From an uncultured Microbulbifer sp. (GTDB lineage: Bacteria > Pseudomonadota > Gammaproteobacteria > Pseudomonadales > Cellvibrionaceae), in contig NZ_CANNGQ010000001.1 of NCBI RefSeq assembly GCF_947504145.1, positions 806,001-870,000 of the forward strand: a stretch of DNA of 64,000 bases, given 5' to 3'. The notes under the pieces were generated by a model. The model did not search any database. It worked only from the letters and a program-made list of their open reading frames with translations, and was not told where the DNA came from. Numbering within the stretch: position 1 is the stretch's first letter; each line of letters starts with the position of its first letter. Both the position numbers and the translations under genes were made by a program. This document shows, piece after piece, positions 1-64,000 of this stretch.

Positions 1-2
1 TG

Positions 3-245
3 AAACCGTATTTCAGCGAGGGTAGGGGCTGGACCTATGTGCCGAGAGACCGCTCAATTGTGGTACACAATGATGTGGCCTGGTTTGATGAGCTTCTGGA
101 TAATGAGGCGTATGGAGAGTGCCGTGGCAGCGGTGTGCTCGTTAAAGAGGGCGGGAAATGGCGAATCGCTCAGTATAACCTGCATTTTCCTGTCCCCAAT
201 GACCTGGCAAAGCAGGTCACTAAATTGATTAAGGAACATCAGTAA
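3..245 (+). CDS. NTF2/SnoaL-like family protein, 3' part only
   Basis: The reading frame is open from base 3, so the gene begins before the window and only about the last 80 residues are seen. The track start at 39 is an internal GTG codon. The visible part (RDRSIVVHNDVAWFDELLDN, then YGECRGSGVLVKEGGKWRIA) has the strand pattern and RGSGVL..W.I.QY signature of the cone-shaped NTF2/SnoaL-like fold, probably a small soluble protein with a hydrophobic pocket. Substrate and pathway cannot be read from this fragment. It converges with the ydeI-like gene, and a 7-bp inverted repeat lies between the two stops. Confidence 0.6.
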   Translation, partial: KPYFSEGRGWTYVPRDRSIVVHNDVAWFDELLDNEAYGECRGSGVLVKEGGKWRIAQYNLHFPVPNDLAKQVTKLIKEHQ

Positions 246-262
246 TCCGAATCAGGGGGAGG

Positions 263-287
263 GAGGCGTGAGCTAGTCAAACGCCTC
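263..287. repeat. 7-bp inverted repeat between convergent genes
   Basis: GAGGCGT (263-269) and ACGCCTC (281-287) can form a 7-bp hairpin that overlaps the stop codon of the minus-strand gene. No T-run follows on either side, so it is at best a weak terminator. Confidence 0.35.
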
Positions 288-824
288 GGGCGCCTTGAAC
301 GCTTTGCTGTAAAACCCGGAGGTGTCGAAACAGCACACTTTCTTTTTGCCCGCTGCGAGCATGTCACAGGCATCGTTGATGCGTTTGCCTCGCGTTTTTT
401 GCTGCTTGGCAGATGTTATCCAGTGAATCCAGTCTACGCGGGATAGATTAGTGGTCGTATCCCAGGTGGCCATAGCCTCTGGCGAAGCCACTAATGCCTC
501 TGCCAGATCTGCCGGGACCTCAGGATCGGGCTCTTCGGCGGCGGCCCTGATGTGGAAGTTCACAAGGTCGCCGTAGCTGGCCCCGGAAGCCCTGAGCAAC
601 ACCTCATCAATTTTCAGCCAATGACTTTTCTGCCCGTCGGGCTCAAGCTGAATCGTAAAAGGTTTGCCGTTTATTGTCCCATCTACGGTCGTGCGACCGC
701 GCCTTGGTAATTTGGCGCTGGCTTCTTTTGGCAAGACGACGAAAGCCCAGTGTGTGCCATTGCCCGGTTGCTTGGGGCGCAGAATTCGTGCGTTGAACTG
801 TGAATCTGTGTTTGCGGTAGACAT
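273..824 (-). CDS. YdeI/OmpD-associated, DUF1905 domain protein
   Basis: 183 residues, soluble. The N-terminal half (NARILRPKQPGNGTHWAFVV... then TVDGTINGKPFTIQLEPDGQ) is the small beta-barrel DUF1905 domain. The C-terminal half (LAEALVASPEAMATWDTTTNLSRVDWIHWITSAKQQKTRGKRI) is the YdeI/OmpD-associated helical module with its typical 'R..W..WI..AK...TR..RI' helix. The biochemical role of the family is unknown; some members are linked to bacteriocin or peptide tolerance. It stands alone, with a DUF2269 gene upstream on the same strand after 49 bp. Family assignment is firm; function is open. Confidence 0.8.
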   Translation of the reverse strand: MSTANTDSQFNARILRPKQPGNGTHWAFVVLPKEASAKLPRRGRTTVDGTINGKPFTIQLEPDGQKSHWLKIDEVLLRASGASYGDLVNFHIRAAAEEPDPEVPADLAEALVASPEAMATWDTTTNLSRVDWIHWITSAKQQKTRGKRINDACDMLAAGKKKVCCFDTSGFYSKAFKAPEAFD

Positions 825-873
825 CTTATCTGCGGTCTAGCGATAAATTGATTTTAGGGAAAATACAAAACAT

Positions 874-1347
874 CTAAATTACAGGAAACGGTTTGAATAC
901 CATTAACCAGAAAATGGTTAATATTGCTCCAAAAGCTAGAATACCCAGTCCGGTCCAATATCGCATCCATTTCGTGAAACCCGGGTTCAGTTCACCGGAG
1001 TCCAGGGATGCGTCAGCGAGCGCTTTGAGTTTGTATTGAATAGCAACAACTGGTATCCAGCATACCCCTATGAAAAGAAAGAGCGTGATTACGAAGTGAA
1101 ACCAGGTGGATGAGAAGGAGTAACCGAGCCTGTCCATCAGGAGTACGCCGGATACGAATTGGACAACTACGGCGGGTGCAGTAAATAACCAGTCGGCCAG
1201 TACCACATGCCGAGTTGTTACGGCGAGAGCGGCGATATTGGATGAGCGGCTCGCCATAAACATGAAGAAGGCAATACCTGCACCGGTTCCCGTTACTATA
1301 ACGGCGGACAGAATATGCACCATTTTTAATAGAAAATAGTCTTCCAA
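874..1347 (-). CDS. DUF2269 family integral membrane protein
   Basis: 157 residues with four hydrophobic segments (about 8-30, 50-72, 82-105 and 130-152), a short polar connection and no signal peptide. The start MEDYFLLKMVHILSAVIVTG followed by GTGAGIAFFMF matches DUF2269 predicted inner-membrane proteins. The start codon is TTG; the family N-terminus (about eight residues before the conserved K.xHI motif) favours it over the ATG at 1323. Function is unknown. The gap to the ydeI-like gene is 49 bp, so co-transcription is possible. Confidence 0.75.
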   Translation of the reverse strand: MEDYFLLKMVHILSAVIVTGTGAGIAFFMFMASRSSNIAALAVTTRHVVLADWLFTAPAVVVQFVSGVLLMDRLGYSFSSTWFHFVITLFLFIGVCWIPVVAIQYKLKALADASLDSGELNPGFTKWMRYWTGLGILAFGAILTIFWLMVFKPFPVI

Positions 1348-1429
1348 TTGTCACTCGCGTGCTTTCTGGTTCACGTTGACTGCAGTTGTTCCTTGAAAAC
1401 CAAGTTAAACAGTTTGTCAGCGTAGATAC

Positions 1430-1457
1430 AAAAAAGGACCGGCTGTGCCGGTCCTTT
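1430..1457 (-). terminator. Rho-independent terminator of the DAHP synthase gene
   Basis: Read on the minus strand: AAAGGACCGGC, a three-base loop, GCCGGTCCTTT, then a run of T. The 11-bp stem and U-tract lie 28 bp after the DAHP synthase stop codon. Confidence 0.9.
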
Positions 1458-1484
1458 CAGGTTGGGTGCAAATTGGGTAGAAGT

Positions 1485-2558
1485 TTACCCTTTGCGTGCC
1501 TTCAGTGGTCCACGCAACTGTTCTGCCATTCCCAGTAGCAGTTTCTCGGTAGTATCCCAGTCGATACATTTATCCGTCACCGAAACCCCGTATTCCATCT
1601 GGCTGCGATCTTTGTTGATCTTCTGGTTGCCAGCTTTCAGGTTGCTTTCGACCATAATGCCGATAATAGACTTGTTGCCATCCAGAATCTGGTGGGTGAC
1701 GTTGTCCACTACCAGAGGCTGCAGCTCGTGGTTCTTGTTGGAATTGGCGTGGCTGCAGTCGACCATGATGTTGGGCACCAGGCCGGCGTCTTCCAGTTCT
1801 TTCTCACACACGGCAACGCTGACGGAATCGTAGTTGGGCTTATCGTTGCCACCGCGCAGTACCACATGGCCGTATTTGTTACCCGCGGTGTGGATGATCG
1901 CTACCTGGCCTTCCTTGTTGATACCCAGGAAGCGGTGTGGATTGGCGGTGGACTGGAGGGCGTTGATGGCCACTTCCAGGCTGCCGTCGGTGCCGTTCTT
2001 GAAGCCCACGGCGGAAGAGAGGCCGCTGGCCATTTCCCGGTGAGTCTGGGATTCGGTGGTGCGTGCACCAATGGCGGACCAGGAAATCAGGTCCTGCAGG
2101 TACTGGGGCGAGATCGGATCCAGGGCTTCGGTCGAGGTGGGCAGGCCCAGCTCGGCGATATCCAGCAGGAGCTTACGACCGATATGCAGGCCGTCTTCAA
2201 TCTTGAAGGAGTCGTCCAGGTGCGGATCGTTGATCAGACCTTTCCAGCCCACGGTGGTACGTGGCTTTTCAAAATACACGCGCATGACGATCAGCAGGCT
2301 GTCAGAAACCTGGTCCGCGAGCGTTTTGAGGCGCTTGGCATAGTCGATGGCCGCGTCCACGTCGTGGACGGAACAGGGGCCGATCACAACCATCAGGCGG
2401 TGGTCTTTGCGGTCCAGAATATTGCGCACTGCGGTGCGGCCGGCGGCTACTGAAGCTTCGGCAGCCTCGCTGACGGGCAGTTCCGTTTTCAGCGCTTCCG
2501 GGGTAATCAGGATGTCCTGAGAGACGACATTCAGGTCGTCGAACTGCTGCGTGGTCAT
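1485..2558 (-). CDS. aroF: 3-deoxy-7-phosphoheptulonate synthase (DAHP synthase, class I)
   Basis: Condenses phosphoenolpyruvate with erythrose 4-phosphate, the first step of the shikimate pathway to aromatic amino acids and folate; cytoplasmic (beta/alpha)8 barrel. 357 residues, usual for AroF/G/H. Metal ligands are visible as C62 (GPCSVHD), H270 (DCSHANSNKNH), E304 (IMVESN) and D329 (VSVTD). Substrate motifs KPRTTVGWKG and GARTTESQTHRE are intact. The stretch SWSAIGARTTESQTHREMAS reads closer to tyrosine-sensitive E. coli AroF than to AroG, so Tyr feedback is inferred, not shown. It is monocistronic, with a clear terminator downstream. Immediately upstream of the ATG is the palindrome TTAAGTCACTACTTAA and no good ribosome site. 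Confidence 0.95.
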   Translation of the reverse strand: MTTQQFDDLNVVSQDILITPEALKTELPVSEAAEASVAAGRTAVRNILDRKDHRLMVVIGPCSVHDVDAAIDYAKRLKTLADQVSDSLLIVMRVYFEKPRTTVGWKGLINDPHLDDSFKIEDGLHIGRKLLLDIAELGLPTSTEALDPISPQYLQDLISWSAIGARTTESQTHREMASGLSSAVGFKNGTDGSLEVAINALQSTANPHRFLGINKEGQVAIIHTAGNKYGHVVLRGGNDKPNYDSVSVAVCEKELEDAGLVPNIMVDCSHANSNKNHELQPLVVDNVTHQILDGNKSIIGIMVESNLKAGNQKINKDRSQMEYGVSVTDKCIDWDTTEKLLLGMAEQLRGPLKARKG

Positions 2559-2560
2559 GG

Positions 2561-2576
2561 TTAAGTCACTACTTAA
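2561..2576 (-). repeat. Palindrome covering the aroF translation initiation region
   Basis: TTAAGT-CACT-ACTTAA is a perfect 6+6 bp inverted repeat ending two bases before the aroF ATG. It occupies the place where a Shine-Dalgarno sequence would be, so it could be an operator or a translation-limiting hairpin. Confidence 0.35.
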
Positions 2577-2818
2577 TTCAATAATTTAATCGCGTCCGTG
2601 CCCACAATCAGTACTCTGCGGGGCAGTTATGCTAACCAGTGGCGCAAGAGAGGGCTAGGGTTTCATTTGAAACAGTTTTACGCGTCACGGATATGGGAGC
2701 TTTTCAGAAGACCTGTCCGGAATATGATGCCTTAGTTGGGATGAAATTGTTCTCGCCTGGGGCGCGCGGGGCAAAAATTAGGATGACCCCGCGTTTCGCC
2801 AGAGTGTTCTGCTATGAA

Positions 2819-5800
2819 TTACTCCGGCGGAAGCTCCACAAGTGCTTGCAGCAGCGGGAAGTACAGGGCGCAGCGAATCTTGGATTCACCTTTCTGGTAA
2901 AACAGCTTGCGGTAGCCATCCAGCTGTTTTCGGTAGCGCTCAATCTGATCGGCGAAAAACAGTTCTCTGTCCTCGTCTGCGCCGGGCTCGGCGGTTTTGT
3001 AATCGATGATCCAGCGCTGACCCTCCCGGTCCACGAGCGTCCGGTCGATGATGGACCGGCGCAATTGACGGCCGCCACTGTGCAGTTCCAGCTCTGACGC
3101 GGCTTCCTGGTGGTCGCCGTTGAGGATCCAGCGTCCGTGCTCACAGTTGAGGGTGCGCAGGATTGCCTGTTCGACTTTTTCCACGGCCTCCGGCAGTTTG
3201 CTGCCGTGAATCCCCAGCTGGTTCAATCGTAGCCGCCAGAGCGGTCGCAAGGTTTCGGCAAGGGTCTCCGGGCTTTGCTCGACCCAACGACTGTTTTCGC
3301 TGAGCGTTGCCAGCGTTTCATGGGCGACAGTGCCGGCGTGCCGGAACCAACGCTGGGCCACCTGGCCCATTTCCGGCAGGTTGGGCTCTTTGGCTTCATC
3401 CATTTCGATGGCGCGATAATCCGGTGTGCGGTACTCGGCCAGATACTGTTCTTCGGGCAGTTTGGGGGGCTGCCAGTTACTCGGTAGCCGCAGCAGGTAA
3501 TCGTAATCATCAGCGAACCTGTCTGCCGTTGTTTCGTGCTCTGGCGCTTCCGGCCACAAGCACCAGCCAGAGTCTTCGTTAGTCGTGATGGTCTTCCAGA
3601 TACCGGCGAGCAGGGCGGCGGAACCGGGTGCTTTCAGAGTGCCATTCTTTTCATCCCGCTGTACGCAGGCGAGAAGGTGCAGAGAGCGAATGGCGCGGGT
3701 ACAGCCTACGTACAGCAGCCGTGTACCTTCAAGGCGCTCGCGCTCGTTGTTGTCGTGTCGCAAATAGTCGAACAGCGGATCACGGTCCCCGCGGGCGCTT
3801 TTCGGAGCGAGCATGAAGCGGCTATCACCAGTGCTGTTCAGCCATTCCGCCCAGCGCAACAGCTGATCGCTGCCAGGCTTGCCACCCTGATCCAGCCCCG
3901 GGATCAGAACGTGCTCGAACTCCAGCCCTTTGGATTTGTGGATGGTCATTACCTGTACACTGGCATCATCGCCGGGGCGGGCGAAGAGTTTTTCCAGTGC
4001 ATTGTGGAACTGGGTCCAATCGGTGATGGCGCTGCCGGTATCGAACTTTTCCAGTAATTGGAAAAAGTCCTGCACATTTTCCAGATCATTTTTGTGGGCC
4101 ACAGTGGCGGGGCCACCAAGGGCCAGCCACAGCCCCTCAATCCATAACCGTAGCGGTTTACGCCCCCGTTCTTGCCAGGCGCGAAGGAGTGGGGTTGCGA
4201 ATCGTTGCAGGCGCTGCTTGGCGTCTTCGCTGAGTAGTGGGATTTCTCCGGAGCCGCCGACACTATCCTGTAGGGCCTGCAGAAGCGGACGCGCGCTGGT
4301 ATCCATAGGTCCCTTGTATGCGGGATCGCCCGGGGTGCCATTGCCCCAATTGGCCAGAGTGTACAGGTCCGGCAGCTGCAGTCCGCACCAAGGTGCGCGT
4401 AGAATCGAAAGCCAGGCGATGCGATCGCTGGGGTCGAGTAAGGCACGGGTGAGGCTGAGCAGATCGAGCACCACCATTTTACTGGCGAGCGGTGCCAGGT
4501 CCGGTGCCTGAAACGGAATCCCGGCGGCGCTGAGTGCCGGCAGAATTCGACCGAGATGTTTTTTCTTGCGCACGAGAATTGCGACCCTGCCATCCGGGTC
4601 CTGGGTACGCAGTTTTTCTACCAGTGCTACCGCTTGTTCAGCTTCCAGATCGCGGCTGTCGTCGTTGACACAGCCGTAAAAGCTGACCGCTGGTGCAGGC
4701 CATTTGTTGCCCTTGAAACCGTGGGATGGCAAATATTTCACCGCGCCGCGACTGATGTTGTCCTGAGCGGGAAAAGCGCTCGCAAAGGTTTCGTTCACCC
4801 AGTCCACCACCGCGCCTTCCGAGCGGAAGTTTACCTGCAGATCCAGCGGCTCCAGCGTCACCTCTCCAATTCCCCGGTCGCGGGCGGCGAGGAAAATGCC
4901 CACGTTCGCGTTGCGGAATCCATAGCAGGATTGCATGCCGTCACCCACGATAAACAGAGTGCGGCCGTCGCCGTGCTCCCAGCCGGCAGTGAGTTTTTCC
5001 AGTAGCTGCAGTTGCATCTGCGAGGTGTCCTGAAATTCGTCGACCAGAATGTGGCGAGTCTGGAGATCGAGTTTCAGGGCGAGATCAGTGGGGGCATCGC
5101 TGGTACCGAGTGCAATTAGCGCGGCCTGGGCAACCTCGGTGTAGTCGGTTGCGCCCAGCTGCTGGAATACGAGCTTCAGCTCCGCAACCAGCCTCGGCAA
5201 TACCTGTGCCAGGGATTGCAGCAGTTCCCATTGCCCCTGCTGCAGACCGGTGGGCAGGGCGCGCGCCTCGTCAAAGGATTCAACGAGTTCCGCGTTGTCA
5301 CTGATTTCTGCCGACAGTGCATAGAGCCTGCTTTTGTAGCTGTCGGCTCCAGGGGCTTCTTTTTCAGTCGGAAATCCGTGGCGTTTGTCCACCCGCTTGC
5401 GCAGTCCGTTTTTGTCGGTGACCACAAGGTTGATCAGGGCCAGCCATTCTGGCAGGGCATTGGCGTCTGCGCCGGGCAATTCTTCGATACCTGCGCAGGC
5501 CGCTAGCGGGTGCCCGCTGTTGTTATCGCGTAAATAATTACCCGCAAAATCTGCGAGCTCCAGTAGTTCACCCTGGTACAGGCTCAAACGCCTGGCCAGT
5601 TGTTCCAGCCGTTCGCTTACCATTTCGTCAATGGCGAAATGGAAATAGTCCTGCGTGTCCTGGTGACCCACATTCAGTAGTGGCCCCAGCCACTGGTCGC
5701 GTTTTTCCAGCAGTATTTGCAGCAGTTTATTGAGTTGGCCCAGATCGTTGTCCAGGTGCAGCAGGAGCTGTTGCAGTGCGGTGTCCGGAGTTTCGCCGTC

Positions 5801-6322
5801 GAGGCGTTTGAGCAGATTGACCACGGCAGCTTCAAATGCGATTTGGGTTTGCTCGAGAGGCTCCCCGGGAGCGCCCAGGCCGCTTTCAATAGGCAGCTGG
5901 CTGGCGAGGCTGCGGCAGAGGCCGTCAATGGTCTGAATTCTGAGGCGCTGGGGCATCTGCAGCAGTTGCCAGTTCAGTTCCTCATCGCGCGCGAGCAGGG
6001 CGCGAGCGAGCTCCCAGGTGATCGCTTCGTGGGGGTTATCCGGGCGCTCACTGTTGCGGGCATGTTGCAGCGCCTCAATAAGACGCTCGCGCATCTCGCC
6101 TGCGGCCTTGCGGGTAAAGGTGATCGCCAGTACTTCTTCCGGCTGCTGACAGGCGGCGAGTAGTTTCAGTACCCGCTGGGTTAACAGGCCGGTTTTTCCG
6201 GAGCCTGCGGGCGCGGATACGGCAAAACTCTGGGTAATATCCAGTGCGCGGCCGCGGGCCTTTGCGTCGATGGGCTGGTTGCCAGGCGGCATCGTTGAAT
6301 CTGCAATTGCGTCGTGGCTCAT
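2819..6322 (-). CDS. UvrD/RecB-type helicase with C-terminal PD-(D/E)XK nuclease (AddA-like)
   Basis: 1167-residue ATP-dependent helicase-nuclease for double-strand-break end processing. Superfamily 1 motifs are complete: Walker A SAPAGSGKT (37-44), motif Ia TFTRKAAGEM (about 68-77), Walker B DEFQDT (428-433), motif V HKSKGLEFEHV and motif VI EGTRLLYVGCTRA. The C-terminal 80 residues carry the RecB-type nuclease motif RWIIDYKT followed by the QIERYRKQLDGY helix. The start overlaps the stop of the AddB-like gene by four bases (ATGA), so the two are translationally coupled and presumably form a heterodimer like AddAB or the TIGR03623-associated pairs. Whether the cell also has RecBCD cannot be seen here. 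Confidence 0.9.
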   Translation of the reverse strand: MSHDAIADSTMPPGNQPIDAKARGRALDITQSFAVSAPAGSGKTGLLTQRVLKLLAACQQPEEVLAITFTRKAAGEMRERLIEALQHARNSERPDNPHEAITWELARALLARDEELNWQLLQMPQRLRIQTIDGLCRSLASQLPIESGLGAPGEPLEQTQIAFEAAVVNLLKRLDGETPDTALQQLLLHLDNDLGQLNKLLQILLEKRDQWLGPLLNVGHQDTQDYFHFAIDEMVSERLEQLARRLSLYQGELLELADFAGNYLRDNNSGHPLAACAGIEELPGADANALPEWLALINLVVTDKNGLRKRVDKRHGFPTEKEAPGADSYKSRLYALSAEISDNAELVESFDEARALPTGLQQGQWELLQSLAQVLPRLVAELKLVFQQLGATDYTEVAQAALIALGTSDAPTDLALKLDLQTRHILVDEFQDTSQMQLQLLEKLTAGWEHGDGRTLFIVGDGMQSCYGFRNANVGIFLAARDRGIGEVTLEPLDLQVNFRSEGAVVDWVNETFASAFPAQDNISRGAVKYLPSHGFKGNKWPAPAVSFYGCVNDDSRDLEAEQAVALVEKLRTQDPDGRVAILVRKKKHLGRILPALSAAGIPFQAPDLAPLASKMVVLDLLSLTRALLDPSDRIAWLSILRAPWCGLQLPDLYTLANWGNGTPGDPAYKGPMDTSARPLLQALQDSVGGSGEIPLLSEDAKQRLQRFATPLLRAWQERGRKPLRLWIEGLWLALGGPATVAHKNDLENVQDFFQLLEKFDTGSAITDWTQFHNALEKLFARPGDDASVQVMTIHKSKGLEFEHVLIPGLDQGGKPGSDQLLRWAEWLNSTGDSRFMLAPKSARGDRDPLFDYLRHDNNERERLEGTRLLYVGCTRAIRSLHLLACVQRDEKNGTLKAPGSAALLAGIWKTITTNEDSGWCLWPEAPEHETTADRFADDYDYLLRLPSNWQPPKLPEEQYLAEYRTPDYRAIEMDEAKEPNLPEMGQVAQRWFRHAGTVAHETLATLSENSRWVEQSPETLAETLRPLWRLRLNQLGIHGSKLPEAVEKVEQAILRTLNCEHGRWILNGDHQEAASELELHSGGRQLRRSIIDRTLVDREGQRWIIDYKTAEPGADEDRELFFADQIERYRKQLDGYRKLFYQKGESKIRCALYFPLLQALVELPPE

Positions 6323-9054
6323 TGGGCGGCCTGCTCCCGTTCTGGCCAGCGGTTGAGGGGCCAGAGTTCATTTTGATTGGTGTTGTCTTGCTTGCGGTCG
6401 AATCGCAGGGTGGCGATGCCGTTCCGGTACTCGCCGGTGAGCAACTCGAGGCCCTGTTGCCAGTGTTGAACCAGATCTTCCCAGGTGCCGAAAGGGGAGT
6501 CCTTCTGGGTGTCGGCTACCGCTTTGATGCCATTGATGGGTTGCTCCAGATCGCCGCAACCTTTCCATTTACAGTCGCTGGTGCGCACCTGACCAAAGGC
6601 AATGGCGTGGGCGCTTTGCTGGAATAGGGCGTAGAGGGGGAGCTGTGGTTCACGTATCCGGTCTTGCAGCCAGTCGTTGATACTGGGTTGGCCAGTTTTG
6701 TAGTCGATCACCATGGTCTGCTGCGCCGTGCCGTCGATCATGTTCAGCGTATCGAGGCGGTCGAGACGTAGATTGAATTGCAGATCGCCAATGGAAACCT
6801 GCTGCTCCCATTCGATTTTTTCCACGTTGAACGCTGGACGATTCGATTCCAGGTCCAGCCACTGCTCTATCAGCCGCTGCAGCCGCTGGTGCTCCATGTC
6901 CCAGAAACCAGTGGGTAGATGACCGTGCTTTTTGCGCGCGCCGCGCAGTGCGCTTTCGATGGCAGACTGGACCTGGTGTGTGCGCTCCTGTTCTTCAAGC
7001 GCTTTCAGTTTTTCACTATTACCGCAGGCCTGCCAGAATTCCGCCAATACCTGATGCACAACATTGCCGCGCTCGGCCGGGCTGAGGCCAATAGAGGGTT
7101 CCATAAACCTCTGTGCGCCGAGGCGATAGCGCAACTGGGCATTCAGTGGGCACAGTGCTTGGGCTTTGAGCACCGAGGCACCGCCGCGCACGCGTTCGCA
7201 CTCGGCGGGCAATAGTGCTGGCAGTTTGCCGTCCGGTGTTTTTTCCAGTGCGGTGACGACCGCGAGCTCCTGGAAGTGTGTTGTCAGTGCATCGGTGTCC
7301 AGCGGTGCGGTGCTTTCCAGTTCGCCAAACAAGGTGCTCAGGCCCTGGTGTACACCGTCTTCTTCCGAGGCGTAGCTGATGGCGATGTCTGTGCTGGCAT
7401 TGAGCAGGTCTCTGGTGAGTTCGCGGGCCAGTTCCAGCTCCCGTTCCGCGCTGGCGCGAGGCATTTTCCAGTGCTTTTGCCATTGAATGGGCAGCAGTGG
7501 GTTGGGGGAGGGGGCCGTGGGCCACTGCTGCTGACCAAAGCCCACCAGGCGCAGGTGATCAAAGGCGAGGCCGCCAGCCTCCAGCACGCCGAGGATTTGC
7601 AGTGGGCCATCGCGGGTTTCCGCCTGGAAGGGGGTGCGGCTGGCGATCTGACGCAGCTGCTGGAGTGCCTGTGTCAGTGTGAGCGTGCCAGAAAAACCGG
7701 AGAGGCTGGCGAAATCTTCCAGGGCGCTCTCCCAGTGCATCAGCTGCTGGTATTCCTGGCTATCCGGGTTGCGGCTGCCTGGCCAGCTCAATGTATCCAA
7801 TACTTGCGAAAAGCGTGCGGCCCAGATTTCTGCCGGTGCTTTTTGCCAGCGCCGTTGCCAATCGCCCAGTTTTTCCAGTTGCCCGGGTAGTTGCGGGTTT
7901 GAAAGGTCCGGGTCGGCGATTTGTAATTCTTCGGCGGTGCGCTCGGCCCAGTAGCGCAGGGTAGCACCGTCTACCCGACGCAATTCCATTTTTTGCAGGC
8001 GCCGGAACAAGGCGGTGCGCAACCGCAATTCACCATCTGTACCCCACAGTGGGGTGAACAGCAGGTTGCGCAGCTGAGAGTAGTCCCAGTCGTCCGTGAG
8101 CAGGTCCAGCAGTTGCAGCGCGGTACTGCCGATCGGTGTTTGTGCCAGTGGGGTACCGGCGGAGAAGTTGAACGGCAGTGTGTAGCGGGCCTGGTGCGGA
8201 TCGAGAAACTGCGGTTCCAGAATACGCGCAAACACGGATTCGACCAGGGCGCGGCACTGGCCCAGGTTGTTGACCACGATGCCGACACTGCTGCGTGGAT
8301 TTTGCTGCAGTTTACCCGCCGCCCAGCGCGCCGCTTGCACCAGCTCCTGCTCCAGGTTCTGACAGGGCGCGGCAGCGATACGCGCGGAACACACTGTGCC
8401 CGCATGGTTGACGATCTGCGCCGCCGCTCGGTCGATGATCGACTGATGTAGGGGCGAGATCTGCGCGAAACCAGCGGTGTCGATCTGTGGGAGCCTGGGA
8501 ATTACACCGTCGGTAAAGGCGCGCAGTATTAATTGGTCGCGCTGGTCCTGAGTAATGGCGTTGTGTGGCTGCAGCTGTGCGGCGAACGCGCGGATCATGG
8601 CGAACAGCGGGAATGCATCGAGGCTCAGGGACAGGGCGAACTGCTCCAGCAGTGGTTCTATGGCGGCGTCGAGCTGGTCGAGATCCTCCACTAGCTGCCA
8701 CTGCAACAACTGCGACAGGGCACTGTCCGCATCGCGGCACAGCTGGGTGGTGTTCAGCAGCGCGCGCTCGAGGGATTCGTCCAGTGCTTTCTGCCACAGC
8801 AGTTGGCGCTGTTCGCGGTTGAGCACCTGCTTGAATGCCGGTTGCCAACCCTGCTGCTGCAATTGGAACCACTGCTTGTCGAGCCAGCTCTGCAGGGATT
8901 CCACCGGCGGGGGAGCCCAGCAGGTGTTGCTGGGCTGGTTGCCGGCATATACCTGCTGGCAGCGGTTGCGCAGTCGATTGTTGGGAGTCAGCAGCAGCCC
9001 GTTGTCGGGCAGGTGCGAAAAAATTTCCAGTACGGGAAATGCCGGTTGCAGCAT
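6319..9054 (-). CDS. PD-(D/E)XK nuclease family DNA repair protein (AddB-like partner)
   Basis: 911 residues from the chosen ATG (MLQPAFPVLEIF); the longer ORF to 9153 adds an unlikely basic, Thr-rich N-terminus that runs into the murI stop region. The N-terminal two thirds resemble a degenerate helicase (NNRLRNRCQQVYAG replaces a Walker A, so ATP binding looks lost). The C-terminus has a RecB-type nuclease: GNVVHQVLAEFW, then MVIDYKTGQP and REPQLPLYALF. This fits the 'probable DNA repair protein' family that pairs with AddA/RecB-like helicases. One cysteine (ALCPLNAQLRYRL) sits where AddB iron-sulfur ligands start, but the usual C-terminal cysteine triplet is not seen after the nuclease. Coupled to the downstream helicase by an ATGA overlap. 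Confidence 0.85.
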   Translation of the reverse strand: MLQPAFPVLEIFSHLPDNGLLLTPNNRLRNRCQQVYAGNQPSNTCWAPPPVESLQSWLDKQWFQLQQQGWQPAFKQVLNREQRQLLWQKALDESLERALLNTTQLCRDADSALSQLLQWQLVEDLDQLDAAIEPLLEQFALSLSLDAFPLFAMIRAFAAQLQPHNAITQDQRDQLILRAFTDGVIPRLPQIDTAGFAQISPLHQSIIDRAAAQIVNHAGTVCSARIAAAPCQNLEQELVQAARWAAGKLQQNPRSSVGIVVNNLGQCRALVESVFARILEPQFLDPHQARYTLPFNFSAGTPLAQTPIGSTALQLLDLLTDDWDYSQLRNLLFTPLWGTDGELRLRTALFRRLQKMELRRVDGATLRYWAERTAEELQIADPDLSNPQLPGQLEKLGDWQRRWQKAPAEIWAARFSQVLDTLSWPGSRNPDSQEYQQLMHWESALEDFASLSGFSGTLTLTQALQQLRQIASRTPFQAETRDGPLQILGVLEAGGLAFDHLRLVGFGQQQWPTAPSPNPLLPIQWQKHWKMPRASAERELELARELTRDLLNASTDIAISYASEEDGVHQGLSTLFGELESTAPLDTDALTTHFQELAVVTALEKTPDGKLPALLPAECERVRGGASVLKAQALCPLNAQLRYRLGAQRFMEPSIGLSPAERGNVVHQVLAEFWQACGNSEKLKALEEQERTHQVQSAIESALRGARKKHGHLPTGFWDMEHQRLQRLIEQWLDLESNRPAFNVEKIEWEQQVSIGDLQFNLRLDRLDTLNMIDGTAQQTMVIDYKTGQPSINDWLQDRIREPQLPLYALFQQSAHAIAFGQVRTSDCKWKGCGDLEQPINGIKAVADTQKDSPFGTWEDLVQHWQQGLELLTGEYRNGIATLRFDRKQDNTNQNELWPLNRWPEREQAAQ

Positions 9055-9103
9055 AAGTATGGCGGGCCTGATTGAATTTATTGTCGTGCAGTGTTGTGGT
9101 GTT

Positions 9104-9931
9104 TTAGTTGTGTTCTGCCTGGATGTTGACCGGTGAAAATTCGCCGAAGGCACGGGTTATGTGGCTGTCCGGGTCTTCAGCGCTGATAAGCAACTTGCTG
9201 GCCGCCGGTGATGTGGGCAGCACCAGTTGTAGCTCGTCGAGCCACCAGCGTACCCGCCGGGCAATGGCCGGGCCTGAATCCAGCCAGCGAATACGCCTGG
9301 GGGCAAATCTATCCAACTCGTCGCGCAGCAGCGGGAAGTGGGTGCAGGCGAGTACCGCGATATCTACTTTGTCGCCCCCGGCGGTATTAAATATCCGGTG
9401 TAGCACCGGCGCCAGGTCATCAGCGTTGATCGTTTCTCCACGCAGTTTGGCTTCTGCCAGCCGCACCAATTCCGGTGCCGGCACATTGATTACCCGGTGA
9501 CCATTGGCGAATTGTGCAATCAGGTCGCGGGTATACCGGCGGTTGACCGTGCCCTCGGTGGCGATCAGGGCGATGATACCGCTGCGGGTTTCCTCGGCGG
9601 CAGGCTTGATGGCTGGGACCACGCCCACAACCGGGCACTCCAGGGTGTCTCGAAGCTCTGGCAGCGCCAGCGTGCTGGCGGTGTTACAACCGACCACCAG
9701 GATGTCGGCCTGGCTACGCGCCATCATGGTTTGGGCGATCTGAACGATACGCGGTCGCAGATCTTCTTCCGCCTTGGTCCCGTAGGGATAGAAGCCGTTA
9801 TCCACACCAAAGTGCAGGGTCAACCCGGGGATCTGGCGGCGGACTTCCCGCGCAATGCTGATCGCCCCGACCCCGGAATCGAATATCAATGCACTGGGGG
9901 CCCTGTTAAAATGGCCGCTTGTGTCTGGCAT
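9104..9931 (-). CDS. murI: Glutamate racemase
   Basis: Interconverts L- and D-glutamate to supply D-Glu for peptidoglycan; cytoplasmic, cofactor-independent, two-cysteine mechanism. 275 residues. Both catalytic cysteines are visible: VVGCNTAS in the N-terminal half and LACTHFPLL in the C-terminal half. The N-terminal signature FDSGVGAISI differs slightly from the common FDSGVGGLS, and GVDNGFYPYGTK replaces the usual D..R.PYG; both are tolerated variants. It lies 49 bp upstream of the AddB-like gene on the same strand, so read-through into the repair pair is likely. Confidence 0.93.
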   Translation of the reverse strand: MPDTSGHFNRAPSALIFDSGVGAISIAREVRRQIPGLTLHFGVDNGFYPYGTKAEEDLRPRIVQIAQTMMARSQADILVVGCNTASTLALPELRDTLECPVVGVVPAIKPAAEETRSGIIALIATEGTVNRRYTRDLIAQFANGHRVINVPAPELVRLAEAKLRGETINADDLAPVLHRIFNTAGGDKVDIAVLACTHFPLLRDELDRFAPRRIRWLDSGPAIARRVRWWLDELQLVLPTSPAASKLLISAEDPDSHITRAFGEFSPVNIQAEHN

Positions 9932-10029
9932 CTAAAATCCTGTCTCCCGCAACTGCCTGTCTCTCGCATCTGATTGGCGCCGGTAAGGATACCCGAGCCG
10001 GCGGCTTCAAATAAGTTTAAGTGATTTTT

Positions 10030-11430
10030 ATGACCTGGTTCCCCCTGCAAATATCCCTGGAGCAAACCATTGTTGCCGGTGTGGTCACGTTAGCCCTCCT
10101 GGCAATGGCTGTCTGGGTGGGGCGGGCGCGGCTGGTCAGTCAGCTGCGTGAACTGCAGGGGCGGGAACAGGTGGGGGCCGCGCAGCTGGCCAGCGCCCTG
10201 GAGCGCGAGACCAGGCTGGATCTGGATGTGCAGCAACTGCGTGACGAACTGGGGAACAAATCCCAGCAGCTGGCACGCTATCAGGTGCTGGTGGAGAAGA
10301 GTGAGGCCGCCCTCGCCGAGCAGAAGCAGCAGCTGGAGCAGACACGCGCGAGTATGGCGGAGCAGTTTGAAAACCTCGCCAATCGCATCTTCGAAGAGAA
10401 GCAACAAGCCTTCCAGCGTCGCAGCGAAGACAGCCTGCGCAAGAGCCTGGATCCGCTGGAGCGCCAGCTGGGGGATTTCCGCAAGCGGGTAGAGCATGTC
10501 TACGACCGTGAGAACGCCGAACGCAATAGCCTGCTGGGCCAGATCAAGGCGCTGCGAGAGCAGACCCAACGGATCAGTGACGAAGCCCTGAACCTCACCT
10601 CCGCTCTCAAGGGCGACCGCAAGATTCAGGGCAATTGGGGCGAGGTGGTTCTGGAGCGCTTGTTGGAGGAGTCCGGCCTGCAGAAGGGGCGCGAGTACGA
10701 GACCCAGGTCTCCCTCAAAGACAGCTCTGCCGAGGGCCGCCGGCGCCAGCCTGATGTAATCGTGCGCCTGCCGGAAGACAAAGACCTGATTATTGATTCC
10801 AAGGTTTCTCTGGTGGACTACGAGCGCTACGCGTCTGCGGAAACCGAGGAGGAGCGTACCCAGGCCCTTAAACAGCATGTCAACTCCCTGCGCGCGCATA
10901 TTACTGGCCTGAACAAGAAGGCCTACGAGCAGTTGGAAGGGGTACGCACCCTGGATTTCGTCTTCATCTTTGTACCGATCGAAGCAGCGTATATGCTCGC
11001 CATGCAGGCAGACCCGGAAATGTTCCGTTTTGCCTACGAACGTCAGATTGTACTGGTGAGTCCCACCAGCCTGATGGCAACGCTGCGCACGGTTGAGAAT
11101 ATATGGCGCTATGAGAAGCAGAATAAGAATGCGGAAAAGATTGCCGACGAAGCCGGCAAATTGCATGACCAGTTTGCCCTGGTACTGGAATCCCTGGATA
11201 ACCTGGGCAGTCGTATTCGCCAGGCCGACGAAGCCTTCCAGGAAACCTACAAACGCCTCGCTACGGGCCGCGGCAATGCCGTGAAGCGTATCGATAGCCT
11301 GCGCAAGCTCGGCGCCAAGACCCGTAAACAGATTGCGGCAGACTTGCGTGAGAAAGCGGAAGACAGCCACAAATTGCCGGCGCCGCAAGACAGTAGTCAA
11401 GAAGTCGCCACCGAGAACGAAGTGGAATAA
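10030..11430 (+). CDS. rmuC: DNA recombination protein RmuC
   Basis: 466 residues. The N-terminus has one transmembrane helix (about 12-30, TIVAGVVTLALLAMAVWVG), followed by a long coiled coil (about 35-200, rich in Q, E, R and L). The RmuC nuclease-like core contains KIQGNWGEVVLERLLEESGL, GRRRQPDVIVRLPEDK, LIIDSKVSLVDYERY and DFVFIFVPIEAAY. RmuC limits inversions and rearrangements at short repeats. ATG 10030 is preferred because AAGTGA precedes it at workable spacing; GTG 10021 is the alternative. Three bases separate it from the AEC transporter gene, which suggests one operon with DUF2489. Confidence 0.93.
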   Translation: MTWFPLQISLEQTIVAGVVTLALLAMAVWVGRARLVSQLRELQGREQVGAAQLASALERETRLDLDVQQLRDELGNKSQQLARYQVLVEKSEAALAEQKQQLEQTRASMAEQFENLANRIFEEKQQAFQRRSEDSLRKSLDPLERQLGDFRKRVEHVYDRENAERNSLLGQIKALREQTQRISDEALNLTSALKGDRKIQGNWGEVVLERLLEESGLQKGREYETQVSLKDSSAEGRRRQPDVIVRLPEDKDLIIDSKVSLVDYERYASAETEEERTQALKQHVNSLRAHITGLNKKAYEQLEGVRTLDFVFIFVPIEAAYMLAMQADPEMFRFAYERQIVLVSPTSLMATLRTVENIWRYEKQNKNAEKIADEAGKLHDQFALVLESLDNLGSRIRQADEAFQETYKRLATGRGNAVKRIDSLRKLGAKTRKQIAADLREKAEDSHKLPAPQDSSQEVATENEVE

Positions 11431-11433
11431 CGC

Positions 11434-12378
11434 TTGGACGCCATCTACGAGACCGTTGCTTTTGCGCTGTCAGTTACCGCACCGATTTTTCTCACCTTAC
11501 TGGTGGGCTACGGGTTGGCGCGGGTAAATCTCCTCAGTGAATCTTTTGTCGACGACGCATCAAAGCTGGTGTTTCTGGTTACGCTGCCGGCGTTGCTGTT
11601 TTTTAATATTTTCAGTTCTGATGCGAGCCTCGGGGATGAATGGCCGCTCTTGTCGACGGGATTGATTGGCACGGTACTGACGGTTCCGTTGGCCTGGCTG
11701 GTGGCGCGGCCACTGGAATATGGCGATCGCAGCGCGTTTATACAGGGTGCCTTCCGCGGTAACCTGGGGATTATCGGCCTCGCCTGGGCAGCCAATGCTT
11801 ACGGTCCTTCCGGGTTGGCGCAGGCGGCATTGCTGATGGCGGTGATTACCATTTTTTATAATATTGCGGCGGTGGCACTGTTTGCGGTGTATAGCCAGAA
11901 GGCAACATTCAGCTGGCGCAAGCTTGGTAAGGATATTCTGCGCAACCCGTTGATTGTCGCCATTGTGTTGGCATTGGTTGCGAAAGCCGTGGGGCTGAAA
12001 CTGCCGCAGATGATTGTGCAGACCGGCGACTACTTGGCTTCAGTTACATTGCCGCTGGCGCTACTGTGCATTGGCGCAAGCCTGGATCTCAGTATGCTGC
12101 GTCGCAGTTCTTTCGGTGCTTTTGCGGCCAGTGGGTTCAAGTTACTCATTGTACCGATGGTACTGGTAGGAATAGGGCTGCTGTTTGGGTTGAATGATCA
12201 GGCGCTGGCGATTCTGTTTCTGCTGGCGGCGACGCCCACGGCTTCGGCGTCGTTTATCATGGCGCGTGCGCTCGGCGGCAACAGTCAGCTCGCGGCCAAT
12301 ATCGTTGCACTCAGTACGCTGTTTTCCATTGTTACTGCGAGCCTCGGGCTCGCGCTGTTGAAGGTGTATTTCCCATGA
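11434..12378 (+). CDS. AEC-family (auxin efflux carrier-like) transporter
   Basis: 314 residues with about ten hydrophobic segments in two five-helix halves. Family marks are the N-terminal APIFLTLLVGYGLARVNLL with KLVFLVTLPALLFFNI, the middle FRGNLGIIGLAWAANAYG, and the C-terminal LLAATPTASASFIMARALGG with the polar crossover region. AEC carriers export or import small organic anions and amino-acid-like compounds; the substrate is not readable here. No ATG occurs near the start and the frame opens with TTG three bases after the rmuC stop, so translation probably depends on coupling. Its 3' end overlaps DUF2489 by ATGA. Confidence 0.85.
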   Translation: MDAIYETVAFALSVTAPIFLTLLVGYGLARVNLLSESFVDDASKLVFLVTLPALLFFNIFSSDASLGDEWPLLSTGLIGTVLTVPLAWLVARPLEYGDRSAFIQGAFRGNLGIIGLAWAANAYGPSGLAQAALLMAVITIFYNIAAVALFAVYSQKATFSWRKLGKDILRNPLIVAIVLALVAKAVGLKLPQMIVQTGDYLASVTLPLALLCIGASLDLSMLRRSSFGAFAASGFKLLIVPMVLVGIGLLFGLNDQALAILFLLAATPTASASFIMARALGGNSQLAANIVALSTLFSIVTASLGLALLKVYFP

Positions 12379-12839
12379 CTGAAGTTCCCATGTGGATCCT
12401 GGTAATCGCAGGGCTGATCATTTTAGTCCTTTCTGCCATTGCCACGTATTACTGCCTGGAGTTGCGCGCTGCGCGTAAGCGTCAGGTACAGCAGCTCTTG
12501 GAGCTGGAGGCCGCGGCGGAAGCACAGCGGGGACGGGTGAACAATAGTATCCAGATTCTGGCCAAAACCCTGCTGGACGATGGCGTTGGCTTGACGGAAG
12601 CGTCGATTCGTATTCGTGTACTGCTGGACGCATTGCAAGTGGGTGCGCCGGTAAAAGAGGAGTTTGTGGCCTTTTACCAGGTGGCTGAGAAGACCGGTCA
12701 TATCCCGATTCTGAAAGACTGGAAGAAGCTCTCGCCTAAAGAGCGTTTTGCATTTGAGCAGGAGATGGTGCGAGTGGAGTCGGAATATCGGGACTTTGTG
12801 CTGGACGCGGCCAAGCGAATTTTGGGGCGGAATTTTTAA
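12375..12839 (+). CDS. DUF2489 domain protein, single-pass membrane
   Basis: 154 residues. One N-terminal transmembrane helix (about 6-28, MWILVIAGLIILVLSAIATYY) is followed by a charged cytoplasmic domain with a coiled-coil start (LRAARKRQVQQLLELEAAAEAQRGR). The conserved core SIQILAKTLLDD..LTEASIRI...LD and FYQVAEKTGHIPILKDWKKL defines DUF2489. No function is known for the family. The start overlaps the transporter stop (ATGA), so the two products are made together; that linkage with an AEC carrier and rmuC is the only clue. Confidence 0.8.
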   Translation: MTEVPMWILVIAGLIILVLSAIATYYCLELRAARKRQVQQLLELEAAAEAQRGRVNNSIQILAKTLLDDGVGLTEASIRIRVLLDALQVGAPVKEEFVAFYQVAEKTGHIPILKDWKKLSPKERFAFEQEMVRVESEYRDFVLDAAKRILGRNF

Positions 12840-12880
12840 TTGGTTTTGTGGCCGCGTCCCCGTCGTGCAATGGTCACCAT

Positions 12881-13969
12881 TTATTTTTTCACGAGCAGAA
12901 CACCGGATTCGGTGTGATCCGTGTAGGGGAACTGGTCAAAGATTGCAAACCGCTCAACCTTGTGGGTTTTGGTTAGTTCGTGCAGATTTTCTAACTGTGT
13001 CTGCGGGTTGCAGGAAATGTACAAAATCCGTGGAAAGCGCGCGATCATCGCGCAGGTATCTGCATCCAGTCCGGCACGTGGCGGGTCTACCAATACCGTT
13101 GAAAAATCATAACTGTCCAGATCAAAATCCTTCAGCCTGCGGAAGGGGCGGATCTTGTCGATGGCCTGGGTGAATTCCTCACTGGAAAGGCGCACGATAT
13201 CCAGGTTCTCCACGCCATTCGCCGCGATATTTTCCTGGGCCGAATTTACCGAGACTTTGGAGATTTCCGTAGCCAGCACCTTGCGGAACTTCTCCGCCAG
13301 TGGAATGGTGAAATTTCCGTTGCCGCAGTAAAGCTCTAGCAGGTCACCTGGGGCTTCCTCACAGCAACCGCGGGCCCAGTGGATCATCGAGCGACAAATC
13401 TCACCGTTGGGCTGGGTAAAGCTACCCTCGACCTGTTTGTATTGGTAAGTGCGGCCGTCGATATCCATCTGTTCAATCACATAATCCCGCTCCAATACCA
13501 ATTTCTGCTTGCGAGACCGGCCGAGAATCGGAACACCCAGCTGCTCTTGCAGCGCCCGCGCTTCTGCTTCCCACTCATCACCCAGGGGCTTGTGATAGAT
13601 CAGCGTGATCAGGGCGTCGTCACTCAGTGTGGTGAGAAACTCGGTACTGAACAGGCGCTTGCGCAGGGTTTCGTTCTGGTTGATGGCGTCCAGCAGCGGG
13701 GGCATCAAGTCGTTGATCCGGCGGGATCCCACAGTAAACTCGTCAATCACAAATGGCTTTTTATACTCGCCCTGTTTGTACATGGCGTAGTCCACGCGGC
13801 CGCCGTCCTGCCACATCTTGAACTCCGCCCGTAGGCGGTAGTGGCTGGGCGGTGAGGGGAATACTTCGGGCGCAAGGTTGGTGAACGGGGCGAATGCCTC
13901 GCACAGACGGTTTACCTTCTGGTCCAGTTGCTGCTGGTAATCGTCGGTGTTTACGCGGTGAAGAGCCAT
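12881..13969 (-). CDS. trmA: tRNA (uracil-5-)-methyltransferase
   Basis: Methylates U54 of tRNA (ribothymidine in the T-loop) with S-adenosylmethionine. 362 residues, full length. The TrmA N-terminus (SPPSHYRLRAEFKMW, RVDYAMYKQGEYKKP) lacks the iron-sulfur TRAM domain of RlmD, which separates it from the rRNA enzymes. The SAM-binding motif is LLELYCGNGNFTIPLA, the conserved VDPPRAGLD precedes the catalytic cysteine in ILYISCNPQTQLENL, and the final Glu is in DHTESGVLL. It converges with DUF2489 (41 bp apart) and is divergent from yjbQ (69 bp). Confidence 0.95.
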   Translation of the reverse strand: MALHRVNTDDYQQQLDQKVNRLCEAFAPFTNLAPEVFPSPPSHYRLRAEFKMWQDGGRVDYAMYKQGEYKKPFVIDEFTVGSRRINDLMPPLLDAINQNETLRKRLFSTEFLTTLSDDALITLIYHKPLGDEWEAEARALQEQLGVPILGRSRKQKLVLERDYVIEQMDIDGRTYQYKQVEGSFTQPNGEICRSMIHWARGCCEEAPGDLLELYCGNGNFTIPLAEKFRKVLATEISKVSVNSAQENIAANGVENLDIVRLSSEEFTQAIDKIRPFRRLKDFDLDSYDFSTVLVDPPRAGLDADTCAMIARFPRILYISCNPQTQLENLHELTKTHKVERFAIFDQFPYTDHTESGVLLVKK

Positions 13970-14038
13970 GAATGAGAGCCGTATCTGGTGAATTGAATCG
14001 GGCGCGGATTATACGCGAAGTGATACAGGAGTAGGACA

Positions 14039-14452
14039 ATGGCCGTAGGACAGCTGGAAATTGTAGTGCGTGGGCAAGGGTTGCACGAGTTTACCGACGA
14101 GGTGGCGCACTGGCTGGCCGGTCAGAGTTACGGCGGGGACGGGCTTTGCACGCTGTTTATCCAGCACACCTCCGCGAGCCTGCTGATTCAGGAGAATGCG
14201 GATCCCTCTGCGCGGGTGGATCTGGAAAACTGGTTGAACCGGCTGGTGCCGGAAAACGACCCGCTTTATACACATACGCTGGAAGGGCCAGATGATATGC
14301 CCGCACATATCAAGGCTGCGTTGACCGCAAGCAGCCTGAGTATTCCGGTGATCGGGGGGCGGTTGGCGCTCGGGACCTGGCAGGGCGTGTACCTGTGGGA
14401 GCACCGGTATCACGCGGGCAAGCGCCGGGTGATTGCGCATTTGGGGAATTAG
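14039..14452 (+). CDS. yjbQ: YjbQ family protein (UPF0047, secondary thiamine-phosphate synthase-like)
   Basis: 137 residues, full length for the family. The conserved core is present: GLCTLFIQHTSASLLIQENADP, then the C-terminal LALGTWQGVYLWEHR. Some members show weak thiamine-phosphate synthase activity and can suppress thiE mutants; the physiological role is unsettled. The protein is a small soluble trimeric metal-binding type with the His of QHTSAS and the DDMPAHIKA segment as likely ligands. It is divergent from trmA and convergent with tusE, so it is probably transcribed alone. Confidence 0.88.
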   Translation: MAVGQLEIVVRGQGLHEFTDEVAHWLAGQSYGGDGLCTLFIQHTSASLLIQENADPSARVDLENWLNRLVPENDPLYTHTLEGPDDMPAHIKAALTASSLSIPVIGGRLALGTWQGVYLWEHRYHAGKRRVIAHLGN

Positions 14453-14489
14453 TGCGCTTTTCCTGCAGGAGGTTCGAGCAGGAGCAGGA

Positions 14490-14825
14490 TTAGAGGCAGT
14501 TGGTTGGTTTGGGTAGCCCGGCGATCTTGCTGCCGATCTTGGCCGGGCTCGGTGGAAACAATTGCATCAGAAAGATGCTGCGGCCTTTTTCCGGTCCCAG
14601 GTGTTGCCCTACATACTTCACCAGTGGTCGCATCGCGGGGGAGAGTTCGAACTCCCGGTAAAACCTTTGTAGCAAGCGGATCACATCCCAGTGGTCGTCA
14701 GTCAGCGTGATATCTTCCTGGGCCGCCAGCGCTTCCGCGATTTTAGGGCTCCAGTCGTCCAGATTGCGCAGGAAGCCTTCCTTATCCAGCAGGATTTCCT
14801 GCCCGTCAATTACCAGATTACTCAT
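14490..14825 (-). CDS. tusE: TusE/DsrC-family sulfur relay protein
   Basis: Final persulfide carrier of the Tus relay, passing sulfur from TusBCD to MnmA for 2-thiouridine in tRNA. 111 residues from MSNLVIDGQEILLDKEG; the longer track start at 14876 adds non-family residues that overlap tusB. The family core LTDDHWDVIRLLQRFYREFE is followed by RPLVKYV..HLGPEKG and the C-terminal PKPTNCL, where the penultimate cysteine is the sulfur-bearing residue. No dsrAB is present, so the tRNA-thiolation role is preferred over dissimilatory sulfur oxidation. Last gene of tusDCBE, 11 bp after tusB. Confidence 0.9.
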   Translation of the reverse strand: MSNLVIDGQEILLDKEGFLRNLDDWSPKIAEALAAQEDITLTDDHWDVIRLLQRFYREFELSPAMRPLVKYVGQHLGPEKGRSIFLMQLFPPSPAKIGSKIAGLPKPTNCL

Positions 14826-14836
14826 CCATCTACCCG

Positions 14837-15112
14837 CTACTTGAACCAGCTGACGATCGGGTTGTGCTGGGTACACAGGGCTACCCAGCGCGCTTCATCG
14901 ATACCCTCAACCGAGTTCGCGATGGAAACGCCGCGCGCATTGGCATCGGCTGTAAGGCAAAAGGTCTGCTTTTCGGGAAGCCCGTGCTGACCAGCAGCGG
15001 CATAGACGCCGTCTTCGATCAATATCAGGGCGTCACCCTCGGCGATTGCATCCAGGCAGTCGCTGAGCGCGCAGCCGGAATAGGGGGACTGATTGACGAT
15101 ATGGAGGGTCAT
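14837..15112 (-). CDS. tusB: TusB/DsrH-family sulfurtransferase subunit
   Basis: 91-residue subunit of the TusBCD hexamer in the sulfur relay for tRNA 2-thiouridine. The start MTLHIVNQSPYSGCALSDCLDAI and the middle GDALILIEDGVYAA match TusB/DsrH; the SWFK end is also typical. One base separates its start from the tusC stop. It follows tusD and tusC in standard order and precedes tusE. Confidence 0.88.
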   Translation of the reverse strand: MTLHIVNQSPYSGCALSDCLDAIAEGDALILIEDGVYAAAGQHGLPEKQTFCLTADANARGVSIANSVEGIDEARWVALCTQHNPIVSWFK

Positions 15113-15113
15113 G

Positions 15114-15479
15114 TTAAAAGCTCAGTACCTGGTCGAACTTGCCGATAAAAGTGCCAGTGTCATCCAGCAGCGTGATCTCCGCGCCGGGAACACACAGGTC
15201 ATCAGGGCATAGCCCGCGCTGTTCAACGCTTTTCCGACACACATAGAGTATCTCAACGCCGAACATGGGCAGCGCCTGCAGGTTTCTGTGAAGGTTTTTT
15301 TCGCCGATCTGCTCGGGATTCTGCTGCAGAAGCTGGAATACGCCGTCATTGATAAGCAGCACTTCTGGTGTCTGATCCATGGCCGCACAGGCGAGCACCG
15401 CTTCCAGCCCCTCGCGAGCGAGTGTATTGCCGTAGGGCGCGTGGCGGCAGAGGGCGAGGATGGATTTGCTTTGTGGCAT
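15114..15479 (-). CDS. tusC: TusC/DsrF-family sulfurtransferase subunit
   Basis: 121-residue subunit of TusBCD. Conserved segments are CRHAPYGNTLAREGLEAVLA, VLLINDGVFQLL and the C-terminal FDQVLSF. The start at 15479 (MPQSKSIL) is chosen because GGAGG lies just upstream; the track start 15494 is a TTG. Four bases separate it from the tusD stop and one base from tusB, so the genes form a single translationally coupled operon. Confidence 0.9.
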   Translation of the reverse strand: MPQSKSILALCRHAPYGNTLAREGLEAVLACAAMDQTPEVLLINDGVFQLLQQNPEQIGEKNLHRNLQALPMFGVEILYVCRKSVEQRGLCPDDLCVPGAEITLLDDTGTFIGKFDQVLSF

Positions 15480-15483
15480 CGGC

Positions 15484-15876
15484 TCAACCTCCAAAGGTCA
15501 CAACGCGGTCACTGACCGCAGAGGCTTCGGCAAGCTGCCCCAGCCCGGCCAGCTCAAACCCGTCGGCGAGGTTGCCAGAGGTCTTCTCCAGCCGCGATGC
15601 TTCACTGGGGCTCAGGACGCCCCGGCGCTGGGCGGCGGCAATGCAGATGGTGAGGTCCAGTTTGTGGTTGCGCTCAAGCGCCTGCCACTGGGATAGCAGG
15701 TCCTGCTCATCTTGTGGAGGGGCCGCCAGCGCACTGCCGTTGTGGACGCCATCACTATAAAAAAACACCCGGTAAATCGCGTGTCCGGATTGCAGCAGTG
15801 CGCGGGCAAATCGCAGCGCTGTTGCTGCACCCTCGGAGGAGTGGGGCGCGCCGTAGACGACGAGGGTGAATTGCAT
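15484..15876 (-). CDS. tusD: TusD/DsrE-family sulfurtransferase subunit
   Basis: 130-residue active subunit of TusBCD. The conserved active-site cysteine is in LTICIAAAQRRGVL, equivalent to TusD Cys78, and receives sulfur from TusA. The start MQFTLVVYGAPHSSEGAATA and RVFFYSDGVHNG are family signatures. The track start at 15930 lies inside the yccA terminator region and adds non-family residues, so 15876 is used. First gene of tusDCBE; the nearest upstream gene is yccA, with a terminator in between. Confidence 0.92.
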   Translation of the reverse strand: MQFTLVVYGAPHSSEGAATALRFARALLQSGHAIYRVFFYSDGVHNGSALAAPPQDEQDLLSQWQALERNHKLDLTICIAAAQRRGVLSPSEASRLEKTSGNLADGFELAGLGQLAEASAVSDRVVTFGG

Positions 15877-15903
15877 GGGTGGTCCGGTACTTATTCGGCA
15901 GCC

Positions 15904-15930
15904 AAAAAAATGCCCCGCGGAGCGGGGCAC
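15904..15930 (-). terminator. Rho-independent terminator downstream of yccA
   Basis: On the minus strand GCCCCGC-TCC-GCGGGGC is followed by ATTTTTTT. It lies 26 bp after the yccA stop and separates yccA from tusD. Confidence 0.9.
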
Positions 15931-15955
15931 TGTGTGAACTTGCTCAGCGTACTGA

Positions 15956-16633
15956 TCAGTCGTCGGATGCGAAGCCGAAGATGTGCAGCAGGCTGGTGAA
16001 CAGGTTCAGGATGTTCAGGTACAGAGAGGTGGTTGCCATGATGTAGTTGGTCTCACCACCGTTCACGATGCGGCTGGTATCGTAAAGGATGAAGCCCGAG
16101 AACAGCAGGGCAATCACGCCGCTCAGTGCCACGCTGGCCAGGGGCAGGTGTACGCCGAAGAAGCTGGCGATCATGAGGCCCAGTGCACATACCAGTACCG
16201 CGATCAGGCCGACGAACAGGAAACCACCCATAAAGCTGAAATCTTTGCGGGTCGTCAGCACGTAGGCGGACAGTGCAAAGAAGATCAGAGCCGTGGTACC
16301 CAGCGCCTGCATCACAATCTGACCGCTACCGGCGGCCACATAGTAGCTCAGCATCGGGCCCAGAGAGGCGCCCAGCAGGCCGGTGAATGCGAAAACCACA
16401 CCGATACCGGCGGCGGAATTGGCGGTACGCGGCAGTACGAACCATACAAGGACGATGGCGGCGATGGAGCAGATGATGCCCATGCCGCGGCCCATGCCGA
16501 TGGCCATGGCCACACCGGCGGTGACTGCACTGAACAGAACAGTCATTGCCAGCAGCGCATAGGTATTGCGCAGTACCTTGGTGGATTCTGAGCGATCCAG
16601 CGCTCCGGACTGTGTATAGACTTCTTGGCGCAT
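15956..16633 (-). CDS. yccA: Bax inhibitor-1/YccA family inner-membrane protein
   Basis: 225 residues with seven predicted transmembrane helices and a short charged N-terminus (RQEVYTQSGALDRSESTKVLRNTYALL), as in E. coli YccA, which is a substrate and modulator of the FtsH protease. The C-terminal membrane segments include the BI-1 motif region (GLIAVLVCALGLMIASFFGV, FSGFILYDTSRIVNGGETNYI) with the conserved Asp of the YDTSRI helix. A ribosome site AGGAGA precedes the ATG. It is adjacent to tusDCBE, as in other gammaproteobacteria, but has its own promoter and terminator. Confidence 0.93.
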   Translation of the reverse strand: MRQEVYTQSGALDRSESTKVLRNTYALLAMTVLFSAVTAGVAMAIGMGRGMGIICSIAAIVLVWFVLPRTANSAAGIGVVFAFTGLLGASLGPMLSYYVAAGSGQIVMQALGTTALIFFALSAYVLTTRKDFSFMGGFLFVGLIAVLVCALGLMIASFFGVHLPLASVALSGVIALLFSGFILYDTSRIVNGGETNYIMATTSLYLNILNLFTSLLHIFGFASDD

Positions 16634-16669
16634 CAGCGTCTCCTGGAAGTGAATATGAAATCTCTCGGG

Positions 16670-16698
16670 ATCATATAACCACCGCTTTGGACCTTCAA
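16670..16698 (-). promoter_or_regulatory. Putative sigma-70 promoter of yccA
   Basis: On the minus strand TTGAAG, 17 bp, TATGAT. The predicted start is about 30 bp before the yccA ATG, leaving room for the AGGAGA ribosome site. Confidence 0.5.
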
Positions 16699-16765
16699 GT
16701 AGGCACGGGGTTCGACGATCTTATGATAATTGGGGCAAAATAGCGCGCAAACGGGAGTACAGAAA

Positions 16766-17296
16766 ATGAAATTGCCGAAAACCCTGCTCGCACTGTATCT
16801 ATTGGCCTTTGCCACAGCCGTTCCGCTTGTCCACGCGGAAACGCCGGCACAGGTGCCCTTTGGAGACAAGATGGGGGCAGAAGTGGTGAATTACAATCGC
16901 TTGCGCCCGAATCTTGCCACTGGAGGCAGTATAGATCTTGGTGCGGTGGACTCCCTCAAGCAGAAGGGGTTTAGAACCATTATTGACCTGCGCACGCCAG
17001 CCGAGGGTACGGCTGAGGAGCGCGCGGCGGTAGAGGCGGCGGGGATGGCTTATGTGAACCTGCCGATCGCCAAGGGGGCGCCGACTGAGGCGCAGATTAC
17101 CCGCCTGGCGGAACTGCTTGAGGACGATAGTGCGGCCCCGGTACTGCTGCATTGTGCCAGTGGCAACCGAGTAGGCGCTGGCTGGGCCATATACCGGGTA
17201 CGCAACGGCATCCCGCTGGAGATTGCCATTGAGGAAGGGCGTACCGCGGGTATGCGCCCGTCCCGGGAAGAGCAGGTGCGCGCGCTCTTTCAATGA
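16766..17296 (+). CDS. Exported PTP-like phosphatase, DUF442-type
   Basis: 176 residues. A signal peptide is visible (MKLPKTLLALYLLAFATAVP...VHA, cleavage near residue 24), so it acts in the periplasm. The mature part has YNRLRPNLATGGSIDLGAV, FRTIIDLRTPAEG and the phosphatase loop LLHCASGNRVG. Spacing between Cys and Arg is four residues, as in DUF442/Blh proteins, not the five of classical CX5R tyrosine phosphatases. The ATG at 16766 is preceded by GGGAG; the longer track start is not supported. Convergent with the AP-EEP gene, 32 bp apart. Substrate unknown. Confidence 0.78.
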   Translation: MKLPKTLLALYLLAFATAVPLVHAETPAQVPFGDKMGAEVVNYNRLRPNLATGGSIDLGAVDSLKQKGFRTIIDLRTPAEGTAEERAAVEAAGMAYVNLPIAKGAPTEAQITRLAELLEDDSAAPVLLHCASGNRVGAGWAIYRVRNGIPLEIAIEEGRTAGMRPSREEQVRALFQ

Positions 17297-17328
17297 CTGC
17301 ATGGTGTTGAGTGCTCAGGCGTGACCAC

Positions 17329-19908
17329 TCAGTGTTTGTCCGCCAGCGGAATCTCGATGTCAACGATCAACGGCAGATGATCCGATGCCAGGCGCGTCAG
17401 TTCGCTACGGGGCACATGGACATCATTCACTGCGAGTTCCCGGTCGACAAACACGTAGTCGATCCGCGCCTTGGGCAGTCGGCTGAAAAAAGTCCCCTTG
17501 GGTTTGCGTCCAGGTAGCTTCAGCTGGGTGTCGTCCAGTACCGTCGTCAGGCGTTTGATTTCCGTGGAGCCGGGCAGGGCGTTGAAGTCCCCTACCAGAA
17601 TGCGCGGCCGCGGGCAGTCCGCATTGCCCATCCATCCATCTCCCATCAGCGCATCCACCTGCCTCTGGCGCTCTCCTTTGGTGAGCCCCAGATGGGTATT
17701 GAATATCTGTACTCGCGTACCGTGAAAGTCCACCTCCATCCACAGGGCGCCACGCGGCTCTGCGCGACCGTGGTGAAATGAACGTTCTGATGGGCCGGGC
17801 AAAATATCTTTGCGAATTAGCCGTAGCGGATGGGGCGACATAATGGCATCTCCATAACGCTCGTCTTCCAGGTGCATGGCGGGTTGGAAATGGCAGTCCA
17901 TGGACAGCAATCGCGAAATTTCGTGTGCCTGGTCAATTCCGCCGGTACGTTTGCGCCGTACATCCACTTCTTGTAGTGCCACCACATCGGGCGAATAGCG
18001 CGCGATGACGCGGGCAATCCGCTCCGGTGAAATCTTTCCATCCATGCCTTTACAGATATGCACGTTGTAGGTCATCACCCGCAGGTTTCTGGCGCCGTGA
18101 TGTTTGCCGTTCGATCGGCCGTTAAATTGTGGGGCTTGCTTTGGCTCGGCAGGTACGGTTGTGCTGGCGGTTCCACTGGTCTGGGCCTTCTGGGAGGGAG
18201 CTTGGCGCTCAGGCGCAACCGTCACCGCCGGTGGGGACTTCAATTGTTGTGCCGGTTGCGCTTTGAGGAAGGCCAGGGCCGCATTGCGAATATCCCGTGG
18301 CCGCCAGTGCTTTCTGCCATTCTCTGGAAAATGGATATCCCCTGGCATGAGTGCGAAGGCGTGAGTCTCGTTTGGACCTGCACCGCCATGGCTGCCGCAT
18401 TCAATGGCGAAAGTAATACTTTCGTGCCCTGCGCACCAACCGCTTACCACAAAATCCCCCGCATCCGGGTGCCGGCACAGGTTAGCCAGGTCTTCGACCG
18501 CTTCATCCACGAAGGGGTGATCATCCCCCATGATTTTATGGCCGTCCTCCGGCAGAGAGAACGAGCCGTGACACCACCAGCCACGGACTTTTGTGAGCGG
18601 CTCGCCATCGGGCCCAGGCTCGGTCACGCTGTTATCTTCATAGAGCACCATGGGTGCCTGGGTTTTTTCGACGATCAGGCGGGCGATTTCTTCCGGGGGA
18701 GAGTTCTTGCAATGAATGTTGTAGAGCAGTGCAAGGGGTCCCATGGCAGACAGCGCCATGGGCGCCTCGCCTTCCAGCCGATCTTCCGGGTCTTTGATGG
18801 GGAAGAGTTTTTGCACCCACTGGCCACCGAACAATCGTATCCGCTGTAATTGCACCCCGTGATCGCCACTGGAGCGGTAGCCCTGTGGATTTTGTGGCAG
18901 CTCGGAGAGGGCGCTACTGACAGCGGCGGCGAAGCTGCGCCCGTGTAGAGTTTCGTAGGGTGTGCTGTCTTCCTGACCGTGGTCTGAGTAGATCCACACA
19001 TCGTAATGCCGTCGGGATGAACGGTGCGCGGCGCGCCAAATTCTCGCAACGGCGTCGTCGATTCCCTTGAGTGTCCAGTGGGCGAATTTGGAGCTGGGCC
19101 CCCGCCGGTGAGATTGTTCGTCATAACCCAGCAGGTTGATGTAGATAACCGGGAGGCCGCGGGCAATATCGATTTTCACCCCGACGGTGGAGAGTTCACG
19201 CATCAAAATGGTGATGGCGATGCGGGTTGGAATGAACATCAATTCGCGAACGAAATCCTGGCCGCTGATCAGTCCGCGAAAGAAGTCCGCCACAGACAGG
19301 ATCAATTCCAATAGCAATAGGCCCAAGGTGCGAATCAGGCTCCACAGGTTGGCCAGCAGCATCAAAAGCAGTGCTAGCGGTCCCGCTTCCTTGAGAGACG
19401 GACCCCACCCCTGAGATGCGGGGCAGAAGTGCGCTTCGTCATTTTCCGCACCGGCGCGGAATACGCTGACGTAGCAGCTACCCTGTTTCAGTAGCGGCTC
19501 GTGTCCAGCATCGGTCAGCCTTTTCTCGACTTTATTCGCCGCATTGGATTCATACATCCGCAGCATTTCCTGGGAGTCCGTCGACATAAATCCGAACGCG
19601 GGAACCGCGGCTTTTACCCCGTAAAAAATTTCTGCCTGCACCGCTGGCGTGGTTGCAGGGACGCCGGAATACATATGGTCGAGGTGGTAGTGTTCGCGTT
19701 CGATCAGTTTTTTCAGGAAGGGCATCTTGCCTTCCGCCAGGGCTTTGTCGAGCTGCGGGCGGGCGAGGCCATCGATCTGGATCAGCACCAGCGCCGGTGC
19801 ATCCGGTTCCCGCTCGTTGATCTGTAACTTGAGCATCCGCGCCAGCCATTCACTGCGGCTGATGCGGCGGCGCCAGCGGCGCAGCGTGCTCTCGATACGG
19901 GTCATCAT
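17329..19908 (-). CDS. Membrane-inserted alkaline-phosphatase-superfamily domain fused to an endonuclease/exonuclease/phosphatase domain
   Basis: 859 residues in two enzymes. Residues about 38-545 form an alkaline-phosphatase-superfamily domain: D46 (IQIDGL), nucleophile-type Thr86/87 (PATTPAVQ), YDEQSHR (D263, H267), YSDHGQE (D309, H310) and H508 (CGSHGG). A hydrophobic stretch at 176-212, long enough for two helices, interrupts it. After a Pro/Gln-rich linker (550-605) comes a complete EEP domain: MTYNVH (612-617), LQEVD (646-650), FNTHLG (736-741), GDFNALPG (773-780), IDYVFV, SDHLPL (842-847). Both domain families cleave phosphoesters, including phospholipids. It follows the GT4 gene by 38 bp. 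The exact substrate is unknown; a lipid phosphodiesterase is inferred from the operon. Confidence 0.82.
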   Translation of the reverse strand: MMTRIESTLRRWRRRISRSEWLARMLKLQINEREPDAPALVLIQIDGLARPQLDKALAEGKMPFLKKLIEREHYHLDHMYSGVPATTPAVQAEIFYGVKAAVPAFGFMSTDSQEMLRMYESNAANKVEKRLTDAGHEPLLKQGSCYVSVFRAGAENDEAHFCPASQGWGPSLKEAGPLALLLMLLANLWSLIRTLGLLLLELILSVADFFRGLISGQDFVRELMFIPTRIAITILMRELSTVGVKIDIARGLPVIYINLLGYDEQSHRRGPSSKFAHWTLKGIDDAVARIWRAAHRSSRRHYDVWIYSDHGQEDSTPYETLHGRSFAAAVSSALSELPQNPQGYRSSGDHGVQLQRIRLFGGQWVQKLFPIKDPEDRLEGEAPMALSAMGPLALLYNIHCKNSPPEEIARLIVEKTQAPMVLYEDNSVTEPGPDGEPLTKVRGWWCHGSFSLPEDGHKIMGDDHPFVDEAVEDLANLCRHPDAGDFVVSGWCAGHESITFAIECGSHGGAGPNETHAFALMPGDIHFPENGRKHWRPRDIRNAALAFLKAQPAQQLKSPPAVTVAPERQAPSQKAQTSGTASTTVPAEPKQAPQFNGRSNGKHHGARNLRVMTYNVHICKGMDGKISPERIARVIARYSPDVVALQEVDVRRKRTGGIDQAHEISRLLSMDCHFQPAMHLEDERYGDAIMSPHPLRLIRKDILPGPSERSFHHGRAEPRGALWMEVDFHGTRVQIFNTHLGLTKGERQRQVDALMGDGWMGNADCPRPRILVGDFNALPGSTEIKRLTTVLDDTQLKLPGRKPKGTFFSRLPKARIDYVFVDRELAVNDVHVPRSELTRLASDHLPLIVDIEIPLADKH

Positions 19909-19946
19909 GAGGCAGAATCCATTTCTGTTTCAGTGCTAGATCGTGT

Positions 19947-21233
19947 TCAGGTGTCGCTTTTACCGGAGTGGTCCGGGTCCAGAGCGGCGGTGGCGGCACC
20001 GGTGACTCCTTCGAGGATTTCCCACTGGGCACCGATCATATTGCGCAGGCGCATCCATTGGGCGTAAAGGGAGTCATCTAGGGGCCAGTGCTGGTGTACC
20101 AGGGATTCGTAGTGGCGGATTGCGACTGAGGCGCAGTTCTCCATGGAAAATCTCTCGGCCGTGGACAGGGCTGCGTCGGAGAGTTTTACGTACTCGGTCT
20201 CGGGGAGGTCGTACACCCATTGCAAGGCCGCGACCAGCTCCCGTGGGCAATGTTTCAGGAGCAGACGGCCATTGATCCGGTCATCTACTACTTCCCTGCA
20301 GCCGCTTGCATCCAATGCGACTACAGGAACACCGGCGGCCATGGCTTCCGTGAGCACCATGCCCTGGGTTTCGCTGGTAGAGGAGAAGCCGAATACATTC
20401 ATGGCGGTGTACGCATCACGCTGCGCTTCTCCCTGCAGGGTGCCGGTCAAGTGGAGGCGATCGCTCATGCCATGTGTGCTGAAAAGGTTCTGGATCTCAC
20501 TTTGCATGGGGCCGGCGCCTACGACCATGAAGTGCACATCGCTGTTGCGTTTCATCAGTTCGAGTACGGCCTCAGACAGGAAGCCGAGGTTTTTTTCTTC
20601 GGCCAGTCGCCCGAGATGGCCGACGACAAAGGCCTTTTCCGGAATGCCGAACTGTGCCCGTGCGGCGTGCCCATTACCGTTTTGATAGTCCTCGAGTTTT
20701 ACACCGGTGGGTACTGCCTCAATGGGGGATTTCACTCCGCGCTCGCGCAGCAGGTCGGCGACGCTTTCGCTGGGGGCAAATACCATGCTTGCCAGGTTGC
20801 TGTAGCGCGTGGCGAGCTCAATCACGAACCGTTTTAGTGCTTCCGAGTCGGCCGGAACGTAATGGGTGTAGCGCTCATACAGGGTGTGGTGGGTAAACAC
20901 CAGCGGCAGTTCGCGGCTGCGCGCAATTCGCAGGGCTGTCATACCCAGCAAAAATGGGTGGTGTGAGTGCACCAGGTCAGGCTCGAAAAAATCCAGCTGC
21001 TCGGTGAGTTCGCCAGACAGAGGCAGGGCTACGGAAAAGTCGCTGCCGTTAAAATTCTGTATTGCGTGAATACGCACCACATCTTTTTCATTTTCGATTT
21101 TTTCTGAGAATTCCGGCGCGACCACAAGCACCTGGTGTCCGCGCTTGCGGTACTCCCGACAGAATGCATCTACCGAGCGCGCTACACCGCCCACATGGGG
21201 CAGGTAGGTGTTGGTCAGCATGACGATATTCAC
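19947..21233 (-). CDS. GT4-family glycosyltransferase, diacylglycerol glucosyltransferase-like
   Basis: 428 residues, GT-B fold. N-terminal acceptor domain: MLTNTYLPHVGGVARSVD, then DLVHSHHPFLLG and FTHHTLYERYTHYVP (113-127). The C-terminal nucleotide-sugar domain has VGHLGRLAEEKN and the retaining E(x7)E pair E288/E296 (SETQGMVLTEAMAAGVPVV). The THHTLYExYTHY segment resembles 1,2-diacylglycerol 3-glucosyltransferases of the alMGS type, so a lipid acceptor is plausible but unproven. No membrane span, so probably peripheral. The start is GTG overlapping the upstream gene's stop by four bases. Second-last gene of a four-gene operon. Confidence 0.85.
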   Translation of the reverse strand: MNIVMLTNTYLPHVGGVARSVDAFCREYRKRGHQVLVVAPEFSEKIENEKDVVRIHAIQNFNGSDFSVALPLSGELTEQLDFFEPDLVHSHHPFLLGMTALRIARSRELPLVFTHHTLYERYTHYVPADSEALKRFVIELATRYSNLASMVFAPSESVADLLRERGVKSPIEAVPTGVKLEDYQNGNGHAARAQFGIPEKAFVVGHLGRLAEEKNLGFLSEAVLELMKRNSDVHFMVVGAGPMQSEIQNLFSTHGMSDRLHLTGTLQGEAQRDAYTAMNVFGFSSTSETQGMVLTEAMAAGVPVVALDASGCREVVDDRINGRLLLKHCPRELVAALQWVYDLPETEYVKLSDAALSTAERFSMENCASVAIRHYESLVHQHWPLDDSLYAQWMRLRNMIGAQWEILEGVTGAATAALDPDHSGKSDT

Positions 21234-23479
21234 TTACGCTGTAACTCCAACGTTTTAACCCAGCGGTCTGGGACGGCGGGCTGATAGCCAAACGCCCGAA
21301 CCTCGATGTGCGGCGCCTTATCGTGCCACTTCCCTGACCAGGAAACACGTGGCTTGTCTCCAGGGGTGATTTCCAGAGAAATAGTTCCAAAATGCGTGGG
21401 GGCCGGGCCAAAGCGAATTGGCTCTTGAGCCGTGCTGTCGCTCAACCACTCCGGTGGCAACCCCGAGGCAAGGATCAGGGTGTCGTCCTCTTCCCTCACA
21501 AAGCAATTGCGCTGCATGGTGACCCACTCTGCCGCTGCCCACGCGTGCTGGCCATCGCCCATGCAGCCGCCGAAGGAGTGCGGGTGAATGGCTTCCGGCC
21601 ACTGACCGGTGGGGGAGGCGAGTTTGGCGACATTGCGCATCAGGTCGATGCAGCGGGGATCGCCCGCACGCAGTAACACCTGAGCGACATGAATGGTGAG
21701 ATAGGCGTTGATACCCGAGTGGATCATGTCCTGGAAAAAGCCACCGGAAACGAAGCAGTTCTCCATCAGAAATTCCACCAGATCGAGCAGTCGCGGATCA
21801 TCTTCTGGGTATAGCTTCAGCGGGTAGCCCGCGGCTATCGAGCCGATGGCACCGGCATCCAGCCTGCGTTTGGGGGAGGCCGGCATGGCCGGACGCTTGA
21901 GGCGTTCGGCGCACTTTTCCAGCGCCTGATCCACCGTGAGCATGAAATCATCCGCCTGTCGCTGAAAGGTATCCGCATCCTGGGTTTGCCCCTCACGACG
22001 ACAGATGGCAACGGACGATAGCTGCCCGGAAATACCCCAGAAATCATCCCAGAAGTAACAATCGTTTGGTCCCAGGTGTTCTGCACTGAATCCCGCGGGC
22101 AACAGTCCGCCTGTGAGGCTGCCGTCTTTCGGTTGGCGCTTGTTGTGTATCCACTGGGCGCCGCGCAATACGGGGTCCAGCCATTCGGGTTTGAGTTTGT
22201 TGCCGGTGATCCGGCAGTACTGATCAATGATCCACAGTGCTTCACCATTGGAGTCCCACTCGCCGTCCTGGGAGTGGAAATAACCGTTGCGTTTCTGGCG
22301 TGACGGGAAGCGCTCGAGGGCGCGTTCTGCACGGTCCAGTAACCCGGCGTGCAATAGCGACTGGATCATAAAGGCGGCGTCGCGGAACCAGAATCGTTTG
22401 TAGGTATAGGGGCCCGGGTAGACGTCGTGGGGGGAATGCAGTATCAGCGAGCGCACAGCGGCATCGTAAAGGAACTGCATTTCCGTGTCGGGTACGCTCA
22501 TGGCGCAGTGTTGCTGCAGATTTTCTTTCCAGCTGGTGCGCGCATTTCGTGTGTTGAGTTTACAGTGCTGAGGGATTGTGATCTGTGTATCGAGGGTTTC
22601 ACCAGGTTCGATGCGGAACAGCGCGGCGGCCGTGGCCATGCCCACCTCGCACTCGGAATGGACCTCGTTTGATTCATCGCGCAGGTACAGGGAAATATCG
22701 CCGCGCTTGTAATCGGAGGCGTGGTGACGATCGACGGGGCGATCAAACAATACCTTGTCGCGCCCATCGACCAGCCACTGGTTGCGATCCTCACCGAGAA
22801 CTACCTTGTGGACAAAGGCAACGCCTTCCGGATTGTAAGGGCGCAGGGAAACCACGAGCCAGCCGCCACTGTGATGTTGTGCGCGCACCCGCATATGGCA
22901 ATTATTGTTGCGCTCACTTAACTCCGCCCAGACCCGGCAATTCAGTTGCATGGATTCCGTGGAGGACGTGGTGTCGATGGCGACACCGGTGGTGTTGTCC
23001 ATTGCGAGCTGCTGGTCGACATCGTCCCGCTGGGATGGGTAGAGTGCGCTGCCGTCGTCTCCGATGATCCAGCTGTCGATGGACCAGCCATCGTAGTGTG
23101 GGATCAACAGGCCGCGGGGGTCGACAATCGGCATCTCTTCGCTATCCGGGACACCGACTGCGGTCCAGTTGCGATGGCTCAGGTTACAGTGGGTGATGGA
23201 AAATGCCCGCGGAATGAAAGAGACATCTGCCGGGTCGAATTGTCGTTCAATCCAATAGGGCCACACCCAGTCCAGGTTGTGCTGGATCACCTTGCTGTTG
23301 ATCAGTGCCCGTGCGTGAAAAATTGCGCCTGCACGTAACAATTCGATGGGCTCACTGACTTCGGAAGGTTCCGCAAAACGCTGCATTCGCGCCATCAACG
23401 TGAGCGGATCGAGAAATCCGTGGGAGGTGGCGAACTTGCGTACGAAGAACCGCCAGGGAAGCCATTTCATCCAGGGCAT
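21230..23479 (-). CDS. Six-hairpin glycosidase-like protein (amylo-alpha-1,6-glucosidase/GDE type)
   Basis: 749 residues, no signal peptide, so cytoplasmic. The N-terminal 320 residues are beta-rich. Residues about 335-660 form an (alpha/alpha)6 barrel: TYKRFWFRDAAFMIQSLLHA (D367), EWDSNGEALWIIDQY (E413), DCYFWDDFWG, GQWPEAIHPHSFGG (E629) and GDGQHAWAAAEW. These recall glycogen-debranching C-terminal domains and GH15/GH63 glucosidases, with acidic candidates for catalysis at 367, 413 and 629. The track ORF extends to 23800, but MPWMKWLPWRFF at 23479 is the true start: it overlaps the VTT stop as ATGA. Likely trims or assembles a glucoside made by the neighbouring GT4. Function inferred only from context. 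Confidence 0.75.
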   Translation of the reverse strand: MPWMKWLPWRFFVRKFATSHGFLDPLTLMARMQRFAEPSEVSEPIELLRAGAIFHARALINSKVIQHNLDWVWPYWIERQFDPADVSFIPRAFSITHCNLSHRNWTAVGVPDSEEMPIVDPRGLLIPHYDGWSIDSWIIGDDGSALYPSQRDDVDQQLAMDNTTGVAIDTTSSTESMQLNCRVWAELSERNNNCHMRVRAQHHSGGWLVVSLRPYNPEGVAFVHKVVLGEDRNQWLVDGRDKVLFDRPVDRHHASDYKRGDISLYLRDESNEVHSECEVGMATAAALFRIEPGETLDTQITIPQHCKLNTRNARTSWKENLQQHCAMSVPDTEMQFLYDAAVRSLILHSPHDVYPGPYTYKRFWFRDAAFMIQSLLHAGLLDRAERALERFPSRQKRNGYFHSQDGEWDSNGEALWIIDQYCRITGNKLKPEWLDPVLRGAQWIHNKRQPKDGSLTGGLLPAGFSAEHLGPNDCYFWDDFWGISGQLSSVAICRREGQTQDADTFQRQADDFMLTVDQALEKCAERLKRPAMPASPKRRLDAGAIGSIAAGYPLKLYPEDDPRLLDLVEFLMENCFVSGGFFQDMIHSGINAYLTIHVAQVLLRAGDPRCIDLMRNVAKLASPTGQWPEAIHPHSFGGCMGDGQHAWAAAEWVTMQRNCFVREEDDTLILASGLPPEWLSDSTAQEPIRFGPAPTHFGTISLEITPGDKPRVSWSGKWHDKAPHIEVRAFGYQPAVPDRWVKTLELQRK

Positions 23480-24183
23480 CAGCGCTCTCCTTGGTCGATT
23501 TTCTGATTGAGTGCACGGCGCGCCATACGGGTCAGGCAGACGATCGCGATGATCGCGAGACAAAAGCCCAGACCGTACAGGGTCCACTCCGTGGGTGTGC
23601 GGGCACTGCGTTCGGTACCGATACTGGCCAGATCCGCTGCAATGGAGCCCACATACACGTTGTTGACTGTGATGGGGATGACGCCCAAGAAGTTCCCGAT
23701 ACAGAAGTCCCGGAAGCGCAGCGGCGTCAGCCCGAAGAAATAATTCGAAAGTTTGAATGGGAACAGCGGGACCATGCGCGTCAGCATCACCATGCGCCAA
23801 CCCTCATCGCGCAAAATCTCCCCTAGGTTCGCCGGTTTGATTTTTGACAGCAGCCAGTCAGAAGCGCGCTTGCCGAGCAGGTAGCGTGAAATCAGGAAGG
23901 CAACTGCTGCCCCGAGCACGGTACCCAGTACCACATACACCGTGCCTTTTACTACACCGAATACGAACCCCGCGCCCATGGTGAATACCACACCGGGAAA
24001 CAGGAAAATGATCGCCAGAGCGATGACCAGGGCAAACCATACGCCCGCCTGCCAACCCAGTGTGTCCATCCACTGCATGAGCTCGATGAGCCGATCATCC
24101 AGATCAAAGTAATGCAGGATTGCCAGCACGATGCCCACGGTGGCCGTACTGATGACAATCAACCAGATAGGTGAAAACTTCAC
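23479..24183 (-). CDS. TVP38/TMEM64 (VTT/DedA superfamily) membrane protein
   Basis: 234 residues, about five to six membrane segments. The VTT core is clear: re-entrant loop FLFPGVVFTMGAGFVFG, then GAAVAFLISRYLLGKRASDWL, RMVPLFPFKLSNYFFGLTPLRF and FLGVIPITVNNVYVGSIA. VTT/DedA proteins are linked to lipid scrambling and carrier-lipid flipping. First gene of the operon with the glycosidase-like, GT4 and AP-EEP genes, overlapping the second by ATGA. The 173-bp gap to DUF4010 upstream presumably carries the operon promoter, though I found no clean -35/-10 pair. Confidence 0.88.
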   Translation of the reverse strand: MKFSPIWLIVISTATVGIVLAILHYFDLDDRLIELMQWMDTLGWQAGVWFALVIALAIIFLFPGVVFTMGAGFVFGVVKGTVYVVLGTVLGAAVAFLISRYLLGKRASDWLLSKIKPANLGEILRDEGWRMVMLTRMVPLFPFKLSNYFFGLTPLRFRDFCIGNFLGVIPITVNNVYVGSIAADLASIGTERSARTPTEWTLYGLGFCLAIIAIVCLTRMARRALNQKIDQGER

Positions 24184-24356
24184 GCCATATTATTCCGCTG
24201 GGCCCGAGCTCTTGGTGGCCGGATTACACAATGCCGACTGGAGTCGATAAATTTGTACTCTTTATAGACTAGCCAACCCGGTGACGGGCGTGTCTACATC
24301 ATTTGTGGATTATTTCCTGCCGAAATAGGGAGGATCCGCACATATTGAAAAAATTC

Positions 24357-25640
24357 CTAAGGCCAAAACCAGAGCACCGCCAACCCGGCGGTAAACGGGA
24401 TGGCAAACAGTGCCAACACCCACCGGAATAGCGGTAGACCGCCGAGAAAACCCGCCGCTCCCGCCTTGAAGGCCAGGTTTGCGAGACTTGCGATCACCAT
24501 GGCGCGCCAGGCGGTATGCACCTCCATCGAGCCAGACGCAGCGAGGTTGGCGGTGGATAACGTAATGGCGTCCACATCGGTAAAGCCTGAAATCAATGCC
24601 ACCACGTAAATCCCCTGATCGCCGAGGTATTCCTTGGCAGCCGCGATGGCCAGTACAACCAGCGCGTAAAGTGCGCCAAAAATTAGCGCCGGCTTCAATT
24701 CTGCCGGGTTTCCGGGCTCCGGCATGGCATCTTCCCGCTGCTGAACACGCAGGTAGGCAAGGCCACACACCACCAGGTTCACCGCAAACAACAGTACCAG
24801 TGGCGGTAGAAACGCGCTCAGCTTGCGCGGTGCCACTACCGTAATTTCCACGAACATTCGGATAAACATGCTGGTGGAGGCGATCAATATCACCAGCGCC
24901 GCAAGACCGGCGGCTTTTTGTTGCGTACGCGCCATACGTGCATAGGTTACGGTGGTGGCCGTTGACGAAATAAGCCCGCCAATCAGCCCGCTCAAAAGAG
25001 TTCCGGCTTTCGCACCGGCTATCTTGTACGCGGCATATCCACCGAGCCCGATTCCCACAATCAATACGACAAGCAGCCAGATGGAAAACGGGTTCAGTAC
25101 GTCGTAGGGGCCGAAGGTGCGATTGGGTAGTACAGGCAAGATAATCAGGGAGAGCACCGCAAACTGCATGATCGACCGGAGATCTTTCTCGGAGAGTTTT
25201 TCTACGAACGCGTGCATACCTGGTTTGAAATGCAGCAAAACGGCGATAGTGCCGCCGACCGTAACTGCCACCGTTTTATCGCCCAATACAAGAAAGGCTC
25301 CAAGCAGGTAAACCAGTAGAGCACTGACTTCCGTGGTAATGCCTGCTGTATCTTCGTCACCCCGCAGTCGGTCCAGATTGCCGAGCAGTATCAAAGCAAT
25401 CATCGCCAGCAGGCCGGTCAACATCAGCCATTCCATGCCCGGGCTGAGACTCAGCTGCGCCGTCAGAGCGCCAAATAGCGCAATCAGTGGAAATGTGCGA
25501 ATACCACCAAGGCGATCGGTTGTGCGCTCGCGCTGGAGGCCGATCAGCAAACCCAGGCCGAGGGCAATGGCGAAGGCGGCAATGCTTTCTGCGTCGAGTA
25601 GTGGTGCGGTGGTAGTGGTGGACTCTCTGGGGGAATTCAT
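24357..25640 (-). CDS. MgtC/SapB family protein with DUF4010
   Basis: 427 residues, about eleven hydrophobic segments. N-terminal MgtC/SapB domain: IALGLGLLIGLQRERTTD, GIRTFPLIALFGAL and AGITTEVSALLVYLLGAFLV. The C-terminal half is DUF4010: SGLIGGLISSTATTVTYARMAR, GIYVVALISGFTDVDAITLS and the FKAGAAGFLGGLPLFRWV end. Members are inner-membrane proteins of unknown activity; classical MgtC acts on magnesium and phosphate homeostasis. It stands alone between the VTT operon and tRNA-Ser. No clear terminator follows its stop. Confidence 0.87.
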   Translation of the reverse strand: MNSPRESTTTTAPLLDAESIAAFAIALGLGLLIGLQRERTTDRLGGIRTFPLIALFGALTAQLSLSPGMEWLMLTGLLAMIALILLGNLDRLRGDEDTAGITTEVSALLVYLLGAFLVLGDKTVAVTVGGTIAVLLHFKPGMHAFVEKLSEKDLRSIMQFAVLSLIILPVLPNRTFGPYDVLNPFSIWLLVVLIVGIGLGGYAAYKIAGAKAGTLLSGLIGGLISSTATTVTYARMARTQQKAAGLAALVILIASTSMFIRMFVEITVVAPRKLSAFLPPLVLLFAVNLVVCGLAYLRVQQREDAMPEPGNPAELKPALIFGALYALVVLAIAAAKEYLGDQGIYVVALISGFTDVDAITLSTANLAASGSMEVHTAWRAMVIASLANLAFKAGAAGFLGGLPLFRWVLALFAIPFTAGLAVLWFWP

Positions 25641-25727
25641 GGCTGATGTGAGTTTTGAAGCATCACATCAGTTTAGAGGAGGGGAATGAGCTCTATGGCC
25701 TTCCTGTGTCACTGAAGTGCCAGATAC

Positions 25728-25766
25728 AAAAAAGCCCAACTACCTCAGCGGTTGTTGGGCTTTTTT
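25728..25766. terminator. Bidirectional terminator next to tRNA-Ser
   Basis: AAAAAAGCCCAAC, a 13-base loop, GTTGGGCTTTTTT. The A-run gives a U-tract on the minus strand, 50 bp downstream of the tRNA 3' end. Confidence 0.9.
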
Positions 25767-25815
25767 GTTGGGTAGAAGTGAAAGACTTTTAAAGCCTCAG
25801 ATTCTACTCATGATA

Positions 25816-25903
25816 TGGCGGTGGGATAGGGATTCGAACCCTAGGACCTGTTACAGTCAACGGTTTTCAAGACCGCCGCTTTCGACCACTCAGCCATCCC
25901 ACC
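25816..25903 (-). tRNA. tRNA-Ser (anticodon UGA)
   Basis: 88 nt including an encoded CCA. On the minus strand it opens GGTGGGATGGCTGAGTGG and the acceptor stem pairs GGTGGGA with TCCCACC. The anticodon loop is CTTGAAA with TGA between the GCGGT and ACCGT stem arms. A long variable arm and the T-loop GGTTCGAATCC follow, as expected for a class II serine tRNA reading UCA and other UCN codons. It precedes a strong terminator. Confidence 0.96.
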
Positions 25904-25975
25904 AAATTGTGCAGCGCATTATACCGAGGTGTTTTGCGGGTACAAGTACTCGGGATATTTTTTTAGGAACTTCAA

Positions 25976-26007
25976 TGGGTTAGCTGCAATTTTAAACAGC
26001 TAACCCA
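25976..26007 (-). terminator. Hairpin just after the rne stop codon
   Basis: Perfect 11-bp inverted repeat TGGGTTAGCTG / CAGCTAACCCA with a 10-base loop, 20 bp past the rne stop. The bases after it on the minus strand are ATTGAAG, so the U-tract is poor; it may stabilise the rne mRNA end rather than terminate alone. Confidence 0.55.
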
Positions 26008-26027
26008 CTGGGTTCTGATACGCGTTG

Positions 26028-29000
26028 TCAGCCTGCTTCGGCGGAGCCGGAGCTGTTTTCCGTGCTGGCACTGCGTTTTGTGCGCGGGTCGTTGGCCGGG
26101 CGCTGGAGTGCGCGCGGGCTGTGCTCAATGTTGGCCGGTTGGGCGGTGTCGAGCGGTCGCAGTTCGCCAACTTCCGGGCGGGCAGTGACGACCTGGAAAT
26201 CAACCAGAGGTTTCGGGTTGATACGTGGGTCGTTGCTGGCGCGGCCGGGGGAGCCGGTTTTAGCTGCCTGCTCTGGCGCTGCCGATACAGGTTGGCTGGT
26301 CTCGGCTTGTGCTTCAGACGCTTGTTCGCTTGCGGCTTGCTGGGGGACTGCAGTGCTGGTGCTTGTTTCGGCTGCGGCATCAGTTGATGGCTCAGCGTCA
26401 GCGGCCAGATTGGCTGCGGCTTCTTCCTGATTCTCCGCGAGGAAGTCACCTTCCGCGTGGGTCTTCTGGGTTTCTGCCGATTCCTCAGTTTTCACGTCCG
26501 CTGTAGGTGCTTCAACCACATTGGCAGCGGCCTCGGGCTTGGGCTCTTCCCGCGGTGCGTCTTTTGCGGCTTGCTCTGCAGTCTGCTCAGCGGCTTTGGG
26601 CTTGCTGGCTTTCGCAGGCTCGACGCTGGGTTCGGCTTTCTGTTCCGCCTTGGCAGGAGCATCTTCCGTCTGCGTTTCTGGGCGTACCTGTGCGTCCGCC
26701 CAGGGCTGTTTTGCTTGGGGCTCGCTTTCCGGCTTGTCAGTCTGCTTTACCGCTGCTTGCTCTTGGGTTTGAGCTTCGGGCTTGCCAGCCGGCTTGTCGT
26801 CGCGCTCGCGCTTCGCCCGCGGCTTGCGCTGCTGGGGCTCGGAGGATTGCTCAGACTTGGCGGTAACGTCGCTGTCACTGCTAGCGGGAGATTGAGTGGA
26901 CTCCTGCTGCGCATTTTCTGCCGCATTTTCGTCCCGTCTGTCTCCACCACGGCGACCGCGGCGACGGGGCTGTGGGCGACCGCGCACGTTACTTGGGCGG
27001 CGCGCCGGACGTTGCTGGTCATCGCTGGAGCCGCTCGCTTCCGCTGCACTCTCCACGTTGGTGTTTTCGACCTCGGCGTTGGTGGTTTGCGGCTCGTTAC
27101 GACGGTCGTTGCGATCTCCGCCACGGCGTCTGCGGCTGCGGCGTTGGCCTTCGCGCTGTCCGTCGCGACTGTTGTCACGATTGCTGTCACGCGCGCTCTC
27201 ACGATTGGAGTCGCGATTGTCGCGGTTGTCACTGCGGCGATCGTTGTTATCGCTGTCGTCACGGCGCTTGTCGCCGCGTTTGGAGCGGGTGTCGTCCCTG
27301 CGGTCATCACTGCGCTGGTCGTCGCGACGTCCGCCGCGATTTCCTCGACCGCGTCCGCGGCCACCGCGCTGATTACGGTTGCGTTGCTGGTAGTTTTTGC
27401 CACGGCCGTCCGACTTTTTGTGTTTCTTATCGGACTTTTCTTCTTCCTCACTGCTGAACAGTGCGGAGATTGCGCCGACAAGGCGGCTGAGCAGCCCAGG
27501 CTTGGACTCCTCTTTTGCCTTGGCTTTGGCTTTGGGCTTGGCGACTGGCGTGGGAGCCGGTGCGGTGTGTGCGATCTGCTGCACCGCAGGCTGGGCCGGC
27601 GCGCGCAGCGGCTCTTCGTCTTTGTCCTTTTCCGCCGCTTCTTCGATAGTGCCGGAAATCTTGTAGGAGGTTTCGACGGTGGTCTCGTCGTCGCGCAGGC
27701 GCAGTACTTCGAAGTGCGGGGTTTCGAGGTCCTCATTCGGCACCACGACAACACGAGTGTTGTTGCGGGATTCGATATTGGAAATGGCTTTGCGCTTTTC
27801 GTTCAGCAGATAAGTTGCCACGTTCACCGGGGTGATCGCGCGGATTTCTGCGCTGCGCTCTTTCTTCGCTTCTTCTTCTACCAGTCGCAGGATGGAGAGG
27901 GCGAGGGACTTGGTACCGCGAATGGTGCCTTGGCCGCTACAGCGGGGGCAGACACGGAAGGTGGTTTCGCCGAGGGACGGACGCAGGCGCTGGCGAGACA
28001 TTTCCAGCAGGCCGAAGCGGGAGATGCGCCCGACCTGTACCCGGGCGCGGTCCATGCCGAGGGCCTTTTCCATACGCTTTTCAACTTCGCGCTGGCTGGA
28101 CTTGCTCTGCATGTCGATGAAGTCGATGACTACCAGTCCACCCATGTCGCGCAGGCGCAGCTGGCGAGCAATTTCGTCGGCGGCTTCCAGGTTGATAGTG
28201 CGGGCGGTTTCCTCGATGTCGCCGCCTTTGGTGGCGCGAGAGGAGTTGATGTCGATGGAGACCAGAGCCTCGGTAACGTCGATTACGATGGAGCCGCCGG
28301 AGGGCAGCTTCACTTCACGCTCGAATGCGGTCTCGATCTGGCTCTCAATCTGGTAGCGATTGAACAGCGGAATATTGTCGTCGTAGAACTTTACTTTGTT
28401 GGCATAGTTCGGCATTACCTGGCGGGCGAACTCGGCGGCCAGCTGGTAGGCACCGTTCTCGTCGACGATGACTTCGCCGATATCGTCGCGCATGTAGTCA
28501 CGAATTGCGCGGATGATGACGTTACTTTCCTGAAACAGGAAGTGAGGTGCTTTGGAGTCGTCGGCTTCCTGCTTGATGGCATCCCACAGTTGCAGCAGAT
28601 AGGTGAGGTCCCATTGCAGCTCTTCGCCGCTGCGGCCCACACCGGCAGTGCGCACAATGATGCCCATACCGGAGGGAACTTCCACGCTGGACAGGGCGTC
28701 GCGCAGGTCGCTGCGCTCGTCGCCCTCAATGCGGCGGGAGATACCGCCGGCACGTGGGTTGTTTGGCATCAGCACCAGGTAGCGGCCAGCGAGGCTGATA
28801 AAGGTGGTGAGTGCAGCGCCCTTGTTGCCGCGCTCTTCTTTATCGACCTGGACGATCACTTCCATGCCTTCTTTAACCACATCCTTGATCTTGATGCGGC
28901 CGTCGATGTCTTTCGGCTGTTTGAGGAAGTATTCTCGGGAGATTTCTTTCAGCGGCAGAAAGCCGTGGCGCTCAGCACCGTAATCGACAAAGGCGGCTTC

Positions 29001-29159
29001 CAGGGAGGGTTCTACGCGGGTGATTTTACCTTTGTAGATATTGGCTTTTTTCTGTTCGCGGGTGCGATTTTCAATATCCAGGTCGTACAGCCATTGGCCG
29101 TCGACCAGTGCAACTCGCAGCTCTTCTGGCTGGGTTGCGTTGATCAGCATTCTCTTCAT
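26028..29159 (-). CDS. rne: Ribonuclease E
   Basis: 1043 residues; essential endoribonuclease for mRNA decay and rRNA/tRNA processing and scaffold of the degradosome at the inner membrane. The start [20 protein letters not shown] is the universal RNase E N-terminus, so the extra 89 residues of the track ORF are leader. S1 domain ([20 protein letters not shown]), 5' sensor and DNase-like domain with both catalytic aspartates ([15 protein letters not shown] and [11 protein letters not shown]), and the zinc link CPRCSGQG are intact. The C-terminal half is disordered: Arg-rich [12 protein letters not shown] repeats, acidic/Ala/Gln stretches and two NDPR short motifs near the end, likely partner-binding sites. 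A long untranslated leader is expected for autoregulation. Confidence 0.97.
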
Positions 29160-29938
29160 GCGTCTATTTTTTCCTTGCGTTGTGCGAAGGTAAAAACACC
29201 GCTGAAGCTCGCAGGCTTTGGTGTGGCCACGGGGTAGAGGAGGGCATGCCCTGGCAACTATCGCCGTGTTGTATGCACTCTCTGCAGGGGCGCTAGTGGA
29301 GCACCTGCGGTATGCATACATTGTTAACTCTGGATACCGGTTCTCAATTGGGTATCCGCTTCCTGTCAGGCCGGCTCCGTATAGATCCCGGGCGGGTCCT
29401 GACTGCTGCCCGGTGTGGGGCGGCATGGGTCACATCTTTTCTAGGCTCCGGGGCCGGCTCGTGGCTGGGCCCTTTGGACTGTCTAGTTGTTGCCGGCGGT
29501 GCGAGCGTGCCATTTTGCATCACTTGCAGGGGCCGGGGGCCAGTTCGGTCGCTGGCGCAAATTCGCGGAGCGAGATGTGACGAATAGAGTCTGTTCCAAG
29601 CGCTGCGGGCGTCAGCCCGTCTTACCTTCGCAAAAATTCCCGCGGTTACGGGGTCGTGTCGGCGAGAGCTTCGGGAGGGGCTTCTAAGGCCAGGATCCCT
29701 GGGCACCATCTTGCGACGCGCTCTTGAAGAGTCTCGCCGACGGAGTTTTGTTGATAACGCGGTTTTCCGCGCACCGGCCCGATTAGCGGTATTTTCTCAA
29801 GAGCGGCACCTGAGTTTTTGTATAGCAGAAAAACCGTGCACCGCCGAAAACCAGCCCCAATTCAGGCCGGCCGAATATACCACGGTGTATCAGGAGCGGC
29901 AATCGCGGTGCTTCAAATGGCGGGAGCTTGGGGCTATC
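29160..29938. other. 779-bp divergent intergenic region between rne and rluC
   Basis: No convincing gene: frames here lack a ribosome site or family similarity. By analogy with E. coli it should hold the rne promoter(s) and a long structured 5' leader. A GC hairpin CGGGC-GTCA-GCCCG sits near 29605. The rluC side has the AT-rich stretch GAGTTTTTGTATAG near 29815. I could not place either promoter with certainty. Confidence 0.5.
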
Positions 29939-30961
29939 ATGCGCCCCATGCGAAGTAACCCCCCCAAAAATACCCCCAAATCCGTCGATTCCCGCAGCGA
30001 AGGCGCCACTGATGCGCCGGGCAAACTGGGGGATGGCGTGCAATTTCTTACGGTGCCTGAGGAGTTGGCCGGTCAGCGGATCGACAACTTTCTACAGGCT
30101 CGACTCAAAGGGGTGCCGCGCTCCAGAATTTACCGGATCTTGCGCAAGGGCGAAGTGCGGGTAAATAAAGGACGGGTGAAGGCCGAGTACCGCTTAAAAG
30201 GGGGTGATCAGGTGCGGGTGCCGCCGATCCGGGTGGCCGAAGTGTCCGCGCCGGCAGTGGCCGGGGAGTCCCTGCGCCGAACACTCGAGGCGGCCATACT
30301 GTATGACAAGGGTGGCCTTCTGGTGGTGAACAAGCCTGCGGGCCTGGCTGTGCATGGCGGCAGTGGGGTTCGCCTTGGTTTGATTGAGGCGTTGCGCCAG
30401 ATGTACCCGCATAGCCCATTTATGGAGCTGGTACACCGGCTGGACCGCGACACCAGTGGCGCTATCCTGGTGGCGCGCAAGCGCTCGGTGCTTCTGCACG
30501 TTCAGTCCGAGTTGCGCGCAGGTAAGCTTGGCAAGTCCTACCTTGCGCTGGCGGCAGGAAAGTGGCCGCGAGGTCAGAAACTTGTGGAGGCGCCGTTGCG
30601 CAAAAATACACTGAAAAGCGGTGAGCGGATGGTGACTGTGGATGGGGAGGGTAAGCCATCCACCACGCGCTTTCAGGTGGAGGAGCGCTTCAAGGGTGCA
30701 ACGTTGTTGGCGGCAGAGCCGGTGACCGGTCGCACCCATCAGATTCGAGTGCATGCGCAATTCGTTGGCTGTCCGCTGGCGGGTGACGTCAAGTATGCGA
30801 CGGATGAAATTAACGGCGCGTTTCGCGCGCTGGGCCTCAAGCGCCTGTTTCTTCATTCTGCAGGCGTGCGTTGCACGTTGCCAGATGGGGCTCGCGTCGA
30901 CGTGAAGGCACCATTGCCATCAGAGCTTGAATTGGTTTTGGGTGCGCTGCGAAAGGGGTGA
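29939..30961 (+). CDS. rluC: 23S rRNA pseudouridine(955/2504/2580) synthase
   Basis: 340 residues. N-terminal S4 RNA-binding domain (AGQRIDNFLQARLKGVPRSR, RKGEVRVNKGRVKAEYRLK) and the RluA-type catalytic domain: VVNKPAGLAVHGGSG, catalytic Asp in VHRLDRDTSGAILVA, TRFQVEERF and GRTHQIRVHAQFVGCPLAGD. Isomerises uridines in the peptidyl-transferase region of 23S rRNA. The track ORF starts at 29711, but the family N-terminus begins near ATG 29939 (or 29948), with GGGAG upstream. Divergent from rne, followed by the HAD gene, in the order seen in Pseudomonas. Confidence 0.93.
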   Translation: MRPMRSNPPKNTPKSVDSRSEGATDAPGKLGDGVQFLTVPEELAGQRIDNFLQARLKGVPRSRIYRILRKGEVRVNKGRVKAEYRLKGGDQVRVPPIRVAEVSAPAVAGESLRRTLEAAILYDKGGLLVVNKPAGLAVHGGSGVRLGLIEALRQMYPHSPFMELVHRLDRDTSGAILVARKRSVLLHVQSELRAGKLGKSYLALAAGKWPRGQKLVEAPLRKNTLKSGERMVTVDGEGKPSTTRFQVEERFKGATLLAAEPVTGRTHQIRVHAQFVGCPLAGDVKYATDEINGAFRALGLKRLFLHSAGVRCTLPDGARVDVKAPLPSELELVLGALRKG

Positions 30962-31014
30962 GCTGCCTGTGTGTCTGGTGATCCATTGGGTTTGACGGTA
31001 GGGGAAGGTTGGCG

Positions 31015-31659
31015 ATGCTGGTGATACTCGATTGGGACGGCACCGTGTGTAATTCTGAGGCGCGCATCGTTTCCTGTATGCAGCGTGCGTCTGATCGGGT
31101 CGGGTTACCTGTGCTTGAGCCTGCGGCCATCGGCAACATCATCGGCCTTGGCCTGCCCGAGGCGATTGCCGCGCTTTTCCCGGAATCCCACAGTGAGCAG
31201 CGGGCCCGATTGAGAGGCTTCTACTCAGAAGAGTGGGTCGCCGCACGTGCTGAGCCGCTGCCGCTATTTGACGGTGTGCTGGTTACGCTGGATCAGCTGC
31301 TCGGGGCCGGTCATCAGTTGGCGGTGGCGACCGGCAAGAGTCGTCGCGGGCTTAATCGCGAGTTTGAGGATCACGGCATCGGCCACCTTTTCCCGGTCAG
31401 CCGCTGCGCAGACGAAACTGCCTCCAAGCCGGACCCGAAAATGCTGCGCGAGATTTTGGCGGAAACCGATGTGGATGTGGCGGATGCGGTTATGGTGGGG
31501 GATACCGAGTATGACCTCAAAATGGCGTCCGCAATCAATATGGCGTCGGTTGGTGTGAGTTACGGCGTGCATAGCCGTGAGCGACTGGACGGTTGTCGCC
31601 CCCATCGGATCATTGATCACTTCACTGAGCTGCTGGAGTGGCCGCCGCTGGTGGCGTGA
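31015..31659 (+). CDS. HAD-IA family phosphatase (phosphoglycolate phosphatase-like)
   Basis: 214 residues. HAD motifs: I DWDGTVCNSEA, II ATGKSRRGLNRE, III KPDPKML, IV MVGDTEYDLKMA. The helical cap between motifs I and II places it in subfamily IA with Gph/PpaX-type enzymes, so a small phosphate ester is the probable substrate. ATG 31015 has GGGGAAGG upstream; the track start is a TTG two codons earlier. It follows rluC by 53 bp. Its position matches the HAD gene after rluC in Pseudomonas, but the sppA gene usually found next is absent here. Confidence 0.87.
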   Translation: MLVILDWDGTVCNSEARIVSCMQRASDRVGLPVLEPAAIGNIIGLGLPEAIAALFPESHSEQRARLRGFYSEEWVAARAEPLPLFDGVLVTLDQLLGAGHQLAVATGKSRRGLNREFEDHGIGHLFPVSRCADETASKPDPKMLREILAETDVDVADAVMVGDTEYDLKMASAINMASVGVSYGVHSRERLDGCRPHRIIDHFTELLEWPPLVA

Positions 31660-31699
31660 TTCGGCGCCTTTTGCGCCGAATTTGTATGCTTTGTTCGGC

Positions 31700-32293
31700 T
31701 TATCCCCTAGCCAGTGCGTCGACGCCATAAGGCTTGAGGGTGTCAATCAGTCGAATCAGTGGGAGTCCGACCAGAGTATTTGGGTCATTCCCTTCCATTT
31801 TTTCGAATAAAGCGATTCCCAATCCTTCGGCTTTAAAGGAGCCGGCACAATCCAGGGGGTTGTCCAGTTCTACGTACTGCTCGGCCTCTGCCTGCGTCAA
31901 TTTTCTGAAATGGACCTGGAATGGGTCGCAAATGGTGGTGTGTGTGTCAGTGTTGCTGTCCATCACGCACAGGCCGGTATGGAACGTGACTGTCTGTCCG
32001 GCGCAAAACAAAAGCTGCTCTACTGCATTTTCTCTGGTGCCTGGCTTCCCGAGTTTTTTCCCTCGGCATTCGGCCACCTGATCGGATCCGATAATGATGG
32101 CGTCGGGAAATTGGCCGCTCAGGGCGCGGGCTTTTTCTGTGGCGAGCCTGGTGGCCAGTGCAGGCGCGGATTCGCCCGGTAATGCTTCTTCATTTATATG
32201 GGGGCTTGCGGACTCGAAGGGTAATCGCAATTTCTCGAGAAGGGAGCGGCGGTAGGGTGAGCTCGAGGCTAGAATCAGTCGACGCATGGGCAT
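31700..32293 (-). CDS. yceF: Maf/YceF-type nucleoside triphosphate pyrophosphatase
   Basis: 197 residues. Hydrolyses 7-methyl-GTP-type modified nucleotides (house-cleaning). The motif LILASSSPYRRSLLEKLRLPF is the YceF form (SPYR) rather than the dTTPase form (SPRR). ATEKARAL, IIIGSDQVAECRGKKLGKPG and GSFKAEGLGIALFEKMEGND with LPLIRL complete the active site. Start MPMRRL (32293) or MRRL (32287); both are better than the 281-residue ORF. Divergent from yceD, as in many gammaproteobacteria, but on the opposite strand to its usual neighbours here. Confidence 0.9.
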   Translation of the reverse strand: MPMRRLILASSSPYRRSLLEKLRLPFESASPHINEEALPGESAPALATRLATEKARALSGQFPDAIIIGSDQVAECRGKKLGKPGTRENAVEQLLFCAGQTVTFHTGLCVMDSNTDTHTTICDPFQVHFRKLTQAEAEQYVELDNPLDCAGSFKAEGLGIALFEKMEGNDPNTLVGLPLIRLIDTLKPYGVDALARG

Positions 32294-32361
32294 TGGCTTG
32301 CTGGTTTGAGAGGTTGTTCCGGCTGGGTTTGGCTTGCTGATCATGCGGCGGTTGAATTGTT

Positions 32362-32390
32362 TTGACAAGGCTCTGACGAGTCCATAGAAT
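32362..32390 (+). promoter_or_regulatory. Near-consensus sigma-70 promoter of yceD-rpmF-plsX
   Basis: TTGACA (32362-32367), exactly 17 bp, TAGAAT (32385-32390). This is the best promoter in the window. The predicted start, about seven bases past the -10, falls at 32396-32398, only 2-4 nt before the yceD ATG. Confidence 0.75.
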
Positions 32391-32399
32391 TGCGCGCTT

Positions 32400-32942
32400 A
32401 TGTCGATACCCCCCCAGAAATCTGCGCTTCCGCGACGCATTGATGCACGAAAATTAGTGCAGCGTGAACAGCAGTTGGATGGTACCGTTCCGCGGGAAGA
32501 GCTTCCCCGGTTGGTAGCGTCTACCGAGTCAGTTGTAGGTGACATTGCAGTAACATTGGCTTTTGCCAGAGATCTGCAGCGTCACCAAGTGGCTACCGGG
32601 CATCTTCAGCTGGAGGTCGAGCTGTTATGTCAGCGCTGCCTGCAGCCGGTGAGCGAGCAGATTGAAGCGGAGCTTGCGTGGGGCTTTGTGTGGTCGGAAG
32701 AGCAGGGCAAGTCATTGCCCAGATCTCTCGACCCGGTGATACAGGATGGCGATGAGCTGGATCTGTATCAGGCATTGGAAGATGAAATTTTGCTCAACCT
32801 GCCGATGGTGGCTTTCCACGATCAGGAGTGTGTCCCCAGGGAGGCATTCCAAAGTGGTAGTGAACAGCCGGAAGCGGAAGAGCAACAGGAAAACCCCTTT
32901 AAAGTACTGGAACAGTTGAAGGGTTCGTCAAGCAAGTCTTGA
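32400..32942 (+). CDS. yceD: YceD family protein (DUF177)
   Basis: 180 residues. DUF177 core: VTLAFARDLQRHQVATGHLQLEVELLCQRCLQPV with the CxxC pair, LDPVIQDGDELDLYQALEDEILLNLPMVAFHDQEC with a third cysteine, and NPFKVLEQLK at the end. YceD-type proteins affect 23S rRNA accumulation in bacteria and plastids. It precedes rpmF, the standard pairing. The strong promoter upstream would start the transcript 2-4 nt before the ATG, so initiation may be leaderless; no Shine-Dalgarno can fit. Confidence 0.9.
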   Translation: MSIPPQKSALPRRIDARKLVQREQQLDGTVPREELPRLVASTESVVGDIAVTLAFARDLQRHQVATGHLQLEVELLCQRCLQPVSEQIEAELAWGFVWSEEQGKSLPRSLDPVIQDGDELDLYQALEDEILLNLPMVAFHDQECVPREAFQSGSEQPEAEEQQENPFKVLEQLKGSSSKS

Positions 32943-33021
32943 GAGTTGTTTGAAGGGTTAGGGCTCGCCGGTAGGCGCCCCGGTTCCGGTGTTAACTGTT
33001 AGTTATGTATAGGAGCACCAA

Positions 33022-33213
33022 ATGGCTGTTCAGAAGAGCAAAAAAACCCGTTCCCGTCGCGGCATGCGTCGCTCTCACGACGCTCTGAGCGGACCGACTC
33101 TGTCCGTTGATCCGACCACCGGTGAGAAGCACCACCGTCACCACGTGACCAAAGACGGTTTCTATCGCGGTCGCAAAGTGATCGACATCGGCAGCTCTTC
33201 CGAAGAAGAGTAA
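33022..33213 (+). CDS. rpmF: 50S ribosomal protein L32
   Basis: 63 residues, basic: [20 protein letters not shown], then [20 protein letters not shown] and FYRGRKVI. It is the cysteine-free gammaproteobacterial form and has a short acidic tail (SSSEEE) beyond the usual end. AGGAGC lies upstream of the ATG. It follows yceD by 79 bp and precedes plsX by three bases, the conserved ribosome/phospholipid gene junction. Confidence 0.96.
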
Positions 33214-33216
33214 GCT

Positions 33217-34251
33217 TTGTCCAGCCAATTACGATTGGCCGTGGATGCGATGGGCGGGGACTTAGGTCCCCGCTCTGTCGTTCCGGCCTGCGCAAGATTC
33301 CTTATCCGCTATCCCCAGGCAGAACTGAAATTGTTCGGCCCTCGCTCCCAACTGCAATCCCTTCTGATCAAGCAGCCGCCTTCGGTGCGTGAGCGCCTTG
33401 AAGTGGTTGACTGTGTCCAGGTGATTACCCAGGGCTGCAATCCTGTGCAGGCGCTGCGGCACAAACGCGAATCCTCCATGGCACGTGCGCTGCAAGCGGT
33501 GGAAAGTGGTGATTGCGCAGCCATGGTGACCTCTGGCAATACCGGTGCATTACTGGCCCTGGGGCGCAGCATCCTGGGAACTGTGGAGGGAGTGCGCCGA
33601 CCCGCGCTGGGGAAATCACTACCGACCGCGGACGGCTCCTGCTTTCTGCTGGACCTGGGGGCGAACGTTGACTGCAGCGCAGAAGATCTGGTGTTGTTTG
33701 CCCACCTGGGGCGGGAGGCGCAGCGCGTATTTTCGGGTAAGGAAGATCTCGCGGTAGCGCTGTTGAATATTGGTGCCGAGGAGCACAAGGGTACCGAAGA
33801 GATTCGTCGTGCCGGCAAATTGCTGCAGGCGGACCCCTCGATTCATTACGTGGGGTTTGTGGAAGGGCACGATATTTTTACCGGTATCGTTGATGTTGTG
33901 GTCTGTAATGGTCTGATGGGCAATGTGGCGATGAAATCCGCTGAGGGTGTGATTCGACTAATAGGTCAAAAGACGTTTACGATCGATAAAAAAGCGCCGA
34001 TTAAGCGTTTTTTTGGCCAATTAGCCATAAATCTGTTGCGAAAATGGCGCGCACAGCTAGAACCCGGTCGCTATAATGGCGCCAGCTTTTTGGGGCTGGA
34101 AGGTAACGTCATTAAGAGTCATGGCGGTGCCAGTAGCGAAGCGTTTTACCGCGCGATGCTGACCGCAAAGGAGTGTGCTGAGTCCGATCTGGCACACCAG
34201 CTTGGCAGGGCGATGGCACTGCAGGCGCAGCAGCAGACAGGGTCCGACTAG
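33217..34251 (+). CDS. plsX: Phosphate acyltransferase PlsX
   Basis: 344 residues. Makes acyl-phosphate from acyl-ACP for PlsY in phosphatidic acid synthesis; peripheral membrane enzyme. Signatures: LAVDAMGGDLGPRSVVPAC, MVTSGNTGALLALGR, FLLDLGANVDCSAEDLVLFAHLG, VGFVEGHDIFTG, VVCNGLMGNVAMKSAEGV and a C-terminal GLEGNVIKSHGGAS. The start is a TTG three bases after the rpmF stop; no ATG is available before the conserved core, so coupling to rpmF is likely. First of the plsX-fabD-fabG-acpP-fabF lipid genes. Confidence 0.95.
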   Translation: MSSQLRLAVDAMGGDLGPRSVVPACARFLIRYPQAELKLFGPRSQLQSLLIKQPPSVRERLEVVDCVQVITQGCNPVQALRHKRESSMARALQAVESGDCAAMVTSGNTGALLALGRSILGTVEGVRRPALGKSLPTADGSCFLLDLGANVDCSAEDLVLFAHLGREAQRVFSGKEDLAVALLNIGAEEHKGTEEIRRAGKLLQADPSIHYVGFVEGHDIFTGIVDVVVCNGLMGNVAMKSAEGVIRLIGQKTFTIDKKAPIKRFFGQLAINLLRKWRAQLEPGRYNGASFLGLEGNVIKSHGGASSEAFYRAMLTAKECAESDLAHQLGRAMALQAQQQTGSD

Positions 34252-34334
34252 TGCGGCCCTGAGTATTTAGCGGTCTAAAACGTCCAGCCAGCCCTACCAT
34301 TTAAGGCTTCACCCACTTGGTTAAAGGATGTTCC

Positions 34335-35279
34335 ATGACCAACCCAGTTTTGGCGTTTGTATTTCCCGGCCAGGGCTCCCAGCAGATTGGTATGCTGGCG
34401 GAAGCTGCCGAGGCCTTCCCGGAAATCAGCGCAACCTTTTCACAGGCTTCCTCTGTTCTTGGCTACGATCTGTGGGATCTCTGCCAGAACGGCGCACAGG
34501 AAGATATCAACCTCACCGAAAGAACCCAGCCTCTACTGCTGACCGCCAGTGTCGCGCTGTATCGCGCCTGGCAGGCCCAGGGCGGTGTAACACCAGCACG
34601 TATGGCTGGTCATAGTCTGGGTGAATGGTCCGCACTGGTCTGCGCGGGCGTACTCCAGTTTGAAGACGCTGTGCGCCTGGTGCGTGAGCGCGGTCGCCTG
34701 ATGCAGGAAGCCGTTCCGGCGGGCGAGGGCGCCATGGCCGCAATAATTGGTCTCGATGATGACGCGGTAGAAGCAGCGTGTGCCGACGCGGCCCAGGGCG
34801 GAGTGGTTACCGCAGTCAATTACAACTCGCCGGGCCAGGTGGTGATTGCAGGCAGTGCCGCTGCCGTTGAGCGGGCTATGGAGGCCTGTAAGGCGGCAGG
34901 TGCCAAGCGTGCACTGCCACTGCCGGTCAGTGCACCCTTCCATACTGAGCTGATGCGCCCCGCGGCAGAAAAACTAGCGCCGCACATTGAGGCGACAGAG
35001 TTTCACGCGCCGGAAACCCCTGTTATCCATAATGTGCATGCCAAGCCGGAATCCGATCCTGCAGCGATCAAGTCTCTGATGGTAGAGCAGATTTACAGCC
35101 CGGTGCGCTGGACGGCATGCGTTCAGGCGATGGCAGCGGCGGGCACTGAACAGTTGGTTGAGTGTGGTCCGGGCAAAGTGCTTGCGGGGCTCGCCAAGCG
35201 CATCGATCGCAGTCTCACTGCTCGCAATATTGAAACAACGGCGCAGATGTCAGAAGCCGTACAATCCACCGCACAATAA
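34335..35279 (+). CDS. fabD: Malonyl-CoA:ACP transacylase
   Basis: 314 residues. Transfers malonyl from CoA to ACP. Motifs: FVFPGQGSQQIGM, nucleophile Ser in MAGHSLGEWSAL, RLMQEAVPAGEGAMAAIIGL, VNYNSPGQVVIAG and catalytic His in VSAPFHTELM. ATG 34335 is used because AAAGGA precedes it; the track start is six codons upstream. Preceded by plsX (83 bp) and followed by fabG (55 bp). Confidence 0.96.
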   Translation: MTNPVLAFVFPGQGSQQIGMLAEAAEAFPEISATFSQASSVLGYDLWDLCQNGAQEDINLTERTQPLLLTASVALYRAWQAQGGVTPARMAGHSLGEWSALVCAGVLQFEDAVRLVRERGRLMQEAVPAGEGAMAAIIGLDDDAVEAACADAAQGGVVTAVNYNSPGQVVIAGSAAAVERAMEACKAAGAKRALPLPVSAPFHTELMRPAAEKLAPHIEATEFHAPETPVIHNVHAKPESDPAAIKSLMVEQIYSPVRWTACVQAMAAAGTEQLVECGPGKVLAGLAKRIDRSLTARNIETTAQMSEAVQSTAQ

Positions 35280-35334
35280 CAGACGAAGCCCTCTACATTG
35301 CGCTGCGCGCAAGGTTTGGGAATCGGGAGAAATT

Positions 35335-36090
35335 ATGACAGTTTCAACTTCACTTGAAGGCAAGGTGGCACTGGTCACTGGCGCGAGTCGTGGCATTGGT
35401 GCGGCTATTGCCGACCTGCTGGGCGCTCAGGGTGCTATCGTCATTGGTACTGCCACCAGCGCCGGCGGTGCGGAAAAAATTTCTGCACGCTTCGCGGAAA
35501 AGGGCGTCAAAGGCTCCGGCAAAGAACTGGACGTGACAAACCTGGAAAGCATCGCAGCGGTACTGGAGTCTGTTAAGGCTGAATTTGGCGCTCCCACCAT
35601 TTTGGTGAATAACGCGGGCATTACCAAAGACAACCTTCTTATGCGCATGAAGGATGACGAGTGGGAAGATGTGTTGAACACCAACCTCACGGCTGTTTAT
35701 CGCGTTAGCAAAAGCTGCTTGCGCGATATGACCAAAGCCCGCTGGGGCCGCATCATCAATATCAGCTCTGTCGTGGGTAGCATGGGTAATGCGGGTCAAA
35801 GCAATTACGCGGCCACCAAGGCCGGTGTTGGCGGTTTTGCCCGTGCGCTGGCGGCTGAAGTTGGTTCTCGCGCTATTACCGTGAACACTGTGGCCCCAGG
35901 TTTTATTGATACCGATATGACCAAGGTGCTGCCAGACGCGCAACGTGAAGCGCTGCTGGGCAAGATTCCTCTCGGCCGTCTGGGTGCTCCGGAAGAGATT
36001 GCATCCGTCGTCGCATTTTTGGCCAGCGATGCCGGCGGTTATGTGACCGGAGAGACCATTCACGTGAATGGCGGCATGTATATGGGCTGA
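35335..36090 (+). CDS. fabG: 3-oxoacyl-ACP reductase
   Basis: 251 residues, classical SDR. NADPH site TGASRGIG, NNAG in LVNNAGITKDNLLMRM, catalytic Ser-Tyr-Lys in ISSVVGSMGNAGQSNYAATK, PGFIDTDM and the C-terminal GGYVTGETIHVNGGMYM. Reduces beta-ketoacyl-ACP in fatty-acid elongation. The track ORF begins much earlier inside fabD; the real start is ATG 35335 after GGGAGA. Confidence 0.97.
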   Translation: MTVSTSLEGKVALVTGASRGIGAAIADLLGAQGAIVIGTATSAGGAEKISARFAEKGVKGSGKELDVTNLESIAAVLESVKAEFGAPTILVNNAGITKDNLLMRMKDDEWEDVLNTNLTAVYRVSKSCLRDMTKARWGRIINISSVVGSMGNAGQSNYAATKAGVGGFARALAAEVGSRAITVNTVAPGFIDTDMTKVLPDAQREALLGKIPLGRLGAPEEIASVVAFLASDAGGYVTGETIHVNGGMYMG

Positions 36091-36170
36091 TTTTCCTTCG
36101 AGAAAATCGCCGTAAGTGATTGATTGGTAAGTTAATTTTTATCATTCATTGGTTGCGGGGAGGCGGTGCA

Positions 36171-36198
36171 TTACAACCCGAAAAAATCAGGGTACAAT
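36171..36198 (+). promoter_or_regulatory. Putative acpP promoter
   Basis: TTACAA, 16 bp, TACAAT in the 224-bp fabG-acpP gap. A separate strong promoter for acpP is expected because ACP is very abundant. Confidence 0.5.
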
Positions 36199-36314
36199 GC
36201 CGCCTCGCAATAACCGTAAGCTGTGTTAGCCGGTTACTGAATCACCACATGTTGTGGGTAAACTTTAAACAGTGACCAAAACAGATTTTTATCCACTAGG
36301 AGTTAAATTGAATC

Positions 36315-36551
36315 ATGAGCAGCATTGAAGAGCGCGTAAAAAAGATCGTTGCTGAACAACTGGGCGTGAAGGAAGAAGATGTAAAGCCTGAAGCATCCTT
36401 TGTTGAAGATCTGGGCGCTGACTCCCTCGACACAGTTGAGCTGGTAATGGCTTTGGAAGAGGAATTCGAAACCGAGATCCCTGACGAAGAAGCAGAAAAG
36501 ATCACTACTGTTCAGCTGGCCATCGATTACATCAACCAGAACCTCGGTTGA
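36315..36551 (+). CDS. acpP: Acyl carrier protein
   Basis: 78 residues, acidic four-helix protein carrying fatty-acyl intermediates on phosphopantetheine. The attachment serine is in [20 protein letters not shown]. Length and sequence are standard for gammaproteobacterial AcpP. AGGAG lies a little far upstream (about 13 bases) of ATG 36315. Flanked by fabG and fabF. Confidence 0.98.
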
Positions 36552-36721
36552 GTCCTGCTGGATAGCTTAAGTAACGGGTAATGTTACCCGGTACTGTTGT
36601 ACTGCGAGAGCCGTTCTATGTTGCATAGCGCGGCTCTCCGTCTATTTGAACCTTGTGAAAAAACGACCGGCAGACGTTAAAGAGTTACCGGCGTGTTTGA
36701 TTGATTTCGGGGGAGGCGCAA

Positions 36722-37963
36722 GTGACGCGTAGAAGAGTTGTAATTACCGGAATGGGCACTGTCAGCCCGCTGGGAAATACCCTGGAAGATACCTGGCCTG
36801 CCTTGTTGGCAGGAAAAAGCGGTGTCGTTCCTATCGAGTCATTTGATGTATCGGCGTTTAGCACACGCTTTGCCGCGACGGTAAAAGACTTTGACCCCGA
36901 GCCTCATGTTGCGCAAAAAGAAGCGCGCAAGATGGACATGTTTTTACAGTACGGCCTCAGCGCCGGCATTCAGGCTGTAGAAGACAGCGGCCTGGAAGTG
37001 ACCGACGTAAACGCTCCGCGTATTGGTGCCTGCATTGGCTCCGGCATGGGCGGTATTGCTGCCATTGAAAATAACGCGATGCTGATCGCGGAAAAAGGCC
37101 CGCGTCGGGTTTCGCCATTTTTCGTTCCGGGCGCCATCATCAATATGGTTTCCGGCAACCTGTCCATTAAATACGGCATGAAAGGTCCCAACCTTTCCAC
37201 TACCACTGCCTGTACTACGGGCACTCATGCCATCGGTCTGGGACTGCGCACGATTCAGTACGGTGATGCCGATGTGATGGTGTGTGGTGGTGCCGAGATG
37301 GTGACCACACCGGTAGGTCTGGGCGGCTTCTGCGCGGCCCGCGCCCTGTCTACTCGCAACGACGACCCGCAGGCGGCCAGCCGCCCGTGGGATAAAGATC
37401 GCGATGGCTTTGTACTGGGTGAGGGTGCTGGTGTCCTGGTGCTTGAAGAATACGAGCACGCCAAGGCTCGCGGTGCGAAAATCTACGCGGAGCTGAGTGG
37501 CTTCGGCATGAGTGGCGACGCTCATCACATGACTTCGCCTCCCGAAGACGGCGCCGGTGCGGCACTGTCTATGGAGAATGCGCTGAAAGACGCTGGCCTT
37601 GAAGCTTCTGCGGTGCAGTACATCAATGCACACGGCACTTCCACACCACTGGGTGACAAGGCGGAAATCGCGGCAGTGCGTTCCATTTTTGGTTCCAACC
37701 TGGATCAGGTCGCCGTGAGCTCCACCAAATCCATGACCGGACACCTCCTGGGGGCTGCCGGTGCTATCGAGGCCATATTCTCCGTGTTGGCCATCCGTGA
37801 CCAAGTGGCTCCACCGACGGTGAACCTCGACAACGTGGATGAGAATTGTTCCGGCGTAAACCTGGTGCCGCATACGGCCCAGGAAATAAAGATCGATGCG
37901 GTGCTGTCCAACTCGTTCGGGTTTGGTGGAACCAACGGCTCGTTGATTTTCCAGCGGGTTTAA
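36722..37963 (+). CDS. fabF: 3-oxoacyl-ACP synthase II
   Basis: 413 residues, thiolase fold. Condenses malonyl-ACP with acyl-ACP and governs unsaturated chain elongation. Start [20 protein letters not shown] on a GTG with GGGGAGG five bases upstream; the track start is a TTG seven codons earlier. The Cys-His-His triad is visible: [24 protein letters not shown] and [13 protein letters not shown]. The C-terminal [15 protein letters not shown] loop is intact. Last of the fab cluster, followed by pabC after 57 bp. Confidence 0.97.
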
Positions 37964-38020
37964 TTCTGTGAGGGTGCTGGCTGGGAAGGGTTTTATTTCG
38001 GCCAGCACCGGCGTCTTCCT

Positions 38021-38920
38021 GTGACACTTCCCAAGTCTACGTTTCTGTCTGCCACGGGCCGGCAAACAGCTTTGCCGGCTGACGACGAATATTCGTTTGG
38101 TGTGCTGGAAACTATGCGTGCCCAGGGTGGCAGGATTTCGCTGCTTTCCGGACACCTGGCCCGTCTTACCCGTTCTGCCCATCCCGACTCGGCAACCCTC
38201 GCACGGATTGCGGAGGCTGCTTCAGATATTGCCCGCCACACCGCTACCTGGCCTCAAGGCGCAAGAGTCCGACTTCGTTACGGAGCCCGGAATGGCGCGT
38301 TAGTGTGGGATTTTGCGGCCGTGCCACTAGAGGCTGGCTCGGCCTGGGAGCAGGGCGTTGCCCTTGCTCGGTGTAGGACGCCGATTACTCCGGCAGCCTC
38401 ATCTTCCCCATTTCCTCCCCGGATAGCCGGGCAATCTTCGGAATCGAGACATGGTTTGGCGTATCAGTCTACGCCGGGGTGTAAGTTGTTGCATCGCGGG
38501 GTTTATCGCCGTGCAGAAGCGGAGCTGGAGCGCTATTCCGAGCTGCTCCGCCCCGAACTGTTTCACGAAGGGCTGATTCTGGACGAGAATGGGTTGGTCG
38601 TGGAAGGGCTGCGCAGTAATCTGCTGGTCTGGAACTGTGGTCATTGGCGGACCCCCAGCTTGCGGGAATGCGGGGTGCGCGGCGTGATGCTGAACTGGCT
38701 GGCGAGTCAGGTGGAAATCAGCGAAGATGCGCTTTCGATCCGCGATATTGAACAGGCGGAAGAAGTGGTGGTCTGTAATGCGGTGCGCGGTGTCGTGCCG
38801 GTTGTGCAGCTGGCGCTCGACGATTTCCAGGGAGAGTCAGGGGGGGGGAGTGCACGTGAACTGAGCTGCGGCGCGGCCACAAACCACCTTCAGGCATTGG
38901 TCGCCGAGGCATTGTGGTAA
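38021..38920 (+). CDS. pabC: Aminodeoxychorismate lyase
   Basis: 299 residues, PLP fold type IV. Converts 4-amino-4-deoxychorismate to p-aminobenzoate and pyruvate for folate. DDEYSFGVLETMRAQGG opens the N-terminal domain; the PLP lysine is in PGCKLLHRGVYRRAEAELER; the carboxylate-binding segment is VVEGLRSNLLVWNCGHWRTP. The start is GTG with no strong ribosome site, so the 5' end is uncertain. The C-terminal part has a Gly/Ser insert (QGESGGGSAREL). Position between fabF and mltG is the standard one. Partner pabB lies unlinked near 62 kb. Confidence 0.9.
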   Translation: MTLPKSTFLSATGRQTALPADDEYSFGVLETMRAQGGRISLLSGHLARLTRSAHPDSATLARIAEAASDIARHTATWPQGARVRLRYGARNGALVWDFAAVPLEAGSAWEQGVALARCRTPITPAASSSPFPPRIAGQSSESRHGLAYQSTPGCKLLHRGVYRRAEAELERYSELLRPELFHEGLILDENGLVVEGLRSNLLVWNCGHWRTPSLRECGVRGVMLNWLASQVEISEDALSIRDIEQAEEVVVCNAVRGVVPVVQLALDDFQGESGGGSARELSCGAATNHLQALVAEALW

Positions 38921-39026
38921 CCGCGGCCGTTTGCTTCGGACCATTTTCATTGTCTTCTGTATTTAACCTCCAATTCTAGCCCCAACTTTTTAACCCCTAT
39001 AGTAGTAATAACTGGTTGTACGAAAC

Positions 39027-40142
39027 GTGGCGAAAAACAACGGCAATTCCGGCGATAAAACAACGACAAAGCGTAAGGCAGCCAGTGGCACCAGCCGAAT
39101 GGGCAAATGGGTGCGTAGTATTCTGTTGTTGTTTGTTGTGGGTTTGATTGTCGGTGGTTTTGCATTCTGGTCTGCGCAAAATGCACTGGTTCAGCCACTA
39201 GCGTTGCCTGTTGACGGGCTGCGTATGGATGTTGAAACCGGTAGTAACCTTTCTCGAATTCTTGCCCGCCTCGAGTCCGAAGGCGTAGTGCGTTCGCCGC
39301 GTTGGGTGCGACTGTACGCGCGGTTCAAAGATCAGAGCAGTATTCATCCCGGGGAGTACATGATTCCCGCGGGTAGTAATGCGATGGACCTGGTGGGGCG
39401 ACTCAATCGCGGCGATGTCACCCGTTATCGGGTAACTCTGGTGGAGGGCTGGACTTTCAAGCAGGCACTGTCCCAGATTCGAAACTCGAAAAAAATCCGT
39501 CAAACTCCGGCAGGGGACTCGATTGAAACTGCTGCGAAAGCATTGGGTATTGAGGGCAATCCCGAGGGGCGGATTTTCCCAGATACCTATGTATATCGCT
39601 CCGGCGCGTCAGATCTGGATCTGTTGCGCCAGGCACACGATCGTATGGACCGCATACTCGCCCAGGAGTGGGAAAAACGCGACGAAAACCTGCCGTATAA
39701 AGACGCTTATGAAGCGCTGATCATGGCGTCCATCGTCGAGAAGGAAACCGGTGTGCCCTGGGAGCGCGATGAAATTGCCGGAGTATTTGTGCGACGTCTT
39801 GGCCGTGGCATGCGCCTGCAGACAGACCCCACGGTAATTTACGGGCTAGGCGACAACTACGACGGCAATCTGCGCCGCGCGGATCTGCGCAATGCCACGC
39901 CATACAACACCTACGTGATTGGCGGTATGCCACCTACGCCGATTGCCCTGCCGGGGCGCGAAGCCATTCATGCGGCGCTGCACCCGAAAGATGGGAACAG
40001 CTTGTATTTTGTCGCCAAGGGCGACGGCTCCCACCATTTTTCATCGACGCTCAATGAGCACAACCGCGCTGTGCGCGAATATCAGTTGAAGCGTCGATCC
40101 GATTACCGGTCCAGTCCGGCAAATAACACACAAAGCGATTAG
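39027..40142 (+). CDS. mltG: Endolytic transglycosylase MltG
   Basis: 371 residues. Cleaves nascent peptidoglycan glycan strands and sets their length. A Lys/Thr-rich cytoplasmic N-tail is followed by one transmembrane helix (about 28-50, [18 protein letters not shown]). LysM-like segment [17 protein letters not shown], the catalytic Glu in [20 protein letters not shown], and [44 protein letters not shown] are all typical. Start GTG 39027; the next ATG would remove part of the tail only. Precedes tmk by 10 bp. Confidence 0.95.
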
Positions 40143-40152
40143 CCACGAATTC

Positions 40153-40791
40153 ATGTCACATCAATCTTCAGGCAAGTTCATTACCCTCGAGGGGGGAGAG
40201 GGTGTCGGGAAATCGACCAACCTTCGTTTTATCACGCAGTGGCTTGAACGCCGTGGTATCGAATTTATCCAGACTCGGGAGCCCGGTGGCACGCCGTTGG
40301 CGGAACAGTTGCGCACGCTGTTGCTGGAAAAACGCGACGAACCGGTAGACCCCACTGCGGAACTGCTGATGGTATTTGCCGCTCGGGCACAGCACCTGAG
40401 CCAGGTCATCAAGCCTGCACTGGCCGCCGGAAAATGGGTGGTCTGCGACCGCTTTACTGACGCGACCTATGCCTACCAGGGTGGTGGTCGTGAGCTCGAC
40501 CGCGCATTGATCGCCGAGCTGGAGCAGACGGTGCAGGGCGCGTTGCGACCCGATCGAGTTTTGTTGCTTGACCTTGACCCGGCCGTCGGCCTGCAGCGGG
40601 CTGCATCCACAGGTGAGGCCGACCGCTTCGAAAGTGAGCAGTTGGCGTTTTTCAGCAAGGTGCGCGCAGCGTACCGGGAGCGGGCGGAAGCGGCACCGGA
40701 CCGCTATGCGGTGATTGATGCATCCCACCCATTGGTAGACGTACAGGCGCAGCTGGCGCGTGAGCTTGAAACCATCGCAGGTGGCCAATGA
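40153..40791 (+). CDS. tmk: Thymidylate kinase
   Basis: 212 residues. Phosphorylates dTMP to dTDP. P-loop [14 protein letters not shown](X) motif [32 protein letters not shown] and a LID region [14 protein letters not shown]. The Arg-poor P-loop and Arg-containing LID are the type II (E. coli-like) arrangement. Overlaps holB by ATGA, so the two replication genes are coupled. Confidence 0.96.
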
Positions 40792-41831
40792 GCAAGGCTG
40801 CAGGCAAATCGGAAGCGCCACCTGTGGTGCAGCCGGCCATTCCGTCGCCACTGCCCTGGCAGGCGGCCCAGTGGCAGCGTCTGGGTGCTCAGTGGACGGC
40901 AGGGCGCTGCCCGCACGCGCTGCTGGTCAGCGGCCAGCCCGGGCTGGGAAAGCGGCGTTTTGCCGATGCATTTGCCGCATTATTACTGTGTGACCAACCT
41001 CGGCACGGGCTTGCTTGCGGAGAGTGTCGCGGTTGCCAATTGCGTATTGCCGGCTCTCATCCGGACTATGTCCGGGTGGTGCCCGAGAAAGTGCAGGGCC
41101 CGCTGAAAGTAGAGCAGATTCGTGAGCTGGGTGAATTTGTCGGCCGCACCAGCGCGCGCGAAGGGGCTCGTGTCGTGTGGCTGGCGCCAGCGGAGTCGAT
41201 GAATATCAACGCGGCGAACGCGTTGCTGAAAAATCTTGAAGAGCCATCCGGCTCGGTGATCTTTCTCCTGATTACAGACAACCCTTCCGGCTTGCTACCC
41301 ACTATTCGCAGCCGCTGCCAGACCATTGCTTTTCCGGTGCCGCCGCATCAGTCTGCGCTGCGCTGGCTGAGCGATAGCGGCGTGGAGGGTGAGCTGGCCA
41401 GTGGCGCCCTGACACTTGCGGGTGGTGCGCCGCTGTTGGCTGTGACGCTGATGGAGCCGGAAGCCCGGGAAATCCGCGATCAGTTTCTGGCCGATATCAC
41501 CGCGCTTACGCGAGGAGATGAAAACCCGGTAACCCTGGCCGGGCGTTGGGAATCGCCGGGAGAGGGCGCTGACCTCAATCTGCTACTGCAGTTCTGGCAG
41601 AGCTGGTTGGGGCAGATGCTGAAGGCGCGCACCACCGATCAGGCGGTTGACGCTCCGGTGATGGCGCTGTTGCAGCGGCTGCCCGGATCCGGCCCTGAGA
41701 GTCAGCGCCCGTTGTTCGCGTTCTATGACCAGCTCTTGAAGGCCCGTGGTCTGCTCTCGGGCAACAGCAACCCGAACAAGCGCTTGTTGATGGAAGAACT
41801 GTTGATCCGCTGGTCAGCACTGTTCCGTTAG
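40788..41831 (+). CDS. holB: DNA polymerase III subunit delta'
   Basis: 347 residues, clamp-loader AAA+ subunit. Degenerate P-loop [15 protein letters not shown], zinc-finger cysteines CDQP...[12 protein letters not shown] motif in [11 protein letters not shown] and the sensor segment [15 protein letters not shown]. The N-terminus carries about 20 extra Pro-rich residues compared with E. coli. Coupled to tmk (ATGA); pilZ follows after 188 bp, in the order known from Pseudomonas. Confidence 0.94.
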
Positions 41832-42019
41832 AATCCCCCGGCTCGCCAGCCGGCGCTCCGGTGGATTCGGTGTGCCGCAGTGGACAGGGTGCCCGTTGGC
41901 GGGTAAGTTACCAAGCTGGCACAAAGGCAGGGGTACCTACGAGCCTTCGTCCGTAGTGCACAAAAAAACGACAACACTGAACCAGAAAAAAACCGGTTGT
42001 TTCCTAAACGGGGTTAAGT

Positions 42020-42373
42020 ATGAAAGGAATGGGGGGCGGTGCCCGCAACGGTATCCTGTCGCTGAAAATTCAGGACAAGTCCGTGCTCTATGCGGCCTAT
42101 ATGCCATTCGTCAAAAATGGTGGCCTGTTCATCAATACGGATAAAACCTACAGCCTGGGTGATGAAGTTTTCCTGCTTTTGAGCCTGATGGACGAACCGG
42201 AAAAGCTGCCGGTGGCCGGTAAGGTAGTATGGATTACCCCCAGCGGAGCCCAGGGCAACCGCACGCCGGGTATTGGTATCCAGTTCAGTGACAAAGAGAA
42301 TATGGCGCAGGGCAAAATTGAAACCCTGCTGGCGGGCTCTCTAGAATCCAGCCGTCCGACCCACACTTTGTAG
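42020..42373 (+). CDS. pilZ: PilZ domain protein, type IV pilus biogenesis type
   Basis: 117 residues. GILSLKIQDKSVLYAAYMPF, VKNGGLFINTDKTYSLGDEV and VVWITPSGAQGNRTPGIGIQ match the short PilZ of Pseudomonas, needed for type IV pilus assembly. The c-di-GMP-binding RxxxR and (D/N)xSxxG motifs are not present (FINT replaces them), as in PilZ proper, so it probably does not bind c-di-GMP. It sits between holB and tatD, the conserved place. The 188-bp leader contains several small hairpins. Confidence 0.92.
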   Translation: MKGMGGGARNGILSLKIQDKSVLYAAYMPFVKNGGLFINTDKTYSLGDEVFLLLSLMDEPEKLPVAGKVVWITPSGAQGNRTPGIGIQFSDKENMAQGKIETLLAGSLESSRPTHTL

Positions 42374-42541
42374 CCTTCCTCCTTCAGTATTCGATTCAGG
42401 GCGAACTCGCCTCGTCAGGCCCGATGCCAAACCGCGCGTATCGGGCCTTCAATCTGTATAATTCCCGCGTCATTTCCCTGGCTCCAGTGGCAATACCCCT
42501 GGGGCCATGATCAAAAGACCGTCCATCAACAGAAGAGCATC

Positions 42542-43318
42542 ATGCTGGTAGATTCCCATTGTCATCTCGACAGACTCAAACTGGATAAATTCGACGGAGA
42601 CCTGAACGCGGTGCTCGAGCTGGCACGCAGCCGCGGTGTCGGCAAGTTCCTGTGCGTCGGGATCAGCCTGGAGAACGTGGATGCTGTGGTCAGCATTGCC
42701 GGGCGTTACGACGATGTGGTGTGCTCTGTGGGCGTGCACCCGCTGGATGTGGAGTCCGGGTTGGCGGAGGTTGAAAAGCTGAAAGCACTTTCCACCCGCC
42801 CCAATGTCGTTGCCCTGGGCGAGACCGGGCTGGATTACTACTACAGTACCGAAACCAAAGAGGTGCAGCAGCAGAGCTTTATCGCCCACTTACAGGCGGC
42901 CGCCCAGGTGGAATTGCCGGTAATCGTACACACCCGCGACGCCCGCGAAGATACGATCAATCTGATTCGTGAGCACGGTAGCCGCGAGCACGCCGGGGTT
43001 CTGCACTGTTTTACCGAATCCTGGGATATGGCCAAAGCGGCGCTGGACCTGAATTACTACATTTCCCTGTCTGGCATTGTGACGTTTAAAAACGCCGAAG
43101 AACTGCGCGATGTTGCCCGGCAGGTTCCCCTGGACCGGTTGCTGGTGGAAACCGATTCCCCATATCTCGCACCGGTTCCGTATCGCGGCAAGCCCAATAT
43201 TCCTGCCTACGTGCGTGAGGTGGCTGAGTTTATTGCCGAGTTGCGCGGAATTTCCTATGAGGAACTTGCTGCGATCACCACCGAGAATTTTTATCGACTA
43301 TTCCCTCGCGCTGCTTGA
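42542..43318 (+). CDS. tatD: TatD family metal-dependent deoxyribonuclease
   Basis: 258 residues, TIM-barrel amidohydrolase fold. Metal ligands: LVDSHCHLD (HxH), the Glu of LGETGLDYYY, His in VIVHTRDA, His in GVLHCFTES and Asp in LLVETDSPYLAPVPYRGKPN. The sequence corresponds to YcfH in the tmk-holB-pilZ context; members act as 3'-5' exonucleases or D-aminoacyl hydrolases. The gap to dUTPase is 32 bp, same strand. Confidence 0.92.
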   Translation: MLVDSHCHLDRLKLDKFDGDLNAVLELARSRGVGKFLCVGISLENVDAVVSIAGRYDDVVCSVGVHPLDVESGLAEVEKLKALSTRPNVVALGETGLDYYYSTETKEVQQQSFIAHLQAAAQVELPVIVHTRDAREDTINLIREHGSREHAGVLHCFTESWDMAKAALDLNYYISLSGIVTFKNAEELRDVARQVPLDRLLVETDSPYLAPVPYRGKPNIPAYVREVAEFIAELRGISYEELAAITTENFYRLFPRAA

Positions 43319-43350
43319 TCGCGGCCTGAAGGACTGATTAGGAAGCACCT

Positions 43351-43995
43351 ATGTCACAAGCAGCGTCTCAACAACAATTGCAGACCATGTTGGCCCTGCA
43401 AGACGCCATCAATACCGTCGTCAATGACAATTGGCGCGAGCAGAATTTCGCCTGGTACCGGGCAATCTGGGTAGAAAGTGCCGAATTACTGGACCATTAC
43501 GGTTGGAAGTGGTGGAAAAAGCAGCAGCCGGAAATGGAGCAGGTAAAGCTCGAGCTGGTGGATATCTGGCATTTTGGTTTGAGCCTGGAGCTGCAGCAAG
43601 GATCACCGGAAGCGGTTGCCAGCAAAATGCAGGCGCAGCTGGAGGGCGCTCGGCCGGACATGGGCGATTTTCGCGAGAATCTGGAAGCTTTTACCCTGAA
43701 TACCCTCGCCACTAAACAGTTTGACCTGCCGGGCTTTGCTCAACTGTTGGCCGATTGCGAAATGGGCTTTGACGAGCTTTACCGCCGCTACGTGGGCAAA
43801 AACGTTCTCAACCGGTTCCGTCAGGATCACGGTTACAAAGATGGCAGCTACCAGAAAACCTGGCAGGGGCGGGAAGATAATGAGCACCTGGCGGAGATTG
43901 TTCAATCTTTAGATGCTGCAGCAGAAAATTTCAGCAACCTGCTCTACGAAGCACTAAAAAATCGTTATCCGGGCTCTCAGAAGGATTTGGCCTGA
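43351..43995 (+). CDS. dUTP diphosphatase, dimeric all-alpha type
   Basis: 214 residues. Hydrolyses dUTP to dUMP and pyrophosphate. The MazG-like helical metal site is clear: NFAWYRAIWVESAELLDHYG, WKWWKKQQPEMEQVKLELVD and IWHFGLSLEL supply the Glu/Asp ligands, and GKNVLNRFRQDHGYKDGSY is the substrate lid. This is the trypanosome/Campylobacter dimeric type, unrelated to the common trimeric Dut. RBS AGGAAG before ATG 43351. A perfect 10-bp inverted repeat follows the stop. Confidence 0.88.
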   Translation: MSQAASQQQLQTMLALQDAINTVVNDNWREQNFAWYRAIWVESAELLDHYGWKWWKKQQPEMEQVKLELVDIWHFGLSLELQQGSPEAVASKMQAQLEGARPDMGDFRENLEAFTLNTLATKQFDLPGFAQLLADCEMGFDELYRRYVGKNVLNRFRQDHGYKDGSYQKTWQGREDNEHLAEIVQSLDAAAENFSNLLYEALKNRYPGSQKDLA

Positions 43996-43999
43996 CAGA

Positions 44000-44032
44000 T
44001 TTGGTCTGTTTTCTCTCAAGTTACAGACCAAA
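44000..44032. repeat. 10-bp perfect inverted repeat before mdh
   Basis: TTTGGTCTGT (44000-44009) and ACAGACCAAA (44023-44032) with a 13-base spacer, just after the dUTPase stop and upstream of the mdh -10. There is no U-tract, so it could be a 3' hairpin or an operator. Confidence 0.55.
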
Positions 44033-44059
44033 GGATAATGAAATTAATTGGCAAGGCCC

Positions 44060-44065
44060 TATAAT
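44060..44065 (+). promoter_or_regulatory. Consensus -10 box (TATAAT) of mdh
   Basis: TATAAT lies 30 bp before the mdh start codon. No good -35 is found at 16-18 bp, so activation by a bound regulator is possible. Confidence 0.45.
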
Positions 44066-44095
44066 GCGGGCGCCTGAAAACAACGGAGATACATC

Positions 44096-45076
44096 GTGAA
44101 AGCACCTGTTCGTGTTGCAGTTACCGGCGCCGCCGGCCAGATCAGCTACTCGCTGCTGTTTCGCATCGCTTCTGGCGAAATGCTTGGTAAGGATCAACCA
44201 GTTATTCTTCAGCTGCTGGAAATCACTCCTGCACTGGAAGCGCTGAAAGGCGTCGCTATGGAGCTGGAAGACTGTGCCTTCCCGCTGCTGGCTGGCATCG
44301 TACAGTCCGACGACGCGACCGTTGCCTTCAAAGACGCGGAATATGCACTGCTGGTCGGCGCGCGCCCGCGTGGCCCGGGTATGGAGCGTAAAGATCTGCT
44401 GGAAGCCAACGCCGCGATCTTCTCTGCGCAGGGTAAGGCCCTGAACGACGTTGCCGCGCGCAATGTGAAAGTACTGGTTGTGGGCAACCCGGCCAACACC
44501 AATGCACTGATTGCCCAGCGCAATGCGCCGGACCTGGATCCGCGCAACTTCACCGCCATGACCCGTCTGGACCACAACCGTGCGTTGACCCAGCTGGCGA
44601 ACAAGACCGACTCCACCGTCAACGACATCACCCACATGACCATCTGGGGCAACCACTCTGCTACTCAGTACCCTGACCTGTACCAGGCCAAGGTGAAGGG
44701 TGAAGATGCCATGGGTAAAGTGGATCAGGAGTGGTACGAGAGCGACTTCATCCCGACTGTTCAGCAGCGTGGTGCAGCGATCATCAAAGCCCGTGGCGCT
44801 TCCTCCGCTGCCTCTGCAGCCAATGCCGCTATCGACCACATGCACGACTGGGCGCTGGGTTCTGCCGAAGGCGACTGGACCAGCATGGGCGTGTACAGCG
44901 ATGGTTCCTACGGCATCCAGGAAGGCCTGATCTACTCGTTCCCGGTTGTTTGTAAGAATGGCGACTGGGAAATCGTACAGGGCGTAGACATCAATGATTT
45001 CTCCCGCGAGAAGATGACTGCGACCGAGACCGAACTGGCGGAAGAGCGCGACGCCGTTGCGCACCTGCTGCCGTAA
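44096..45076 (+). CDS. mdh: Malate dehydrogenase (cytosolic-type)
   Basis: 326 residues, NAD-linked TCA cycle enzyme. Dinucleotide site [20 protein letters not shown], substrate Arg region [35 protein letters not shown] with [14 protein letters not shown] holding the catalytic His. The sequence is the cytosolic/MDH-2-like family common in xanthomonads and marine gammaproteobacteria, not the E. coli type. Start GTG with CGGAGA upstream. Monocistronic, ending at a strong bidirectional terminator. Confidence 0.96.
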
Positions 45077-45106
45077 GCTTTTACTTTTCTTAAGGTAAAC
45101 AGCTAC

Positions 45107-45137
45107 AAAAAAACCCGCACATTGTGCGGGTTTTTTT
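45107..45137. terminator. Bidirectional terminator between mdh and asnS
   Basis: AAAAAAACCCGCAC-ATT-GTGCGGGTTTTTTT: 7-bp GC stem with seven A and seven T on either side, serving both convergent genes. Confidence 0.95.
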
Positions 45138-45154
45138 GTTTGTGCTGAGAAAAC

Positions 45155-46555
45155 TCAGAATTTCACATTGCGCGGTGTGCGCGGGAAGGGAATGACATCG
45201 CGGATGTTACCCATGCCGGTCACGTAGGACACAATACGATCGAAGCCGAGCCCGAAACCGCCATGAGGTACGGTGCCGTAGCGGCGCAGATCCCGGTACC
45301 AGTCCAGGTGCTCTTTAGGAACATCCATCTCATCCATACGCGCGTCCAGCTTGTCGAGGCGCTCCTCGCGCTGGGAACCACCGATAATCTCTCCGATACC
45401 CGGGGCGAGTACATCCATCGCCGCTACCGTCTTGCCGTCGTCGTTCATGCGCATATAGAAGGCTTTGATGTCCTTCGGATAGTTGAGCACGATCACCGGC
45501 TTCTTGAAGTGCTTCTCGGCCAGGTAGCGTTCGTGTTCTGACGCCAGGTCGATGCCCCAGGAGACCGGGAATTCGAACTTCTCTTTGCACTTCTCCAGAA
45601 TCTCGATGGCCTCGCAGTAATTGATGCGTGCGAAGTCATTATCGATGATGTTTTCCAGTCGGCTGATGGCGTCCTTGTCGATGCGCTGGGCAAAGAACGC
45701 CATATCGTCCGGGCGCTCTTCCAGTACTGCACGGAACACGTATTTCAGCATTTCTTCCGCGAGGTTGGCACAGTCGGCCAGGTCGGCAAAAGCGATCTCC
45801 GGCTCGACCATCCAGAATTCCGCCAGGTGGCGAGTGGTATTGGAGTTTTCCGCCCGGAAAGTAGGGCCGAAGGTGTACACCTTGGACAATGCCAGGCAGT
45901 AGCTCTCGACATTCAGCTGGCCAGAGACGGTGAGGAAGGTCTCTTCACCGAAAAAATCCTCGGCGTAGTCCACGTCGCCCTTGTCGGTCAGGGGCAGGTT
46001 GGTCTGATCCAGGGTGCTGACACGGAACATTTCACCGGCACCCTCGCAGTCGGACGCGGTGATGATCGGCGTATGAATGTAGTTGAAGCCGCGCTCGTGG
46101 AAGAAGCGGTGCACGGCCTGGGCGATACAGTTGCGTACCCGTGCAACGGCGCCGTTTACATTGGTGCGCGGTCGCAGATGCGCGTGTTCACGCAGGTGTT
46201 CCATGCTGTGTCGCTTGGGCGACATGGGGTAGGTGTCCGGGTCTTCCACCCAGCCCACCACGGTGACGCTGGTAGCGAGGAGCTCAATGGATTGCCCTTT
46301 ACCCTCGGAAGGCTTGATGGAGCCCTCGATATCCACCGCGCAGCCAGTGGTCAGTCGCAGGACTTCAGACTGGTAATTGTTGATGGAGGATTCCACTACA
46401 ACCTGGATCGGGTCGAAGCAGCTGCCGTCGTGTACAGCGAGGAACGACAGGCCCGCTTTGGAGTCCCGGCGGGTGCGGATCCAGCCCTGAACGCGGACGG
46501 TTTCGCCTTCGCGCTGGCTGGATTTTAAAAGAGTATCAATGGATTCAGCGTGCAT
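45155..46555 (-). CDS. asnS: Asparaginyl-tRNA synthetase
   Basis: 466 residues, class IIb. N-terminal OB-fold ([20 protein letters not shown]), motif 2 region [26 protein letters not shown] and motif 3 [28 protein letters not shown]. The start [14 protein letters not shown] at 46555 is chosen over the 17-codon extension. The presence of AsnRS means Asn-tRNA is made directly. Shares the terminator with mdh. Confidence 0.96.
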
Positions 46556-46900
46556 GATGGTGCTCTTGTTGTTCGCGTGTGCTGGTGTGGCCTTCCCCGG
46601 GGGCAATTCGTGCCCGGGTACTTACGCGGCTATCTATCTATATGCAGGTCGTAAACGCGGCTTGTGGTCGCGCACGGCAATTAGCGCCGGCATCTTGCCC
46701 CCTGATAGCGGGAAAATCCAGCCCCTGGGTTGCGGCCAGGTGGCGCGCCGGTGAGTGGCCGCAGTGACTGGCCGGTACGCCATTCGTTGTTGAGTGTAGA
46801 TTATTCCGCGTCAGCGAGGGTGCGGCGCTCAGGGGATAGGGCGGAGAATCGTGACCCTTGGTTCCAAAAATCGCTGTCCTACACTGAAATTATCACAGTG
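46556..46900. other. 345-bp divergent intergenic region, asnS / DUF2244
   Basis: No gene seen. The asnS leader side has a GC hairpin (GGGCA-CGAAT-TGCCC) near 46600, followed by a short TATC repeat. The DUF2244 side carries the promoter listed at 46858. Confidence 0.5.
46858..46885 (+). promoter_or_regulatory. Putative promoter of the DUF2244 gene
   Basis: TTGGTT, 16 bp, TACACT. The -10 overlaps a CACTG-N9-CAGTG dyad (46882-46900) that runs up to the ATG. The predicted leader is only about 10 nt. Confidence 0.35.
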
Positions 46901-47437
46901 ATGGATGATGTACTCATGGTCAAAGAAGTTGGCGGCGCGCGTGGGCGCCGGGCCTGTATCCTCCTCGCGCCCAATCAGTCCATGTCCATGGCGGGCAATC
47001 TCTGGGTGTTCATTTCCCTGGTCGCGGTATCCCTCGGTATCAGCGTGGCGTTCGCGTTAGCGGGTGCCTGGATGGTGATTCCGTTTGCCGGGCTCGAAGT
47101 GCTGCTGCTGGGTGTGCTGTTCGGCTATGTCTATATGGAAGGCACTCGCCGGGAAGTGATCCAGATCAGCGATGAGCGCGTAGTGCTCGATACCAGCCGA
47201 GGCAGCCTTAAACGCCCGGTGTACCACACAGAATTTGATCGAAATAGCCTCGCGGTACTGGTGCGGATGGGCCCAACACCCACTGAGCCGTCCTCGGTAA
47301 CGTTCGCCGGTCCCGAGGGCTGCCTGGAAATAGGGGAGTTCCTCACCGATGCGGAAAAGGCCGCGCTGGTGGAAAAACTTGGCAGCTGCGGCCTGTGCGC
47401 GCGCAAGGAGCAGAGTTACCAGCTGCAGGACTTTTGA
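46901..47437 (+). CDS. DUF2244 domain membrane protein
   Basis: 178 residues. Two transmembrane helices (about 36-55 and 59-80), preceded by ILLAPNQSMSMAGNLWVFIS and followed by VYMEGTRREVIQISDERVVLD and a cytoplasmic beta-rich tail. The NxS(L/M)...R(R)E(V)I.I pattern defines DUF2244; function unknown, often near cytochrome oxidase genes in other bacteria, but not here. The track start at 46730 lacks support; ATG 46901 is used. A terminator follows 45 bp after the stop. Confidence 0.8.
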   Translation: MDDVLMVKEVGGARGRRACILLAPNQSMSMAGNLWVFISLVAVSLGISVAFALAGAWMVIPFAGLEVLLLGVLFGYVYMEGTRREVIQISDERVVLDTSRGSLKRPVYHTEFDRNSLAVLVRMGPTPTEPSSVTFAGPEGCLEIGEFLTDAEKAALVEKLGSCGLCARKEQSYQLQDF

Positions 47438-47482
47438 TGCGCCCTTACCGCAGGTGAGGATCTATTGGATATAATCCCTCCG

Positions 47483-47510
47483 GCCCGCTTCCTCAGAAGC
47501 GGGCTTTTTT
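47483..47510 (+). terminator. Rho-independent terminator after DUF2244
   Basis: GCCCGCTT-CCTCAG-AAGCGGGC followed by TTTTTT, 8-bp stem. Confidence 0.93.
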
Positions 47511-47547
47511 ACAGCTATTTGTTTTATTCAGCAGGGGAGAGAAGACC

Positions 47548-48024
47548 ATGGCACACCCAAAGATCGGCAACCTCGCACCGGTATTCACACTGAAAAACCA
47601 GAATGGCGAAAAGGTGGCCCTCAAGGATTTTCGGGGCAAAAAAAATGTGGTGTTGTATTTCTACCCTAAAGCCCTCACGCCTGGCTGCACCACACAGGCC
47701 TGTGGCATTCGAGATAGCGCCAAAGAGCTGGAAAAACGCGACACGGTGGTATTCGGTCTGAGCCCGGACCCGGAAGCCAAGCTGCACAAGTTTATGGACA
47801 AGCATGAACTCAACTTCGATCTGCTGGCCGATGAAGATCACAAGATTGCAGACAAATATGGCTGTTGGGGGATGAAGAAGTTTATGGGGCGTGAATTTAT
47901 GGGGCTGATCCGCACCACCTTCATCATCGATAAAGAGGGGCGGCTGCTGCACATCATGGACAAGTTCAAAACCAAAACCCATCACGATGATCTGCTGAAA
48001 TGGCTGGATGAGAATCTAGACTGA
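47548..48024 (+). CDS. bcp: Thioredoxin-dependent peroxiredoxin BCP
   Basis: 158 residues. Reduces hydrogen and organic peroxides. Peroxidatic Cys in YPKALTPGCTTQACGIRD (about Cys47) with the second Cys five residues on, as in the atypical two-Cys BCP group. VVFGLSPDPEAKLHKFMDKH and FIIDKEGRLLHI are typical. Pro/Thr of the active site (TPGCT) and the Arg of IRTTF are present. Preceded by GGGGAGAGAAG. Probably monocistronic; no clear terminator after it. Confidence 0.94.
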   Translation: MAHPKIGNLAPVFTLKNQNGEKVALKDFRGKKNVVLYFYPKALTPGCTTQACGIRDSAKELEKRDTVVFGLSPDPEAKLHKFMDKHELNFDLLADEDHKIADKYGCWGMKKFMGREFMGLIRTTFIIDKEGRLLHIMDKFKTKTHHDDLLKWLDENLD

Positions 48025-48416
48025 AACAGCTGTGGAAGAGGGTAGACGTACAACGTGACAGGAAAGTCCCTTCGGACGTGACCTGATCTCTGGCGGTCGG
48101 TTCTTTTTGTGCGTTGATTAAAAAAAAATGACTGTCGTCCCTTGCATTATCCCCATATGGTCTATACTGGCTTGTGTAAAGGAGCGCCGCTCAACCGTCT
48201 GGCCCAGAGCGATTGGGTGTGGTGCGAGGAAGTAGTACAAAAATCAATCACTCTGGGTAGGCTTCGATGCCTGTTTTCAGGTGCGCCCCCGCACCCAGGT
48301 AGTAGCCAGCAATAGCAGACATGCGCAATAATTGTTGGCAGTGGTATTAAGGGACTCGCAGGAAGCGGGCGTAGAACAATAACCGCGGCTCAAGGAACCC
48401 ATCAAGGAGCAGCTCA
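48025..48416 (+). other. 392-bp intergenic region between bcp and the AraC-type gene
   Basis: No gene found. It holds an A-run (TTAAAAAAAAATG near 48120) and TTGCAT-15-TATACT (48142-48168), a possible promoter with short spacing. This implies a leader of about 240 nt before the regulator's start codon. Confidence 0.4.
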
Positions 48417-48863
48417 ATGAACCATATTCAGCCAGACCAAGCTTCGCTCTCAGAAGACAAACCCCTGCAACAGGCAAGACTGTCCGGTGATCCGAACATT
48501 CTTGATCAGTTGCTGGCGCCACCGGAGGCAACCAGCTTCGGTATCGCCGCTCGAGTCATCGACGTGCTTGAACAACGGATTGGAAAGGCATCTCTGGCCA
48601 TTCGCCCGGTAGCATCTGACCTCAGTATGTCTACCAGGACCCTGCAGCGCCGTCTGCAGGAACATAACCTGAGTTTCGCCTCTCTTCGTGACCATGTACG
48701 TTTCCGTCACGCAGTACACTTCCTGAAGGATACTGCGCTGAGCGTGGATGGCATTTCCCGTATTCTCGACTTCTCTGACAGAACCAGCTTTACCAGTGCG
48801 TTCAAGCGCTGGACCGGCATGTCCCCAACGGGGTATCGCCGTCAAGTTCGGCAACGTTTCTAA
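48417..48863 (+). CDS. Small AraC-type transcriptional regulator (DNA-binding domain only)
   Basis: 148 residues. The C-terminal 100 are an AraC/XylS double helix-turn-helix: ASDLSMSTRTLQRRLQEHNL (first HTH) and SVDGISRILDFSDRTSFTSA followed by FKRWTGMSPTGYRRQV (second HTH and family signature). The N-terminal 45 residues are polar and too short for a sensor or dimerisation domain. It may act as a monomer or through another partner. GGAGC precedes the ATG. Downstream is a strong nested hairpin, then yajC. Target genes unknown. Confidence 0.82.
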   Translation: MNHIQPDQASLSEDKPLQQARLSGDPNILDQLLAPPEATSFGIAARVIDVLEQRIGKASLAIRPVASDLSMSTRTLQRRLQEHNLSFASLRDHVRFRHAVHFLKDTALSVDGISRILDFSDRTSFTSAFKRWTGMSPTGYRRQVRQRF

Positions 48864-48893
48864 GAAGTCGCTACAAAACCCCTCGCATCACGT

Positions 48894-48929
48894 AATCCAG
48901 AGTTCCGGTAAACACCGGTGCTCTGGATT
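48894..48929 (+). terminator. Nested hairpin between the AraC-type gene and yajC
   Basis: Outer stem AATCCAGAG / CTCTGGATT (9 bp, perfect) encloses CCGGT-AAAC-ACCGG. Downstream GCCTCATTTTG is only weakly T-rich. Probable terminator or 3' end hairpin of the regulator transcript, 31 bp past its stop. Confidence 0.6.
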
Positions 48930-48996
48930 GCCTCATTTTGTCAAAGCCGTTAGAGTTGGCCCCAGAATTTTGACTGACTTTATCGAGGTTTAGACC

Positions 48997-49329
48997 ATGG
49001 ATTTCTTTATTCCTGCTGCAATGGCGCAAGAGGCGGCTCCGGCTCCTCAGGGTAACCCGCTGATCACCCTGTTGATGTTCGGTGGCCTTTTTGTGTTTAT
49101 GTGGCTGTTTATTATTCGTCCGCAACGCAAGCGCCAGAAAGAGCACCAGTCATTGGTTGGCGGTTTGAAGAAGGGTGATGAGGTGGTAATGACCAGCGGT
49201 ATGCTGGGCCGTGTAGAAAAAGTAGACGACGACTACCTGATCTTGGAAGTGGCTGACAATATGAAGCTGAAGTTCCAGAAGGTTGCCGTTCACGCGGTAC
49301 TGCCCAAGGGCACCATCAAGAACATCTGA
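48997..49329 (+). CDS. yajC: YajC, accessory subunit of the Sec translocon
   Basis: 110 residues. Short N-terminus (MDFFIPAAMAQEAAPAPQGN), one transmembrane helix (about 22-41, LITLLMFGGLFVFMWLFIIRPQRKRQKEH) and the soluble domain GLKKGDEVVMTSGMLGRV. YajC associates with SecDF. Here it is alone: no tgt upstream and no secD/secF downstream, and it ends in its own terminator. Length and features are normal, so it may be the only copy, moved, or a second copy. Confidence 0.93.
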   Translation: MDFFIPAAMAQEAAPAPQGNPLITLLMFGGLFVFMWLFIIRPQRKRQKEHQSLVGGLKKGDEVVMTSGMLGRVEKVDDDYLILEVADNMKLKFQKVAVHAVLPKGTIKNI

Positions 49330-49384
49330 TCCGGGTTGCGCGCTTGTGCCAGTTTCTTCAAATCGGCCAGTGCAACCAGAAAAG

Positions 49385-49410
49385 AAACCCGGCAATTGCC
49401 GGGTTTTTTT
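49385..49410 (+). terminator. Rho-independent terminator of yajC
   Basis: AAACCCGGCAATTGCCGGGTTTTTTT, perfect palindrome with U-tract, 56 bp after the stop. Confidence 0.95.
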
Positions 49411-49457
49411 GTGGTCAAAATTCGTTTGATCACCGAATGGGTGAATAGGGAAAAAGT

Positions 49458-50486
49458 GTGAAGATTCAATATCCAGCGCGCGAACGGCTTGCCAACCTTC
49501 CTACGCCATTGGAGCCGTTGCCAAAAATCAGCGAGCAGTTTTCATTACCCTACGGTGGGCCGAAAATCTGGATCAAGCGGGATGACCTGACTGAGAGTGC
49601 CATGTCTGGCAACAAGCTGCGTAAGCTGGAGTTCATCATCGCGGAAGCGCGTGCCCGGGGTTGTAATACCCTGATTACTTGTGGCGGAGAGCAATCCAAC
49701 CACTGCCGGGCGACGGCATTGGCCGCCGCCAAAGCAGGTCTCCAGTCACACCTGATCCTGCGACGCGGGCGTGGAAATAGTACTGATGTGCCCGATGGGA
49801 ACCTGTTGGTGGATTATCTGGCCGGTGCAAAGGTCTCTCTCTATCCGCTTCGCGAGTATCTGGATACGTTGCCCCAATTGTTTGAGCAGTGGTCTGAGTT
49901 TTATATGCAGCAGGGCGATCGCGCGCTGTGCATCCCCACCGGTGGCAGTGATAGCCTGGGGATCTGGGGCTATATACTCGGAACCGAAGAGCTTCTGCAA
50001 GATTGTGCGAACGCAGGTTTTCAACCTGACCAACTTGTTTGCGCCAGTGGTAGTGGTGGTACCCAGGCAGGGCTGACGCTCGGTTGCCAGTTGTTGGAAG
50101 CTGACACCCAGGTGACAGGCTATGCGGTTTGCGATAGTGCCGACTATTTCGTGGGCAAGGTAAGCGCAGATGTGAACGATTGGGCACGCCGTTACCGTCA
50201 GGCATTTGAATTGGACAAACGCAGAATCCATGTAATCGACGACTATATCGGGCCGGGTTATGGCATTGCCACGGAGGAAATCTACCAGACCATCGCGCTG
50301 GCAGCGCAGCTGGAAGGAATATTGCTAGACCCGGTGTATACAGGTAAAGCCTTCCACGGAATGTTGCAGGATATCCAGCGAGGGCAATACACCGGCTGTG
50401 AAAATCTGGTGTTTATTCATACAGGCGGGCAGTTCGGGATATTTCCGCAGCGCACCGGCTTTGAGAGTAGCTGGTCGACTGGTTGA
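49458..50486 (+). CDS. D-cysteine desulfhydrase / ACC deaminase family PLP enzyme
   Basis: 342 residues, fold type II PLP enzyme. IWIKRDDLTESAMSGNKLRK contains the PLP lysine (SGNKLRKLEF); TCGGEQSNHCRATALAAAK and the phosphate-binding loop ASGSGGTQAGLTLG are diagnostic, as is LLDPVYTGKAFHGML. These features separate D-cysteine desulfhydrase/ACC deaminase types from cysteine synthases. D-cysteine breakdown to pyruvate, sulfide and ammonia is likely, but ACC deaminase cannot be excluded by eye. Stands alone after the yajC terminator. Confidence 0.85.
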   Translation: MKIQYPARERLANLPTPLEPLPKISEQFSLPYGGPKIWIKRDDLTESAMSGNKLRKLEFIIAEARARGCNTLITCGGEQSNHCRATALAAAKAGLQSHLILRRGRGNSTDVPDGNLLVDYLAGAKVSLYPLREYLDTLPQLFEQWSEFYMQQGDRALCIPTGGSDSLGIWGYILGTEELLQDCANAGFQPDQLVCASGSGGTQAGLTLGCQLLEADTQVTGYAVCDSADYFVGKVSADVNDWARRYRQAFELDKRRIHVIDDYIGPGYGIATEEIYQTIALAAQLEGILLDPVYTGKAFHGMLQDIQRGQYTGCENLVFIHTGGQFGIFPQRTGFESSWSTG

Positions 50487-50837
50487 TTCGGGCGCGCTGG
50501 CAAATAGTTTCCTGCCGCGCCGGCAAGTGGCCAAAAGAAGTTACGTTTTGCGACAGAATTGCCTGTTTTGGCAAAATAATTAGTGAATTGTTTAAAGCGT
50601 GGCAGAAATAAGGACTATGCTGCTGATAATTGGCGGATTACTGTTCTCACTGGAATGAAGCTGCTAATCTGCCCCGCATCCGGTGGCGCCCACTTGCTTT
50701 ATTGTATGTTGTTCGGGGTATTTCACGCGTTGTGATCGCTCGAAACTACAGGGTTGGGTTCATGCTCTTGGTGTGTTGCTGAGGCTTCGCCATTCTGTTG
50801 GTAAATTAATCAAAAATAATAGGCAGTGGGGGTTGGT
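50487..50837 (+). other. 351-bp intergenic region before the AGCS symporter
   Basis: No gene seen. It is AT-rich in the middle (GGCAAAATAATTAGTG near 50570) and should hold the symporter promoter, but I could not fix a -35/-10 pair. No terminator for the upstream gene is evident. Confidence 0.4.
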
Positions 50838-52496
50838 TTGGAATCATTCAATCAGTTGTTGTTGTCCCTGGACGGGATGCTTGGTTCAGCGGGTTGGTTT
50901 CCCTGGGTTCTACTGGGGGTTGGCTTTTTCTTCACCATCTACCTCGGGTTCCCGCAAATACGCTATTTTGGTCACGCGATCAAAATCGTCCGCGGTAAAT
51001 ACGACAAGCCCAGTGATCCCGGTGATACCTCCCACTTCCAGGCGCTGGCCACGGCACTTTCCGGTACCGTTGGCACCGGTAATATCGGCGGGGTAGGCCT
51101 CGCTATTTTCCTCGGTGGCCCGGCCGCACTGTTCTGGATGTGGGTCACGGCTTTCCTCGGTATGACAACCAAGTTTGTCGAAGTAACCCTCTCCCATAAA
51201 TACCGCATCAAAGCCGCTGACGGCTTTTATGCCGGTGGTCCCATGTTCTACATGGAGCGCCGCCTGAACATGAAGTGGCTGGCGGTCGTCTTTGCCATCG
51301 CTACCGTGATCAGCTCTTTCGGTACTGGCAGTCTTCCCCAGGTCAACAATATTGCCCAGGCGATGCACGATACCTTTGGCCTGGATAAAATGTTGACCGG
51401 CGGTGTGCTGGCAATTCTGCTGGGCCTTGTGATCATCGGCGGTATTACCCGCATCGCCAAGGTGACTTCCACGATTGTTCCGGTGATGGCTGTGCTCTAC
51501 ATCATCGGTGCACTGGCGGTCATCATCTACAACTACCAGAACATCATCCCTTCGTTTGCCGCTGTCTTTACCGGTGCGTTCAATGGCAGTGCCGCCATGG
51601 GTGGCTTCCTTGGTGCCAGCTTCGCGTATGCGTTTAACCGCGGTGTGAACCGGGGGCTGTTTTCCAACGAAGCGGGGCAGGGCTCTGCGCCGATTGCTCA
51701 CGCCGCGGCCCGTGCCGACGAGCCTGTCTCTGAGGGCATGGTTTCCCTGCTGGAACCGTTTATCGATACCCTGATCATCTGTACGCTCACCGGACTTGTC
51801 ATTTTGTCGTCCGGCGTGTGGACGGAAAAACATATGAACCGGTTTGAACGCGCCGACATGCGTGTGCTGGCAGGTGCCTATACCGATAAAGACGAGGCCC
51901 ACGTCAAGCAACTGTTCGGGTTTCTCAGTGGTCTCGACAGCGATGTACGGACCTATACCGGTACTATTGTTGTTGCCGATGGTCAGCCGCTGAACAAGGG
52001 CGAGTTCACCGTGATCAACTCTCGCTCTGTGGCGGAGGGAGTGGAGTTCCGGGTTGCGGATGACAACTTCTCCGGCGTACTGAATGTAAACGATGGGCGT
52101 CTGGTCAATCCGAACGTGGATGTGTGGGGCAATTCGTTATTGCACTCTGTGGCGCTGACCAATCGCGCATTCCAGAAGGGCTTCTTTGGTGAGTACGGCA
52201 GTTATATCGTAACGCTGGGGATCCTGTTGTTTGCCTTCTCGACAGCAATCGCGTGGTCCTACTACGGGGACAGATCGATGATCTACCTGTTCGGGCCCAA
52301 GGCGGTTATGCCCTATCGGCTTGTGTACGTGGTGGCATTTTTCTGGGCCGCCATCGAAGACACCACCATCATCTGGAACCTGTCTGCGGTAGCGATTGTC
52401 TTGATGACCCTGCCAAACCTGTTCGGCATTTCCATACTTGCACGGGAAATGAAAGATACGGTGAAGGATTACTGGAAAGACCCCGAGCACAAATAG
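50838..52496 (+). CDS. Alanine or glycine:cation symporter (AGCS family)
   Basis: 552 residues from TTG 50838 ([16 protein letters not shown], with GTGGGGGTTG just before it); the track start GTG 50826 is the alternative. Sodium-coupled amino acid uptake in the inner membrane. AGCS marks: [60 protein letters not shown] polar insert of about 100 residues (roughly ORF positions 335-440, rich in D, V, N and T, ending [11 protein letters not shown]) lies between two late membrane helices; standard AGCS proteins have only a short loop there. Shares a terminator with the convergent puuA-type gene. Confidence 0.9.
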
Positions 52497-52511
52497 CGGT
52501 AACGTAGAAAT

Positions 52512-52541
52512 AAAAAACCCGGCAAAATTGCCGGGTTTTTT
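52512..52541. terminator. Bidirectional terminator, AGCS / puuA
   Basis: AAAAAACCCGGCAA-AATTGCCGGGTTTTTT; same CCCGGC stem as the yajC terminator, with A- and T-runs on both sides. Confidence 0.95.
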
Positions 52542-52560
52542 ATTGGCTGAAAAGCGCTAG

Positions 52561-53895
52561 CTAAACGTTTAGCAGCAGGTATTCCCGCTCCCAGGAACTG
52601 ATTACCCGGTTGAACTCCTCATACTCATCCCGTTTGATGGCCGCCCAGGCGCGTACAAATGTATCGCCAAACATTTCCACTGCTTCCGGACACTCGCTGA
52701 GCAGGCTCAGGGCGTGCTCTTGTGTGCGAGGCAGGGTGATTGGTTCAGAAGAGCAGTCGCCGGTGTACGGCTTGCTTGGTTTGACCTTGTTCATCATACC
52801 GAGATAGCCACAGGCCAGAGAGGTGGCAATGGCCAGGTAGGGGTTGCAGTCCGCACCAGGGAAGCGGTTTTCCAGTCGCTTGGCCTGCGGTGAACTATCG
52901 GGCACTCGCAGTCCGGTGGTGCGGTTGTCGTAACCCCAGTGCAGGCTGGTGGGCGCTGCCATTTCCGGGGTGAAGCGTCGGTACGAGTTCACGTTGGGGG
53001 CAAAGAAAGTGATAAAGCCCGGGGTGAACTTCTGCATGCCGCCGATAAAGTGCATGAACAGTTCGTTTTCGGTGCCGTCGTCGTCGACGAAGATGTTTTT
53101 TCCTGTCTTTGCATCAATGATGCTCTGGTGCAGGTGTAAGGCACTACCCGGTTCGTCTTCCATGGGCTTGGCCATAAACGTGGCGTAGATGCCGTGACGC
53201 AGGGCCGTTTCCCGCACGGTGCGCTTGAAGGTGAAAACCTGGTCGGCGAGTTTCAGAGGGTCGCCGTGGAGAAAGTTGATCTCCATTTGCGCGGTGCCGG
53301 ATTCGTGGATCAGAGTATCGACATCCAGCCCCTGGGCTTCACAGAAGTCGTACATGTCTTCAATGATCGGCTCGTACTCATTGGCCGCGTCAATACTGTA
53401 GGACTGTCGGGTTTTTTCCGTACGGCCGGAGCGCCCAACTGGTGCCGAGAGTTTTTCGTCCGGGTCCAGGTTGCGTTTCACCAGGTAAAACTCGACCTCC
53501 GGTGCTACCACTGGCTGCCACCCCTGTTCCGCATATTTGTCGAGTACAAACTTGAGAATATTACGGGTACTGATGGGGTGGGGTTTGCCGTCCCGGGTGT
53601 AGCAGTCGTGGATGATCTGCGCAGTGGGCTCGTTGGCCCAGGGGTTGAGGCGGATGGAATCCGGGTCCGGTACCAACAGCATGTCGGTATCGGCGGGGTC
53701 TACCAGTTCGTTGTGCTCGTCCACATAATCGCCGGTGACGGTCTGCACCAGAATACTTTCCGGCAGGCGGCTGTCTTCGGTCAGGAATTTATCGGTCGGG
53801 GTAAATTTGCCCCGCGCATTTCCGGACATGTCCGGTACCAGGCACTCGACCTCGGAAATAGAGTGTTCTGCGAGCCACTGGGTAATCTTATCCAT
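52561..53895 (-). CDS. puuA: Glutamine-synthetase-family gamma-glutamylpolyamine synthetase
   Basis: 444 residues. GS catalytic domain: PEVEFYLVKRN, SGTAQMEINF, FMAKPMEDEPGSALHLHQS and the Arg/Glu segments TTGLRVPDSS and RLENRFPGADCNPYLAIATS. The loops differ from GlnA and there is no adenylylation Tyr context, so it belongs to the PuuA/PauA group that ligates glutamate to putrescine or other polyamines. Divergence from a PuuB-type oxidase supports this. Start MDKITQWLAEH at 53895. Promoter and 19-bp motifs lie in the 279-bp shared region. Confidence 0.88.
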   Translation of the reverse strand: MDKITQWLAEHSISEVECLVPDMSGNARGKFTPTDKFLTEDSRLPESILVQTVTGDYVDEHNELVDPADTDMLLVPDPDSIRLNPWANEPTAQIIHDCYTRDGKPHPISTRNILKFVLDKYAEQGWQPVVAPEVEFYLVKRNLDPDEKLSAPVGRSGRTEKTRQSYSIDAANEYEPIIEDMYDFCEAQGLDVDTLIHESGTAQMEINFLHGDPLKLADQVFTFKRTVRETALRHGIYATFMAKPMEDEPGSALHLHQSIIDAKTGKNIFVDDDGTENELFMHFIGGMQKFTPGFITFFAPNVNSYRRFTPEMAAPTSLHWGYDNRTTGLRVPDSSPQAKRLENRFPGADCNPYLAIATSLACGYLGMMNKVKPSKPYTGDCSSEPITLPRTQEHALSLLSECPEAVEMFGDTFVRAWAAIKRDEYEEFNRVISSWEREYLLLNV

Positions 53896-54029
53896 GGTAC
53901 ACCTTGTTGATGAAAGGCCTTTTCCCCGATTGGGGTTCATTAGTATATATCCCGCCCATGCAACCCAAATAGTGGGGCAGGGGCGCGCGGGGCGGCGTGT
54001 ATTTAGCGTTTTTCGTCCCGCGGGCTTTG

Positions 54030-54059
54030 ATTATGGCAAAAAACCGAATTATCATTCAA
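54030..54059 (-). promoter_or_regulatory. Putative puuA promoter
   Basis: On the minus strand TTGAAT (54059-54054), 18 bp, CATAAT (54035-54030). The -35 is the first six bases of motif copy A. Confidence 0.5.
54041..54059 (-). promoter_or_regulatory. 19-bp regulatory motif, copy A (puuA side)
   Basis: Minus strand reads TTGAATGATAATTCGGTTT. With copy B it forms an inverted pair separated by GAAATA, centred between puuA and puuB. Consensus of the three copies: TTGAATRATRMTTCGGTTT. Confidence 0.65.
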
Positions 54060-54065
54060 GAAATA

Positions 54066-54084
54066 TTGAATAATGCTTCGGTTT
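54066..54084 (+). promoter_or_regulatory. 19-bp regulatory motif, copy B (puuB side)
   Basis: TTGAATAATGCTTCGGTTT, facing puuB and inverted relative to copy A. No matching -10 lies 17-18 bp downstream, so here the motif looks like an operator rather than a plain -35. Confidence 0.65.
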
Positions 54085-54174
54085 TTGTGGGTGCGGCCTA
54101 TTGCGTATCGCTCCCGGAGTGTTGATCCTACTGGGTCTATACCGCTAATTACCTGTTTTTTCTGGAGAATGTCC

Positions 54175-55482
54175 ATGCCTGTCAGCGGAACAGTCACCAA
54201 GCTGCTTGGCCATACCGATTCTTATTACGCTGCGAGCGCGAATGAGGCGCCATTTTATGGTGCGCTTGAGGGTGAGGTTGAAGCGGATGTGTGCATTATT
54301 GGGGCGGGCTACACCGGTTTGTCATCGGCGCTGCATCTGGCGGAGCGCGGTTTCAAGGTGGTGGTACTGGAAGCCGAGCGTATTGGCTGGGGTGCGTCCG
54401 GCCGCAATGGTGGCCATGTGGGTGTGGGCCAGCGCAAAGGGCAGGAGGATCTGGAGAAGATGCTCGGCCTGGACACCGCAAAAACCCTGTGGGGTATGGG
54501 GCTAGAAGCCGTTCATCTCGTAGAGGAGCTCATCCGTAAGCACAATATCGAATGTGATCTGAAGCGGGGCGTCATGCATCTGGCTGCCAAGCCCAGTCAC
54601 GATGCGTGGCTCAGGGAAGAGGTAGAGGTGCTTAACGAGCGCTACGGCTATGACCAGATGCGTTACGCGGATAAAACCGAAGTGCGTTCGCTGGTTGGCT
54701 CGGATCGATTCCACGGGGGGCAGATCGATGACGGCTCCCTACATCTGCACCCACTCAACTATGCGCTGGGCCTCGCCGCTGCAGCGGCTAGAGCTGGGGT
54801 CGAATTTTATGAATACAGTCGGGTAACCAGTTATCGCGGCGGTAGCCCCTGTGTAGTAAACACGGCAAAAGGGCAAGTGCGTGCGCGCAATGTGGTGCTC
54901 GCGTGTAACGGTTATCTGGGTAATCTCGAGCCGCGCATGGCCGGTCGGATCATGCCCATCAATAATTTCGTGCTGGCCACAGAGCCGCTTCCGGAAGAGC
55001 TGGCACGGGAATTGATAGCGAACGATTACGCGCTTCAAGACACGCTGTTTGTGATCAACTATTGGAAACTCTCCGGCGACAACCGGCTGGTTTTTGGTGG
55101 TGGTGAGAATTACACCTCACGCTTCCCTCAGGATATTCGCGCTTTTGTGCGCAAATACATGCTGCAAGTCTATCCGCAGCTGGCCGATACCCGCATCGAT
55201 TACGGGTGGGGTGGAACCCTGGCGATCACCCTGAACAGAATGCCGAGTATCGGCCGCCTCGAGCCCAATGTGTACTACAGCCAGGGATATTCCGGGCACG
55301 GTGTTCCCACTGCCACATTCGCCGGAAAAATTCTATCGGAAGTAGTTGCCGGCACTGAGGAACGGTTTGATATATTGTCGCGCATTCCAACACGCAATTT
55401 CCCGGGGGGAACATTGTTGCGTTGGCCCGGATTGGTAGCAGGAATGCTTTATTACAGCTTGATGGATAAGCTGGGCCGGTAA
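54175..55482 (+). CDS. puuB: FAD-dependent oxidase, gamma-glutamylputrescine oxidoreductase type
   Basis: 435 residues, DAO family. FAD site DVCIIGAGYTGLSSALHLAE and GWGASGRNGGHVGVGQRKGQ, plus the C-terminal WGGTLAITLNRMPSIGRL and YYSQGYSGHGVPTATFAGKI. These are hallmarks of PuuB/PauB-type oxidases acting on gamma-glutamylated polyamines, giving the aldehyde and H2O2. ATG 54175 with TGGAG seven bases upstream is used. Divergent from the puuA-type synthetase; downstream aldehyde dehydrogenase and hydrolase genes of the pathway are not in the window. Confidence 0.86.
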   Translation: MPVSGTVTKLLGHTDSYYAASANEAPFYGALEGEVEADVCIIGAGYTGLSSALHLAERGFKVVVLEAERIGWGASGRNGGHVGVGQRKGQEDLEKMLGLDTAKTLWGMGLEAVHLVEELIRKHNIECDLKRGVMHLAAKPSHDAWLREEVEVLNERYGYDQMRYADKTEVRSLVGSDRFHGGQIDDGSLHLHPLNYALGLAAAAARAGVEFYEYSRVTSYRGGSPCVVNTAKGQVRARNVVLACNGYLGNLEPRMAGRIMPINNFVLATEPLPEELARELIANDYALQDTLFVINYWKLSGDNRLVFGGGENYTSRFPQDIRAFVRKYMLQVYPQLADTRIDYGWGGTLAITLNRMPSIGRLEPNVYYSQGYSGHGVPTATFAGKILSEVVAGTEERFDILSRIPTRNFPGGTLLRWPGLVAGMLYYSLMDKLGR

Positions 55483-55491
55483 AAATGAAAG

Positions 55492-55510
55492 TTGAATAAT
55501 GATTCGGTTT
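55492..55510 (+). promoter_or_regulatory. 19-bp regulatory motif, copy C (TonB receptor)
   Basis: TTGAATAATGATTCGGTTT, 96 bp before the receptor start codon. It matches copy B at 18 of 19 positions. Confidence 0.65.
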
Positions 55511-55520
55511 GTGGGATAAC
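55492..55520 (+). promoter_or_regulatory. Putative promoter of the TonB-dependent receptor
   Basis: TTGAAT, 17 bp, GATAAC; the -35 is the start of motif copy C. Confidence 0.45.
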
Positions 55521-55605
55521 AAATCGGTCGCTTCAGTTACTGGGTCCGTCCTGAGTGGTAATGAATGGGCAGATTCCCGATAAAAATAACCTACTGGGAG
55601 TAAAG

Positions 55606-57978
55606 ATGACGCTATCCAACCAGCCGTTGATGGCCAGAAAGAACCTGCTGGCCTTAACTATTGGCGCCGCTGTATTGACTGTCAGCGGTGGTTCGATTGC
55701 CGCACCGGAAATTGAGGAGGTGACCGTCACCGCGCAGATGCGTGCGGAATCTCTGAAAGACGTGCCCATGTCCGTGAGTGCCTTCAGTGGCGACACCATC
55801 AAGAATTCCAACCTGTCCGACTTCAAAGATCTGTTTGCGCTGACACCGGGAATCTCCGGCGAGACCACGGATTCCTACTTTGACTCAGTGTCAGTCCGCG
55901 GTGTAAACAACAACAGCTTTGGTTCGGGTAGTGACCCGGCCCTGGGGATTTTTCTCGACGGTGTATACCAGAGTCGCACCGGTGCCACACCGAGCATGTT
56001 TGACCTGGACCGTGTGGAAATTGTAAAGGGGCCTCAGGGTACGCTATTTGGCCGCAATACGGCCTCCGGCGCCATCTCCATGACGACCCGTAAACCTGGT
56101 GAAGTCTTTGCTGGCGACATCTCGGTAAATGCAGGCCAGTACGGCCGTCTCGACTTCGAAGGTGCGGTCGATATGCCGGTGAGCGAAGATTTCGCTGTAC
56201 GCATAGCCGGTATTCACCAGGAAGAAGACGGGCACGTGAAGAACCTTGCCGGCGGCCGCAACCTGGGTGCCAGCGAAACCGATGCCATGCGCATTACTGC
56301 GGTATACGATGGCTTCGAGGACACCACAGTGACCCTCCTGGCGCAGTACGAAGACCGCGTCAATGATGGGACCATCTACCGTGCATTGGACACCGATGCG
56401 GGCTATGACGAGGTGTACAACGACCATCAGGGCACCGATCAATCTCAGATTGGCGATGCGGTTCTCACCGTAGAGCGTCAGTTCTCCAGCGTTACATTCA
56501 GTTCCATCACCGGCTACAAAACCCACGACTACACCTACGTAGAAGACTTCGATGGCACGGCCATGCCGATCGATACCTTCGTCCGCGATCAGACCGGTAA
56601 TTTTCTCAGTCAGGAATTCCGCCTGACCTCGGATAACGCCGGTCCGTTTAACTGGGTGCTCGGCGCCAGCTATTACCAGGAAGAGCTGGATGCTTATTTC
56701 GCCGGTGTCGATGCAGAAGATTACATCTGTGCCGGTGCCATGGAAGTTGATTATGAGCTGGATGTGGACTCTTCCATGACCTGCGCTGAGCTTGCGCTGG
56801 CCTATCCGGAAGAAATGGATGATGCCTTCTGGACCGGTGGGGACCCGTGGGAGTATGCACCTACGGCGGGCATGGCAATTCCCGGTGGCGTGAAGATCGG
56901 CGATGGCTTTTCCGTGGAAGAATCGTTCACCAGTGGCGATTACACCGGCTGGGGCGTATTCGCCAACACCACTTTTGACCTGACCGAGGCCACGAGCTTG
57001 GGCTTCGGTGTGCGCTATACCGAAGACCGCAAGCAGTACACTGTTGATTCCCCTTGGCCAGACACCTGGACCGGTGGCTGGAACTACCAGGCGATGTTTA
57101 CTGATGGCCCGATCACTGGTGATCAGACCTGGAGCAACGTTTCTGGCCGCGCCACGCTCAATCACGATTTCTCTGAGTCCATTACCGCGTACGCCAGTGT
57201 GGCGACCGGCTACAAGTCCGGCGGGTTTGACTATCTCACCTACCGGGTGACTGATCCGGCTTTTGCGGAAGATGAAGATACCTGGCTCGAAGACTACGAG
57301 TGGACCGTCGACAGCACGACCGGCGAGCCCAATCAGTTTGATGAAGAGCAGGTGCTGTCCTATGAGCTGGGCCTGAAGGCGCGCTTGCTGGACAACCGCC
57401 TGCATGTAAACGCGGCGGCATTCCAGTACACCTACGAAGATCTCCAGCAGGCCTTCTTTATCGGCGCCGCCGCAGTGACCCGCAATGTCGGTGAAAGTGA
57501 AGGCCAGGGCCTCGAAGTGGATGCGCGCTGGCTGATCACCGACAATCTCGATGTGTATATGGGCCTCGCCTGGCTGGATACCGCATTTACTGGCGCGCCG
57601 GAAGAGCTCTGCGAGGCTTGTGATGGCAACCAGATGGCGTTTTCTCCGGAGTTTTCATCCGCGACGGTACTGACATACAACACGGATATCGGCTTTGGCT
57701 CGCTGGCGCTGTCCGGTGAATACACTTTCACCGGTGAGCAGTTCGCGGATCTCGACAACACTGAGGAAGTGAAGCTTGATAGCCGTGGCGTCGTCAATCT
57801 GCGGGCTTCGATCACCTCGCCCGCAGAAAACTGGACCGCCGGTGTCTACGTGGAGAACCTCACCGGGGAGGAGTACTACCACTGGGGCTATGCCGCAGCG
57901 GATTACAATCTCCCGGCAACCCAGACTGACCCGTCGCGGGGCCGTGTTGCTGGTGTGAATCTGGATTATCGGTTCTGA
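55606..57978 (+). CDS. TonB-dependent outer-membrane receptor
   Basis: 790 residues from ATG 55606 (GGGAG upstream). Signal peptide (cleavage near SIAA, residue 33), TonB box EEVTVTAQMR, plug with VSVRGVNNNSFGSGSDPA and VEIVKGPQGTLFGRNTASGA, then the 22-strand barrel ending LDYRF. The predicted outer loop at about 361-441 is strongly acidic and carries a Cys pair (C375, C393); a second acidic stretch (AEDEDTWLEDYEW) and a CEAC motif occur later. Cargo unknown; siderophore, vitamin or cationic molecule all possible. Location beside polyamine genes and the shared motif suggest a polyamine-containing ligand (inference). A terminator follows. Confidence 0.93.
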   Translation: MTLSNQPLMARKNLLALTIGAAVLTVSGGSIAAPEIEEVTVTAQMRAESLKDVPMSVSAFSGDTIKNSNLSDFKDLFALTPGISGETTDSYFDSVSVRGVNNNSFGSGSDPALGIFLDGVYQSRTGATPSMFDLDRVEIVKGPQGTLFGRNTASGAISMTTRKPGEVFAGDISVNAGQYGRLDFEGAVDMPVSEDFAVRIAGIHQEEDGHVKNLAGGRNLGASETDAMRITAVYDGFEDTTVTLLAQYEDRVNDGTIYRALDTDAGYDEVYNDHQGTDQSQIGDAVLTVERQFSSVTFSSITGYKTHDYTYVEDFDGTAMPIDTFVRDQTGNFLSQEFRLTSDNAGPFNWVLGASYYQEELDAYFAGVDAEDYICAGAMEVDYELDVDSSMTCAELALAYPEEMDDAFWTGGDPWEYAPTAGMAIPGGVKIGDGFSVEESFTSGDYTGWGVFANTTFDLTEATSLGFGVRYTEDRKQYTVDSPWPDTWTGGWNYQAMFTDGPITGDQTWSNVSGRATLNHDFSESITAYASVATGYKSGGFDYLTYRVTDPAFAEDEDTWLEDYEWTVDSTTGEPNQFDEEQVLSYELGLKARLLDNRLHVNAAAFQYTYEDLQQAFFIGAAAVTRNVGESEGQGLEVDARWLITDNLDVYMGLAWLDTAFTGAPEELCEACDGNQMAFSPEFSSATVLTYNTDIGFGSLALSGEYTFTGEQFADLDNTEEVKLDSRGVVNLRASITSPAENWTAGVYVENLTGEEYYHWGYAAADYNLPATQTDPSRGRVAGVNLDYRF

Positions 57979-58013
57979 TCCGTTCCCCTTTCATCTCACA
58001 GGATGAGCAAATG

Positions 58014-58039
58014 GGCCGGCTTTTAAAGCCGGCCTTTTT
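58014..58039 (+). terminator. Rho-independent terminator of the TonB receptor
   Basis: GGCCGGCTTTTAAAGCCGGCCTTTTT: 8-bp or longer stem with U-tract. Confidence 0.94.
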
Positions 58040-58040
58040 G

Positions 58041-58068
58041 TTGGTGAGCGTGCTGGCCATTTATGTTA
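58041..58068 (+). promoter_or_regulatory. Putative tetR promoter
   Basis: TTGGTG, 16 bp, TATGTT, about 30 bp before the GTG start. Overlaps the dyad TTACA-N11-TGTAA. Confidence 0.35.
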
Positions 58069-58086
58069 CAAAAGACACTTATGTAA
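58066..58086 (+). promoter_or_regulatory. Possible TetR operator dyad
   Basis: TTACAAAAGACACTTATGTAA: inverted TTACA/TGTAA half sites covering the end of the -10 and the ribosome-site region, a position suited to autorepression. Confidence 0.35.
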
Positions 58087-58099
58087 AAAGGATTGAGAA

Positions 58100-58780
58100 G
58101 TGTCGACTGCAGAACAGAATCGCCGTAAAAACCAGTTGTCGCCACGCCGGGAGCCCGTTCAGGCCCGGGCCCGGGAGCGGGCACGCCAGATACTGGATAC
58201 TACCGGCCGCCTGCTGGAACAGGTGGGTCTGAATGACCTCACAACCATTCTGATTGCCAAGGAACTCGGTGTTTCTGTTGGCTCTGTTTATCACTATTTC
58301 CCCAACAAGCACGCGATCCTCTACGCCATGGGTGAGCAGTGGCTGGCTAGTCTCACCGAGCGCCTGGATGAGCTGGCGGCGAGTGATCTCGAAAAGCTCA
58401 GCCTCAAAGACTTCCTCGACGACCTGCTGCAGCGCTGGGTCTCGGTCTATCGCGAGCAGCGGGGCTTGTTGCCCCTGGTGCAGGCAATGTGGGGGATCCC
58501 CGAATTACATGAGCTCGATGAGCGCCACGATGAGCTGGTGATCAGTCATCTGATCGATATGTTCCACAGGCTCGGATTTACCTGCCCACCCAACGAAACC
58601 AATCGTCTCGCACGGGCGACCCTGGAAACCTGCCACGCCATGTTGCTGGTGGTTGTGAATCAGCAGGGGATACGTGCCGAGCGCACCCGCGAAGACCTGC
58701 TCAATATGCTGTTGGTATTGCTGGAACCTCACCGCAATGACGAAAAGCCCTCTGGCCTGGATGATGTAGAGGCACCCTGA
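58100..58780 (+). CDS. TetR family transcriptional regulator
   Basis: 226 residues. TetR HTH: ILDTTGRLLEQVGLNDLTTI, LIAKELGVSVGSVYHYFPNK, HAILYAMGE. The long helical ligand domain has no recognisable subfamily. GTG start with AAAAAGGA upstream. It is followed after 15 bp by the 5'-nucleotidase gene with its own GGAGGA site, so the two form an operon. Position next to the TonB receptor and a dyad over its own promoter suggest autoregulation and possibly control of the receptor. Confidence 0.85.
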   Translation: MSTAEQNRRKNQLSPRREPVQARARERARQILDTTGRLLEQVGLNDLTTILIAKELGVSVGSVYHYFPNKHAILYAMGEQWLASLTERLDELAASDLEKLSLKDFLDDLLQRWVSVYREQRGLLPLVQAMWGIPELHELDERHDELVISHLIDMFHRLGFTCPPNETNRLARATLETCHAMLLVVVNQQGIRAERTREDLLNMLLVLLEPHRNDEKPSGLDDVEAP

Positions 58781-58795
58781 GGAGGAACACGCGTC

Positions 58796-59743
58796 ATGAC
58801 GAATACTCGCCAAACCGGCAGTCCCCAAGCCGATAGCCCCCAATCACCCGCGGTGAATAAGCTCATCATCGCGATTTCGTCGCGTGCCCTGTTTGATCTC
58901 CGCGAGAGCCATCAGGTTTATGAAGAGCAGGGCGTGGAAGCATTTTCGGCATATCAGGTGGCGCGCGAGAACGATGTGCTGCCCAAAGGTGAGGCGTTTT
59001 CCCTGGTAGAAAAATTCCTGCAGATCAATGAGCGGCTGGGCGGTGCACCGCGGGTGGAGGTGATTTTGCTATCGCGCAACAGCGCAGATACCGGATTGCG
59101 GGTGTTCAACTCTATCGAACACTACGGCCTCAGTATCAGCCGCGCGGCCTTCTGCAACGGCGGCAGTCCTTACCGTTATATCGCCCCCTTTGGTTGCCAT
59201 CTGTTCCTGTCCACTGACGGCGGCGATGTGCGAAGAGCGCTGGAGCAGGGCATTGCTGCGGCAACCCTGATACCCGGTGGCGCACGCCAGCGGGGTGACG
59301 AAGTACTGCGCTTCGCGTTTGACGGTGATGCGGTGATTTTCTCCGATGAGGCCGAGCAGATATTCAAGCGGGAAGGCTTGGCCGCATTCACCACTGCGGA
59401 GCGGGCGTCTGCCAGGCAGCCGCTGCAAGGGGGGCCTTTCAAGGGGTTTCTCGAAGCGCTGCAGCATTTGCAGGCAGAGTTTCATGCGGATGACTGCCCC
59501 ATCCGTACGGCGCTGGTCACCGCCCGCTCGGCACCTGCCCACGAGCGGGTGATTCGTACCCTGCGCGCCTGGAATATCCGTATTGATGAGTCCATCTTCC
59601 TCGGCGGCCTGCCTAAAGGTGAGTTTTTACGTGCGTTTGGGGCGGACGTATTCTTTGACGACCAACCCAATCACTGCGCCTCAGCAGGGGAGCACGTGGC
59701 GACGGGGCATGTGCCTCACGGTATCGCCAACCTCGAAGAATAG
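58796..59743 (+). CDS. 5'-nucleotidase (cytosolic NT5C1-like)
   Basis: 315 residues. The N-terminus LIIAISSRALFDLRESHQVY is the metal/phosphate motif in the NT5C1 style, followed by VEVILLSRNSADTGLRVFNS, CNGGSPYRYIAPFGCHLFLS, FAFDGDAVIFSDEAE and GFLEALQHLQ. ALVTARSAPAHERVIRTLRA, PKGEFLRAFGADVFFDDQ complete the HAD-like core. Dephosphorylates nucleoside monophosphates in the cytoplasm. Operon with tetR. Role beside polyamine uptake genes is unclear. Confidence 0.85.
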   Translation: MTNTRQTGSPQADSPQSPAVNKLIIAISSRALFDLRESHQVYEEQGVEAFSAYQVARENDVLPKGEAFSLVEKFLQINERLGGAPRVEVILLSRNSADTGLRVFNSIEHYGLSISRAAFCNGGSPYRYIAPFGCHLFLSTDGGDVRRALEQGIAAATLIPGGARQRGDEVLRFAFDGDAVIFSDEAEQIFKREGLAAFTTAERASARQPLQGGPFKGFLEALQHLQAEFHADDCPIRTALVTARSAPAHERVIRTLRAWNIRIDESIFLGGLPKGEFLRAFGADVFFDDQPNHCASAGEHVATGHVPHGIANLEE

Positions 59744-59862
59744 CGCCGCATTTTCTAAGAAATAAAATTCCGCCAAAGTGTGGTCACTGGCGTATCAACC
59801 TCTCCATAAAGTCACTTTTAGTAACCCATTTATCGTTTTTAAGGCACGGTTATAGCCAGAAG

Positions 59863-59892
59863 TTGGCTCGCCAGTGTTTTCGCTGCTATGCT
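59863..59892 (+). promoter_or_regulatory. Putative cysB promoter
   Basis: TTGGCT, 18 bp, TATGCT. Flanked by two direct copies of CATAAAGTC (59805-59813 and 59900-59908), a possible autoregulatory pair. Confidence 0.4.
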
Positions 59893-59945
59893 TTTCCCGC
59901 ATAAAGTCGCTAAGTTTTTATAACCAATCGCTGGCGTAAAAATGA

Positions 59946-60995
<1,050 letters not shown>

Positions 60996-61025
60996 CACTG
61001 TTGAATATTCCCGCCTATCAACGAA

Positions 61026-61054
61026 GAAACCCGGCCTGAAGCCGGGTTTCTTGT
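61026..61054. terminator. Terminator between cysB and the thioredoxin-fold gene
   Basis: GAAACCCGGC-CTGAA-GCCGGGTTTC then TTGT on the plus strand; the minus strand also shows a short T-rich end. Serves both convergent genes. Confidence 0.85.
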
Positions 61055-61093
61055 ATCTAAAGTGTGGGATTTGGCGCTAAAACTCCGGGCTGC

Positions 61094-61372
61094 TCAGCCC
61101 GCTTTGTTCAGCACTTCTTTCACAAACTTGAAGTACACCGTATAAACCTCCGGGGCTTTCCCTTCTTCCTCAACCACAAAAAACGGTGCGCGCTGGACAT
61201 TCAGCTGCTGCGCCAATTGCATGCCGGCGCTTTCCGGGTCCCGTTCGTCGGCGATCAGAGTTTCGTCGAGAAATTTTTCCTGATCATTTTCCTTCAGTTT
61301 CTGTTCTACATCGTTGCACTTGGCACACAGGGAGCCATCGGCAAGGACTTTCTTGACCAGGGTAATTCGCAT
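61094..61372 (-). CDS. Small thioredoxin/glutaredoxin-fold protein with CAKC motif
   Basis: 92 residues. MRITLVKKVLADGSLCAKCN has a CxxC at the start of helix 1, followed by DVEQKLKENDQEKF and QLNVQRAPFFVVEEEGKAPE with the cis-Pro segment (RAPFF) of thioredoxin folds. The rest lacks the glutaredoxin glutathione site. Redox function is inferred. It is convergent with cysB, a reasonable place for a thiol protein, but the link is only positional. Family name not recognised with certainty. Confidence 0.72.
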   Translation of the reverse strand: MRITLVKKVLADGSLCAKCNDVEQKLKENDQEKFLDETLIADERDPESAGMQLAQQLNVQRAPFFVVEEEGKAPEVYTVYFKFVKEVLNKAG

Positions 61373-61566
61373 AAGAAGACTGCCTTGTTATCCGCGCCTG
61401 CTGCAATTGGCGGCAGGGTGCTGAAATTCTGAGTGGCGCGAAATCTAGCAGAGTGCGGGAGGCGGGGGAAATACCGTTGCGCAATAGATTTATAACCCGA
61501 TTTCCGGATGCAGGAAGAGCATGGATCTGCGGAAGCTGTCGGGCCGTACGGGCTAGAAAATACAGG

Positions 61567-62910
61567 TCAGGAAAAGCGCGCTTCCAGGGTTTCCATCAAT
61601 ACCCGCACCTTGTCGAGGCATTCCCGGTGCTCTGCGGCAGGGTCTGAGTCCGCGACTATGCCGCCGCCCGCGGCGCAGTGGATGTTTCCATTGCTCGCGG
61701 TGAGTGTGCGGATCGCGATGTTGGAATCGGCGCGCCCGCAACTGCTGATATACCCAATGCTTCCGCAATAGACACCGCGCGGGCTGCGCTCCAGCTCGCG
61801 GATAATCTGCATGGCCCGGCGTTTGGGGGCACCGGTAATAGAGCCGCCGGGGAATGTGGCTTCCAGCACCTGCGCGAACTCCAGGTCATCCGGTATCTGG
61901 CCGGTGATGGTGCTCACCAGATGATGCACATTGGCAAAGCTCTGTAGTTCAAACAGGTTGGGCACACGCACACTGCCGCGCTCGCAGATTTTGCCAAAGT
62001 CGTTGCGCAACAGATCCACGATCATCAGGTTTTCGGCGCGGTCCTTACGGCTCGCGGCCAGTGCGTTCGCCAGCTCGCTGTCCCGCGTCGCATCCTCGCT
62101 GCGCGGTGCGGTGCCCTTGATCGGTTCTGTCTGCAGGAAGTTGCCATCGGCGAGAATAAACCGCTCTGGGGACAGGCTGAGAATGTCTCCCTGGGGCATG
62201 GACAAAAAGGCAGAGAAAGGACCTGCGGCCACTTCACGCAGGGCCAGGTAGGCAGTGAGCGGTGTACCGCTGTACTGTGCCTGAAACCGCTGGGTGAAAT
62301 TTGCCTGATAAATGTCGCCGGCGCGAATGTAGTCGAGAATTCGCTGGATCTGAACCTGGTACTCGTCGGCACCAAATTCGTGGCGGAACCCGCCTGACAG
62401 TTTAAAGGCTTCCGTTTGCGGCGCACTTTCCCATTTCAGTGCGCGGAAGCGTGCGGTCAGATCGCGTTTCTGCACTTCGGTGCAGGCCGGATGGAAAACA
62501 AGGTGCGCGGCCTGCAACTGGTGATCAATGATCAATGCCCAGGTATAGAGACCAAAGTGTCCGGCGGGCAGTGGTGTGTCCCGGGTATCGGCGGGGAGGA
62601 AGTTGGCGGTTGCGCCGAGTTCGTACCCGGCATAACCAATCGCGCCGCCACAAAATGGCAGCTGCTGGTCTACTTCCTGGGGGGCCAGTTCACACAGTAG
62701 GTCGTCCAGGGCTTCGAAGGGTGCCTGTTCCGCAGCTGTGAGCGCGAGGTTACAAACCGGGTCTGCGCTCAGGATGTCAAAGCGCCCGCCGCGGGCGACA
62801 GGCTGGCCGGAATCCAGCCAGACCGGGCAGGGCAGGTCGGCCAGTGCAGCAAAGGCGGCACCGGCATTGCGGGAATAAGGCAGAGAAACTATTTGCAAAA
62901 CATCAACCAA
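61567..62910 (-). CDS. pabB: Aminodeoxychorismate synthase component I
   Basis: 447 residues, chorismate-binding fold. RGGRFDILSADPVCNLALTA, QQLPFCGGAIGYAGYELG, AGDIYQANFTQRFQAQYSGT, SPERFI, PIKGTAPRSEDATRDSELAN, NLMIVDLLRNDFGKICERGS, TFPGGSITGAPKRRAMQIIR and IRTLTASNGNIHCAAGGGIV are all present. The PIKGT Lys marks aminodeoxychorismate synthase rather than anthranilate synthase. Start is TTG at 62910 or TTG 62898; no ATG fits. Not near pabC (38 kb) or a PabA glutaminase in this window. Confidence 0.93.
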   Translation of the reverse strand: MVDVLQIVSLPYSRNAGAAFAALADLPCPVWLDSGQPVARGGRFDILSADPVCNLALTAAEQAPFEALDDLLCELAPQEVDQQLPFCGGAIGYAGYELGATANFLPADTRDTPLPAGHFGLYTWALIIDHQLQAAHLVFHPACTEVQKRDLTARFRALKWESAPQTEAFKLSGGFRHEFGADEYQVQIQRILDYIRAGDIYQANFTQRFQAQYSGTPLTAYLALREVAAGPFSAFLSMPQGDILSLSPERFILADGNFLQTEPIKGTAPRSEDATRDSELANALAASRKDRAENLMIVDLLRNDFGKICERGSVRVPNLFELQSFANVHHLVSTITGQIPDDLEFAQVLEATFPGGSITGAPKRRAMQIIRELERSPRGVYCGSIGYISSCGRADSNIAIRTLTASNGNIHCAAGGGIVADSDPAAEHRECLDKVRVLMETLEARFS

Positions 62911-63048
62911 ACTTCCGTGCGGGATCTCCGCACTGGCTCCACTTCAGCCCACTTGGGCTGCTCGCAATCGACGGACCCGAGAGGTTTCCTGGCACCGCCA
63001 TCTCTTAGGCGGCGCTACTTTACTCCAAAACCGGTTGCTATAGAAAAT
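62911..63048 (-). other. 138-bp gap between ppsR and pabB
   Basis: Contains AGCCCA-CT-TGGGCT and an imperfect GCACCGCC/GGCGGCGC hairpin; neither has a U-tract. No gene. Probably a weak ppsR terminator and the pabB promoter. Confidence 0.4.
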
Positions 63049-63912
63049 CTAGCTGATTCTGCGCTCGATTCCGGCCTGGGACATCAAACGGGTGGCGAGT
63101 TCCTCAACGGAAAGTTCAGTAGCGTCGAGAAAGGGGATCTGCGCGCGGCGCAGCATCTGTTCTACCTGGCGCACTTCAAATTCACATTGCTCCGGAGAAG
63201 CGTAGCGGCTGTTGGCACGCCGCTCCTGACGGATGCTCACCAGGCGGCGTGGGTCGATGGTGAGGCCGAACAGCTTGTGTTGGAAAGGCCGCAGTATCTT
63301 GGGCAGCGCGGTGGAATCCATATCCTCTTCGGTAATGGGGTAGTTAGCCGCGCGCAACCCGAACTGCAGCGCCAGATACAGGCAGGTGGGGGTTTTGCCT
63401 GAGCGGGACACGCCAACCAGAATGATGTCGGCGCTTTCGAATTCGCGTGTGCGCCGTCCGTCGTCGTTGTCCATGGCAAAATGTACGGCGTCAATGCGCG
63501 CGGTGTATCGCCGATTGTCGGCGATACCGTGAGAGATGCCCACAGTTCGCACCGGGTCGGTACCAAACAGGGTCGCCAGTGGTGCCAGATAACTTTCAAA
63601 CACATCCAGCATCAGTGCGGAGCTCTGGTGCAACTGCTTGCGGATCTGATCGGATACGATACTGGTGATGATGATTGGCTGCAGGCCAGATTCTTCGGCG
63701 GCGCGCTCAATGCGCTGCAGTACCTGATTCACCCGTGCATCCGAGTCCACGTAGGGCACGGTGACCTGTTCCACCGGCTGATCGCGAAACTGCGCCAACA
63801 GACTGTGGCCAATCCCCTCTACAGTGAGGCCCGTGCCATCGGAAATAAAAAACGCCGTGCGTTTTTTGACGCTGGATGGGCCGGGCGCATTGCTGTGTTG
63901 CTGGTCATTCAT
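63049..63912 (-). CDS. ppsR: PEP synthase regulatory protein (bifunctional kinase/pyrophosphorylase)
   Basis: 287 residues from ATG 63912 (63939 is the alternative). DUF299 family: KKRTAFFISDGTGLTVEGIG, SHGIADNRRYTARIDAVHFA, nucleotide site VGVSRSGKTPTCLYLA, NYPITEEDMD and FGLTIDPRRLVSIRQERRA. Inactivates PEP synthase by ADP-dependent phosphorylation of a Thr and reverses it by Pi-dependent pyrophosphorolysis. A divergent ppsA is expected just beyond the window edge. Confidence 0.94.
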   Translation of the reverse strand: MNDQQHSNAPGPSSVKKRTAFFISDGTGLTVEGIGHSLLAQFRDQPVEQVTVPYVDSDARVNQVLQRIERAAEESGLQPIIITSIVSDQIRKQLHQSSALMLDVFESYLAPLATLFGTDPVRTVGISHGIADNRRYTARIDAVHFAMDNDDGRRTREFESADIILVGVSRSGKTPTCLYLALQFGLRAANYPITEEDMDSTALPKILRPFQHKLFGLTIDPRRLVSIRQERRANSRYASPEQCEFEVRQVEQMLRRAQIPFLDATELSVEELATRLMSQAGIERRIS

Positions 63913-64000
63913 TGGCTTTACTCTTGTTTGCGACTGCATGGTATCGCAAACCGCCTTGTTTCCGGAACGGTGGTCTCATACAACAGGTTAGTGGCAGCAA

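Follow-up and report, generated by a model that had tools for sequence, protein, structure and literature searches.

A conserved four-gene module of Microbulbifer with a possible role in membrane-glycolipid synthesis and turnover

Four adjacent genes in an uncultured Microbulbifer encode linked, co-inherited proteins whose active sites appear intact at the sequence level. They may constitute one conserved module for the synthesis and turnover of membrane glycolipids, a tentative reading to which we give a little short of an even chance. The window referred to below is the whole 64,000-nucleotide stretch of DNA that was analysed, and coordinates are positions within it.

Arrangement and distribution of the locus

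The four ORFs of the preliminary description are present on the minus strand between 24183 and 17329. They comprise a VTT gene (24183–23479; GTG start, 234 aa), a glycosidase-like gene (23479–21230; ATG start, 749 aa), a GT4 glycosyltransferase gene (21233–19947; GTG start, 428 aa) and an AP-EEP gene (19908–17329; ATG start, 859 aa). The VTT/glycosidase junction, given earlier as ATGA, is TGATG, with one shared base. The GTGA overlap of 4 bases between the glycosidase-like and GT4 genes and the 38-bp gap between GT4 and AP-EEP had been described correctly. All four genes had been considered to be co-translated. The two overlaps favour coupling, and we infer it to be likely at the VTT/glycosidase and glycosidase/GT4 junctions; across the 38-bp gap coupling is less clear. 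In several other genomes the GT4 and AP-EEP genes overlap by 4 bases.

The glycosidase-like gene is present in all Microbulbifer genomes (37/37), and the four-gene order was found in the Microbulbifer loci read. Outside the genus, a close homologue of the glycosidase occurs in 11 of 274 genomes of the class, with further examples elsewhere. Genomes of many other genera and one Desulfobacteraceae contig have the module, complete or in part. Eighteen loci outside Microbulbifer carrying the glycosidase were read for gene order. GT4 lies directly downstream of it in 16 of these, mostly with 4-base overlaps, VTT lies directly upstream in 12, and AP-EEP directly follows GT4 in nine. Two genomes without the glycosidase retain the GT4–AP-EEP pair, which brings the distant loci with a full-length AP-EEP after this GT4 to 11/11. 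By gene order, GT4 and AP-EEP are the tightest pair, with the glycosidase and VTT as frequent but dispensable partners. One genome of the same GTDB family, which contains at least 32 genera, has neither the glycosidase nor the glycosyltransferase gene.

Its recurrence in distant genera puts this gene order far outside what chance would produce. Together with the 37 Microbulbifer genomes, the distant loci exclude a peculiarity of this strain. Protein divergence also runs in parallel when the module proteins are compared among themselves (r = 0.86–0.96). A literature search, covering mostly non-subscription papers, found no description of the four-gene combination.

Features of the predicted proteins

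The GT4 protein matches PF13439 (1.1e-36) and PF00534, and has the features of a retaining GT-B enzyme of family GT4: GT4 domains, the EX7E motif (E288-x7-E296) and a G-R-x-x-x-E-K-N donor motif, here GRLAEEKN (alignment A3). The preliminary description had singled out FTHHTLYERYTHYVP and the E288/E296 pair; these are present, and both glutamates are invariant in 16 aligned GT4 proteins. The best NCBIfam model is NF049988, alpha-monoglucosyldiacylglycerol synthase (Mgs), which is matched by 16/16 GT4 members. With Mgs the protein shares an alignment over residues 1–381, the EX7E motif and a UDP-sugar motif, but it scores 145 bits (cut-off 400) and belongs to a separate subfamily. The likeness to diacylglycerol glucosyltransferases proposed earlier is thus borne out in that the nearest curated models are of lipid type, though the score is far below the cut-off; none of the module proteins passes a curated lipid-enzyme cut-off. 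A search of solved structures with the GT4 profile also found PimA, a phosphatidylinositol mannosyltransferase. Despite a weak match of this protein to the GT4-conflict Pfam family, none of the four proteins has a PADLOC match, and a role in anti-phage defence was rejected.

The AP and EEP domains noted earlier are both intact phosphoesterase domains, on a protein that is probably membrane-anchored. An AP-superfamily phosphodiesterase domain with a hydrophobic insert is followed by a linker and an EEP domain. The AP domain (about residues 38–549; 18262..19797, minus strand) matches Phosphodiest PF01663 at 3.2e-11, above the cut-off, and retains the two-metal site residues and Thr nucleophile of a type I phosphodiesterase (D46, T87, D263, H267, D309, H310 and H507), with roles assigned by analogy with nucleotide pyrophosphatase/phosphodiesterases. 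The EEP domain (about residues 605–854; 17347..18096, minus strand) matches PF03372 at 1.6e-22 (80.8 bits; cut-off 24.5), and its N / E / N-x-H / D-x-N / D-H catalytic set is complete (N615, E647, N737, H739, D774, N776, D843 and H844). None of these residues varies among 18 fused proteins and one split pair. Solved structures related to the EEP domain are nucleases, nocturnin and proteins of unknown function, with no lipases among them. Within the AP domain, a Kyte–Doolittle scan places a hydrophobic stretch at residues 174–214 (19267..19389, minus strand), and the structural model has long helices. This stretch is likely to be a membrane anchor or hairpin.

The reading of the first gene product as a VTT/DedA protein was upheld by a match to PF09335 (1.2e-24) and by its re-entrant tips. 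The first tip lacks an acidic residue and the second is PLFPFKLSNYFFG, which is eukaryote-like (alignment A4). Hydrophobic segments were located by a hydrophobicity scan. By-eye comparison of alignment A4 with the published features of COG0398 (PMC10127716) places the protein, on sequence, as COG0398/TVP38-like. For bacterial COG0398 proteins, phospholipid scrambling is a proposed activity (PMC10127716).

The glycosidase-like protein has no family match in Pfam or NCBIfam; PF00723 (GH15) does not match the window protein and is sub-threshold in two relatives. A fold search was needed because sequence comparison with solved structures gave nothing significant. An AlphaFold model (pLDDT 77.7, pTM 0.82) predicts an N-terminal beta-sandwich and an (alpha/alpha)6 barrel, an architecture shared with GH15 glucoamylase and glucodextranase and with GH94 phosphorylases. 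The best Foldseek matches are glucodextranase 1ug9 (3.1e-15), glucoamylase 1lf6 (7.2e-14) and GH94 phosphorylases. GH94 is about as close as GH15, and the comparison therefore supports the label 'glycosidase-like' at the level of fold class only. Identity to these families is about 10–12%, and nothing known corresponds to the N-terminal 110 residues, which are highly conserved. With GH15 the protein shares an aligned W-x-RD (W364-R366-D367) and the PE of the catalytic base. E629 is aligned with the PEQ glutamate, in a forced global alignment of low probability, as the putative GH15-type base; these four residues are invariant in 18 aligned proteins. Alignment is ambiguous in the region of the GH15 WEE catalytic acid, where E467, D473 and D478 are all invariant.

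Upstream region, proposed function and alternatives

Phosphate saving had been suggested as a purpose of the operon. No Pho box with up to three mismatches occurs in the 173 bp before it. At up to two mismatches the genome has 27 sites, all away from the operon, so control through a Pho box was rejected. All six Microbulbifer strains of one study have two glycolipids and a phosphoglycolipid in ordinary rich medium, with no phosphate limitation (PMC9637087). Because of both results, phosphate saving is not supported.

An element TTGGCTAGTCT (24266..24276, minus strand), 93 bp before the VTT start, is kept in most Microbulbifer, as judged from an 11-sequence alignment and a scan of upstream regions, and is possibly the -10 region of a promoter. 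TTGNCTAGNCTWWA has a sole copy in the genome, and extended and relaxed patterns of TTGGCTAGTCT likewise occur once. Before the homologues in other genera the element is absent, bar one weak match in L121. No regulon can be read from it, given the single genome copy and this absence. The element resembles a sigma-S -10 box, which is noted as a lead only.

The pathway first proposed for these genes keeps its glycolipid part, with which the conserved unit, lipid-like GT4, COG0398 VTT protein, intact phosphoesterases and glycosidase are consistent, and loses its phosphate-saving part. With a UDP-sugar as donor, GT4 would glycosylate a lipid on the cytosolic side, diacylglycerol being the likeliest acceptor. 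AP-EEP, probably anchored in the membrane, would strip phosphate-containing head groups, its AP half acting as a phosphodiesterase and its EEP half as a phosphatase or phosphodiesterase, for acceptor supply or recycling. The VTT protein would equilibrate lipid between the leaflets, and the GH15-like protein could hydrolyse or trim the sugar and thereby keep the glycolipid in check or return it for reuse. A complete make–flip–trim cycle, in which AP-EEP, as a new kind of two-domain enzyme, turns phospholipid into glycolipid acceptor and works with a new glycosidase family and a scramblase, either constitutively or in general stress and not to save phosphate, is doubtful.

If the glycolipid reading is true, bacteria would have a further route to glycolipids in addition to those of PlcP-Agt and the glucosyl-diacylglycerol synthases of Gram-positive species. 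The COG0398 VTT protein, the EEP/PLD/VTT neighbourhoods and a glycosidase-like family that lacks a Pfam model would gain a genetic context and with it a first testable function, and the module could explain unidentified glycolipids and phosphoglycolipids in Microbulbifer species descriptions. Reports of glycolipids differ among these species (Table 2 of PMC11426391). Biformimicrobium is reported to lack them, and the text and Table 2 of that paper disagree on glycolipids. The glycolipids of the six strains mentioned above favour the glycolipid reading. Against it stand the differences among Microbulbifer species, the possibility that other glycosyltransferases make these lipids, the low score of GT4 with soluble-acceptor models close behind, the lack of lipases among solved EEP relatives, and a relative in which the module is embedded in an island of glycogen genes.

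Alternatively, the acceptor of GT4 may be an intact phospholipid (phosphatidylglycerol, for example), glycosylated on its head group, and AP-EEP may cleave or edit the phosphodiester of the product, with no prior supply of diacylglycerol. Two phosphoesterase domains suit such editing, N-acetylglucosaminyl phosphatidylglycerol synthase ranks second among the curated models for GT4 (115 bits; 16/16 members matched), and unidentified phosphatidyl glycolipids occur in all six Microbulbifer strains (PMC9637087). However, the monoglucosyldiacylglycerol synthase model scores higher and the TLC spots have no tie to the module genes; we regard this variant as unlikely.

It is rather less probable that GT4 and the GH15-like protein build and degrade a glycogen-linked glucan or glucoside, which the lipid-like partners export or anchor. 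The genomic context offers some evidence: in one genome of the same GTDB family (G613, where AP and EEP are split) the module lies amid genes for glucokinase, glgA, glgB, GAPDH, glgC, GH57 and malQ; a glucokinase gene adjoins it in L064; and in L105 and L106 the neighbours of VTT–GH, as identified by eye, include genes for transketolase, GAPDH, PGK and aldolase. glgA is present in 10 of the 11 other glycosidase-bearing class genomes, as against 147 of 274 overall, but this enrichment is modest (P about 0.03 by a hand-calculated binomial that includes the own genome and ignores kinship). No GlgA match was found in the genome to which the window belongs, which makes the glycogen link a weaker rival. 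GT4 is also nearer to lipid than to glycogen transferases, and neither VTT nor AP-EEP proteins have a known role in glucan metabolism.

A pathway for a soluble glycoside or polyprenyl sugar, in which a small molecule or undecaprenyl-phosphate is the acceptor of GT4, VTT transports the carrier and phosphates are recycled by AP-EEP, seems improbable. The models of the soluble-acceptor enzymes MshA and BshA are not far behind the lipid models for GT4, their structures also match it well, and undecaprenyl-phosphate is flipped by COG0586 proteins, which are related to VTT proteins (PMC10127716). The acidic residue expected of undecaprenyl-phosphate flippases at the first tip (PMC10127716) is, however, the one that the VTT protein lacks, and in the neighbourhoods read, mostly by eye, no gene for a polymerase, a ligase or any other step of glycan assembly was recognised as recurrent. 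Finally, lipid renovation of the PlcP-Agt type under PhoB control in phosphate starvation follows the same logic of a phosphoesterase gene adjoining a GT4 gene, but is very improbable given the lack of a Pho box, a different phosphoesterase fold, two additional proteins and the glycolipids reported without phosphate limitation (PMC9637087).

Comparison with known systems

The glycolipid module proposed here has the pairing of phosphoesterase and GT4 genes in common with PlcP-Agt of Phaeobacter, SAR11 and Pseudomonas aeruginosa, where the GT4 product is glucosyl- or glucuronosyl-diacylglycerol (PMC4796936, PMC8231724, PMC8528852). It differs in that the phosphoesterase is AP-EEP (PF01663 and PF03372) and not the metallophosphoesterase PlcP, in its extra VTT and GH15-like genes, in the missing Pho box, and in that its activity is predicted from sequence.

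Stand-alone EEP homologues adjoin PLD-VTT fusion proteins in five other genomes, and those of Rhizobium and Sinorhizobium adjoin PLD enzymes; one of these loci also has an LPG_synthase_TM protein. On gene context, the former arrangement independently connects EEP with VTT and phospholipid enzymes and so supports the glycolipid reading; the latter resembles the ybhP-clsB-ybhN cardiolipin operon (PMC9241728). In that operon and in the PLD-VTT/EEP pairs, as in the present module, EEP is encoded with putative phospholipid head-group enzymes, and the fusions also contain a VTT domain. In the module, by contrast, EEP is fused to AP, and GT4 and the glycosidase replace phospholipase D.

Organization and distribution of the module

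Four ORFs occupy the minus-strand positions first assigned to the module (24183–17329), encoding a VTT protein, a glycosidase-like protein (GH), a GT4 glycosyltransferase and AP-EEP, which joins an alkaline-phosphatase-superfamily phosphodiesterase domain to an EEP domain. Of the junctions in the preliminary description, GTGA between the glycosidase and GT4 genes and the 38 bp gap ahead of AP-EEP stand; the supposed ATGA is actually TGATG, in which the VTT stop codon TGA shares one base with the glycosidase ATG. An MgtC/DUF4010 gene lies 173 bp upstream and has a terminator-like hairpin close to its end; a convergent DSP-type phosphatase gene lies downstream. A 926-aa ORF opposite the rne gene (26457–29237, plus strand) is probably a composition artefact. 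A YjbQ-like gene, identified by eye, occurs downstream of AP-EEP, at a distance of up to about 3 kb, in the window (14039–14452, Microbulbifer) and in L107, a locus from a different family (17115–17528).

No Pho box was found upstream of the operon, and the proposed phosphate-saving purpose is thus unsupported. In most Microbulbifer a conserved element, TTG[GA]CTAG[TG]CT, lies 57–108 bp ahead of the start codon (TTGGCTAGTCT in the window, 24266–24276, minus strand), and resembles a sigma-S -10 region. No second copy occurs elsewhere in the genome.

The window genome is that of a Microbulbifer: eight of the nine named genome matches of the glycosidase-like protein belong to this genus (70–92% identity). 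The glycosidase-like gene is present in 37/37 Microbulbifer genomes and AP-EEP in 13/13 sampled. Outside the genus, 11 of 274 genomes in a class-wide sample carry a close glycosidase homologue, with additional carriers in phylum and family samples and one Desulfobacteraceae contig. Among loci read outside Microbulbifer, the order VTT-GH-GT4-AP-EEP is found in L061, L062, L064, L067, L069, L107, L121 and L123, GH-GT4-AP-EEP in L122 (where the contig ends upstream), VTT-GH-GT4 in L063 and L066, GH-GT4 in L065, L068, L070, L071 and L040, VTT-GH in L105 and L106, and GT4-AP-EEP in L103 and L104 (the GT4 of the latter truncated by the contig end). Therefore any subset of neighbours can persist, as expected if the genes serve one pathway in which some steps are optional. 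The module proteins show strongly correlated pairwise identities. Family-level spread is patchy (AP-EEP in 4/32 genera), which means transfer or repeated loss. The module is real and conserved, and apparently undescribed so far.

In another family (L117, 448–2667; L119, 364–2709), a related GT4 domain is C-terminal to a 340-residue part, with or without VTT-GH; this part has no Pfam match and is phosphoesterase-like by eye.

The encoded proteins

Pfam matches in the operon are VTT, GT4, Phosphodiest and Exo_endo_phos. No Pfam or NCBIfam model matches the glycosidase-like protein, and a sequence search of solved structures gave no match to it either. The AlphaFold model of this protein (pLDDT 77.7, pTM 0.82) matches glucodextranase 1ug9 (E 3.1e-15), glucoamylase 1lf6 and GH94 phosphorylases. 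Forced profile alignment with GH15 members pairs W364-R366-D367 with W-x-RD and E629 with the catalytic base, while the catalytic acid is ambiguous among E467, D473 and D478, all invariant across 18 aligned glycosidase-like proteins. Because the base position holds an acidic residue, a hydrolase would be favoured over a phosphorylase. Distant homologues (L052–L060; 23–32% identity, about 750–960 aa) have weak GDE_C and rhamnosidase matches.

The basic N-terminus of AP-EEP and its hydrophobic residues 174–214 suggest that both catalytic domains face the cytosol. The AP metal-site and nucleophile residues and the EEP catalytic residues are identical in 18/18 fused proteins, and are kept in G613, a genome from the window's family with AP and EEP as separate adjacent ORFs. 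By its sequence, the VTT protein is consistent with membership of COG0398, a subfamily of proposed phospholipid scramblases (PMC10127716). In Microbulbifer elongatus (L039, 7489–9004) two tandem VTT genes precede the glycosidase gene; in M. agarilyticus (L034 and L037, both 8162–8860) the sole VTT is more divergent and about 150 bp further upstream.

Glycolipid and glycogen readings

Glycolipid synthesis or turnover is the best-supported function, at slightly under even odds in our judgement. Among curated families, the window GT4 matches alpha-monoglucosyldiacylglycerol synthase best, though at a score far below the cut-off, and all relatives of this GT4 match that family too. As evidence separate from the GT4 match, genes for stand-alone relatives of the EEP domain adjoin genes for phospholipase D (PLD)-VTT fusion proteins in five other genomes (L081, L082, L084, L085, L093), a second recurrent EEP-VTT association. 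An EEP relative is also encoded next to a PLD protein in Rhizobium, and next to PLD and LPG_synthase_TM proteins in one Sinorhizobium. EEP, VTT and phospholipid head-group enzymes so associate without GT4 or the glycosidase. One group reported two glycolipids and phosphoglycolipid in 6/6 Microbulbifer strains (PMC9637087); according to other reports, glycolipids predominate in only some species (PMC11426391). These observations agree with the glycolipid reading, short of proof. The scheme proposed earlier, in which AP-EEP releases diacylglycerol, GT4 glucosylates it, VTT moves the lipid and the glycosidase trims the sugar, is plausible but hypothetical.

A glycogen-linked role would account for G613, where the module (L123, 4145–10892; AP and EEP as separate overlapping ORFs) lies inside an island of glk, glgA, glgB, glgC, GH57 and malQ, and for the frequency of glgA among module carriers. 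However, GlgA has no match in the window's own genome, and therefore the module can function where classical glycogen synthesis is absent; a stress physiology common to both may account for its place among glycogen genes.

Comparison with known systems

The EEP-PLD neighbourhoods of Sinorhizobium and Rhizobium resemble the ybhP-clsB-ybhN cardiolipin operon (PMC9241728). In the PlcP-Agt lipid renovation pathway, the gene for the metallophosphoesterase PlcP lies beside a GT4 gene. The module lacks two defining features of that pathway, PlcP itself and the Pho box, and is not a member, but by analogy it may work in a like manner.
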